This document shows positions 1 to 40,309 of a stretch of DNA of 40,309 nt, one piece after another. Numbering within the stretch: the stretch's first letter is position 1; each line of letters opens with the position of its first letter. The DNA comes from a virus. The translations under genes were made by a program, and so were the position numbers. The notes under the pieces are model-generated. The model searched no databases, had not been told where the DNA came from, and worked only from the letters and a program-made list of their open reading frames with translations. The stretch spans positions 1 through 40,309 of the IMG/VR virus record IMGVR_UViG_3300046167_000346; one strand, written 5' to 3'.

Positions 1-5
1 AACAG

Positions 6-143
6 ATGGCAAAAGCAGGGCTATACGCAAACATCCACAAGAAACGTAAATCAGGCAAGCCAATGAGAAAGAAGGGCGCAAAGGGCGCACCTACTGACAA
101 GGCTTTCAAGAAAGCGGCAAAGACAGCCAAGAAAAGAAAGTAA
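6..143 (+). CDS. small basic phage protein (45 aa)
   Basis: This 45-residue protein is very rich in Lys and Arg. It starts MAKAGLYANIHKKRKSGK and has a centre resembling MRKKGAKGAPT. I recognise this pattern as a small conserved protein that sits next to head-tail genes in many marine phages; its function is not known to me. The basic charge could suit nucleic-acid binding or packing inside the head, but that is inference. Across the circular junction the start lies three bases after the stop of the preceding gene (40003 onward), suggesting coupled translation. The next gene follows after 6 bases. Confidence 0.75.
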   Translation: MAKAGLYANIHKKRKSGKPMRKKGAKGAPTDKAFKKAAKTAKKRK

Positions 144-149
144 TAACCA

Positions 150-764
150 ATGAACAAAGGTGAAATCCGAGCACACTTTATTGCTCTTCTAAATCGTAGT
201 GACTGTTCGAATGCTTTGGCTGACACCTTCATTGATCAAGCAATCACTAGAATACAAAGACAGCTACGTGTCCCAGCAATGGAAAAGCAGAACCAATACA
301 ATGTGACATCCGCAACTGGTACATCCAAAGTAACAATACCAGCTGACACATTAGAGATCATTGAACTCTATTATGATGGTGACACGTTGGTTCGCATACC
401 ACTACATGAGATGATACAGCATCAAAAAACTGGAGAACTAGGGACACCAAAGTTCTTCTGCCGTGAGCAAGGTAATATCAAGATACACCCAATGCCCAGC
501 ACTGGGACTTTGTATCTAAATTACTATGCTGAACAAGAAGTCCTAACATCAGACAGCGACACGAATATGCTTACCACTATTGCTTCTGATCTTCTGACAT
601 ACACAGCACTGTCGTATGCCGCAGATTACTTCTTAGATGAACGTAGTGCAGTATTTGATGCAAAGTCTTCATCGTTTCTATTGGAGATACAGGAACACGC
701 AAACAGTGCTGAACAGTCTGGTATTAACCAAGTTGTGCGCCCTACTCACTATTATGAGGATTAA
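150..764 (+). CDS. head-tail adaptor protein
   Basis: The product is 204 aa and mostly helical with no signal peptide. Its N-terminus (ALADTFIDQAITRIQRQLRV) and the later YYAEQEVLTSDSDTN segment match the style of podoviral adaptor proteins that sit under the portal and join the head to the tail tube, as in the SU10-type adaptor family. Position supports this: it follows the capsid and head-completion genes across the circular junction and precedes the tail fibres. The assignment rests on remembered family pattern and order, not on a search. Confidence 0.65.
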   Translation: MNKGEIRAHFIALLNRSDCSNALADTFIDQAITRIQRQLRVPAMEKQNQYNVTSATGTSKVTIPADTLEIIELYYDGDTLVRIPLHEMIQHQKTGELGTPKFFCREQGNIKIHPMPSTGTLYLNYYAEQEVLTSDSDTNMLTTIASDLLTYTALSYAADYFLDERSAVFDAKSSSFLLEIQEHANSAEQSGINQVVRPTHYYED

Positions 765-767
765 ACA

Positions 768-1698
768 ATGGCTTCAAAAACCAGCTTTTACAATAGCTCT
801 GGAATCACAAATACACAATCAAACGCAATAGATGCGGCAGTCACAAACGCCGCCGCTTCAGCAACAGCCGCCGCCCTCAGTCAATCAAATGCCGCCGCAA
901 GTTCAGCTTCAGCCAGTGCTTCACTGTCTACAACAAATCAGTACAAAGCAGATGCCCTTGCCGCTAGTGTTTCTTCGGCATCTTCAGCATCTACTGCATC
1001 TTCAAAAGCCACAGAAGCCGCCGCATCAGCCGTAGCATCTGAAGCCAGTAGAGTTGCAAGTGCAAACTCAGCATCAGACGCCACTACCAAATGGTGCGGC
1101 TCAAGTTACTTTAGCGACAGCACAAGTTGCCCTAGCAACAACCCAAGCAAACAATTCGGCTACTTCAGCATCAACTTCAGCAACAAAAGCCTCTGAATCA
1201 TCGACTTCAGCCGCCAGTGCGGTAACAGCAAAAACAGATGCTGAAACTGCACAAGTGGCATCCGAAGCCGCCCGTGATGCGTCTATAGTTGCAAGGGACG
1301 CATCCATTGCGGCACAATCTTCAGCGGCACTAAAGGCTAACAATCTGTCTGACCTAGCAAACGCTGGGACTGCAAGAACAAACTTAGGTCTAGGTACAGC
1401 GGCAACTACAGCCGCTACGGATTATGCAACGGCATCTCACGTTCACGCCTTCGCCTCTCTAACAGGAAAGCCGACTACATTAGCTGGCTATGGAATTACT
1501 GACAGTTTCTTTGATGGTGCTTACGCATCACTATCGGGCAAGCCGACACTAGGAACTGCCGCCGCAACAGCGTCCTCAGACTACGCTACAGCGGCTCAAG
1601 GAACTAAAGCTGACACGGCTCACGGGTGGGGAAACCACGCTACTGCTGGATACGGAACAACTGACGAAGCATTGGCTTTGAGTATAGCATTAGGATAA
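768..1698 (+). CDS. tail fibre, Ala/Ser-rich (one frameshift)
   Basis: A structural fibre protein of about 309 aa after correction. The first two thirds are almost entirely Ala, Ser and Thr with regular small-residue spacing, expected of an elongated trimeric shaft. The C-terminal part has the phage-fibre pattern ASHVHAFASLTGKPTTLAGYG and a second SLSGKPT repeat. The frame breaks at about 1089-1091, where three A residues occur; with two, the reading continues as DATTNGAAQVTLATAQVALA, matching the preceding repeat style. Correcting one base makes the span a multiple of three. I treat it as one gene with a likely sequence error. Confidence 0.7.
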
Positions 1699-1704
1699 TC
1701 AAAA

Positions 1705-2013
1705 ATGGCAAATACGTTTAAGAACTACACAAGTGCATCTGTCGGTACAGGTGCAACTACAACATACACAGTCCCATCGTCTACGACCTCAGTAATGATT
1801 GGATGTAACTTAGCAAACCGAACAACGTCACAGATTAAAGTGGATGTCCAAGCGGCTGGTGCATACGTCATCAAAGGTGCACCGATACCCTCTGGTTCTG
1901 CTCTATCAGTCTTGGATGGTAAGATCATCTTAGAGACTACAGACACAGTTGTTGTAACATCAGACACTGCATCATCTTGTGACGTTATAGTGAGTGTATT
2001 GGAGCAAACATAA
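1705..2013 (+). CDS. small tail-associated protein
   Basis: 102 aa, beta-rich, with many Thr/Ser/Val and no signal peptide (SASVGTGATTTYTVPSS, then PIPSGSALSVLDGKIILE). This looks like the small virion proteins found between fibre genes in marine podoviruses and cyanophages. It is probably a fibre or baseplate accessory, but no enzymatic motif is visible. It begins 6 bases after the preceding fibre gene and ends just before the next fibre, consistent with one late transcript. Confidence 0.6.
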   Translation: MANTFKNYTSASVGTGATTTYTVPSSTTSVMIGCNLANRTTSQIKVDVQAAGAYVIKGAPIPSGSALSVLDGKIILETTDTVVVTSDTASSCDVIVSVLEQT

Positions 2014-2014
2014 T

Positions 2015-3337
2015 ATGGCTGGATATATAGGAAGTAAATCATCTGTCACACTTGTTGATGGATACTCGGAAGCTGAAGCTGATGCTGAGTTCGTAAATGA
2101 CCCTAATGGTGCTATAACAGTTAGTGGCTCTAATGTTGGTATTGGGACGAGTTCAACAGACAACAAGGTGAACATTCAAGAAAGTGCCTTGGCTGGACGT
2201 GGTGCATCTAATGGTAATACTAGCATGACACTTGAACACGCCACTGATACAGGTATTCAGTTTTTTAGTGCAGGTCAAACTCAGTTACGTTTTGGTGATG
2301 CCGCATCCACAGGTGCAGGTTCTATTATATATGAACATGCTACAGACAAGTTAAGACTAAACACTGGTTCATTGACTACATTTGAAGATGGTGGTGTAGA
2401 ACGTATGCGCATAGACTCGTCAGGTAACGTTGGTATTGGGACTAGTAGTGGCACTGCTCCTTTAGAAATATCAAACTCTGCTACAAACTCATTAAGAATA
2501 CATCGTGACTTTGCCACAAATAGTGCAAGTTCTGCTACTATACGTTTTGCAGGTGATGATAGTGTAGGAAACGTAACAGACTATGCTGAAATTAGGTCAT
2601 TTACAGAAGTTGTAACGAATGGGTCTGAAGCGGGTGCATTGTTGTTTGGTACTCTTAGTAGTGGTTCAGTTACAGAACGTATGCGCATCGACTCGTCAGG
2701 CAACTTGTTGGTGGGTGCGGTAGCATCAAAAAGTAATATTGCAAAATCATTTATAGAGTATAGCAGTGCTTCTCAATACGGCCTTGAAATTCATGCTACA
2801 TCAGCTTCTGTCCCAGCTACTCAAATTGCGTTTTACCAAAACAATAACTATGTAGGTGCTGTTCAATCTACCGCAAGCGCAACATCCTACACCACCTCTT
2901 CAGACTACAGGCTTAAAGAAGCATGGCTTCCAATGGCGGGAGCTTCTGAAAGAGTACAAGCACTTAAGCCTATCAACTTCGCATGGAAAGTAGATGGAAG
3001 CCGTGTAGATGGTTTCTTAGCTCACGAAGTACAAGAAGTAGTTCCAGAAGCGGCTACAGGTGCTAAAGACGCAATGCGTGACGAAGAGTACGAAGTAACT
3101 CCAGCAGTCTACGAAGATGTTGTTATCCCTGCTGTACTTGACGAAGAAGGTACTGAAGTTGAAGCTGAACGAACAGAGCAAACACTTGTTACTGAAGCTG
3201 TCATGGGTACTCGTAGTGTCCCTGATTACCAAGGCATAGACCAAAGCAAGTTAGTGCCATTACTTACAGCCGCACTACAAGAAGCATTAACAGAAATAGC
3301 ATCCCTAAAGACTAGGGTAGAAGCATTGGAGGCTTAA
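2015..3337 (+). CDS. tail fibre/spike with C-terminal S74 chaperone
   Basis: 440 aa. The N-terminus begins MAGYIGSKSS, probably a docking segment. The middle carries repeated ERMRIDSSGNVGIGTSS-type units (near residues 130-150 and 220-240), typical of beta-structured fibre shafts. The C-terminal 130 residues are a peptidase_S74 intramolecular chaperone: TSSDYRLKEAW contains the Ser of the self-cleavage site and the following Lys, and GFLAHEVQEVVPEA is the usual second block. Such domains help trimers fold and then cut themselves off. The ATG at 2015 is chosen over an upstream in-frame one at 1994 because that one overlaps the previous gene. Confidence 0.85.
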   Translation: MAGYIGSKSSVTLVDGYSEAEADAEFVNDPNGAITVSGSNVGIGTSSTDNKVNIQESALAGRGASNGNTSMTLEHATDTGIQFFSAGQTQLRFGDAASTGAGSIIYEHATDKLRLNTGSLTTFEDGGVERMRIDSSGNVGIGTSSGTAPLEISNSATNSLRIHRDFATNSASSATIRFAGDDSVGNVTDYAEIRSFTEVVTNGSEAGALLFGTLSSGSVTERMRIDSSGNLLVGAVASKSNIAKSFIEYSSASQYGLEIHATSASVPATQIAFYQNNNYVGAVQSTASATSYTTSSDYRLKEAWLPMAGASERVQALKPINFAWKVDGSRVDGFLAHEVQEVVPEAATGAKDAMRDEEYEVTPAVYEDVVIPAVLDEEGTEVEAERTEQTLVTEAVMGTRSVPDYQGIDQSKLVPLLTAALQEALTEIASLKTRVEALEA

Positions 3338-3341
3338 TCAC

Positions 3342-4512
3342 ATGTCAGGTTACATAGGCACACAGCCAGTACCACAAGGCCACGCAGACAAGGGATAGCT
3401 TCACAGCTACATCTGGGCAGACATCGTTTGCTACAGGTGGTTATACTCCTAACTTCCTAGACGTATATCTCAATGGAGTTAAGTTAGCATCCGCAGACTA
3501 CACAGCTGCGAATGGCTCAGATGTTGTCTTAGCATCAGGTGCGGCTACAGGTGACATCCTAGAGGTTGTTGCTTACACAGCATTTGATACAGCTAATGTA
3601 ACAGGTGCAACTAACTTTACAGTCACTGGTGCGTTCACCTCGCAAGGCATTGACGACAATGGTAACGCCACAGCAATCACGATTACAAGTGATGAGGACG
3701 TTTTAATCTCAACTACGAATATTAATCCTCACTCAGATGGTAGTGGCATTGCTCTAAAAGAAAGTGCAGGGGTTTTAATTGGCGTTGATGGAACTCATGC
3801 AATAATTGCCGCAAGACACAACTCAGATGGTGAAGTAATTAGAATACAAAAAGACAACTCAACTGTAGGTGTTATTGGTACACAAGGAAGCAGACTAAGC
3901 ATTGGCTCTGGTGATGTTAACTTAAACTTTAACGCCTCTGCAAACTCTATGTATCCTATATCTGACCCTGCCGCTGGTACATTATCCTCTGGAATTGTTG
4001 ACTTAGGTGCGGCTTTAGCAACATTCAAAGACGCTTACCTATCAGGCGGTGTATACCTCGGCGGTACTGGGTCGGCCAATAAGTTGGAAGATTATGAAGA
4101 GGGAACTTGCAATTTAACAATTAAAGATAGCAGTAATAACTCTGCTACAATGACAAGTTATGTGTGTAGATATGTTAAAATTGGTTCTTTAGTACATGTA
4201 ACTGGAACATTAACTTGGAGTTCTACTTCTGCATTAAATACCTCAAGAATACAAATACATGGATTACCTTTTGCCGCCGCACCAAGCGTAAGTGGTGGAA
4301 CATATCGTTCTCCCGTTTCAAATGGAACTTCAACATCTGGTAGTTTTACTATTCCAAGAGAAGAGATAGCATTTGGTATTGACCCTAATGCTAATTTTAT
4401 TTGGGGTTCTCATGCAACTGGCAATAATGTTGACGGCAGTTTAACAAAATCTCAATTAGGAACAAGTGGTACTCTTTATTCTTTACAAGCAATATACGAA
4501 GCAAATGCATAA
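3342..4512 (+). CDS. tail fibre (one frameshift)
   Basis: About 389 aa after correction. The protein begins MSGYIGTQPVPQ, like the MAGYIG start of the fibre just upstream. The frame stops after 18 codons, but an extra G at 3378-3379 explains this: with it removed the reading continues without interruption to 4512 (RDSFTATSGQTSFATGGYTP, later DVYLNGVKLASADYTA). That text is the fibre-repeat domain common in marine phages. The last 180 residues are a likely receptor-binding or beta-sandwich tip. One base corrected makes the length a multiple of three. Confidence 0.7.
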
Positions 4513-4576
4513 CCCACTGCATAGCTTTGGGTTGGACAGGTGGCAATAACGCCACGATAAACTAAAGGAGGCCAAT

Positions 4577-4855
4577 ATGGCACTAACAGAAACACAAGTT
4601 GAAGATAAGATTGAAGTCGTAGGAGATCACAAGCATGTGCAAGTTCGTACAGCTACAGTGATAGCTAGAGATGGGGCAGAGATCAGCAGATCATTCCATC
4701 GTCACTCATTAGCTTGCTCAACTAAATCAGGTGATACATGGGGTGACACTGACATCTCAGGTGAGTCAACAGAAGTACAAGCAATATGCAATGCTGTTTG
4801 GACAGACGCAGTGAAGACTGCATATCAAACAGCTATGGATGCAGCAGAAATATAA
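4577..4855 (+). CDS. conserved small phage protein (92 aa)
   Basis: 92 aa, soluble, beginning MALTETQVEDKIEVVGDHKH. A strong Shine-Dalgarno (AAAGGAGG) lies 6 bases before the ATG, and two small hairpins (4511-4533 and 4540-4555) precede it. I recognise the general pattern as a small protein encoded among tail-fibre genes of marine phages, probably a fibre-associated or assembly factor; its precise role is unknown to me. Confidence 0.6.
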   Translation: MALTETQVEDKIEVVGDHKHVQVRTATVIARDGAEISRSFHRHSLACSTKSGDTWGDTDISGESTEVQAICNAVWTDAVKTAYQTAMDAAEI

Positions 4856-4868
4856 AGGGGTTATCTAA

Positions 4869-5759
4869 ATGACTAAAGCTAGACAATTAGCAGACTTGGG
4901 TAACGCCTATGACGATGGGGCTTTGTCGAACAGAAATCTTATAATCAATGGTGGGTTTAATGTATGGCAAAGAGGCACTAGTTTTAGTAACTTTAATCAT
5001 GCATATAGCACAGACCGTTGGAAATTATCTGCGTCTTCCTCAGCAAGTGTTAATAAAACGTCAGATGCTATTTACGGAAACGTGTGTCAAATTACACTAG
5101 GCTCAACGGACACTAATTTTGTGCAGATTGTTGAAAATTTAGATGGTTTCATGGCAAATAAAGATATGACTTTAAGTTTTTGGGTTAAGTCCTCAACCAT
5201 TACGTCTTCACATTGCGTTGCTTATAACGGCTCTGGTTTTACGCATGATGTTGCCTATAACGTAAGTGGGAGTTGGACTAAGGTCGTACTAAACTTTAAT
5301 ACTGGCAGTACTTATACGGCAGGTACATCATTCAGTCTTTATCTGCTTAGAAGTTCTAACACCACAGGGGTTATAGAGTTTGCCCAAGTCCAACTAGAAG
5401 TAGGTGACACTGCTACTCCATTCGAGCATAGGTCATACGGAGATGAACTGGCGAAGTGCCAGAGGTATTATGAAAAAATCTACCTGCATGATACTTACCG
5501 CCTAAATGGGGTTGCTTGGTCTGCCGATAGTCAAAATATCTCTTTTCCTTTTACAGTTACAAAAAGAGTTTCACCATCTATATCAGTACCATCTATTGGA
5601 GAGGTATTTACAGGGTCTTGGGTAACTCCAACACTTGCTGAAATAACTGGAGCAACAATTAATGGAGGCACTCTAAACATTAAAAAGACGGGAAGTTACA
5701 CTGTTAAGTATGGGTATTTTATTAGGTATCAAGACATTAGAATTGATTCGGAGTTATAA
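4869..5759 (+). CDS. tail fibre / carbohydrate-binding tail protein
   Basis: 296 aa. It contains NLIINGGFNVWQRGTSF and YSTDRWKLS, the hallmark start of a phage tail domain with a carbohydrate-binding-like beta sandwich, then FAQVQLEVGDTATPFEHRSYGDELAKCQRYY, the conserved end of that domain. The last 90 residues are a variable tip, probably receptor contact. It starts 13 bases after the previous gene with a GGGG-rich ribosome site. Confidence 0.75.
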   Translation: MTKARQLADLGNAYDDGALSNRNLIINGGFNVWQRGTSFSNFNHAYSTDRWKLSASSSASVNKTSDAIYGNVCQITLGSTDTNFVQIVENLDGFMANKDMTLSFWVKSSTITSSHCVAYNGSGFTHDVAYNVSGSWTKVVLNFNTGSTYTAGTSFSLYLLRSSNTTGVIEFAQVQLEVGDTATPFEHRSYGDELAKCQRYYEKIYLHDTYRLNGVAWSADSQNISFPFTVTKRVSPSISVPSIGEVFTGSWVTPTLAEITGATINGGTLNIKKTGSYTVKYGYFIRYQDIRIDSEL

Positions 5760-5761
5760 TC

Positions 5762-5947
5762 ATGGAAAATAATATGAACATTACATCAGCACAATATGTT
5801 GCAGACATAGATGACAGTAACTCTTCAGTCAAAGCAACAATAGACGGACAAGAGTTATTCGTCCCATTAGACCCAGCCAATCGTCACTACGCAGAAATCC
5901 TACGCCAAGTCGAAGCTGGTACTCTGACAGTTGCGGATGCTGAATGA
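5762..5947 (+). CDS. small hypothetical protein (61 aa)
   Basis: 61 aa, acidic, beginning MENNMNITSAQYVADIDDSN and ending with TVADAE. It resembles short phage proteins that accompany fibre genes (QELFVPLDPANRHYAEILRQV looks like a small folded unit). The start follows the previous stop by 2 bases and the stop overlaps the next ATG, so translation is likely coupled. Function unknown. Confidence 0.5.
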   Translation: MENNMNITSAQYVADIDDSNSSVKATIDGQELFVPLDPANRHYAEILRQVEAGTLTVADAE

Positions 5948-6216
5948 TGACAGACACTGATGGCTGGCACATAGCCAAGAGTGTCCCTGTCACCCTGCTC
6001 CTCGGCCTAATCACTCAGGCTGGAGCAATAGTCTGGACTGTCTCAATGATGATGGCAGACATCCAAGAAAATCAAACAGACATCGTTGAGTTCGGACAAC
6101 GTATATCTAAAGTAGAACAGCTGGTACAATCCCAAGCTGTCTCAATGGCACGAATAGACGTGAACATAGAGCACATCCGCACATCAGTTGAAAAGATGGC
6201 AGACCGCGATGGTTAG
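5944..6216 (+). CDS. membrane protein with coiled coil, spanin- or holin-like
   Basis: 90 aa. An N-terminal membrane segment (about residues 12-36, VPVTLLLGLITQAGAIVWTV) is followed by a heptad-like region of about 50 residues. This matches an inner-membrane spanin (Rz-like) or a small holin accessory. The gene overlaps the following lipoprotein gene (start 6209), an arrangement typical of inner/outer spanin pairs. The endolysin lies about 3 kb downstream in the same block, so a lysis role is reasonable but not proven. Confidence 0.5.
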   Translation: MMTDTDGWHIAKSVPVTLLLGLITQAGAIVWTVSMMMADIQENQTDIVEFGQRISKVEQLVQSQAVSMARIDVNIEHIRTSVEKMADRDG

Positions 6217-6460
6217 GCTTGTCCTAGCACTAGCAACCTTACTCACAACAACAGCCTGTATTCCCGAAATCTATGTAGACACTCCGATAGCCTTTCCGTC
6301 GAGTTGTCCTCATGGAGATACAGTATGTGAACGTAACCTTAACGCACAGACACTGGCCTACATCGGTCACAAGGATGCGGCTACAAAGCTGATGTGCAGT
6401 GATTACAAAGTAGAGAAAGTTATGGTTGAAGAATGTGGAAACTATTCGCCCCTATATTAA
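6209..6460 (+). CDS. small lipoprotein, possible outer spanin
   Basis: 83 aa. It starts MVRLVLALATLLTTTAC, a hydrophobic signal with a lipobox-like TTAC, so the mature protein would be lipid-anchored from Cys17. Four more Cys follow. The ATG at 6209 overlaps the end of the preceding membrane gene; an in-frame ATG at 6188 would add seven residues before the signal and is less likely. Overlap with an N-anchored coiled-coil gene suggests an o-spanin, although it lacks the proline richness usual for Rz1. Confidence 0.5.
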   Translation: MVRLVLALATLLTTTACIPEIYVDTPIAFPSSCPHGDTVCERNLNAQTLAYIGHKDAATKLMCSDYKVEKVMVEECGNYSPLY

Positions 6461-7203
6461 TACTGTTGGCAAGCCCAGCGTATGCAAATGACATCAACGG
6501 AGACTTCAGTAACAACTACCAAGACTCCGCTGTCGATAGTAACAATGCGACAACTAACGAAACCAACAATTACAATGCGGCTGGGGCTTCTCAGGCCGCA
6601 CCTGTAATGTCTTCCATTGCACCTACAGTTATGGGCGGTGGTGGTAACGATAGTTGTCTATTACCCACTACCAACGGAATCCAGATGACAATGTTTGGTT
6701 TCTCACAAGGCAGTATGCAACAGGATGAGCACTGTAACCGCCGCAAGAACGCCCGACTACTAGGAACACCACAGCAAATTGGAGGTCTGGGATTACAGGT
6801 CTCAGCCATATCAGTCCTGTGTAGTTCGCCAGCCACACCAAAAACCAAAGATGGCGAAGGTGGGCAGAGTGTATTTAAAAGTATGATGTTAGCCTCGACG
6901 CCCTGTCCTATCATGGATGTGGTCACTGGTAAAATCCTAATGGGTAAAGCGGCAATTGATAAATACAGAGAACACCCAGAGGTATACATTGTTGGTTATG
7001 AGACTGACAAAGTATTCTGGGACACTCTGCTCAGAATTGGAGAAGATTTAAGTGATGAAGAAACAAAAGCAAAGGTTGCTACTGTTAGCGACAACCGCAC
7101 TATTAGTCAGCGGTTCCGCAGTACACGCAGAGTCATATCAGCCACCAGCGGAGTACAGCCAGACAGGGGCACAGAAGATAACGGAACTCAAGGGAACGAT
7201 TGA
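6433..7203 (+). CDS. exported protein of unknown function
   Basis: 256 aa. It has a clean signal peptide (MWKLFAPILILLASPAYA, cut before ND). An Asn/Ser/Thr-rich segment follows, then a Gly-rich stretch and a compact domain with six Cys (near residues 74-165). I do not recognise the family. The last 50 codons run through the signal peptide of the next gene in another frame (152-base overlap) and look less protein-like, so the true end may be near 7050 with an undetected indel. Export suggests a periplasmic or envelope role. Confidence 0.55.
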   Translation: MWKLFAPILILLASPAYANDINGDFSNNYQDSAVDSNNATTNETNNYNAAGASQAAPVMSSIAPTVMGGGGNDSCLLPTTNGIQMTMFGFSQGSMQQDEHCNRRKNARLLGTPQQIGGLGLQVSAISVLCSSPATPKTKDGEGGQSVFKSMMLASTPCPIMDVVTGKILMGKAAIDKYREHPEVYIVGYETDKVFWDTLLRIGEDLSDEETKAKVATVSDNRTISQRFRSTRRVISATSGVQPDRGTEDNGTQGND

Positions 7204-7897
7204 CATCATCAATAACAAACTGCTTGCGAGTGGACAGCTGGTCAATGGTGCAGTTGGATACGCAACAGTTGGACGTGTGGTCATCGACGACGCACTAGAT
7301 GATGGTAAGATAACAAATGCCCAGTTTGTTGCCTACGAGGCCGCTTTAGATAAGGTAGTTGCACACGACTATGCTACAGCACAAGATGCTAAACAGTTGT
7401 TTACTCAAGAGCACACAGCGGCAATGAACCAATTGACACTAGCTGTTGACCTACTGACATCAGCAACATCTGTATTAGCTACAGCTACATCAGTCTCCGC
7501 AGTCGCGGCTGAAGCTGACACCAAGCCAGAACAGGTAGCACTGCAAGGTATGCTTCAAACAGACGAGTATTCGATACAGGCATCTGAAGTTGCTACATAC
7601 AACGATGCAGTTGATAACGTAGAGAAGTACGCACAGCAAGCTGGTGCATTTATGGCGGCGGCAAACAACAGTGATCTAACTGCTTCTATAGACAGCTACA
7701 CAGCCACTAATAATCTAGTTGCTGGTAACTACACAGCCATCACGTACACACAGAATGTAGATGAGTTTGTTATCACATGGTCTGGCAATGGTACTGGTTG
7801 GTCTGGTTATCTAACAGATGACATGAAGGATGCTACAGCCATCTATGGTGCGAACACCTACATGCAACAACATGGAACACCAATCAAGGACATGTAA
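7052..7897 (+). CDS. exported alpha-helical protein of unknown function
   Basis: 281 aa. A strong Sec signal peptide (KKQKQRLLLLATTALLVSG, cut after VHA) precedes a mostly helical, Ala/Thr-rich mature protein with no enzyme motif. The region of residues 90-150 is low-complexity helix. It lies in a run of exported and membrane proteins before the lysis genes, so it may act in the periplasm of the infected host. I do not recognise it. Confidence 0.6.
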   Translation: MMKKQKQRLLLLATTALLVSGSAVHAESYQPPAEYSQTGAQKITELKGTIDIINNKLLASGQLVNGAVGYATVGRVVIDDALDDGKITNAQFVAYEAALDKVVAHDYATAQDAKQLFTQEHTAAMNQLTLAVDLLTSATSVLATATSVSAVAAEADTKPEQVALQGMLQTDEYSIQASEVATYNDAVDNVEKYAQQAGAFMAAANNSDLTASIDSYTATNNLVAGNYTAITYTQNVDEFVITWSGNGTGWSGYLTDDMKDATAIYGANTYMQQHGTPIKDM

Positions 7898-7900
7898 TCA

Positions 7901-8353
7901 ATGGAAGACACAGAACTAAAGGTTGGCGGTTTCACCTTCAAAGGGTGGTACATAGCGGCGGCCTTGCCAATACTGTCTGCAATCAGCGGCGGTATCTACT
8001 ATGGGTATGACACCCTCAATCGCTTCTATGCGGTAGAGACTGGAATTGATCTTGTGACGACTGAAGCTGACATGTTCAACGTCAGAGCCACAGATTTCAA
8101 CTCACGCATACAGGCACTGGAACAGGCGGTACAGGATAATGATGTTAGAGGTCTTAACACGCGGCTATCGACGATTAGTACGCAAATGCAAACAATACTG
8201 GAGCAACAGAAAGAACTTCTGGACTTACGTTCTAAAGTTGAAAAGTCGAGTACAATCACGGATCAGATCGGCGATAAGCTGGATGTCTACCAGACTGAGA
8301 TAGACGACATCTGGAAGGCTTATGACAGTCTTGCCAGCAATCCATTAAACTAA
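7901..8353 (+). CDS. single-pass membrane protein with coiled coil
   Basis: 150 aa. A membrane segment near residues 16-35 (WYIAAALPILSAISGGIYYG) is followed by about 100 residues of heptad-like sequence (RIQALEQAVQ, then MQTILEQQKELLDLRSKVEK). The topology resembles an i-spanin or an inner-membrane scaffold. It begins 3 bases after the previous stop. With the pair at 5944-6460 there are two spanin-like candidates, and the sequence alone does not decide between them. Confidence 0.5.
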   Translation: MEDTELKVGGFTFKGWYIAAALPILSAISGGIYYGYDTLNRFYAVETGIDLVTTEADMFNVRATDFNSRIQALEQAVQDNDVRGLNTRLSTISTQMQTILEQQKELLDLRSKVEKSSTITDQIGDKLDVYQTEIDDIWKAYDSLASNPLN

Positions 8354-8364
8354 GGATTAGACAT

Positions 8365-8682
8365 ATGACAGAGTTTGAAAAAGCAGACGTTGATGGCAGT
8401 GGTGCTATAGACAAGACCGAGTGGGACAAACTGTTACTCGATGACAAGAGAATGCAAATTGAAGATGAGAACAGCAAAAGAGATCAACAGCGTAAGATGG
8501 TGTGGTTCTCATTAGCTGGCCTATTGCTTTACCCTGTGATGATCATTGGTTGTAACGTAGTTGGGCAAACAGTAGCCTCTGAAAACCTCACAGCTATTGC
8601 ACCTACTTACTGCATAGCAGTTGTCGGTATAGTCACAGCTTTCTTTGGTTTTACTAATATCAAAAAGAAGGATGATTACTGA
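8365..8682 (+). CDS. EF-hand membrane protein, holin candidate
   Basis: 105 aa. Residues 8-19 form a canonical EF-hand loop (DVDGSGAIDKTE: Asp, Asp and Ser at loop positions 1, 3 and 5, Glu at 12). A basic linker and two membrane segments follow (about residues 46-66 and 73-97). EF-hand plus two membrane helices next to a lysozyme gene occurs in marine phages and suggests a calcium-sensing holin or regulator; this role is inference. The stop overlaps the next ATG. Confidence 0.6.
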   Translation: MTEFEKADVDGSGAIDKTEWDKLLLDDKRMQIEDENSKRDQQRKMVWFSLAGLLLYPVMIIGCNVVGQTVASENLTAIAPTYCIAVVGIVTAFFGFTNIKKKDDY

Positions 8683-9029
8683 TGATGGGACTAGGATTAT
8701 TAGGTAAGGTCGCTGACCTTGCTGGTGCAGTCATAGATTCAAAGACTGTTGTTAAGAAGGCTGAAGCCGAAACCAAAATGAAGATTGCCACTGGTGAGAT
8801 CAGCTGGGAACAAGCGGCTATCAAAGCCAGTGACAACAGCTGGAAAGACGAGGCGTGGACTGTATGCTTCATAGCTATTGTCGCTTGCTCGTTTGTACCA
8901 CCTCTACAGCCATACATGAAGGAAGGCTTTGCCAACCTAGAAGCCGCACCACAGTGGTTTCAGTGGTCACTATACGCATCTATAGCCGCCAGTTTTGGCA
9001 TAAGAACTATGAAAGGCTTCAAGAAATGA
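8682..9029 (+). CDS. holin, GTA 3TM type
   Basis: 115 aa. An amphipathic N-terminus is followed by ISWEQAAIKASDNSWKDEAW, then a membrane segment (TVCFIAIVACSFVPPL), a loop and another membrane segment (WSLYASIAASFGI). The SWKDEAW block before the membrane segment is characteristic of the GTA_holin_3TM family. Two adjacent ATGs are possible starts (8682 or 8685). The stop overlaps the endolysin ATG, matching a holin-endolysin pair. Confidence 0.7.
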   Translation: MMGLGLLGKVADLAGAVIDSKTVVKKAEAETKMKIATGEISWEQAAIKASDNSWKDEAWTVCFIAIVACSFVPPLQPYMKEGFANLEAAPQWFQWSLYASIAASFGIRTMKGFKK

Positions 9030-9538
9030 AAGAGAACTTCGATAAGTGTCTAGCGATGCTTCTGGAACATGAGGGCGGCTATGTAAATGACCCTATGGAT
9101 AATGGGGGCATGACAAACCTTGGTGTAACTAGACGTGTCTATGAGGACTGGATGGATCGCCCAGTTACTGAACAAGAGATGCGTGACCTTACGCCTGATG
9201 ATGTAGCTCCAATCTACCGCAAGAACTACGCCGATCCTATTCGCTTCGATTCACTTCCATCGGGCTTAGATTGGGCGGTTCTGGACTGGTGTGTAAATTC
9301 GGGAAAAAGTAGACCATCTAAAGCAGTACAACGTGCAGTAGGTGCTACTCAAGATGGAGCTATAGGTAATCAGACGCTTGGCTTAATCGCTGAGAAAGAC
9401 CCTAAGTTTATCATCGACTACGTCTACACAGTCAGGCAGGCATTCTATGAGAGCCTAGACGACTACAAGCACTTCGGTAGAGGCTGGAGCAGAAGAAACA
9501 CTGAGACACTTCATCAGGCTATGGAGATGGTTGAGTAA
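9026..9538 (+). CDS. endolysin, GH108 lysozyme
   Basis: 170 aa. The N-terminal glycosyl hydrolase family 108 signature is plain: LEHEGGYVNDPMDNGGMTNLGVT contains the catalytic Glu in EGGY and the DxGGxTxxGVT block. YRKNYADPIRFDSLPSGLDWAVLD continues the fold, and the C-terminal half resembles the associated peptidoglycan-binding domain (AVQRAVGATQDGAIGNQTL). It would cut the glycan strands of host peptidoglycan after the holin opens the membrane. The ATG at 9026 overlaps the holin stop. No signal peptide is visible, so it depends on the holin. Confidence 0.88.
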   Translation: MKENFDKCLAMLLEHEGGYVNDPMDNGGMTNLGVTRRVYEDWMDRPVTEQEMRDLTPDDVAPIYRKNYADPIRFDSLPSGLDWAVLDWCVNSGKSRPSKAVQRAVGATQDGAIGNQTLGLIAEKDPKFIIDYVYTVRQAFYESLDDYKHFGRGWSRRNTETLHQAMEMVE

Positions 9539-9813
9539 TGGTAGAATATCGAGGAGAGAAGTTCTCTGGATACAACAAACCCAAACGTACACCCAGCCAC
9601 CCTACAAAGTCCCATGTCGTCCTAGCTAAAGAAGGCAGTACGATAAAGATGATACGCTTTGGACAACAGGGAGCCAAGACAGCTGGTAAACCTAAAGCTG
9701 GTGAGTCCTCTAAGATGAAAAAGAAACGTGCAAGTTTTAAAGCAAGGCATGGAAAGAACATCAAAAGAGGCAAAATGTCAGCGGCTTATTGGGCTAATCG
9801 TACTAAATGGTAG
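9538..9813 (+). CDS. conserved basic phage protein (91 aa)
   Basis: 91 aa, strongly basic, containing FSGYNKPKRTPSHPTKSHVV and RFGQQGAKTAGKPKAGESS, ending GKMSAAYWANRTKW. This text is widespread in marine phage and prophage genomes, but I know no assigned function. It shares its first base with the endolysin stop and is the last gene before the bidirectional terminator at 9824-9868. It might bind nucleic acid; that is inference from charge. Confidence 0.7.
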   Translation: MVEYRGEKFSGYNKPKRTPSHPTKSHVVLAKEGSTIKMIRFGQQGAKTAGKPKAGESSKMKKKRASFKARHGKNIKRGKMSAAYWANRTKW

Positions 9814-9823
9814 CTATAATGAC

Positions 9824-9868
9824 AAAAAACACAGATCGTCCGACATAAGACAGCGATCTGTGTTTTTT
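9824..9868. terminator. bidirectional rho-independent terminator
   Basis: A perfect 15-bp inverted repeat (AAAAAACACAGATCG at 9824-9838 with its complement at 9854-9868) has an A-run on one side and a T-run on the other, so it can stop transcripts from both directions. It lies between the end of the rightward tail/lysis block and the end of the leftward early block. Confidence 0.9.
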
Positions 9869-9893
9869 GGTGGATATTGTAGTAATTTTAGTA

Positions 9894-9899
9894 TATAAT
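9894..9899 (+). promoter_or_regulatory. -10 box before structured element
   Basis: A perfect TATAAT lies in an A/T-rich stretch 24 bases after the terminator. No convincing -35 is present at normal spacing. A transcript would begin near 9906, exactly where the small hairpin of the following element begins. Confidence 0.4.
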
Positions 9900-9905
9900 A
9901 CCATA

Positions 9906-9967
9906 GTTACTGAGGTAACAACGGAGAGCAGTAGCTAGACATCCTTGAGATGACTTCCCTGCTCTCC
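9906..9967 (+). ncRNA. candidate structured small RNA (element A)
   Basis: A 5-bp hairpin with a UGAG tetraloop (9906-9919) is followed by a larger structure closed by a perfect 9-bp stem (GGAGAGCAG 9923-9931 with 9959-9967). Inside is a CATC/GATG hairpin. No ORF crosses it. A related element occurs at 24763-24845, sharing CATCCTT, ACTTCCCT and TGCTC blocks in the same order. Whether it is transcribed is not known from sequence; it could also be a DNA site. Confidence 0.4.
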
Positions 9968-9975
9968 ACCCACCT

Positions 9976-10206
9976 TCACTTTACTTGAGTTATATAAACG
10001 CCATCATGGGCATCTAATGATGCCATTAGGTCTAATACTTGTTTGTAGTTGATGGCAATTAGTTGGAACTCGTTAAGTTCATCAGAGAACTGTCTAATGA
10101 AACATGTGCCATCATCTTCAAGATACATTTCTACATCTTCAAATTTACCATCGGCATCTATAGATACAACCTTAACATAGTCTGACTCTATTTCGACTGT
10201 GAACAT
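9976..10206 (-). CDS. small hypothetical protein (76 aa)
   Basis: 76 aa, acidic, beta-rich (MFTVEIESDYVKVVSIDADG, then DDGTCFIRQFSDELNEFQL). It is the last gene of the leftward block; its start overlaps the end of the zinc-ribbon gene. The family is not recognised. Confidence 0.5.
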   Translation of the reverse strand: MFTVEIESDYVKVVSIDADGKFEDVEMYLEDDGTCFIRQFSDELNEFQLIAINYKQVLDLMASLDAHDGVYITQVK

Positions 10207-10382
10207 GAGAAATACTTATCCCCCTGCTCAATTGGTATTTCTACTGTCATCCTTCGCATCCCACACTGAGGGCATTGTCGTTGCCTTCTTTTACTTGGGT
10301 AGCCGTATTTGAAGTGGGGGATGGTCTCGATTACTTTAGTCTTCACCATGCACTTTGGACAATGGGTTACACTATCTTTCAT
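10188..10382 (-). CDS. zinc-ribbon protein (64 aa)
   Basis: 64 aa, starting MKDSVTHCPKC. Two CxxC pairs (CPKC and CPQC) separated by about 28 residues make a zinc ribbon, with many Lys/Arg between. Such small phage zinc ribbons often bind nucleic acid or RNA polymerase. The ATG at 10382 is preferred over an upstream in-frame ATG at 10529, because the longer version would overlap most of the neighbouring gene in another frame. Confidence 0.55.
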   Translation of the reverse strand: MKDSVTHCPKCMVKTKVIETIPHFKYGYPSKRRQRQCPQCGMRRMTVEIPIEQGDKYFSCSQSK

Positions 10383-10578
10383 CACTGCTCTCTTTCCTTG
10401 CCCAAGGTCTCTGGGCTTTCTGTCTGCCACCATTGGAACCACTAACCTGACGTGCTCTATGCCAGTCCCAGTTGTCTCCAAATGCGTAGCTGTTGATTCT
10501 GAATGTCTCACGCATCCTTTTGTTTTCAATATCTGCCACAGACTTGTGCTGTAGCAACAACAGTTCTTCTCTGTTCAT
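10372..10578 (-). CDS. small hypothetical basic protein (68 aa)
   Basis: 68 aa, beginning MNREELLLLQHKSVADIENK, with a basic C-terminus rich in Arg, Gln and Trp (NWDWHRARQVSGSNGGRQK). A Shine-Dalgarno-like AAGGAG precedes the ATG. Its end overlaps the start of the zinc-ribbon gene, suggesting coupled translation. Function unknown. Confidence 0.5.
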   Translation of the reverse strand: MNREELLLLQHKSVADIENKRMRETFRINSYAFGDNWDWHRARQVSGSNGGRQKAQRPWARKESSDER

Positions 10579-10598
10579 GTGCCTCTCCTTAGTTATTT

Positions 10599-12570
10599 TT
10601 AGATGTCTACAAGTTCACAAGTTCCGCCAGTGCAAGCTAATGTCTGTGAGCCTTTAGTTGTGTCTTCAGACTCGTAGTCTGACAGCCTAGACCAGTCGAT
10701 TGCATCAGGCATGGCAAACAGTGCGACTTCATACTGTTCTTCGATTGATGTCTTGATAAGGTGCTTGAGCATACGTGTGATCAAACCTTGGTAGAAAGCT
10801 GACACCAGACATCTCATCGAAGTGCTTGTAGACAAACGCACCTACTTCTGCCCATTCGTCATCTCCAACCGATACAGTCACTGATGGCTTATGGTCTGTG
10901 TAGTGTCTTTGGTACATTAGCCACATCTCCAGCTGTTCAATCGCTGTCATGTCGTGACGTGTGACTGAGCCTTCTGGTGACTTCATAGGAAAGCTAAAGA
11001 CAGTCGTAGTAGCTGGCTTCATGACACAAGGTTCTGATGGTATTCCTTGGTCTGCTAGGAAGTGTGTCAGTGGGTCTTTGTTGTCGCCACGGACTGTTCT
11101 GATGTAGTAGTCAGAGTGTCTCGCATGTATTCCCAGAACTTGATGATGTCAGCTGTGATACAGTGCCACTTGGTTTGACCGCAGTAATAGAAGCTGACCT
11201 GTTGATACCTAATTCATCTGCAAAGTAGTTGTTAGTTTCTCTAGCAACCCTACGCCATGTATCTAGCCTGTCCTCAAGTCCCTTCTTCTCTACCATTAGT
11301 CAGCGTACAGTCCATGATGCCTGTCATAGATACACCTAAGAGTGCCTCACGTTCTGTATTGTTTGTCCAACAGTCACGTAAGTACGGAAAGTGAGTTAAG
11401 GTTGCTTGGATTGTACCTAAGATAGTCGCAAGTCGTATCTTGTTCGAGATGTCAGCTTCAGTATCTGTAGCCCTAATGATAGCTTCTGTAAGATTGCAGA
11501 ACTGACCACCAGTGCCTACGATGCCTCTTGTCTTTGTTTCACCAGTCTCAGGGTCAGTATATTCCTCAAGCTGTTGTCCAAGTAACACTATCTCACTGCA
11601 AGGATTCGTGCCGAATTCCCACATGTGATCTCTAGTCCCATCGCGTTTAGCTTTGTCTCTAGCCGCCTGTCTATTGAAGATACCACGTTCACCAGAACCA
11701 GAGGCCGCTAATGACGCCCATTCGTTCATGAAGTCTACACCGCTGGGCTTGCTTTCGAAGGCCACAGAGTTATTAGCGAGTGCGTGGTGTGGGTTGTCGA
11801 TGTACCACTCGCCTGACTTAGCTGTTCTCATCTCGTCATCCGATAGATCACTTAGGCTGATCATCGCTGAACGTCTTACGCCACCTACCACAACAATCGA
11901 TCCGATCATACACATGATGCTGTGGACATCTAAAGAAGACAGTTTGCTACCCTGCTTTTTCTTGAAGGTGTCTATGGTGTGTTCAAACAGTTCTACCAAT
12001 GGTTCAGCACCAGATGCCCTGCCACCAAATGTCTCTAAACGTGCACCAGCTGGTCTAACATTAGATACATCCCATGTCGGTATGTTGCCGTGGTTGTATA
12101 GTTCTTCAATGAGTTCTCTATATGCCTTCGCCCAGCCTTCTTTACTGTCTTCTACAGTAATCCTGTAGTCACCAGCTGTTAGCGTAGGTACGTCTGGTAG
12201 GCTATCGACATACTTCTTTTCGACAGAGAAGCCGACACCTGTTCCACACAGTAGGATAAACAGGACTTCATCGAAGCATCTCATGTGATCTATAGGTGTA
12301 TAGGAGCAGTTGTATCCAGCTGTATTGTCTCTCGATAATGCCTTACCAGCTGTCATGAGTGCTCTCATAGATGGCATTACTTCTAGGTTTAATATTGCTT
12401 GCTCAATCTCATTAGCAATCTCACGGCTCACACGTGACTTCACCACGTTGTCCATGTATCGGCTGACAGTCTCAGTCCAGCTCTCTCGTCTTCCCTTCAT
12501 CTTCTATCCATCTGGCATAGCGGCTGGTGTGGATGAAGGCTTGGTAGTCAGTAGGCAGTAGGTTGTTCAT
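10599..12570 (-). CDS. nrdJ: class II (B12-dependent) ribonucleotide reductase, 4 frameshifts
   Basis: The product would be 655 aa and reduce ribonucleotides to deoxyribonucleotides for phage DNA synthesis using adenosylcobalamin. Visible motifs: CSYTPIDHMRCFDEVLFILL and CGTGVGFSVE, NPCSEIVL with FCNLTE (active-site Cys and Glu), AVKPSGTVSQL, the SGIHARHS block restored after correction, and the C-terminal CTGGTC pair. No class I radical partner gene is present. Four single-base insertions (near 12494, 11281, 11130, 10733) break the frame. Removing them gives 1968 bases, a multiple of three, and restores WIEDEGRRESW, TNGREEGLEDRL and SGIHARHSDYYIRTVR. The start overlaps the stop of the DUF3310 gene. 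Confidence 0.88.
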
Positions 12571-12803
12571 AGTGTTTCTTCTTTTTCTTCAATGAGTGAA
12601 ATGAGTCGATCCAAGTACCAGCGGCACTTCTTTAGGTCTTCGACGGGTTTTTTCTTGTAAGGCCATCGCCACAGGTACTTGAAAGCATTCTGCCAGAGGT
12701 ACGCATTGTGACCCCAGACCATTGCTCCATCAGACATCGCTTGCATTGCATCGATGCACTCGATTGAACCTGAGTTGTAATGAGGTGGCTTTGTTGACGA
12801 CAT
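12567..12803 (-). CDS. DUF3310 protein
   Basis: 78 aa. KPPHYNSGSIECIDAMQAM near the N-terminus and YLWRWPYKKKPVEDLKKCRW near the middle are the signature of the DUF3310 (SaV-like) family of phage proteins, often listed with nucleotide metabolism genes without proven activity. It lies directly between exonuclease and RNR, consistent with a role near DNA precursor supply. The stop overlaps the RNR start. Confidence 0.8.
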   Translation of the reverse strand: MSSTKPPHYNSGSIECIDAMQAMSDGAMVWGHNAYLWQNAFKYLWRWPYKKKPVEDLKKCRWYLDRLISLIEEKEETL

Positions 12804-13571
12804 CTATCTTAATGGTTTCCATAGTATGACCTCACCTTTCTCGTTGTCCCAATCCGTACAGCGCAGAATCCTAGCCATACGTGCTTGTGTCAGCGCATAG
12901 TCCGCTGATAGTTTTTCTTTTTGATATTGTTTGACGACAGCATCCCAAGTCGGATGGTTTCCGAGTATCTTCTCAGCTGTCTTAACGCCCACTTTTGGAC
13001 ATCCACCATAGCCATCGGTCATGTCACCCATGAGGGCTTGGATGAGGAAGTTCCTGTTGGCTTCCATGTCACTAATGACCAGCCGTTCATTGTCGTTTGG
13101 TCTGTATAGACGACATGGGATAGTCTTCATGTCCTTGTCATCAGACACAATGATTGCTTCGGTGTTTGGTAGAGAAGCCATGATGCCCATGACATCATCG
13201 GCCTCTAAGCAGTCCACCATGATGCTATCGTATTCTTCCATAGCCCACTCAACTAGGGCTTTGTATCCTACAGGCTTACGGAGTTTCTTACGTCCACCTT
13301 TGTAGGTCTCTAGTATGTCTTTACGGAAGTTCTTTTGACCAGAGATTGTGACTATCACATCTTCTACAACCAGTTCTTTCTTGAACTCATCGATCATAGA
13401 CGTGAATAGTTTCTTTGCCGCTTTAAGGTCAGTGGCAAGCGACCATACATCATCACCCCAGTCTATCTCATGTTCAACAGCAATAGCCGCCCTAAAGAGA
13501 TAGAGGTCGCCGTCAATGAGTAACGTGGGGGTGGTAAATGACTTCTTTAAGAGTTCTTGTGATTTCTGCAT
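12804..13571 (-). CDS. 5'-3' exonuclease, T7 gp6-like
   Basis: 255 aa. The N-terminus TLLIDGDLYLFRAA carries the first metal-binding Asp. VDCLEADDVMGIMA and IIVSDDKDMKTIP are the acidic clusters of the FEN/5'-exonuclease fold, and GCPKVGVKTAEKIL is the helix-hairpin-helix DNA-binding motif. In T7-like phages this enzyme degrades host DNA and removes primers. It is intact. It lies downstream of DNA polymerase with a 59-base overlap with the 13513-13890 gene. Confidence 0.9.
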   Translation of the reverse strand: MQKSQELLKKSFTTPTLLIDGDLYLFRAAIAVEHEIDWGDDVWSLATDLKAAKKLFTSMIDEFKKELVVEDVIVTISGQKNFRKDILETYKGGRKKLRKPVGYKALVEWAMEEYDSIMVDCLEADDVMGIMASLPNTEAIIVSDDKDMKTIPCRLYRPNDNERLVISDMEANRNFLIQALMGDMTDGYGGCPKVGVKTAEKILGNHPTWDAVVKQYQKEKLSADYALTQARMARILRCTDWDNEKGEVILWKPLR

Positions 13572-13890
13572 GTATATCCTGTCCGTCAGGGGTCACGTAC
13601 CAACGATTACCCCAGCTATCTTCATCTATTTGGTTAGTTATGAAGCCCTCACTTGCACCTATGGCAACGTGAAGTGCTCCTACTCTTGCGAAGTCTGATT
13701 TGACTGTGAATGGCTTACGCCACGCCCGATCAACGACTATGAAAAGAAGCAATAAGTTCTCTAAGTAATCGTTCTTCTCAGTGAGTGTCAGCCCAAGTTC
13801 TTCCCACGGAATATTCTGCTTCAGTGGCAATGTTAAGTCCGAGAGCAACGCCAGCTTCTTGTGCCATTGCTCCAGCGATATTTCCGACAT
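13513..13890 (-). CDS. conserved hypothetical protein (125 aa)
   Basis: 125 aa if translated from the only ATG, at 13890, which overlaps the polymerase end by 113 bases. The well-formed part starts near EKNDYLENLLLLFIVVDRAW and continues to GASEGFITNQIDEDSWGNRW; it may begin at a non-ATG codon near the polymerase stop (13778). ASEGFITNQ with GNRWYVTPDG looks like a small phage domain found between polymerase and exonuclease in T7-like marine phages. Function unknown. Confidence 0.55.
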   Translation of the reverse strand: MSEISLEQWHKKLALLSDLTLPLKQNIPWEELGLTLTEKNDYLENLLLLFIVVDRAWRKPFTVKSDFARVGALHVAIGASEGFITNQIDEDSWGNRWYVTPDGQDIHAEITRTLKEVIYHPHVTH

Positions 13891-15553
13891 CTTCGGCTAT
13901 CTCCTTTGTCTTACAGGCAACTTGGATTTCATCATGAATCCAGCCCATGATGTACGCATCGTCGCCATACTTTTCTTTGATTGTGTCGTAGGTCATCATG
14001 ACCCACTGTTTTGCTACGATTGCCCCAGCTGACTGTAGTAGCTGTGAGAGGCATCGGTGCTCCGACCTGACCCTTAGTTTGCGCCCATCGAGTGCCTTGA
14101 TGTGACCTCTCTTAGCCGCTGTCTTTAGGTTTCTCTTTAAGGTAGCAAACGCTGGTACGTTGTGGTCAAAGTTGTCTTTTAGCTTCTTACCTAACTTTGC
14201 ACCGCCGCCAGCTATTGATCCAATAAGCCTATCACCACCGCCGTAAAGCGTACTATAGAGCCAGCGTTTCGATAAATCTCTCGTAGCAAGACCTGTAGCT
14301 TTTTGGTTGTAGCTGTGGATGTCACCATCTACGACTATACTTGCATACTCACCTTCATCATAAGGATATAAGTATGAAGCCATGAGGCGTATTTCGATTC
14401 CCGAAAGATCAGAGCCGCATATGACCCATCCCTCTGGTGCTGTGAACAACTCACGACACTCTTTGCCATAAGGCGAGCCAGCACTAGGTACTTGCTGTAG
14501 ATTTGGGGATGTCGCTGTTGCTCGGCTTGAAACACAGTTGTTGCTATTCAGCCTGTGTCTCAGTTTACCATCAGGACTGACCTTCTTGAGCCATGCCCCA
14601 GCACCTTCAGCCAACATGCCAATCCTCTTCTGTATTAAGAAGAACTCAGCAAGCCTCTTAGCCTCTGGATACGGAAGACTAGCCAAGATGGTTTCGTCAA
14701 TCTTAGCTTGACCATTAGGAGTAAACTCTTTTGGCTTCCACTTGTACTTGTCCACAAGACACTTCTGAATGTGCACCCTCGACGCTGGGTTAAAGTAGAT
14801 TGTCTTTGATTTGACAAACAGTTCACCTTTGACATACCCACGAGTCCTTATTGTTGACTTTAGGATAGAAGTCTTCAGTAACTTCCCAAGGTGGAAACAG
14901 TTCCTTTAAGTCTTCCTCGATGACATGGCGTTTCTGTGCAAGTTCAGCATAGAGTTCACCAGCTTTCTTCTCATCAAATGTCCAGCCGTTACTACCGATC
15001 TCACGGCAGATAGATGCCATACGATGCTCAAGGTCGATAGACTTCTGAGTAGGCTCAGTCTTCATCAACTTCTTGTATAAGCGTGTCAGTCACCTTGAGT
15101 ATCTTGGACACAGTATGACATCATCGTTTCACTGTAGGCTTCCCACCCACCATCGTAGTCATCCTTGAAGTCACCAAGGCGAAGACCCCAAGCCTTTAGG
15201 CTGTGGCTTCCCCAGAGTTTCTTTGGAAACTTAGCGACACTGAAGTTGCGTTCAGCATCCTCATTGAAGAGGTCTCCATGTATAAGGCGAGAGAGAACTA
15301 AAGTGTCAGTTACCTTGGCCTTAGTTGTCCACTCTGGATATACAATCTGTATCGCTGGGATGTCGTAGTCGATAATGTTGTGACCTATGATCTCATCAGC
15401 ATTTGCTAGTAGCTCAAGTGCGTCCTTCGATCTGGTCTGGGTTAAACTTACGGACTTCGCCAGTGTCCACCTCACGGCAGACAATGCACCAGATAGTGTG
15501 GATGGTATCTAAGAGGCCGTTGCTCTCTAAGTCCCACAAATCCACCGACTCAT
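13778..15553 (-). CDS. DNA polymerase, T7-like family A, 5 indels
   Basis: A family A polymerase of about 590 aa with a 3'-5' proofreading domain. Exonuclease motifs: WDLESNGLLDT, ADEIIGHNIIDYDIP, SYCVQDTQ. Polymerase motifs: SRATATSPNLQQVPS, CGSDLSGIEIRLMASYL (motif A), the O-helix region RDLSKRWLYSTLYGGG, and WIHDEIQVAC (motif C). The end GRTWADTH is like T7 polymerase. Insertions near 15424, 15093, 15075 and 14846 and one missing base near 15535 break the frame; correcting all leaves a multiple of three. The ATG at 15553 overlaps the MazG stop as ATGA. A GTG at about 15543 in the polymerase frame is an alternative start that avoids the first indel. Confidence 0.88.
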
Positions 15554-15912
15554 CGCTTGTCACCAGAACCCTTCAAGACACCACGCTTCTGTCGTGACTG
15601 TAGCTTCTCATTGTTAATTTCGGCGACCTCATTTAAGGCTATACCGAGGTCTTTTGAGAGTGCCGCAATATACCAGAGTACATCTCCTAGCTCATCTGCA
15701 ATCTCTGCTCTCTTCTGCGCTGGGATTGTATTTAGACCATCAAAAGTTACATCGTGATCTCTAATGAGTTTCTTAATCTTACCAAGGACTTCACCAGCCT
15801 CGTTAGCTAGACCTAATGCTGGGTAGATGACCTTCCATTTGTAAATCATGGTTTTAGCCGCATCTGCTTGATATTGGTTCATTGTGTATTCATGTGTGCC
15901 TGTAGTTTTCAT
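15550..15912 (-). CDS. mazG: MazG-like nucleotide pyrophosphohydrolase
   Basis: 120 aa. The metal-binding pattern of the MazG fold is visible: GLANEAGEVLGKIKK in helix one and AEIADELGDVLWYIAAL in helix two (EE..E and E..D type). Phage MazG proteins hydrolyse NTPs or alarmones such as ppGpp and are common in marine phages, possibly prolonging host metabolism. The start at 15912 overlaps the stop of the winged-helix gene; upstream in-frame codons fall inside that gene. Confidence 0.85.
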   Translation of the reverse strand: MKTTGTHEYTMNQYQADAAKTMIYKWKVIYPALGLANEAGEVLGKIKKLIRDHDVTFDGLNTIPAQKRAEIADELGDVLWYIAALSKDLGIALNEVAEINNEKLQSRQKRGVLKGSGDKR

Positions 15913-16202
15913 CTGAATAGCTCCCCTTGTGCATTGAGTTGTCTTGTTGCTTTGAAGATTTGCTGATTGCGTCCATACGGACTTTTGCGCTTCCCTATGA
16001 CTGTGATCAGCCCAGCGTCTTTCAGCCATTTAAAGTGGTTGGTGATTGAGCCATACGGCATGTGCTTGAGTGCCAGCTGTACCTGTGCACTGATGCAACC
16101 TTTGTCGCCAGCGGCTTGAATGACATCAAAGACCATCCTTGTGTTCTTTGTTAAATCTGTGTTTGCATACGCCTCGCGAGACGTGCTCGATAAACCACGC
16201 AT
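15909..16202 (-). CDS. winged-helix DNA-binding protein
   Basis: 97 aa. NTRMVFDVIQAAGDKGCISA followed by MPYGSITNHFKWLKDAGLI reads as helix-turn-helix plus wing, as in small winged-helix regulators. It is the only obvious regulator-like protein in the early block and could be a transcription switch, perhaps linked to lysogeny control given the integrase, but no direct evidence supports that. The stop overlaps the MazG start. Confidence 0.6.
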   Translation of the reverse strand: MRGLSSTSREAYANTDLTKNTRMVFDVIQAAGDKGCISAQVQLALKHMPYGSITNHFKWLKDAGLITVIGKRKSPYGRNQQIFKATRQLNAQGELFR

Positions 16203-16245
16203 ACGTGTTCCTTTGCTTTACTAATGTTTTATGTTGGGGGAGTTT

Positions 16246-17834
16246 TTAGAAACCGAAGTTACTGTCAGTGGCAGTAAGTCTGCCAGTGTCGCGGTTGTAC
16301 TGAAGTTCATCCGCTTGGCCTACAAATCCTGTATGCCTATTCTTGAGTACGACAAGTTCTCGCTTGCCTGATGTTGGGTCTTCGCTGTCCACATTCATAG
16401 CAATACAAGCAGTCGCCAGCTGTGCTAGACTGTGGCTTCCTCTCAGCTGTGACAGCTGTGCTCTATCGCCGCCTTCGTGACCCCTTTCGGAGTTTGGTCT
16501 CTTCAAGTGTGACACAAGGATTAACGCTAAGTCCAACTCAGTACATAGGACTGTCAGAGTGTGCATGATGTGATCTATTAGAACTCTCTCGTTGTCACTT
16601 GCACCAGCATATGAGCTAACAAGAATACTAATGTGATCTAAGAAGACGACATCACACCCAAGCCATGTTTCATGTACCTTATACGATTACAAATGGTGTC
16701 TATGTCAAATGACCCAAAGTGATCAAAGAGGTAGATTTGACCATGAGACAGTAAGTCGTCAAAGCCTGTCTTTATCTCCTCTGGTGTAGCCGCATCCTCG
16801 TCAATCACAATGTTTCTATTGATGTGGAGACCTACGAGACCTTGGGCTGTACGCTTAGTGCTTTCTTCTAGCATCAACATGCCAACCCGTGTTCCTGTCA
16901 TGTGTAAGTTGTAAGCAATCTCACGGATTAATGTAGACTTACCTGTGCCACTTCCAGCCACTATAGTCACAATTCCCTGACGTATACCTTTGAGCATGTT
17001 GTTTACCCTTGGGTATGGGTACTTCATTGGGCTCTCAGCGTCTGGAGTTGCTACAGTCTCTCTCATGTCAGACATCTGGACTATGCCATCAGGTCTATAG
17101 TCAGCCGCCTGATGTATAGCATTAATGATTGCTCCAGCCTCACCTTTTACAAGACACTCATTAGCATCCTTGTGTGGCAAGACAGCAATCTTAACTTTGC
17201 CTATGGGCAAGACTTCAGCACACTCAATGGCGGCCTTACGTCCAGCTTCATCCTGATCAAACATTAAGACTATCTCTTTAAAGTTGTTGAGGTAATCTAT
17301 GTTCTCCAACAGGTTCTTCTTAGCCCCAGCACTGCCGTTTCTAACAGGACACAGTAGCAAACCTATGCTGTTGTATCTGTGACACGCTCATGCAATCTAT
17401 TCGCCTTCTGTAATCACCAGCTTCTTACCAGCCGACCAAAGGTGCATACCAAAGAGACCAGTGATCTTCCCAAGTGTAGGAAACTGCTTGTCTCTGGTGC
17501 GTATCTTCTGACCTGTAGTCTTACCTTTAGCATCCTTATAGTTAGCCACCTGTATCGGCTCGCCTTTGCTGTCTTTAGTCACAAAGTAACCAAACTTACG
17601 ACACGTCTGCTCAGTCAACTTGCGTGACCTAAGTTCCATGTAGTCGCCTGATAGTAGTCTACTGTCTGTCTTGGTTGGCGTTGCGCTGGGCGTGTACTGT
17701 CCGTCAGCTGGGGTGTGCTTCAAACAGCTGAAGCAAAACATATGCCCATCGCTGTAGAGGCTGTTGGCATCTGATGACCCACAGGCATCACATGGTTCGT
17801 GAGACACAAAAGTGCTCTCTTCTTGTTCATTCAT
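16246..17834 (-). CDS. primase-helicase, T7 gp4-like, 3 indels
   Basis: About 529 aa after correction. Zinc-binding domain: CDACGSSDANSLY then CFSCLKHTP. TOPRIM primase core: VITEGEIDC (restored) and VLMFDQDEAGRKAA. Helicase: Walker A GSGTGKSTLIREIAY, Walker B VVFLDHIS (restored) and SHLKRP. It unwinds DNA and makes primers at the fork. One missing base near 17400, one extra near 17343 and one missing near 16656 break the frame; net correction gives 1590 bases. The C-terminus ends in FGF, which could contact the polymerase as T7 gp4's tail does. Confidence 0.88.
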
Positions 17835-17852
17835 TTGTTACTTCCCTATAAT

Positions 17853-17880
17853 AAAAAAGGGCGATCCTAAGACCGCCCTT
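17853..17880 (-). terminator. rho-independent terminator
   Basis: On the minus strand AAGGGCG (17880-17874) pairs with CGCCCTT (17863-17857), then a T-run follows. It separates endonuclease I (ends 17890) from the helicase start (17834) and may adjust transcript levels between the two parts of the block. Confidence 0.8.
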
Positions 17881-17889
17881 GTGCTCTCT

Positions 17890-18333
17890 TTATTTGGCTT
17901 GTTTCATGCCTAGATGGCATTCCTCAATCCACTCATCTGGTATTCGCTTGTGTGCCCATGCGAACCCATTCTTGATGCAAAAGTCAGCATATGAAGTCTT
18001 AGACCCCTTATACAATTTCGCATTTGCATTCTGAAATAAGAAACGTAGATCAAGGTCTGGTAGTTGCTTCTTGATCAACACATGTTTCTGTCGATCAGCA
18101 GTCACCCAGCGTCCTTTGGTTTCTAAGAACCATACACCACCAGCCTTCGGGAGAATGAAGTCTGGAGTGTACTTGGCAGTCCGCGCTGGGATGAGGTAAG
18201 ACAGCCTCTCAGTTTCGTAGGTAAACGGAATACCTAGTCTCCTAAGTTCTTCTGCTACCCCAACCTCAAGACCTGACCTATAGCCTTCCTTGATACCTCT
18301 GTATCTATGGTTAGAAGTCAAAGTTATCTGCAT
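17890..18333 (-). CDS. endonuclease I (Holliday junction resolvase), T7 gp3-like
   Basis: 147 aa from the ATG at 18333; an in-frame ATG at 18357 would add eight residues overlapping SSB. The PD-(D/E)xK core is clear: GYRSGLEVGVAEEL (Glu), YTPDFILP (Asp) and WFLETKGRW (ExK). T7 endonuclease I is a dimer that resolves branched DNA and helps degrade host DNA; the length is close to the 149 aa of the T7 protein. I favour 18333 because an AGGG lies just upstream. Confidence 0.88.
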   Translation of the reverse strand: MQITLTSNHRYRGIKEGYRSGLEVGVAEELRRLGIPFTYETERLSYLIPARTAKYTPDFILPKAGGVWFLETKGRWVTADRQKHVLIKKQLPDLDLRFLFQNANAKLYKGSKTSYADFCIKNGFAWAHKRIPDEWIEECHLGMKQAK

Positions 18334-18853
18334 TCCCTGTAGGAGCAAATGGTTCATCGATTGCTGATGTATCTACAGTGAAACCACCTTCCTCGATTGC
18401 TCCAAAGCCTGTACCGTTCATACCTTGGATTGCTTCGACAATCTGGACAGCTTGTAGTGTGATAGACACCCCACATTGTCCGCTGACCTTATAGACATTT
18501 AGGAAGCCTTTTAGTCTTAGACGACTGCCACCACCGATCTGTGGTAAGGCATTGGTTGGCACTTTTTGACCAGCTGTGTCATAGAACTCTGGCATATACT
18601 TAGACTGTAGCTTAAAAGCCACTTCCCCAGTTTCTTCATCTGTCATATAGGGTACTCTGTAATGAGACTTCCCATGTTCTTCTTTAGCCGCGTCCTCAAT
18701 GATCTTTATTAAGGGCTTTGCGTCTTCCTGAGACAACAATAGTTCTGACTTATATTTACCTTCGCTATCGAAAGCTGTGTCAGGTTTCAAGAGGTGGGGG
18801 TACTTAGCCACTCCTGTAGGAGTCTGGAAGTTTATCTTTTGTTTCTTAGCCAT
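18311..18853 (-). CDS. single-stranded DNA-binding protein, T7 gp2.5-like
   Basis: 180 aa, beginning MAKKQKINFQTPTGVAKYPHL. The middle has an OB-fold style (SRLRLKGFLNVYKVSGQCGVSITLQAVQIV), and the C-terminus is acidic and ends in Phe (NADNFDF), like the T7 gp2.5 tail that binds polymerase and helicase. Its gene follows RNA polymerase after a gap with two hairpins, and its end overlaps endonuclease I. Confidence 0.85.
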   Translation of the reverse strand: MAKKQKINFQTPTGVAKYPHLLKPDTAFDSEGKYKSELLLSQEDAKPLIKIIEDAAKEEHGKSHYRVPYMTDEETGEVAFKLQSKYMPEFYDTAGQKVPTNALPQIGGGSRLRLKGFLNVYKVSGQCGVSITLQAVQIVEAIQGMNGTGFGAIEEGGFTVDTSAIDEPFAPTGNADNFDF

Positions 18854-18872
18854 TCTTTTGTCTTTCTAATGT

Positions 18873-18906
18873 AAAAGGCCACCTATAGATTCTATAGATG
18901 GCCTTT
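18873..18906 (-). terminator. hairpin before SSB gene
   Basis: A 15-base stem (18874-18888 with 18892-18906, 14 of 15 paired) has a 3-base loop and, on the minus strand, ends in a short T-run. It lies 20 bases before the SSB start and could end RNA polymerase transcripts or serve as a processing site. Confidence 0.6.
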
Positions 18907-18920
18907 AGTTTGGGAGGAGA

Positions 18921-18968
18921 AGAAGTCCCTAGAGTCTTAAGATGAGGGAGGGAACTCTAGGGGCTTCT
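18921..18968 (-). terminator. second hairpin after RNA polymerase gene
   Basis: A 15-bp stem (18921-18935 with 18954-18968, one U-G pair in plus-sense RNA or A-C mismatch in minus-sense RNA) encloses an 18-base purine-rich loop. There is no clear T-run. With the hairpin at 18873-18906 it makes a tandem structure right after the RNA polymerase stop. Confidence 0.45.
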
Positions 18969-18985
18969 TAAGGGTGACAAAAGTA

Positions 18986-21572
18986 TTAGCTAAAGCAAAA
19001 CTGGCTGTCCCTTATCCCATGTAAGTCTAGGTTTCCCATTTGTGGTATTGGGTCTACTTCAGACTTCTCAAAGTCATAAGGATGGTCTAGCTGTTGCCTG
19101 AGTTCCTCTTGCCACTTCAGCAACAGGTTTTCGGCTTCATACATCTCAATGTGGGCTTCACGCACCCCATGATATAGGTCGTCTACATCTCCTGAGATTG
19201 CAAAGCTGTCGTGGATCATAAAGAAGTCATTGGTCGCCCCAGCGTCTAAGAGTTTGACTATGGTTTTAGCCATGCCAGAGGCGTCTAAAGAGTGTATCAG
19301 GTTAGCCGCTACGCTGGCTGTATTCTTCCTCACATCCACCTTACCAGTATCCAGCGACAAGGATACCTTAGACCTCGTTCTTTGGCCTACTGCTGAGTCA
19401 AACAGAATATCTTAGTCTCCACCCTGTCCCTCTTTAAGTAGTTATGGAAGACCCTAAACCCACTAGGTGAAGTCCAATTAACCAACTTGTTTTGCTTGCT
19501 GAGAACATTGGTGCACGACTGTATCCACTTCATTGCTTCAGCCGCCTTTGGTAAGGTCTCCACAATGCTGTCATAGCAATGTTCAGCAAGGTATCTAGCC
19601 GCCACCTTTCGCTCTTTGTTAGTCCTAGCAATCGGATGAAACTCAATGTCTCCATAGCTCACGTCACGCTGTAGCGGTTTCATTACGTCTTCCATGAATT
19701 GACCAGTCATACCAGCCGCAACAGACTGAATATGCGAAAACCATTGATGGTCTCTTACACAGCTTCCTGTCCACACCATAGTCCAACCAAATACGCGCTA
19801 GTTCGGCCTTTGTGATAGGGGTTCTTTCTGAAGTCACTACTGTCACTTAGATCAGTCTTCAGTCTCGTTTGTACCTTGTCAGCTACAGTCTGATAAAGGT
19901 CAGCCATTTCAGCCTGTGGGACTAGGTTTACAAGTTTACCCTCGTCTTCCCCAAGGGTTAACATTGAGTAATGCTGAACGCCACTATTAGTCCCATCAAG
20001 TGAAATTGGTATGAAGCCAACGAAGTCGTCTCCTTCCTCAAGGTATCTGGAATATTCGAAGATAGCGGCTAGCATCTGAAAAGGAGAGTCTGCACCTGAC
20101 CATTGACCCAAGACTGTTCTTATAGTCTTTTGCCATGTCCTAGTAGCACACCCTCATTCTTATCGAACCAAGCCACACGTTCATCAAGAGGTGCTTTGTC
20201 GATCTTCTCAAAGCCACTACAGTTAGCAATGTGTATTTTCAGCCATTTGATGTTTTGCCCATCGACTACACGTCCCTCTCTGGAACTGAAAGAGTGACTT
20301 GATGTGATCGTCACGATGGTAGTTAAAAGACGGAACCATGTTGAAGCGACCACGGAAGTCACAAGCCCAAGGGATCGTGAACCAATCGTGCACTGCCAGT
20401 TCATTAGCAATCTGTAAGTCTTGCTTCATGACAGCTTCAGCACCCTTGACCCTGCGGTCAGTGTTTCTCCATTCACGTTGGTCTTCTTTGATGGCTTTCT
20501 TTAGCTCCTGATCCATTGTCATATGGTCTTCGGGAAGCCTTGGAAACTCAGGTGTATCTCTCTTTGGAAACTTACCGAATGACTGCCGTGTCTCCCAGCA
20601 CCATTCGACAACTTCCAACATCTCTTCGTTGATACATAGCCTAGTTTCTTGCAGTGCATTGAGTGCTCTAAAGTGCTCTGGAGTTTCACCCTTGAAACTG
20701 TGTTCTATGGCCTCAATCTGCTTCGCTGATGCCCCTCTGACTAGCTTCACGCACTCTGCTAGTCTCCAGTCCTTGTAAGCCCCTGTATGGAAGCCCTGCC
20801 AAGGGTTCGGAGTGTCCATTGGAATAGGCTTTAGTAGCGGCTGTGACCATTGGAGATACTCTTTGCTTCTCTCAATCTGGCGCATGGCCTCATCTGTAAA
20901 TGAAAGGCGAGTGATACTGTTTTTTGGGGTGGTGTACTGCGTGTCCTTTTGGAACACATGACAATACTGAAAGATAGCTGACAAGACTGGGGCGGCGTTG
21001 GATGTCCTTCGCTTCATGTGCATCTTTCGATCACCCTTTTTCTCTTCGATGCCAAAGTAGACTGACTTAGTGCCATTCTTAGTGGCTATGTTCCTGAGTG
21101 CCTTCAGTCTGATGTGTGCTGATGTGTGGGCTTCAGACACCATCTTAACTATACGCCTGTTGTTCTTGTTGGCTTCCTCATCGTCGCTATGTAGCAACTC
21201 CAACGCTAGACATTCACGATCTATAAGACTTCCGATTTCTTGGGTTACACTACTGAGCGTACTGTCTTTGAGGACTGCGTTATAGCAAGTCTGAAGGCCA
21301 ATGAGTGCCAGTTGTCGTGGGTCTAGGTGCATGAGGTCATTGAGCCACGTCGGGCGGCGTCCTTTGCCTCTTCTAGCTTCCTCGATGTCTTTGGATAAAC
21401 CATCAGCCACTAAGTCTAGGACTTGCTTTAGTTGGCTGTATTCTGGTGCTTGCTCGGTTACGTTTTCTGCCTGTTGATACTTCTCGTTAAACTTACGTCT
21501 GCCATCTTGTTTCATGGTCTCGTTGTAGGCTTCTGAGATAGGGTTGGCCTGTGTATTGCTCTCGTTGCTCAT
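18986..21572 (-). CDS. T7-like single-subunit RNA polymerase, 6 indels
   Basis: About 860 aa after correction, close to T7 RNAP (883 aa). Motifs: PWACDFRGRFNMVPSFNYHR (catalytic Asp region), SLDGTNSGVQHYSML (second DG block), RKLCKRPSMVFAYS (catalytic Lys helix), SLDASGMAKTIVKL and FFMIHDSFA (HDSF), and the end GNLDLHGIRDSQFCFS like T7's terminal Phe-Ala. It would transcribe phage genes from its own promoters. Insertions near 20275, 20129, 20108, 19807 and 19720 and a deletion near 19408 break the second half; correction leaves 2583 bases. The first 430 codons are intact. Confidence 0.9.
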
Positions 21573-21694
21573 GTTTTGGCTCCCCCTTCTTTGTTGGTTG
21601 CTACAGGTGGGGCAGTCTCTGGATTACACCAGCTAGACAATCGGATACCGAAGAAGCCTTGTTGGCTATTATTCTCGCTTAATTTGTTGTTCAT
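21569..21694 (-). CDS. very small protein upstream of RNA polymerase (41 aa)
   Basis: 41 aa: MNNKLSENNSQQGFFGIRLS, then a short Cys/Pro segment ending EGGAKT. The stop overlaps the RNA polymerase ATG as ATGA, and a GGGAAGTAA site precedes the start, so it may be a leader peptide coupling polymerase translation. No family recognised. Confidence 0.45.
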   Translation of the reverse strand: MNNKLSENNSQQGFFGIRLSSWCNPETAPPVATNKEGGAKT

Positions 21695-21712
21695 CTTACT
21701 TTACTTCCCTTT

Positions 21713-22611
21713 TTATATTTCCAGTCCAAACAGGTCAGTCTGTTTAGCTTGTGGTTTTGTAATAGTTTTGCTTTTCGCTCCTCTCATTAGTTCTGCCATA
21801 GACCGAAGGGTCTCTGGTTGGCTCTTTATATATTTACGAGTCGTTGAAACGTCTCTATGGCCTAAGTACAGAGCCACCAGTCGAGTCATTAAATTCACCA
21901 CTGTTTGCCAGTGTAGTTGCACAAGTATGTCTGGTCGTGTGGAAGGTGTAACGGCTGTCGTCGTTAAGGACTGCCCTTCTCATGTGCTTCCACCCACGAT
22001 AAAACAACTTGCTGTTCCAGTTCTTAGAGACATCAGTTCCTAGTTTCCTGATGGCTCTTAGGGCTTGATCATTGATGGGTACTGTGCGGCTGTCGCCGTT
22101 CTTGGTGTCAGCTAAGTAGACTGAATAACCACCAGTTGCATCAATAATTAATGTGCGTTCGTTTATGCTCCTTATCTCACCAATACGCATTCCTGTTTGA
22201 ATGCCAATGATCAAATAAAACTCTAGGTCTTTGAATTCAGCACTGTTCCGAAAGTACGACGACATTAAATCAATTTGAGACTTTGTAAAGTAGAGAGGTC
22301 GCTTGTTGCCTTTGACCTTCCTGTACTTGAACTTGGGTACATGAGTTATAAGTTCCTCATTCGTTGCCCAGCTGAATACCTTTACTAGCATAGCCCCATA
22401 GTGATTAATGGTATTATTAGGACAGCCCCTGTTCCTCAAGACTATCAAAGAACCTGTGAATATGGCTCGGCTTAAAGTCGCCTATGTCCCTAGTGCCATA
22501 ATCAGAGAAACTTGAGAATCGTTCAGCTTTTGTAATGCTTCTGGCTCGGTGGGCTTCAGTGCCATCCCAGATTAGCTTAGAGTCGCTGTAGACTAACTCA
22601 AGAAAGGTCAT
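21713..22611 (-). CDS. int: tyrosine-type integrase, 2 frameshifts
   Basis: 298 aa after correction. Catalytic residues visible: Arg in IQTGMRIGEIRSI, HxxR in FHTTRHTCATTL, His in LGHRDVSTT and nucleophile Tyr in TRKYIKSQ. The N-terminal SAM-like core-binding domain precedes. It would integrate the phage genome at a host attachment site. Extra bases near 22427 and 21881 break the frame; removing them restores EEQGCPNNTINHYG and FNDSLVALYLGHRD and gives 897 bases. The ATG follows a strong AAGGAG, itself part of a region duplicated 200 bases upstream. Confidence 0.85.
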
Positions 22612-22627
22612 TGGACTGTCTCCTTTC
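22591..22627. repeat. duplicated start region, copy 1
   Basis: This segment contains the integrase ribosome site, ATG and first codons. It repeats at 22800-22830: both share GACTAACTCA and CATTGGACTGTCTCCTTTC (plus-strand reading), with a 6-base difference between the two blocks. Confidence 0.8.
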
Positions 22628-22814
22628 CATACCAGTAGAGATGTAAGATCGTTAAGTTAAAAAGACATATTGTTGTAATCCTTGTGTGGTTCCATCGGTC
22701 AGGTGTCACAGGTGTGTTGTCAGTATCGAAGAAAACCCTCTTCTTACCTTTTCTGCTGAAATAAAAAACACTAAGAGAATGCTTTTTGTTTCTTAGTTTG
22801 ACTAACTCAACCAT
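22608..22814 (-). CDS. small ORF preceding integrase (68 aa)
   Basis: 68 aa from the ATG at 22814, beginning MVELVKLRNKKHSLSVFYFS, basic. It lies between the two copies of the duplicated start region and shares ribosome site and first codons with integrase (MVELV versus MTFLELV). It ends overlapping the integrase ATG. It may be a displaced integrase N-terminus, an inserted segment or a real small gene; the second half (TTICLFNLTILHLYWYGK) looks less protein-like, so another indel is possible. Confidence 0.4.
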   Translation of the reverse strand: MVELVKLRNKKHSLSVFYFSRKGKKRVFFDTDNTPVTPDRWNHTRITTICLFNLTILHLYWYGKETVQ

Positions 22815-22830
22815 TGGACTGTCTCCTTTC
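22800..22830. repeat. duplicated start region, copy 2
   Basis: Second copy of the element at 22591-22627, about 205 bases away in direct orientation. It carries the ribosome site and start of the 68-aa ORF. Confidence 0.8.
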
Positions 22831-23022
22831 TTGCTCACGTACTGCCATGTCTATTGCTCCAGCCTTGGCTTGCTCTAGTTCCTGTGGTGTCAGATTGCTT
22901 GCCATTGCTTGCGCCAGTGTTGCGGCGGCCTGTGCTCGGTCTATTGATCTGGCTGTTAGGCTTCGGAACAAGGCGACTTGCATGGCTTCTATTGTTGTCT
23001 CTGGGGTGTAGGTGGTAATCAT
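22807..23022 (-). CDS. small hypothetical helical protein (71 aa)
   Basis: 71 aa, Ala/Gln/Glu-rich and helical (MITTYTPETTIEAMQVALFR, then AQAAATLAQAMASNLTPQEL). It shares ATGA overlaps with the gene before and an overlap with the ORF after, so it belongs to the tightly packed early string. No family recognised. Confidence 0.55.
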   Translation of the reverse strand: MITTYTPETTIEAMQVALFRSLTARSIDRAQAAATLAQAMASNLTPQELEQAKAGAIDMAVREQERRQSNG

Positions 23023-23198
23023 GATGTCACCTCATAGTCATATACATAATCTACAGGCCAATCCTTTTTCCATGAAGAAATAAAAGGTTCTCCATCAGTT
23101 GCGTTGGACACTTCAATATATAACTTCCAATCACCTACTGTAAGGTAACCACTAACATCACTACTTTTCTTGAATTCAATATTGTCGCTCTTAAACAT
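23019..23198 (-). CDS. small hypothetical protein (59 aa)
   Basis: 59 aa: MFKSDNIEFKKSSDVSGYLT, then VGDWKLYIEVSN and acidic, Tyr-rich end DYVYDYEVTS. The start overlaps the previous stop, and the stop overlaps the next ATG as ATGA. The acidic, beta-rich makeup resembles small phage inhibitor proteins, but that is only a style match. Confidence 0.5.
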   Translation of the reverse strand: MFKSDNIEFKKSSDVSGYLTVGDWKLYIEVSNATDGEPFISSWKKDWPVDYVYDYEVTS

Positions 23199-23463
23199 AA
23201 TAGCCTAGCTCCTCTGCTTTGATTGTTTTCATGAAGGTGTCTTTCTTACTGAAGATATGAATAGGCTTCCTTGTGTACCTACAGAAATCTTCAGCTTGCT
23301 TGATTGCATCGGCCTTCTGTTTGTAATATCGCTCCCAATGCGAAGGCCAATAAGAATTGACCCCTATTTCATCGACCTCGCCGACTTTCCAATCACCCGT
23401 ATCAAACCAGACAACTAATGCGTCAGTCATTAAGTGGTCTTCCCTTTTGTCACCTATGTTCAT
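23191..23463 (-). CDS. small hypothetical protein (90 aa)
   Basis: 90 aa, beginning MNIGDKREDHLMTDALVVWF. The middle has GDWKVGEVDEIG and many aromatic residues (SYWPSHWERYYKQK). An internal Met at residue 12 could be the true start. It shares the GDWK motif with its downstream neighbour. Family unknown. Confidence 0.5.
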   Translation of the reverse strand: MNIGDKREDHLMTDALVVWFDTGDWKVGEVDEIGVNSYWPSHWERYYKQKADAIKQAEDFCRYTRKPIHIFSKKDTFMKTIKAEELGYYV

Positions 23464-23539
23464 TCTTTTGTTCCTTCAGTTGTTGTAGTGGCTAAGTCCA
23501 CTGGATGACCCACGCCGTAGCATGGGTGCACCAGTAGGC

Positions 23540-23869
23540 TCACAAGAAGTCTTTACACTTGGCTAGGTTGTGGGGTGATTGCTCAGTGTCTGCCCATCGT
23601 TGGCCTACTTTACGAGTGCGCCAAGGGTATCCATTAGCGCACTCAAGGGTATGCCAATGCATAAGTAATTTGACTAAGTCCTTAACTACAACGCACTCAT
23701 CCACACCCTTGTTAAGTGCTGACTTATATTTCCTGTAGACAAACGCTGTATCCCATTGCTGTGCACCGATCTGATTGATACGCTTTAGCTCAACAGGCAG
23801 TAAGTCATATGCTTCTAGCTGTGTTAAGCGTGGCGTATAGTTGATTGATCGTGTCCTTGAGTTACTCAT
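23540..23869 (-). CDS. hypothetical protein (109 aa)
   Basis: 109 aa from the ATG at 23869 (MSNSRTRSINYTPRLTQLEA). A helical middle (WDTAFVYRKYKSALNKGVDE) and a C-terminal LECANGYPWRTRKVGQRWAD follow. A longer in-frame reading from 24145 would overlap two other genes and is rejected. The ATG overlaps the stop of the 36-aa membrane peptide gene. Not recognised. Confidence 0.55.
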   Translation of the reverse strand: MSNSRTRSINYTPRLTQLEAYDLLPVELKRINQIGAQQWDTAFVYRKYKSALNKGVDECVVVKDLVKLLMHWHTLECANGYPWRTRKVGQRWADTEQSPHNLAKCKDFL

Positions 23870-23976
23870 GACGAGTAACCCCAGATTACGATTACAACTG
23901 CAAGGATGATGCCAGACAACAAAGCGAATGATGCTAGGGCGTCTGGTGTTAACATGCGGTTTAGAAGGTTTCTCAT
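23866..23976 (-). CDS. small membrane peptide (36 aa)
   Basis: 36 aa with one membrane segment (ALASFALLSGIILAVVIVIW). ATGA overlaps on both sides fix its place in the translationally coupled string. Small early membrane peptides in phages sometimes act on the host envelope or block superinfection; this is inference only. Confidence 0.5.
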   Translation of the reverse strand: MRNLLNRMLTPDALASFALLSGIILAVVIVIWGYSS

Positions 23977-24290
23977 GACTGCACCTCTTCAACAAAGAAC
24001 TGACGAAGGTTGTTGAACTCTTCCTCTTCACCTTCGAGAACATAAAGATCATTAGCGGCATTACCGCCTTCGTCATGAAAGATATGACCACTGGCAACAA
24101 GTGAACCGAATGTGCCTTCGGCTTGCTTCTGTGACCATCCAGCATCTACAAGATCACTTGCTTGCACTACAGGCATTGGGTCGTCCATCATGTCATTAAT
24201 GCACTTAGCACCAGTGTTGCTCATGCCAGCTTTAACAAGTGTTATCATTGCGGCTGTTTGGTTTGCTGTTAGCTGTATTGAGTTGCTCAT
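23973..24290 (-). CDS. hypothetical protein, possible wHTH fold (105 aa)
   Basis: 105 aa. QTAAMITLVKAGMSNTGAKC and SDLVDAGWSQKQAEGTFGSLVASGHI read like helix-turn-helix with a following wing (VYVLE-like end). It could be a small early DNA-binding regulator. The acidic C-terminus (EGEEEEFNNLRQFFVEEVQS) is unusual for that and may instead bind a partner protein. Starts with an ATGA overlap. Confidence 0.55.
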   Translation of the reverse strand: MSNSIQLTANQTAAMITLVKAGMSNTGAKCINDMMDDPMPVVQASDLVDAGWSQKQAEGTFGSLVASGHIFHDEGGNAANDLYVLEGEEEEFNNLRQFFVEEVQS

Positions 24291-24457
24291 GATGCCACCT
24301 CAACCGCATCTGTCACCATAAAGTGATGCTCATCGTCACGCTGGTTACATGCTTCAACCTGTGCTATTGCATCTTTCTGGCCTAGCTTTCTAAATGTCAG
24401 TATTGGTGTGATTGAATTCTTAGGTAATCTATATACGCTAAATGTTACTATTGTCAT
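24287..24457 (-). CDS. first early gene, small hypothetical (56 aa)
   Basis: 56 aa: MTIVTFSVYRLPKNSITPIL, then RKLGQKDAIAQVEACNQRDD. A GAAGGAA ribosome site precedes the ATG and its stop overlaps the next ATG. It is the first gene of the leftward block. FRKLGQKDAIAQVEACN looks like a small helix that could bind nucleic acid or a host protein. Not recognised. Confidence 0.5.
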   Translation of the reverse strand: MTIVTFSVYRLPKNSITPILTFRKLGQKDAIAQVEACNQRDDEHHFMVTDAVEVAS

Positions 24458-24634
24458 TCTTAAGTTCCTTCTTTGGTTAAGAAGTCACTTGCTTTCTGAC
24501 TGTATCCCTCGGCCTGTTGTTGGCTTTGGTCTGCGACTTGATCCGCTTTGGTGGAGGGAGTTACAGTCCCCTGCCACACCTTGCGGCCTGTCGCCCATCT
24601 TTAGTCATAGGCTAGTGCCTTCATGTGTAACAAA

Positions 24635-24664
24635 GGATTACCATATATAGGAATCCCTCGTCAA
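24635..24664 (-). promoter_or_regulatory. possible host sigma70 promoter for early block
   Basis: On the minus strand TTGACG (24664-24659) is followed after 18 bases by TAATCC (24640-24635). The -35 is good and the -10 is weak. It points toward the first early gene at 24457, as an early promoter read by host polymerase should. Confidence 0.35.
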
Positions 24665-24762
24665 CACATTATTTACTATATTTGGCAATTAATATCTAAA
24701 GAAATACTTGTGTCACCCTTTAGAAGAGAAAGACACAAGATATACGACGGATAAGAACCACA

Positions 24763-24845
24763 AGCCAGACTATACAGGCTAGTGATGACCTTGGTAGAGC
24801 TACATCCTTCAGACTTCCCTTGAAGGCATGATGCTCCCAAGGTCA
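24763..24845 (+). ncRNA. candidate structured element B
   Basis: A small AGCC/GGCT hairpin (24763-24780) is followed by a 60-base structure. It has an outer perfect 9-bp stem (TGACCTTGG 24786-24794 with 24837-24845), GAGC/GCTC inside, and an inner CCTTC/GAAGG hairpin (24806-24826). The layout and shared blocks (CATCCTT, ACTTCCCT, TGCTC) match element A at 9906-9967. It lies just before the promoter-like repeats. Transcription is unproven. Confidence 0.4.
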
Positions 24846-24848
24846 AGA

Positions 24849-24884
24849 GACTACTATAGACTACTATAGACTACTATAGACTAC
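24849..24884 (+). repeat. three 10-bp tandem repeats, promoter-like
   Basis: GACTACTATA occurs three times without gap (24849, 24859, 24869), followed by GACTAC. Each junction gives CTACTATAGA, resembling the core of T7/SP6 promoters (ACTATAG). The exact 10-bp period puts successive units about one helix turn apart. Confidence 0.85.
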
Positions 24885-24916
24885 CTTCGAACATCCTCTC
24901 CATGACAAACAACAAA

Positions 24917-24986
24917 GACTATAGACAACTAAAGACAAAGACTAGGACGACTATAGATACTAAGGACAACTAAAGATGACTATAGA
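24917..24986 (+). promoter_or_regulatory. three GACTATAGA units, putative phage RNAP promoters
   Basis: GACTATAGA occurs at 24917-24925, 24949-24957 and 24978-24986, spaced 32 and 29 bases, each followed by related AC/AAG-rich text containing ACAAC and AAAGA. T7-family polymerases recognise promoters ending in ACTATAG with start at the G, and this genome codes for such a polymerase. The units face the rightward block. Confidence 0.5.
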
Positions 24987-25476
24987 GAACCAAAGACAAC
25001 CAGAGATCATGCGTCTTTCTATTGTTGTGGTCGTTGGTGTTGTCTTATGTCTGTTGTCTGTCGTTGGTTTGTCTGTGGTGTCTGGGGTCTACTGGAACGC
25101 GTAAGGAATGTAGGTTGGCTTGGGTTGTCTTGGGATTACTAAAGGTGTCTGAAGATGTCCCAATGTTTCTTTAACATATATAGGGTCAGCCAGATAAATT
25201 TCCCTAGCTAATGTCTAATGTCCTGTGTTTGTCTTTCGTATTTACCACCAGATACTGAGGGATACATCATCCTTCACCTGTGCTTATCCATAGAAAACAA
25301 CAGGTTACACAAGACACCACTAGATTTTTTATAGGTTCACAGGAAATTAGACCCCCCGTACCCTTAAAATAACATCAATTTCAAAAAGAAGGCTAAAGGT
25401 TGTTCTTGTTGTTGTTGTTGTTCGGCCTTCGAAACAAGAGCCATCCCCAGAAACACAACAGTCAGGAACCCCAGAT

Positions 25477-26217
25477 ATGGCACTCGAAACAGGAACTTAC
25501 GTCAACAGCCTCAACGCCTCAAACCCAGCCTCCACAGACGGCTTGGCGCAAGCTGATGACCACTTACGATTAATCAAGAGCACCCTTCTCTCCACGTTGC
25601 CCAACGTCACTGGAGCAATCACATCGTCACACACGGAACTCAATGTTCTCGATGGTGTCACAGCGTCAACTACAGAGATCAATAAGCTAGACGGATTGAC
25701 TGCCACGACATCCCAGTTAAACAGCCTAGCCGCTGGTGGAGCCATCCCTGCTGGTGGTATCATTATGTGGTCTGGGGCAGTCTCAGCGATACCTAGTGGT
25801 TGGGTCTTATGTAATGGTTCCAACAGTACCCCAGACCTTCGTAATCGGTTTGTGGTGGGTGCTGGCTCATCTTATAGTGTCAATGACACTGGTGGTACTG
25901 ATAGTGTCTCACTGTCTACAGCCAACATACCAGCACACAGTCACAGCTTTAGTGGCTCTGGTACTACCAGCACTATAGGAAACCACACGCACCCTAACGT
26001 AGCACAGCCGCATCCTACAGACACTGGACGAGATGGTGACGCTGGTTCTCCAGTGACAGGTCTTAATGAGTTCAACAAACTAGGGAACTCCACAGGAGCC
26101 GCTGGTAGCCACAACCACACATTCTCAGTCAGTGGTACAACAGGCAACACTGGTAGCGGAAGTTCACATGAGAACAGACCACCATACTATGCCCTAGCGT
26201 ACATAATGAAAACTTAA
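25477..26217 (+). CDS. tail collar/fibre protein
   Basis: 246 aa. The N-terminal part has the repeat TELNVLDGVTASTTEINKLDG; the middle has a phage tail-collar domain (GWVLCNGSNSTPDLRNRFVV); the end carries HSHSFSGSGTT and ENRPPYYALAYIMK, the conserved closing motif. Such proteins form short fibres or collars and often bind receptors. It is the first gene of the rightward block after the control region. Confidence 0.85.
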   Translation: MALETGTYVNSLNASNPASTDGLAQADDHLRLIKSTLLSTLPNVTGAITSSHTELNVLDGVTASTTEINKLDGLTATTSQLNSLAAGGAIPAGGIIMWSGAVSAIPSGWVLCNGSNSTPDLRNRFVVGAGSSYSVNDTGGTDSVSLSTANIPAHSHSFSGSGTTSTIGNHTHPNVAQPHPTDTGRDGDAGSPVTGLNEFNKLGNSTGAAGSHNHTFSVSGTTGNTGSGSSHENRPPYYALAYIMKT

Positions 26218-26231
26218 TGGAGTAGTAGCCC

Positions 26232-27836
26232 ATGACTAACCTCCCTATCCGTGGGCTTGGGTCTGTTGGTGTCATTACAGACATCGACCCATACAGCCTA
26301 CCCATCAATGCCTACACTAGAGCTAAGAACGTCAGGTTCAATGAAGCCAAAGTAACAAGAGCACCAGTATACAGGAGCATCTCAGGTAACCTTACTGTTA
26401 CCCCTAAGTTCATCTATGGTATCGATGCCCTCACGGGATTTGATACAGTTATAGTGGTGGATGATACCTTTGACATCTATGAGATGTCTAATGGTGTCCT
26501 ATCACAGAAGTTCAACAGTTCACTGTCTGCATCGTATATTACACCCGTGACAGCTACGATCCTTGCAGATGTACAGTACATCAACAGAGCAAACACAGTG
26601 CCAGTACATAGAGTGCCCAGCGCAACTAACTTTACTGCATTGCCTAACTGGCCTTCTGGTGTAACCACGACAGCCATGAGATCATATGGTGACTTCTTAC
26701 TTGCACTAGGCACTATAGAAAGCGGCGTAGAGTTCCCTAACAGGGTTCGCTTTAGTGACCCCGTGTTAGCTAACCAAGTCCCTAGTACATGGGATGCCTC
26801 AGACTTAACCAACAGTGCTGGCTTCAATGACTTAGTGCAAATGAAGACCCCTATAGTTGATGGTGCTACCCTAGGCTCCAACTTCCTTGTCTATTCACAA
26901 GACCAAGTGTGGATGATGGAGTTTGTCGGCGGTGCATTCATATTTAACTTTAGGAAACTCTTTGATGACGCTGGGGTAATCAACCAGAACTGTATCCAAG
27001 AAGTCGAAGGTAAACACTATGTCTTTGATAGGGATGATGTCTATGTAACTGATGGCAACACCAGACAATCTATATGTGACGGAAGAATCCGTGACTACAT
27101 CTTTAATGGCCTAGACAACTCAAAGACTGAACAGTGCTTTGTCTTACATAACTCACTGCTCGAAGAGTTATACTTTTGTTACCACACGGGTGACGATATG
27201 GCTGAGTACGCTGAAGGTGACGCATGTAACCGAGCCGCTGTCTATAACTACAAAGAAGACATCTGGTCATTCTATGATTTGCCTAACGTAGTTTCTGGTG
27301 CACAAGCCAACGTAAACTCTGTGTCTACATACGCAGACGCCACGACTACCTACGAAAACGTAGGTGGCTCATATCACACCCAAGAAAGCCCATACCAAAG
27401 ACACCCACTTGTACTAGCTAAAGCTGGGGGTGGGGTAGCTAACAGCAAGGTCTATGGTATCGACTTGATTGAAAAAGGTAGTCTATCACAGCCTATAGAC
27501 ACGGCAGTATCTAAGCCGTTCTTCCTTGAGCGTGTGGGTCTTGACCTTGATGACCAAGGCATACCCCTCACTGGCTATAAGATCATATCTAAGATCACAC
27601 CACAGATTTCTACAGACAGCTCAGAAGGTAGCTTTGTGTTTACTTTTGGAGCCGCAGACTTACCACATGCCGCCCCTAACTATGGGTCGCCCGTAGCGTT
27701 TGACGCCCTCTACAACTACAAAGTCGATACTCGTATGTCAGGTAGATACCTGTCGTACAAGATGACAGCTGGAGTAGACAAAGACTTCAACTTCACTGGT
27801 ATGGATGTGGATGTCACTGTGACAGGTAGGAGGTAA
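26232..27836 (+). CDS. tail tube / stabilisation protein
   Basis: 534 aa, no signal peptide, beta-rich. The start MTNLPIRGLGSVGVITDIDP, with PYSLPINAYTRAKNVRFNEAK, is the typical beginning of the large podoviral tail protein analogous to T7 gp12 or P22 gp10, the nozzle or stabilisation protein at the tail end. Intact over 1.6 kb. It comes before the ejection proteins. Confidence 0.7.
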   Translation: MTNLPIRGLGSVGVITDIDPYSLPINAYTRAKNVRFNEAKVTRAPVYRSISGNLTVTPKFIYGIDALTGFDTVIVVDDTFDIYEMSNGVLSQKFNSSLSASYITPVTATILADVQYINRANTVPVHRVPSATNFTALPNWPSGVTTTAMRSYGDFLLALGTIESGVEFPNRVRFSDPVLANQVPSTWDASDLTNSAGFNDLVQMKTPIVDGATLGSNFLVYSQDQVWMMEFVGGAFIFNFRKLFDDAGVINQNCIQEVEGKHYVFDRDDVYVTDGNTRQSICDGRIRDYIFNGLDNSKTEQCFVLHNSLLEELYFCYHTGDDMAEYAEGDACNRAAVYNYKEDIWSFYDLPNVVSGAQANVNSVSTYADATTTYENVGGSYHTQESPYQRHPLVLAKAGGGVANSKVYGIDLIEKGSLSQPIDTAVSKPFFLERVGLDLDDQGIPLTGYKIISKITPQISTDSSEGSFVFTFGAADLPHAAPNYGSPVAFDALYNYKVDTRMSGRYLSYKMTAGVDKDFNFTGMDVDVTVTGRR

Positions 27837-27839
27837 CTT

Positions 27840-28122
27840 ATGGCTATCTCAGATAAAATTAATATGCTGGTGTCTGCTTATGTTAGGCGCACAGCACCAA
27901 CACTCTCTCCAGAGTTCCTAGCAAACTATCTGCAAGAGGAACTAAGAGAAATAGAGGCTTCTATAAAATCACTATCAGATCGCAAGTACCCAAGTTACCG
28001 ACAGAGAGCCTACCAACCCAAGAAAGGGCATGGTGCGCTATGCCGTGTACCCTTGGGAACCATTAGGATCAGGCGTATCTAAACTTGTTGTCTACAATGG
28101 CACAGCTTGGATAGCCGTATAA
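27840..28122 (+). CDS. small virion-associated protein (one frameshift)
   Basis: 93 aa after correction. The uncorrected frame changes character after SLSD. Removing C27981 gives ASTQVTDREPTNPRKGMVRY and ends with VYNGTAWIAV at 28122, a common ending of small phage tail proteins. The ribosome site lies inside the previous gene's end (AGGTAGGAGG). Its helical N-terminus (FLANYLQEELREIEASIKSL) suggests a coiled-coil assembly factor. Confidence 0.65.
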
Positions 28123-28140
28123 AATAAAAGGAATAATATA

Positions 28141-29181
28141 ATGATACCATGGGGTGCAGTTATAGGTGCTGGAGCCAGCTTACTTGGCTCAAAAATGCAA
28201 TCAGATTCACAAGATAAAGCAAACGCGGCTAACATGGCTGGGTTTAACCAATATAAACCATACGTGGATGCCAACCTAAAAGGCTCACAAGACGCACTTG
28301 GTGGTGTGTTGAGCACAGGAGCCTACCAAGGTGACACTCTAGCCGCACCTAACCAGTTCCAGACAGGTACTGCCAATACTATGGGCAACTTTGGTACTAA
28401 CATGATGAACAGTGGTAACGCCATGATGGGCAATACAGCTGGCTTTGGTAACAATGCAAACTCATTGTACGGACAGTATCAAGGTATGGCAGATGCGGCA
28501 CAGCAAGACAGACTTAGTAATGCTATGAACTACGCATCAGCAAACTCTGGCTCTCTAGTAGACGCCGCAATGCGTGATGATCGTCGTAACCTACAAGAGA
28601 ACACTTTGACTGGCATAGACATGGCGGCATCAGGTTCTGGCAACATGAACTCTAGTCGCGCTGGTATAGCAGAAGCAGTAGCTAACCGAGCATATGACGA
28701 CAGACGTGCAGATGTAGCTACAAACATCCAGAATAGTCTTATAGATCGCAGTCTAAACCAACAGGCACAACAGTTCCGTGACCAAGGTTCTGCATTACAA
28801 GGTGCTGGACAAGCAAACACAAACCTTATGAGTGCTTATGGTATGGGCATGGATACATTAGGAACAGGTGCTAACTTCGGTATGAACGCTGGTAACAGTT
28901 TACAAGGCTACAATCAGGCACAACTAAATGACCAGAAGCAAAGATTTGAAGACCAACGTGACTTCGAACTAGACAAGCGTATGGAGTATCAGTCTGGTAT
29001 GTTAGGCAAGGCTCCAAATACAAACAACACATACCAAGCTAACATGAATGACCCTATGGCCGCCGCAATAGGCGGTGGTATGCAAGGATTTGGTTTTGCA
29101 AATAAGTACATGCCACGTGGCGGTCAAAGTAATTTTGTCCCACAAAACTCACCTATGCCAAGGTTCAGAGGAGGTTTCTAA
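28141..29181 (+). CDS. internal virion / DNA ejection protein
   Basis: 346 aa, very rich in Ala, Gly, Asn, Gln and Met. A hydrophobic N-terminus (WGAVIGAGASLLGSKMQSDS) is followed by long helical, low-complexity text (DAAQQDRLSNAMNYASANSG). This resembles P22 gp7-like or T7 gp14-like ejection proteins that leave the head with DNA and insert in the host envelope. Start MIPWGAVIG has an AAAAGGAA site. Confidence 0.6.
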   Translation: MIPWGAVIGAGASLLGSKMQSDSQDKANAANMAGFNQYKPYVDANLKGSQDALGGVLSTGAYQGDTLAAPNQFQTGTANTMGNFGTNMMNSGNAMMGNTAGFGNNANSLYGQYQGMADAAQQDRLSNAMNYASANSGSLVDAAMRDDRRNLQENTLTGIDMAASGSGNMNSSRAGIAEAVANRAYDDRRADVATNIQNSLIDRSLNQQAQQFRDQGSALQGAGQANTNLMSAYGMGMDTLGTGANFGMNAGNSLQGYNQAQLNDQKQRFEDQRDFELDKRMEYQSGMLGKAPNTNNTYQANMNDPMAAAIGGGMQGFGFANKYMPRGGQSNFVPQNSPMPRFRGGF

Positions 29182-30800
29182 TGCCAGCCGCAGTAAGACG
29201 ACCCGTTCTATCGCAGAACTATCCTAACTACATGCCTCCTATGGCTCCAGACGGATACCAGCCAATCACTTACTATAATGATACTATAAAACAAGATGTT
29301 GGTGTCTTATATAACCCGATAACTGGTGACGTAAAATCAGATGGTAGTTATGTCTCTGACATGCTTGCATCCCCAGACATGGCTAAACATTTTGGTGACG
29401 ATGCACGAAAAAGTGTTGAACAGAAGTATGTAGCTGACATGACCCCTGCACTACAAAGGCCAGATGCCTTAGACATGGCGCAGACAAGTAAGCCAGCCCC
29501 TAACATGAGAGCAGATGCTTTAGATTTACCTCAGACTACAAACCCTGACATGGGTGTAGATAACTATAGTAAAAGTGGTGACGAAAGAGACTTTACACGT
29601 ATAAATGCTACAAACGCATATGACGTTGCAAATATGTATAATAGGCCAGCACTAGAAGCCATTGATCCAAATGATGATAGGTATGACTTTGTTAATCGTA
29701 ACCAAACAGAAGAACCTGTGTTGAACTATAACCCAAGTGAAGAAAACGACTTCATCAACCCTAATGGTACAAACGCATATGATGTAGCAAGCATGTACGG
29801 GGGCAAACCTAATGAGTTCCCTAAAGATCAGGCTATATTCACAGGCCAAGAGATGCCCACAGGCGCACGTTTAGACCCTTACATGGATATACCACAATCA
29901 GATGTCCCAGAGGGATTCCACAGGATGCCTGATGGCACTCTAATGGCAGACTCTGAGATGAAATCAGATGGCGTACTAGGTAACAATAATAAAGCATCAA
30001 GTAATAACAAAGGTGTCTTAAACACTGATACTACATCATCTAATGATCGCAAAGGTAGCGTTGTGTCTGCTAATGCCCGTGGCTCTATGATGCCATTTGC
30101 TAAGATCAACAGAAACGAAGCACTTATGCGTATTGGTGGTGCTATGGTCGGTGGTTCATCTCAAGGTTTCTCTGGTGCAATGAAAGCCGCAACAGACGAG
30201 TTTGGTAACATCCAAGATGCTAACCGCAAAGCAGAGACTGACGCATTCAACAAAGCAGAAGCCACAAGACTTGCTGAAGAACGCATAGCGGCTTTGAAAG
30301 CTAAAGCAGACGCTAAGAACGTCAAAACCCCTAACACCGCGGCGATGCAATATGGGATGGCGGCACTGAATGCTATTGATCGTATTGAAGCACTTGTTAA
30401 TGCAGAGCAGAAGTGGGTTCCTTGGGATAATACAACAGGTCTCATCGGTAACTTGATGAAGTCAGTACCAGCTTCAGCGGCAAACGATGTCTTAGCGAAC
30501 ATTAAGACAATCGAGGCGGCTGTTGGTTTCGACAGGCTACAAGCAATGCGTGATGCGTCCCCAACTGGTGGTGCTCTAGGACAGGTATCTAATATAGAAC
30601 TTGACCTATTGAAATCATCATTAGGAAACTTGAACCAATCACAAAGCAAAGAGCAGTTCATGATGAACCTCAAACAAGTTCAGAGAGTCTATAACGAGAT
30701 TGTTCATACTGACATACACAGCCCTAACAGGAAAACCACTGTGGAAACTGATACAAACAACGACCTGTCCGATGACGAAAAGAAATATCTAGGATTATAG
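29181..30800 (+). CDS. internal virion protein (539 aa)
   Basis: 539 aa. The first half is disordered and rich in Asp, Asn and Pro with repeats (RPDALDMAQTSKPAPNMRAD then ALDLPQTTNPDMG; two NxTNAYDVA[NS]MY units near residues 140 and 200). The second half is helical. Likely part of the ejection apparatus by position. The start overlaps the previous stop. No enzyme motif seen. Confidence 0.55.
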   Translation: MPAAVRRPVLSQNYPNYMPPMAPDGYQPITYYNDTIKQDVGVLYNPITGDVKSDGSYVSDMLASPDMAKHFGDDARKSVEQKYVADMTPALQRPDALDMAQTSKPAPNMRADALDLPQTTNPDMGVDNYSKSGDERDFTRINATNAYDVANMYNRPALEAIDPNDDRYDFVNRNQTEEPVLNYNPSEENDFINPNGTNAYDVASMYGGKPNEFPKDQAIFTGQEMPTGARLDPYMDIPQSDVPEGFHRMPDGTLMADSEMKSDGVLGNNNKASSNNKGVLNTDTTSSNDRKGSVVSANARGSMMPFAKINRNEALMRIGGAMVGGSSQGFSGAMKAATDEFGNIQDANRKAETDAFNKAEATRLAEERIAALKAKADAKNVKTPNTAAMQYGMAALNAIDRIEALVNAEQKWVPWDNTTGLIGNLMKSVPASAANDVLANIKTIEAAVGFDRLQAMRDASPTGGALGQVSNIELDLLKSSLGNLNQSQSKEQFMMNLKQVQRVYNEIVHTDIHSPNRKTTVETDTNNDLSDDEKKYLGL

Positions 30801-30809
30801 AGGTAAATA

Positions 30810-33041
30810 ATGTCTGATTATACTATTGAAGATTTTAAAGTAGCGGCAAAAAAGGCTTATGAAAACGGCGATATAACAACTGCCAAGAAGCTAATTGCAC
30901 GTAGTCAGGCATTAGAAGCTGAAACTGCTAAAACAACTGAAGCTGACACGTCTGGCATGGGTGCAATTAATTATGGTATAGACAACGCTGGTAAACTTAT
31001 AGGTAAAGGCATCCAAGGCTTTGGCGAACTCACTGGATCAGATACCTTGCAAGACTATGGGCAAGAAATGGCACAACGCAATGAACAAGAGATTGCAGAT
31101 GCCAACTACCAGCGTCCAGAGGGTGCTGATGGTATTGTTAAGAACCTAAGAGAAGGCGACTTTGTGAATGCTGGTAAATCACTAGCATACGGGGTGGCAG
31201 AGGCCGCACCACAGATGGCTGGTGGTATCGTTGCTTCATCAGCCGCAATGGCTTCATCACCTGTTATAGCTGGTGGTCTACTGCTTGGCGGTACGGCTTA
31301 TGGCATCACAAGTGCTATGGGTGAGAATAAGGATGAAAAAGAAGAAAAAGGCTTAGATGCAGATGCTACTGCTAGTGACCTTACAGCGGCTATTGCATCT
31401 GGTCTTATTGAGATACTACCAGTTAAGGGCGGTGGTGCTACTTTGAAAATACTCAAAGAAGGCGCACAAGAAGTAGGACAAGAAGGTCTAGTTATTGGTA
31501 ATACCGCAGTACAGGGCGGCGCATATGTTCCAGATGAGATACTCAATAGAATGGGTGACGCTGGTATCATAGGTTCTACTTTAGCAGGGGCTACAAATAC
31601 AGCTATTACTACTGTTAGCAAGACTGGAGATGTTGTCTTCAAACCACGCCAAGACCTTGACCCAGAAGTTGATCAAGCGGCTGGTGATGTTGCTAGGATG
31701 CTTAAAGATATTGCTAGTGATGAGGGTCTTAATCTAAAAAACATTGACCCTACATCGAAAAAGGGTGCAAACACCGCCTTAGACACAGCAAGATCAAAAA
31801 ATACTACTGATATAAACACTGCCGCTGAAATCCTTCGTAAAGAAGTTCTTAAAGGTGCAGACACTTCTACCCGACAAAGATTTAACCAAGCAATTAAAAA
31901 CGCAAACACTAAAGTAGGTACTGTAGTTTCTAATGAAGACATTAAATTTATAAAAGACACTGTAGGCAAAACATTAGAAGGCCAACAGCTTGTCCAGTCA
32001 CTTTATAAATCAAATGTTGTTACAGAGTTATATGCGGCTGGTCTTAAAGGTGGCTTTTCAAAGTTTACTGACAACTTCAACCCAATACCACAAATTGGTA
32101 AATCATACGATCCTGCAAGATCAATAGGCACTATGTTAAACTTAGGTGCTATTGCTGGAACAGGTGGTTCATCTTTATTAACACAAGTACCTTTAGTTGC
32201 TGGTGGACGTGCAATAGATGCAGTTACGGGTCGTAGGTCTAAAATAAACCGATTTGTCAAAAACAACAGAAAGTCTACTGGAATGTCTTCACCTGTTGGA
32301 GTTGCTGTTGAAGGTAGGACAGATCGTCTAAAAAATGCCCAGACAGCGGCAAACAACGCTAAGAAAAAAGCCGCAAAAGCAGAAAGAGCCAAAGAACAGG
32401 CAGAACAAAATGTTGTTAAGTACAATGAGGGTTACGCCCCTAACTATGGAGACCCAAGACTTAACCAGAAGCCTGACCCTAGAGGCACAGTGCACAACGC
32501 ACTTGCTCAAAAAGCCAGCCTTGGAGGGATGTCTATTAAAGAAATAGATACTGAAATACAGCGTATTATTGATGAGAGGTTAGCAGACAAACGTACATCT
32601 AAAGCAGAAAAGAAGTCTCTTAGAACCTATGCTAACTTCAATAGTCTAGGTGCAATGCCAAAAGGAGACCAAACACTTGGCCTTGCAATATCCGCAATAC
32701 GTGATCGATTTAATTTTCCTCAGTCTAACTCATCGCCTTCTACAACACAGACACCGCAACAGCGTAGTCCAGAGGTACAACAAGGCATCATAGGTAACTT
32801 ACAGAAACTATCTGAACTTAGAGCATCTATGGAATCTGATATGTCTATAAGTAACAGAGACAAAGCTGTGATGGATAAGGCATTATCTGATCTAGCTAAA
32901 GACTTAGGTTCAGACCCACAGGCAATGATAAAGCAGATTATCAAAGATGCAAAAGCTGACATGGATCAACCAAATAAAACAGATAGGTACTTAAAACCCT
33001 ACCTAACCCGTGTCTCCATACAACAGAAAAAACGTAAGTAA
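30810..33041 (+). CDS. large internal virion / ejection protein (743 aa)
   Basis: 743 aa. Residues 125-170 hold a Gly/Ala-rich hydrophobic stretch (AYGVAEAAPQMAGGIVASSA, then GGLLLGGTAYGI), and the remainder is charged helices with a Lys/Ala-rich segment (ANNAKKKAAKAERAKEQAEQ). This fits a T7 gp16/P22 gp20-like pore protein carrying a membrane-active helix. No lytic transglycosylase motif was found. A terminator follows at 33048-33070. Confidence 0.55.
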   Translation: MSDYTIEDFKVAAKKAYENGDITTAKKLIARSQALEAETAKTTEADTSGMGAINYGIDNAGKLIGKGIQGFGELTGSDTLQDYGQEMAQRNEQEIADANYQRPEGADGIVKNLREGDFVNAGKSLAYGVAEAAPQMAGGIVASSAAMASSPVIAGGLLLGGTAYGITSAMGENKDEKEEKGLDADATASDLTAAIASGLIEILPVKGGGATLKILKEGAQEVGQEGLVIGNTAVQGGAYVPDEILNRMGDAGIIGSTLAGATNTAITTVSKTGDVVFKPRQDLDPEVDQAAGDVARMLKDIASDEGLNLKNIDPTSKKGANTALDTARSKNTTDINTAAEILRKEVLKGADTSTRQRFNQAIKNANTKVGTVVSNEDIKFIKDTVGKTLEGQQLVQSLYKSNVVTELYAAGLKGGFSKFTDNFNPIPQIGKSYDPARSIGTMLNLGAIAGTGGSSLLTQVPLVAGGRAIDAVTGRRSKINRFVKNNRKSTGMSSPVGVAVEGRTDRLKNAQTAANNAKKKAAKAERAKEQAEQNVVKYNEGYAPNYGDPRLNQKPDPRGTVHNALAQKASLGGMSIKEIDTEIQRIIDERLADKRTSKAEKKSLRTYANFNSLGAMPKGDQTLGLAISAIRDRFNFPQSNSSPSTTQTPQQRSPEVQQGIIGNLQKLSELRASMESDMSISNRDKAVMDKALSDLAKDLGSDPQAMIKQIIKDAKADMDQPNKTDRYLKPYLTRVSIQQKKRK

Positions 33042-33047
33042 ACATAC

Positions 33048-33070
33048 AGCCCCAGTGATGGGGCTTTATT
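33048..33070 (+). terminator. rho-independent terminator
   Basis: AGCCCC (33048-33053) pairs with GGGGCT (33060-33065) around a 6-base loop, followed by TTATTATT. It lies 7 bases after the stop of the 743-aa gene and separates ejection genes from packaging genes. Confidence 0.85.
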
Positions 33071-33086
33071 ATTCCAAGGAAGCAAA

Positions 33087-33431
33087 ATGATCGTAAAAAC
33101 AGCGTATGACCTAGTGCCATACCTAGAAGCTATTGAGACCATAAAGACATCTTCTTTAACCAAAGATCAAAAGTCACAGATACTACAGGAGATGGAGCAT
33201 TCCTTCATCGACATAGTGTTTTGCAAGCAGTGTCCAAACACACACGCAGTAATCAAAAGTATACTAGGAGAGCACAATGGGAGCACCCAAGAACCCAAGA
33301 AAGAAGTCGCCAAAAAAGGAACTGAAGTATCCAAAGAAGGCGACACCAAAAGAGAACAACTACTTCACAAAGTTAATGCAAACCGAGGAAGGAAGAGCAC
33401 TACGAAAGCAGTGGTCAACCAAAAAACGTAA
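33087..33431 (+). CDS. hypothetical protein before terminase (114 aa)
   Basis: 114 aa, beginning MIVKTAYDLVPYLEAIETIK. The first 62 residues look like a compact helical domain with CKQC; the rest (PKKEVAKKGTEVSKEGDTKR) runs through the terminase small-subunit gene in another frame for 155 bases. In a different frame a TAG occurs just before the next ATG, so the natural end may be there with an undetected indel. Unknown function. Confidence 0.45.
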   Translation: MIVKTAYDLVPYLEAIETIKTSSLTKDQKSQILQEMEHSFIDIVFCKQCPNTHAVIKSILGEHNGSTQEPKKEVAKKGTEVSKEGDTKREQLLHKVNANRGRKSTTKAVVNQKT

Positions 33432-33780
33432 GAATGGAGGAAGGCCAGTAGGCACTCCAGATGGCTACACGTTAGAAGCCATCACCCCCATCCGAAAACA
33501 AGCACAGAAAGACGCTGAAAGGATTGTGGCTATCATGGCTAAAGACAACAATATTGACGACGAATACGCTGTAGAGGCTCTTAAAACAGCTGTCGAGATC
33601 ATGCGCGAACCAGCGCAGAACCGAGACAAACTAACAGCCGCACGTATGGTCTTAGACTTTACTAAGACAAAACCAGTTGCAAAGAGCGAAGTTACCATTG
33701 GCAAAGCAGAAGCCTTCTTGGAGTCGCTTTTAGTAAGCGAACCAGAGGAAGAGCAAACTGACGATGGAAAAGAAACTTAA
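33277..33780 (+). CDS. terminase small subunit candidate
   Basis: 167 aa. A basic, Lys/Pro-rich N-terminus (MGAPKNPRKKSPKKELKYPK) is followed by a helical region (AVEALKTAVEIMREPAQNRD, AARMVLDFTKTKP) typical of phage small terminases that bind the packaging site. It ends 17 bases into the large subunit gene. An AGGAGA ribosome site precedes the ATG. Confidence 0.65.
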   Translation: MGAPKNPRKKSPKKELKYPKKATPKENNYFTKLMQTEEGRALRKQWSTKKRKNGGRPVGTPDGYTLEAITPIRKQAQKDAERIVAIMAKDNNIDDEYAVEALKTAVEIMREPAQNRDKLTAARMVLDFTKTKPVAKSEVTIGKAEAFLESLLVSEPEEEQTDDGKET

Positions 33781-35335
33781 AGAAGTACGCCGCAAACTAT
33801 ATGACGAATTTGACTTCTACTCTAAGTCAGCACTCAAGATCAGAACCAAAGATGGAGACATCAAGCCCCTCAAACTAAAGCCAGCACAGGTTATCTTACA
33901 GGATGCTGTAGATAAGCAAATGTCTACTGAGGGCAAGGTTCGCATCATAATCTTGAAGGCTAGACAGCAGGGTCTATCGACGTATGTAGGCGGCTATCTT
34001 TACTTTAATGTTTCCCAGCGCAAAGCATGTAAAGCAATGGTGGTCACACACCATTCTGACAGTACGAGAGCACTGTTCGACATGACTAAACGCTACCATG
34101 AGAACTGCCCAGAACTACTCAAGCCGCACACAAAGTATTCATCTCGACGAGAGTTGACCTTTGATGTTCTTGATAGTTCTTACGTGGTCGCTACAGCTGG
34201 TGGTGAGAGCATTGGACGTGGTGAGACACTGACACATGTTCACGCATCAGAACTTGCATTCTGGCAGAAATCAACTGCCTTAGAGAACTGGAATGGTATG
34301 ACGCAAGCCGTACCTAACAAGAAAGGCACAGCTGTATTTGTTGAGAGTACAGCCAATGGTGTGTCTGGTATATTTTATGATCTATGGAAAGGTGCAGTGG
34401 ATGGCTCTAACGGCTACGTCCCTGTGTTTATCCCTTGGTATGTAGACCCAGAGTATCGTGAGCCTGTACCTGAGAACTTCAAGATAACTCCAGAGGAAGA
34501 GGACTTATCTAAGAAATACGACTTAGACAACGAACAGCTGATGTTTCGTCGGCGCAAGATTGCCCAAAACGGCATCGACTTGTTCAAACAGGAATATCCA
34601 GCGGAGCCAGAAGAGGCTTTCTTAACCACTGGGCGTCCTGTGTTTAATCCAGAGTCATTACAAGATGACCTAAAGACATCGAGAGATGTTGAAGCACGTC
34701 TGGCACTAGAAGGTGAAGACTGGCTTGATAACATGCGAGGAGAACTAACACTCTATCGCAAACTAGATGATGGCGAGAAGTACACCATAGGAGCAGACGT
34801 TGCTATGGGTGTCCGTGGTGGTGACTGGTCAGTTGCCCAAGTGCTCGACAGCAAGAAACGACAGGTGGCAACCTATCGTGCCCAAGTTCATCCTGATTAC
34901 TTTGCTACAGTCCTCTATAAGCTAGGTGAGTTCTTTAACTTTGCCTACATAATTGTAGAGAACAACAGTCATGGTATTCTAACATGTACCCGTCTTGGGA
35001 AAGACATGGCCTACCCTAACTTCTATACAGAAATACAGGTGGACAAACTAACTGACAAAGAAACAGTCAAGTTAGGTTTTACTACTACATCCAAGACAAA
35101 ACCTCTGATCATTGATGAACTCAGAGCCTCAGTTCGTGAGGGAAAGATCGAACTAAACGATAAAGTCACTATTCGGGAAATGCTAACATACATCGTCACG
35201 CAAAGCGGCGGCATGGAGGCAGAGTCAGGATGCTTTGATGACTGTGTCATGAGTTTAGCCCTAGCCAATCATATACATGAAGGTGCTTGGGAACCCATAG
35301 ATGCAGTTGACGATTATTACATTGAGATGGTTTAG
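33764..35335 (+). CDS. terminase large subunit
   Basis: 523 aa. The ATPase part has IIILKARQQGLSTYVGGYLY (a Walker A variant, ARQQGxST), and GTAVFVESTANG forms the Walker B region with acidic Glu. The nuclease part has TIGADVAMGVRGGDWSVAQV (metal-binding Asp pair) and later CFDDCVMSLALA. It drives DNA into the head and cuts it. Intact over 1.57 kb and directly upstream of portal. Confidence 0.9.
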   Translation: MEKKLKEVRRKLYDEFDFYSKSALKIRTKDGDIKPLKLKPAQVILQDAVDKQMSTEGKVRIIILKARQQGLSTYVGGYLYFNVSQRKACKAMVVTHHSDSTRALFDMTKRYHENCPELLKPHTKYSSRRELTFDVLDSSYVVATAGGESIGRGETLTHVHASELAFWQKSTALENWNGMTQAVPNKKGTAVFVESTANGVSGIFYDLWKGAVDGSNGYVPVFIPWYVDPEYREPVPENFKITPEEEDLSKKYDLDNEQLMFRRRKIAQNGIDLFKQEYPAEPEEAFLTTGRPVFNPESLQDDLKTSRDVEARLALEGEDWLDNMRGELTLYRKLDDGEKYTIGADVAMGVRGGDWSVAQVLDSKKRQVATYRAQVHPDYFATVLYKLGEFFNFAYIIVENNSHGILTCTRLGKDMAYPNFYTEIQVDKLTDKETVKLGFTTTSKTKPLIIDELRASVREGKIELNDKVTIREMLTYIVTQSGGMEAESGCFDDCVMSLALANHIHEGAWEPIDAVDDYYIEMV

Positions 35336-35337
35336 AC

Positions 35338-37371
35338 ATGAAATCAAATAAAGATTATAAAAAACTCGACGACGACCAAATTGTGTCAATAGTTGATACT
35401 AATTTAAGACGTTCTATTGGATATTATGACAGTGAGTTGTCAAAAGAACGTAGACAGGTAATGGACTACTATTCAGCTAAACTACCACGCCCAGCGCATG
35501 ATGGTAATAGTAAGTATGTCAGCCAAGACGTCTATGACGCTGTAGAAAGCATGAAGGCATCTTTGCTAGAGACATTTAGTACAGGCAACAAGACACTCAG
35601 GTTCTCACCACAGAATGCTGATGATGTTCCTACAGCTGAAGTCTGCACAGAGTACACCGACTACGTCCTACATCGTCAGAACAACCTGTTTGAAACTATG
35701 CAAACTGTTATCCACGATGGCCTAATCGCTCGCGCTGGCGTAGCTAAAGTTTACTGGTGTATGCAAGACGAAAGCACACTGGAGTATGTCGAAGGTCTAA
35801 CAGAGGAAGAACTGGACGTACTACTTGCGGAAGACAATGTAGAGATCGAAGAGATAACCGAAGATGAATTTGGTATGTTCTCTGGTGAGCTACGTGTAAC
35901 CCGTGACACATCACAGGTAAAAGTAGAAGCTATTGCACCAGAGGAGTTCTTGATTGAACCACAAGCAAAGTCACTAGATGACGTTAGCTTCTGTGCACAT
36001 AGAACTAAGAAGTCTATCTCTGAACTTATTGAGATGGGCTACGACGAAGACTTAGTTGCTAAAATCTCTGACAATGAAGACACAGACTTTGACAATGACC
36101 CTGAGATACTATCTCGATTTGACGACATCGGTGCAGACCGAGGCTTCAATGCAAAGGGCTACCAACGTCAAACTCGACAGGTAACTGTAGTTGAGGCTTT
36201 CATTGAGCTAGACCCAGAAGGCACTGGTGTTGCTGAACTCTACAAAGTAGTCAAAGCATCAAACATCTTACTTGAGAAAGAGATAGTAAAACGACGACCT
36301 TTCGTAGCATTCGTTCCACTGCCTATCCCACATGCTTTCCACGGCAACAACTTCGCTGAGAAACTACTAGGCATACAGAATGCACGTACAGTATTAACAC
36401 GTTCTATACTTGATCACGCTATGGTTACTAACAACCCACGTTATACAGTGGTGAAAGGTGGCCTTACGAACCCAAGAGAACTAATAGACAATCGTGTCGG
36501 TGGTATCGTGAACGTATCACGTCCTGACGCTATTAACCCTATGCCTCAAGCATCTCTGAACCCGTTTGTATTCCAAACTATTCAGATGTTGGATGAGGAT
36601 AAAGAAGACACTTCTGGTGTCTCTCGCCTATCCCAAGGTCTTAATAAAGACGCTATAAGCAAACAAAACTCAGCGGCAATGGTCGAGCAGTTAGCTACAA
36701 TGAGCCAACAGCGACAGAAGATTATTGCGCGTAACTTTGCGAACAACTTCCTAAAGCCTCTATTCTCAATGGTCTATTCATTGGTTGTAGAGAACGAGTC
36801 TGAAGAGAAGATTGTTGAGTTAGCTGGGCGTTATGTCCCTATCGACCCATCGCAATGGGCAGATAAACGTGACGTACAAGTTGAGTTCCACTTGGGCTAC
36901 GGCGATCAGGAGCAACTGGTGCAAAAGCACTTGTCGTTCCATCAACTATTCTCCTCTGATCCTACACTTGGACAAATGTACTCTCCGCAGAACAAGTTTA
37001 AGATGCTGGCATCAGTCCTAGAGAAATCAGGTATCAAGAATGTTGCTGACTTCTTAACAGACCCAGCGATGATACCTCCACCGCCACCTGATCCAAATGC
37101 AGAGATGCAGATGCAGATGGCACAGCAACAGATGCAACTTCAAGAACGACAAACAGCTGTCGCTGAGATGAAGGTACAACTGGATGCACAAATGCGGCAA
37201 ATGAAACATGAGCTAGACACTATGAAGGCTCAACAAGCATTTGCCCTACAATCTGACAAACAAGACCTTAACGAGACTGAGTTTGAACATAAAGAGTTCG
37301 TGAACTTAGAGGAGCTAGAGATAGCACGTAAGGCTGATGATGTCAGGGCAATCGCAAGTCCAAACGGATAA
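35338..37371 (+). CDS. portal protein, P22-like
   Basis: 677 aa. LRRSIGYYDSELSKERRQVM and SKYVSQDVYDAVESMKASLL are the start of the large P22-type portal; FLIEPQAKSLDDVSFCAHRT and KRRPFVAFVPLPIPHAFHG lie in the wing/stem region. A long Gln/Met helical C-terminus (PNAEMQMQMAQQQMQLQERQ) may form the barrel inside the head. It makes the 12-fold ring at the packaging vertex. Starts 3 bases after terminase. Confidence 0.9.
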   Translation: MKSNKDYKKLDDDQIVSIVDTNLRRSIGYYDSELSKERRQVMDYYSAKLPRPAHDGNSKYVSQDVYDAVESMKASLLETFSTGNKTLRFSPQNADDVPTAEVCTEYTDYVLHRQNNLFETMQTVIHDGLIARAGVAKVYWCMQDESTLEYVEGLTEEELDVLLAEDNVEIEEITEDEFGMFSGELRVTRDTSQVKVEAIAPEEFLIEPQAKSLDDVSFCAHRTKKSISELIEMGYDEDLVAKISDNEDTDFDNDPEILSRFDDIGADRGFNAKGYQRQTRQVTVVEAFIELDPEGTGVAELYKVVKASNILLEKEIVKRRPFVAFVPLPIPHAFHGNNFAEKLLGIQNARTVLTRSILDHAMVTNNPRYTVVKGGLTNPRELIDNRVGGIVNVSRPDAINPMPQASLNPFVFQTIQMLDEDKEDTSGVSRLSQGLNKDAISKQNSAAMVEQLATMSQQRQKIIARNFANNFLKPLFSMVYSLVVENESEEKIVELAGRYVPIDPSQWADKRDVQVEFHLGYGDQEQLVQKHLSFHQLFSSDPTLGQMYSPQNKFKMLASVLEKSGIKNVADFLTDPAMIPPPPPDPNAEMQMQMAQQQMQLQERQTAVAEMKVQLDAQMRQMKHELDTMKAQQAFALQSDKQDLNETEFEHKEFVNLEELEIARKADDVRAIASPNG

Positions 37372-37394
37372 GCACAACACAATAAGGAAAGCAC

Positions 37395-37673
37395 ATGGCT
37401 ACACAAGAAGAGCAACTTGTGATGGCTGGAGATGAAGCTGGAGCCGTACTAAGCGGTTCCGCCTTCAATTCAGTTATCAATGAACTTGTCGAAAGAGCAT
37501 TTCAGACGTTTGTAAACACTGAACCAGCAGACAAGGATAAACGGGAGTATGCCTATAACCACTATCGCGCATTAGTAGACGTGGTGGATACTCTGAAACA
37601 GCGAGTTCAAGTGCGTGACAGCATTATTGAACAGCAGAACGGCGACAACAGCCAAGAGGAGACTGCTCCATGA
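37395..37673 (+). CDS. small protein between portal and scaffold (92 aa)
   Basis: 92 aa, acidic and helical (MATQEEQLVMAGDEAGAVLS, then YNHYRALVDVVDTLKQRVQV). Its position between portal and scaffold and its last codons overlapping the scaffold ATG suggest a head-assembly helper. Family not recognised. Confidence 0.55.
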   Translation: MATQEEQLVMAGDEAGAVLSGSAFNSVINELVERAFQTFVNTEPADKDKREYAYNHYRALVDVVDTLKQRVQVRDSIIEQQNGDNSQEETAP

Positions 37674-38728
37674 ACAACGAGCAAAATGTAAACTCTGAGC
37701 CGCAAGCATTAGATATTGATGATGCGGCAGACGCAATCTTAGGACGATGGGACGACGGGGAAACCTTATCTGAAGTCGAAGTAGAAGATGCAACATCTGA
37801 AGACCTTGCCGAGACAGAGGTAGATGAAGATGAAATAGAAGATGAAGAGGACGATCAAGACGAGTTAGACCTTGAAGACCCTGACGAAGACGACACTGTT
37901 GATGAAGACGAAGATCAAGATGTTGAAGACGATGATGATGAAGAGGAAGACGACGACGAACATACAGTCGCTTCTGATGATCAAATCGTGGACATCTCAG
38001 TCAATGGTGAGTCTAAGCTGGTATCTGTAAAGGACTTAAAGCGGCTTTATGGTCAAGAAGCATCTCTAACTAAAAAGTCTCAAGATTTGGCTACCCAGCG
38101 AAAGCAGTCAGAAGAACAACTGGCTCAAACGCAGATGTCATATCAGAAGTTATTGGAACGCGCAGAAGCAAGGTACAAACCTTATGCTGACATTGATATG
38201 TTAGTAGCGTCACGCGAGATGGATGCAGAAACATTCTCTCAACTACGCCAAGACGCGAAGCAAGCAGAAGACGACTTAAAGTTCCTACAGGAAGAAAGTG
38301 GTCAGCTTGTATCCCAAGCACAGCAACAACATCAGGAAGCTACTAGAGTAGCCGCCGCAGATTGCGTAAAGGTTCTACAGGAACAATTACCTGACTGGGG
38401 CAACGAACTCTATGCAGACATTCGTGACTATGCTGTGAAATCGGGATTACCCAAGGATCAAGTCGATCAGTACACAGACCCACAGGTCATCATGCTGATT
38501 AACAAAGCCAGACTTTACGACCAGTCAAAAGAGTCCGCCAACAGCAAGAAAGCCAAGGCCAAACTCAAGAAGTCGAAAAGTGGCAAGAAGGTTCTTAGTT
38601 CCAAGAAAGCACCACCATCTAAAAAGTCTATCCAGAAAGCTAAACAACAGAAGCAAATGGACAGCCTGAGTAGTGCTAAAGACTTAGATGATATTGCAGA
38701 CGCACTCATGAGCCGCTGGGAAGAGTAA
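37670..38728 (+). CDS. scaffolding protein
   Basis: 352 aa. Residues 45-105 are almost all Asp and Glu (EDDDDEEEDDDEH region), the middle is helical, and the C-terminal 50 residues are strongly basic (KKAKAKLKKSKSGKKV). This charge split and location before the major capsid gene fit an internal scaffold. Residues 15-29 (DIDDAADAILGRWDD) and 338-352 (DLDDIADALMSRWEE) are near copies, so the same short motif sits at both ends. Overlaps the previous gene by 4 bases. Confidence 0.8.
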   Translation: MNNEQNVNSEPQALDIDDAADAILGRWDDGETLSEVEVEDATSEDLAETEVDEDEIEDEEDDQDELDLEDPDEDDTVDEDEDQDVEDDDDEEEDDDEHTVASDDQIVDISVNGESKLVSVKDLKRLYGQEASLTKKSQDLATQRKQSEEQLAQTQMSYQKLLERAEARYKPYADIDMLVASREMDAETFSQLRQDAKQAEDDLKFLQEESGQLVSQAQQQHQEATRVAAADCVKVLQEQLPDWGNELYADIRDYAVKSGLPKDQVDQYTDPQVIMLINKARLYDQSKESANSKKAKAKLKKSKSGKKVLSSKKAPPSKKSIQKAKQQKQMDSLSSAKDLDDIADALMSRWEE

Positions 38729-38768
38729 ATCTTTTCAAACTTAATCCTAAAATTGTGAGGACAATTAA

Positions 38769-39896
38769 ATGAGTACATACACAACCTATAACCAAGTTGG
38801 AAAAAAGGAAGATGTTTCAGACATCATTTCCAACATTTCACCATTTTCTACGCCCATGCAAGCGATGATCAAGAACGAAAAAGTATCAGCTAGAACTTTC
38901 TCATTCCTTGAAGATTCATTAGCAGACTCAGCTGTAAACGCTGTAGTCGAGGGTGCAGACGCATCAATGGCAACATTGACAGACGCAACTGAGCGTACAA
39001 ACAACACTCAGATCATGTCTAAAGCCTTTCAAGTATCAGCAACAGCTGATGCAGTAGCTACATATGGTAGAGCAAAGGAAACTGCACACCAATTAGCTAA
39101 GAAATTGAAGGAAATTAAGAAGGACTATGAACGTGCAATGGTTGGCGTAGAGCAAGCCGCAGTTGCTGGTAATGCTTCAACAGCACGTAAGATGACTTCT
39201 TTGTTAAACCAAATCTCTACAGCTGTAGACGCTGGTTCAAACGCAACAGATGCTTTAACAGAAGCAAAACTATTACTAGCTGGTCAAACAGCATACGACA
39301 ATGGTTCTGATGTTGACACATTTATGATTAAGCCAGCAGATGCACAAATCGTAGCTGGTTTCTCAGCGGCATCTGGTCGTAATCGTGAAATCGCACAAGG
39401 CAAAACATTGGTCAATGCGATTGATCTGTACGTTGACGTGACTAGCGTACATTAAATCTTGTGAATTCAGTGGAAGCCTAAGTCGAAAGATAAGGTAATA
39501 CTGAGCCAAGCCCCACTATGGGGAAGGTGCAACGACTATCCCGACAGGGAGTACACTCAAGTGAGTGGAAGCGCAAGAAACTACAATCCGTAGTTGTGAT
39601 ATAGTCTCATCTAATGTGAAAGCATTAGCAGTCGAAAGGCGGTCTAAGATTAACGAACTTAGGCGAAGATGCCATGTAGTCCATATGGCGAATACAGAGT
39701 AGTATTAAACCGCGAGTTAAAGACAACTCACGCACTACTCATAGACCCAACAATGTTTAAAACATGTACGTTGCGTCCATTCACAAGAACACTACTAGCG
39801 AAGAATGGTGACTCAGATCGTCATCACATCGTTGGTGAGGTTTCTTGTAAGCACACAAACTTTGGTGACTCAGTGAAAATCACTGGCTTATCATAA
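38769..39896 (+). CDS. major capsid protein, split by group I intron
   Basis: Spliced coding parts are 38769-39452 and 39672-39896 (302 aa). Exon 1 (TTYNQVGKKEDVSDIISNIS, STPMQAMIKNEKVSARTFSF, IAQGKTLVNAIDLYVDV) and exon 2 (PYGEYRVVLNRELKTTHALL, IDPTMFKTCTLRPFTRTLL) together read as one DUF5309-type capsid protein with an HK97-like fold. Unspliced, translation stops at the TAA that opens the intron and would lack the last 75 residues. Both exon ends fall on codon boundaries. A terminator follows at 39925. Confidence 0.82.
39453..39671 (+). ncRNA. group I intron, td-like, without ORF
   Basis: 219 nt. The 5' splice follows U39452; CAU pairs with GUG at 39461-39463 (U-G at the site) around an 8-base loop, as in T4 td. 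P7 is GACTA (39534-39538) with TAGTC (39602-39606); P8 is AACTAC/GTAGTT (39579-39595). Further hairpins: CCCC/GGGG (39511-39523), CACTC/GAGTG (39554-39567), CTAATG/CATTAG (39611-39628) and CTAAG/CTTAG (39644-39662) with the td-like AAGATTAACGA loop. The 3' end is G39671. It begins with UAA in frame, as td does. Stem names follow td by analogy. Confidence 0.88.
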
Positions 39897-39924
39897 GTTC
39901 GAAATAGGCCACTAGGTCTTTATT

Positions 39925-39984
39925 AGGCCACCCAAAGACACTCAGGTTTTGCTCTCCTTACTGTTGTCTATGGGTGGCCTTTTC
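39925..39984 (+). terminator. terminator after capsid gene
   Basis: AGGCCACCC (39925-39933) pairs with GGGTGGCCT (39972-39980), followed by TTTC. The 38-base loop is long for a simple terminator, so it may also have other structure. It could reduce expression downstream of the abundant capsid transcript. Confidence 0.65.
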
Positions 39985-40002
39985 ACATTCTAAGGTAGCA
40001 AA

Positions 40003-40309
40003 ATGAATAACAAAACACAGCCAACATTATTACAAACAGAAACAGACTTCGTGAGTGACCACGGAGACCTATTTCAAAAGCATACACAGCACATCTCACA
40101 ATCATTTCTTGATGATCTGAAAGACGCTCGAAACGACAGCGGTTCGAAGCCTACAGGTGATATGATGCGAGTAGCCTCCATACCGACAGCTGTTGTCGAG
40201 AAGTGGATGCGAGAAGGATTCAATATCTGGGAAGCCAAGGGATCAGAGATTGTCCGTAAACTAAAGAACGAGGACTTAGATATGTTCCTCACAACCAACA
40301 AAAGGGTCT
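40003..40309 (+). CDS. head-completion/virion protein, stop across junction
   Basis: 102 codons lie in the window; the final base T joins AA at positions 1-2 to make TAA if the molecule is circular. The text SGSKPTGDMMRVASIPTAVV, EKWMREGFNIWEAKGSEIV and LDMFLTTNKRV is a conserved protein found right after the capsid gene in many marine podoviruses, probably a head completion or capsid accessory protein. The start has an AAGGTAG site. Confidence 0.75.
   Translation, partial: MNNKTQPTLLQTETDFVSDHGDLFQKHTQHISQSFLDDLKDARNDSGSKPTGDMMRVASIPTAVVEKWMREGFNIWEAKGSEIVRKLKNEDLDMFLTTNKRV

What the first reader, a model, noticed from the sequence alone, without database searches (positions are those of the whole stretch)
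39453..39671. ORF-less group I intron splits the major capsid gene
Two capsid fragments are separated by 219 nt whose order of conserved blocks (AACGACTATCCC, GATATAGTC, AAGATTAACGA) and hairpins parallels the T4 td intron. The 5' exon ends in U in a UAA-opened intron with the same 8-base P1 loop, and exons join in frame without residue loss. Introns in phages are usually in nucleotide-metabolism or polymerase genes; placing one in the most highly expressed late gene could make capsid output depend on splicing. No homing endonuclease is inside, so its spread needs another source or an old loss.
Basis: partly seen in the sequence, partly recalled or inferred. Interest (0 to 1): 0.85.

Follow-up and report, generated by a model that had tools for sequence, protein, structure and literature searches.

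The report
Mobile self-splicing intron in capsid gene
An uncultured phage carries a 243-base RNA that should cut itself out of the message for its main shell protein, and relatives of this intron turn up again and again in that same gene across many phages, with up to four in one gene and no recognised DNA-cutting enzyme to spread them.

Summary
The intron is 39434-39676 (243 nt). P1 (UGUACGU/GCGUACA, closing U-G), P10 (GACUA/UAGUC) and 80 uninterrupted relatives fix the junction. P10 covaries between intron and exon 2 in 32 of 32 cases.

Eight other contigs carry the identical 243 nt at the same codon although their exons differ by up to 14%; the 30-nt flanks are identical, as in co-conversion. 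On the capsid tree, presence changes at least 15 times. Related ORF-less introns occupy at least six sites in SU10-type capsid genes; L164 has four in one gene. No homing endonuclease was recognised in the window or in 52 other intron-bearing records.

Capsid-gene introns are known (mycobacteriophage LittleE), so this is a new member of a known kind. The hot spot, the four-intron gene and spread without a visible endonuclease are the unusual parts. Splicing is inferred; no RNA was tested.

The parts
38769..39433 (+). Exon 1 of the SU10-type major capsid gene (codons 1-221 plus two bases of codon 222)
   Evidence: 80 uninterrupted relatives; PF17236 248.6 bits for the spliced protein
39434..39676 (+). 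Group I intron, 243 nt, no ORF; ends in G39676
   Evidence: RF00028 84.1 bits; boundaries from empty sites, P1/P10 and P10 covariation; identical in 8 other contigs
39677..39896 (+). Exon 2 of the major capsid gene (last base of codon 222 to stop)
39427..39451 (+). P1: exon UGUACGU 39427-39433 pairs with guide GCGUACA 39445-39451, U39433-G39445 wobble at the 5' splice site, 11-nt loop
   Evidence: Sequence; 30/30 intron-bearing alleles read TGTACGT against 5/80 intronless; duplex -7.6 kcal/mol against -2.1 to -5.8 for the four commonest intronless alleles
39440..39444 (+). P10 5' strand GACUA, pairs with exon 2 UAGUC 39677-39681
   Evidence: Covaries with exon 2 in 32/32 site-B introns with the motif: GACTA/TAGTC 12, GGCTA/TAGCC 20, no mismatched combination
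39453..39455 (+). In-frame TAA that ends translation of unspliced message after residue 228
39457..39578 (+). P3: 39457-39463 with 39572-39578, 7 bp
   Evidence: 95% of cells paired, 69 double-change cells in 34 introns
39467..39504 (+). P4 39467-39471/39500-39504 enclosing P5 39477-39479/39493-39495
   Evidence: 100% and 96% of cells paired
39505..39528 (+). P6 39505-39507/39526-39528 and P6a 39511-39514/39520-39523
   Evidence: 99% and 95% paired; P6a 50 double-change cells
39534..39606 (+). P7 (guanosine-binding helix) 39534-39538/39602-39606
   Evidence: Invariant, 100% paired
39539..39567 (+). P7.1 39539-39542/39547-39550 and P7.2 39554-39558/39563-39567
   Evidence: 99% and 96% paired; P7.2 65 double-change cells
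39580..39594 (+). P8 39580-39584/39590-39594
   Evidence: 85% paired, 28 double-change cells
39611..39662 (+). P9 39611-39616/39623-39628, P9.1 39631-39633/39638-39640, P9.2 39644-39648/39658-39662
   Evidence: 100%, 76% and 82% paired; 61, 13 and 69 double-change cells

Best explanation
Window 39434-39676 is a 243-nt ORF-less group I intron, with the P7.1/P7.2 arrangement of subgroup IA2, inside the gene for an SU10-type major capsid protein. In the late transcript, exon 1 pairs with the guide (P1), guanosine bound in P7 attacks after U39433, and the freed exon attacks after G39676 with P10 holding exon 2. The product is a 294-codon message (splicing inferred from structure and empty sites, not observed). 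The intron is mobile at population level: it spreads to intronless capsid alleles in co-infected cells by recombination that also copies about 30 nt of exon on each side, including the synonymous changes that make P1 and P10 pair (shared intron and flanks shown by sequence; recombination inferred). With no endonuclease found in cis, the most likely trigger is a trans-acting one from a co-infecting phage or the host, or one of an unrecognised kind; ordinary homologous recombination is the main alternative.
For: RF00028 above cut-off. Helices P3-P9.2: 94% of cells paired and 385 double-change cells against a shuffle mean of 118 (maximum 150); slid controls 32-42%. Eighty uninterrupted relatives give the exact junction. 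P10 covariation between intron and exon in 32/32. Identical 243 nt in nine contigs whose exons differ by up to 77/550 nt, with 30/30-nt flanks shared on both sides. At least 15 changes of presence on the capsid tree, 13 forced by supported branches. Introns group by insertion site: 11 changes against 20.2 shuffled.
Against: No RNA evidence of splicing. No endonuclease found with four Pfam models in the window genome, so the trigger for spread is unknown. Shared flanks could partly reflect selection on P1/P10 rather than co-conversion. Most records are metagenome fragments, and recombination within the gene can distort the tree. Some phage introns do not self-splice in vitro although they splice in infected cells (PMC11878797).
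Confidence: 0.85

Rival explanations
1. The intron is exactly, 39453-39671, joining to a 302-aa capsid.
For: Exon end in U, intron end in G, in-frame join; the 302-aa product still matches SU10_MCP at 234.3 bits.
Against: Inserts DVTSVHPC, absent from all 80 intronless relatives; leaves only a short, mismatched P1 overlapping P3, which starts at 39457; P10 covariation places exon 2 at 39677.
Confidence: 0.02
2. The intron is an old, vertically inherited resident that was lost many times; its identity across phages reflects strong constraint.
For: Group I cores are constrained; loss by recombination with intronless alleles is plausible; counts of changes cannot tell gain from loss.
Against: 0/243 differences, loops included, while nearby exons differ by up to 14%; other introns at the same site differ from it by 12-20%, so the sequence is free to vary; shared 30-nt flanks.
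Confidence: 0.07
3. Spread needs no endonuclease: the intron hitch-hikes on ordinary homologous recombination between co-infecting relatives.
For: The gene is mosaic: in L103 residues 1-116 are 81% identical to the window, the stretch after site A 95%, and exon 2 100%. No endonuclease above cut-off in 53 intron-bearing records tested for HNH_3, GIY-YIG and HNH.
Against: Flank identity falls within about 60 nt in the diverged carriers, which looks like short-patch repair at a break rather than long tracts; the same codon is occupied in capsids only about 30% identical (L153, L139, L105).
Confidence: 0.35
4. Reverse splicing into RNA, reverse transcription and recombination moved introns between sites within the capsid gene.
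For: Site A and site B introns are 83.7% identical in one gene; about seven insertion positions in the gene, each with a short guide.
Against: No direct evidence; it does not explain the shared exon flanks at one site.
Confidence: 0.15

Closest known systems
LittleE (Cluster J mycobacteriophage) major capsid intron, PMC3706429
   Same: Group I-type intron in a phage major capsid gene; exon ends in U, intron ends in G; splicing shown by RT-PCR and N-terminal protein sequence.
   Different: 819 bp with a LAGLIDADG-like ORF in an HK97-type capsid; here 243 nt, no ORF, SU10-type capsid, with an intron-exon P10 covariation series.
Phage C72C1 (OQ984150.1) capsid gene
   Same: Related intron (80.0% identity over 90% of the query) in an SU10-type capsid gene annotated as two 'major head protein' pieces.
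   Different: Inserted at site A (codon 107 of the window protein), not site B (codon 222); the record does not annotate an intron.
T4 td intron (IA2)
   Same: IA2-type layout with P7.1/P7.2 in a phage protein gene (td from general knowledge; not aligned here).
   Different: td carries the I-TevI gene and sits in thymidylate synthase; this intron has no ORF and a different P1.
Phage Twort orf142, three group I introns (Landthaler and Shub 1999, cited in PMC11878797)
   Same: Several group I introns in one structural gene.
   Different: Three introns there; L164 here has four in one capsid gene.
Collaborative homing of ORF-less phage introns by free-standing endonucleases (reviewed in PMC3984707)
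   Same: ORF-less group I intron spreading site-specifically.
   Different: No free-standing endonuclease found here.

Membership tests
Group I introns (RF00028) | Covariance model score above the curated cut-off | tested here: met
   84.1 bits against 50
Group I introns (RF00028) | P3-P9 core with compensatory base changes | tested here: met
   385 double-change cells against shuffle mean 118, maximum 150; 94% of cells paired
Group I introns (RF00028) | U-G wobble pair at the 5' splice site in P1 | tested here: met
   U39433-G39445; exon TGTACGT in 30/30 intron-bearing alleles
Group I introns (RF00028) | Intron ends in G; P10 pairs guide region with exon 2 | tested here: met
   G39676; P10 covaries in 32/32
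Group I introns (RF00028) | Empty site equals the exon junction in relatives | tested here: met
   80 intronless relatives
Group I introns (RF00028) | Guanosine-dependent splicing | not testable with these tools
   Needs RNA
Subgroup IA2 | P7.1 and P7.2 between the P7 5' strand and the P3 3' strand | tested here: met
   Both helices present, P7.2 covarying; no subgroup-specific model was run
Homing (mobile) group I introns | Encodes a homing endonuclease in the intron | tested here: not met
   No ORF; all site-B introns recovered are 241-278 nt
Homing (mobile) group I introns | Free-standing homing endonuclease in the same genome | tested here: not met
   No HNH_3, GIY-YIG, HNH or LAGLIDADG_3 match in G000; other nuclease types not tested
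Homing (mobile) group I introns | Spread to intronless alleles with exon co-conversion | tested here: met
   Identical intron and 30-nt flanks in diverged genes; patchy presence. Comparative evidence only, no cross
SU10-type major capsid protein (PF17236) | Profile match over the whole spliced protein | tested here: met
   Residues 5-293 to profile 3-291 of 292, 248.6 bits

The most novel reading that the evidence does not exclude
SU10-type capsid genes of uncultured phages are a natural intron hot spot: at least six insertion sites, up to four ORF-less group I introns in one gene, all spreading without any endonuclease of their own by a mobility route not yet described (a nuclease from host or co-infecting phage aimed at the capsid gene, or endonuclease-free transfer).
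Probability: 0.3. Interest if true: 0.7.

Novelty: new member of a known kind. Interest (0 to 1): 0.52.

Why it matters
Recent papers still ask why phage introns colonise only genes of nucleotide and DNA metabolism (PMC11878797) and call that preference mysterious (PMC12350094). Here capsid genes are the commonest host of this intron type in a sample of uncultured phages, so the preference may partly reflect which phages have been cultured. The series of identical and diverged introns at one codon, with intron-exon covariation and 80 empty sites, is a ready comparative set for testing how ORF-less introns move. It also warns that major capsid genes of environmental phages may be annotated as broken or as two proteins, as in C72C1.

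Tried and rejected
Translated insertion or broken gene: rejected because the insert has stops and 80 relatives lack it. An endonuclease in or near the intron: four Pfam families searched in the window and eight identical-intron records, three of them in 44 further intron-bearing records; only a sub-threshold GIY-YIG fragment in L206's record (17.3 bits). Introns elsewhere in the window: only one RF00028 hit. Introns or HNH_3 in 50 intronless relatives: none. Host: no relative in genome contigs, no tRNA in the window, best terminase match in cultured phages 39.6%, portal about 31%. Plasmids: only weak matches. In one search, identities upstream of site A for L103 and L142 are out of register because of their second intron and were not used. 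Two genome-search runs and two paper calls failed on input limits. The output was too large to use and was replaced by representatives.

Full report
What is there. The window is an IMG/VR virus record of 40,309 bases. Its ends are contiguous in a relative (L149), so it looks like a complete, circularly joined phage genome with terminase, portal, capsid and adaptor genes, an endonuclease I (PF05367) and a tyrosine integrase. Rfam finds one group I intron in it: RF00028 at 39404-39628, 84.1 bits against a cut-off of 50. The gene it interrupts is an SU10-type major capsid protein, PF17236, 248.6 bits for the correctly spliced 294-aa product.

Boundaries. Pairing of P3 (39457-39463 with 39572-39578) leaves no room for P1 downstream of 39453. 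The sequence instead offers a perfect 7-bp P1, exon UGUACGU (39427-39433) with guide GCGUACA (39445-39451), ending in the expected U-G, and a 5-bp P10, GACUA (39440-39444) with exon 2 UAGUC (39677-39681). This gives an intron of 39434-39676, 243 nt. Three tests agree. (ii) At the same codon, 32 introns carry the motif GNCTAGCGTACA: 12 with GACTA have exon 2 TAGTC and 20 with GGCTA have exon 2 TAGCC, with no mismatched case. This is covariation between intron and exon, and it fixes the 3' splice site. (iii) All 30 intron-bearing alleles in the tree read TGTACGT before the intron, against 5 of 80 intronless ones, and the four commonest intronless alleles pair more weakly with the guide.

Structure. 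On 34 distinct related introns the helices P3, P4, P5, P6, P6a, P7, P7.1, P7.2, P8, P9, P9.1 and P9.2 are paired in 94% of cells, with 385 double-change cells against a shuffle mean of 118 (maximum 150 in 500); partners slid by 1-3 columns pair in 32-42%. Shuffles do not remove relatedness, and the structure was written from one of the sequences, but the number of compensatory changes is far above both controls' reach. The region folds 3.95 SD below shuffles. The intron has no ORF, and an in-frame TAA at 39453-39455 ends translation of unspliced message.

Relatives and movement. A 28-base core pattern found 81 IMG/VR loci. Eight of them carry the identical 243 nt at the same codon, in capsid genes whose nearby exons differ from the window by up to 77 of 550 nt; the 30 nt on each side are identical in every pair. 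Two further patterns returned the same eight. A looser pattern brought 47 new contigs, 40 of them with SU10-type capsid matches, and a last pattern on the 5' end returned 30 contigs, all already in hand. On a tree of 110 capsid genes built without the 45 nt on either side of the site, intron presence needs at least 15 changes, 13 forced by well-supported branches. Gain and loss cannot be told apart by that count; identical introns in diverged genes with shared flanks argue for recent transfer. Introns group by insertion site (11 changes against 20.2 shuffled), as site-specific homing predicts.

A hot spot. Introns occupy several positions in SU10-type capsid genes: codons 19, 51, 107, 116, 222 (this one) and 225 in window numbering, plus a site a few codons upstream of 222 in a distant group (positions outside 222 and L164 are approximate). 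L103 and L142 carry two introns in the gene. L164 carries four, each above the Rfam cut-off; cut after a U and before the base following a G, and with short guides ending in U-G (read by hand), all four join to a 257-residue protein that aligns without a gap to the window protein up to the contig end, and L188 holds three of the same introns. Three distant capsids about 30% identical (L153, L139, L105) have an intron at the same codon as the window. Of the 81 core-pattern loci, 42 lie in capsid genes: 22 SU10-type, and 20 assigned by blastp clusters whose representatives match PHROGs 1357, 371, 334 and 283. This sample was drawn with a motif from this intron, so it is not an unbiased census.

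How it moves. No HNH_3, GIY-YIG, HNH or LAGLIDADG_3 match exists in the window or the eight identical-intron records, and none above cut-off in 44 more intron-bearing records for the first three, several of them 36-41 kb long. Related introns in other genes in the sample do hold HNH-like frames, read by eye only. The likeliest account is break-induced copying with a trans-acting or unrecognised nuclease; plain homologous recombination is a serious rival. These steps are inference.

Comparison. Introns in phage capsid genes are known: LittleE's 819-bp intron was shown to splice (PMC3706429), and the same paper cites lactococcal Tuc2009. Literature searches found no report of this SU10 capsid series; the library is open-access only. 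Two 2025 papers treat the confinement of phage group I introns to nucleotide and DNA metabolism genes as an open question (PMC11878797, PMC12350094), to which these data speak. The single intron is therefore a new member of a known kind; the hot spot, the four-intron gene and the missing endonuclease are the parts worth following.

Noticed in passing
L164 3325-4977 (reverse-complement coordinates), also L188: One capsid gene with four group I introns of 261, 261, 260 and 254 nt at codons 19, 51, 116 and 225; the third has a divergent core.
   Followed up: partly
L103 3782-5151 and L142 628-1997: Two introns in one capsid gene; the first (site A, 242 nt) is identical between the two contigs and 83.7% identical to the second.
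   Followed up: yes
L163 2666-3867 (Phage C72C1, OQ984150.1): GenBank annotates the capsid as two separate major head proteins with small reverse-strand ORFs between; a group I intron explains the split.
   Followed up: yes
window 10100-22850, - strand: RNA polymerase, DNA polymerase, ribonucleotide reductase, primase/helicase and integrase genes appear broken into overlapping ORFs, as by frameshifts (assembly error or decay), while the late genes at 25-38 kb look intact.
   Followed up: no
window 1 and 40309: The two ends are contiguous in L149, with a small gene starting just after the junction: the record is probably a complete genome cut at an arbitrary point.
   Followed up: yes
L107 2233 and 4100: Two IA2-type introns on a contig with a tail sheath gene (PHROG 165) beside one of them.
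   Followed up: no
L092, L123: Introns beside capsid genes of the PHROG 371 type with HNH-like reading frames next to or in the intron: possible full-length mobile relatives.
   Followed up: no
L206 record (L211), 22487-22606: Sub-threshold GIY-YIG fragment (17.3 bits) in a 131-aa frame, in the record of a site-B intron bearer.
   Followed up: no
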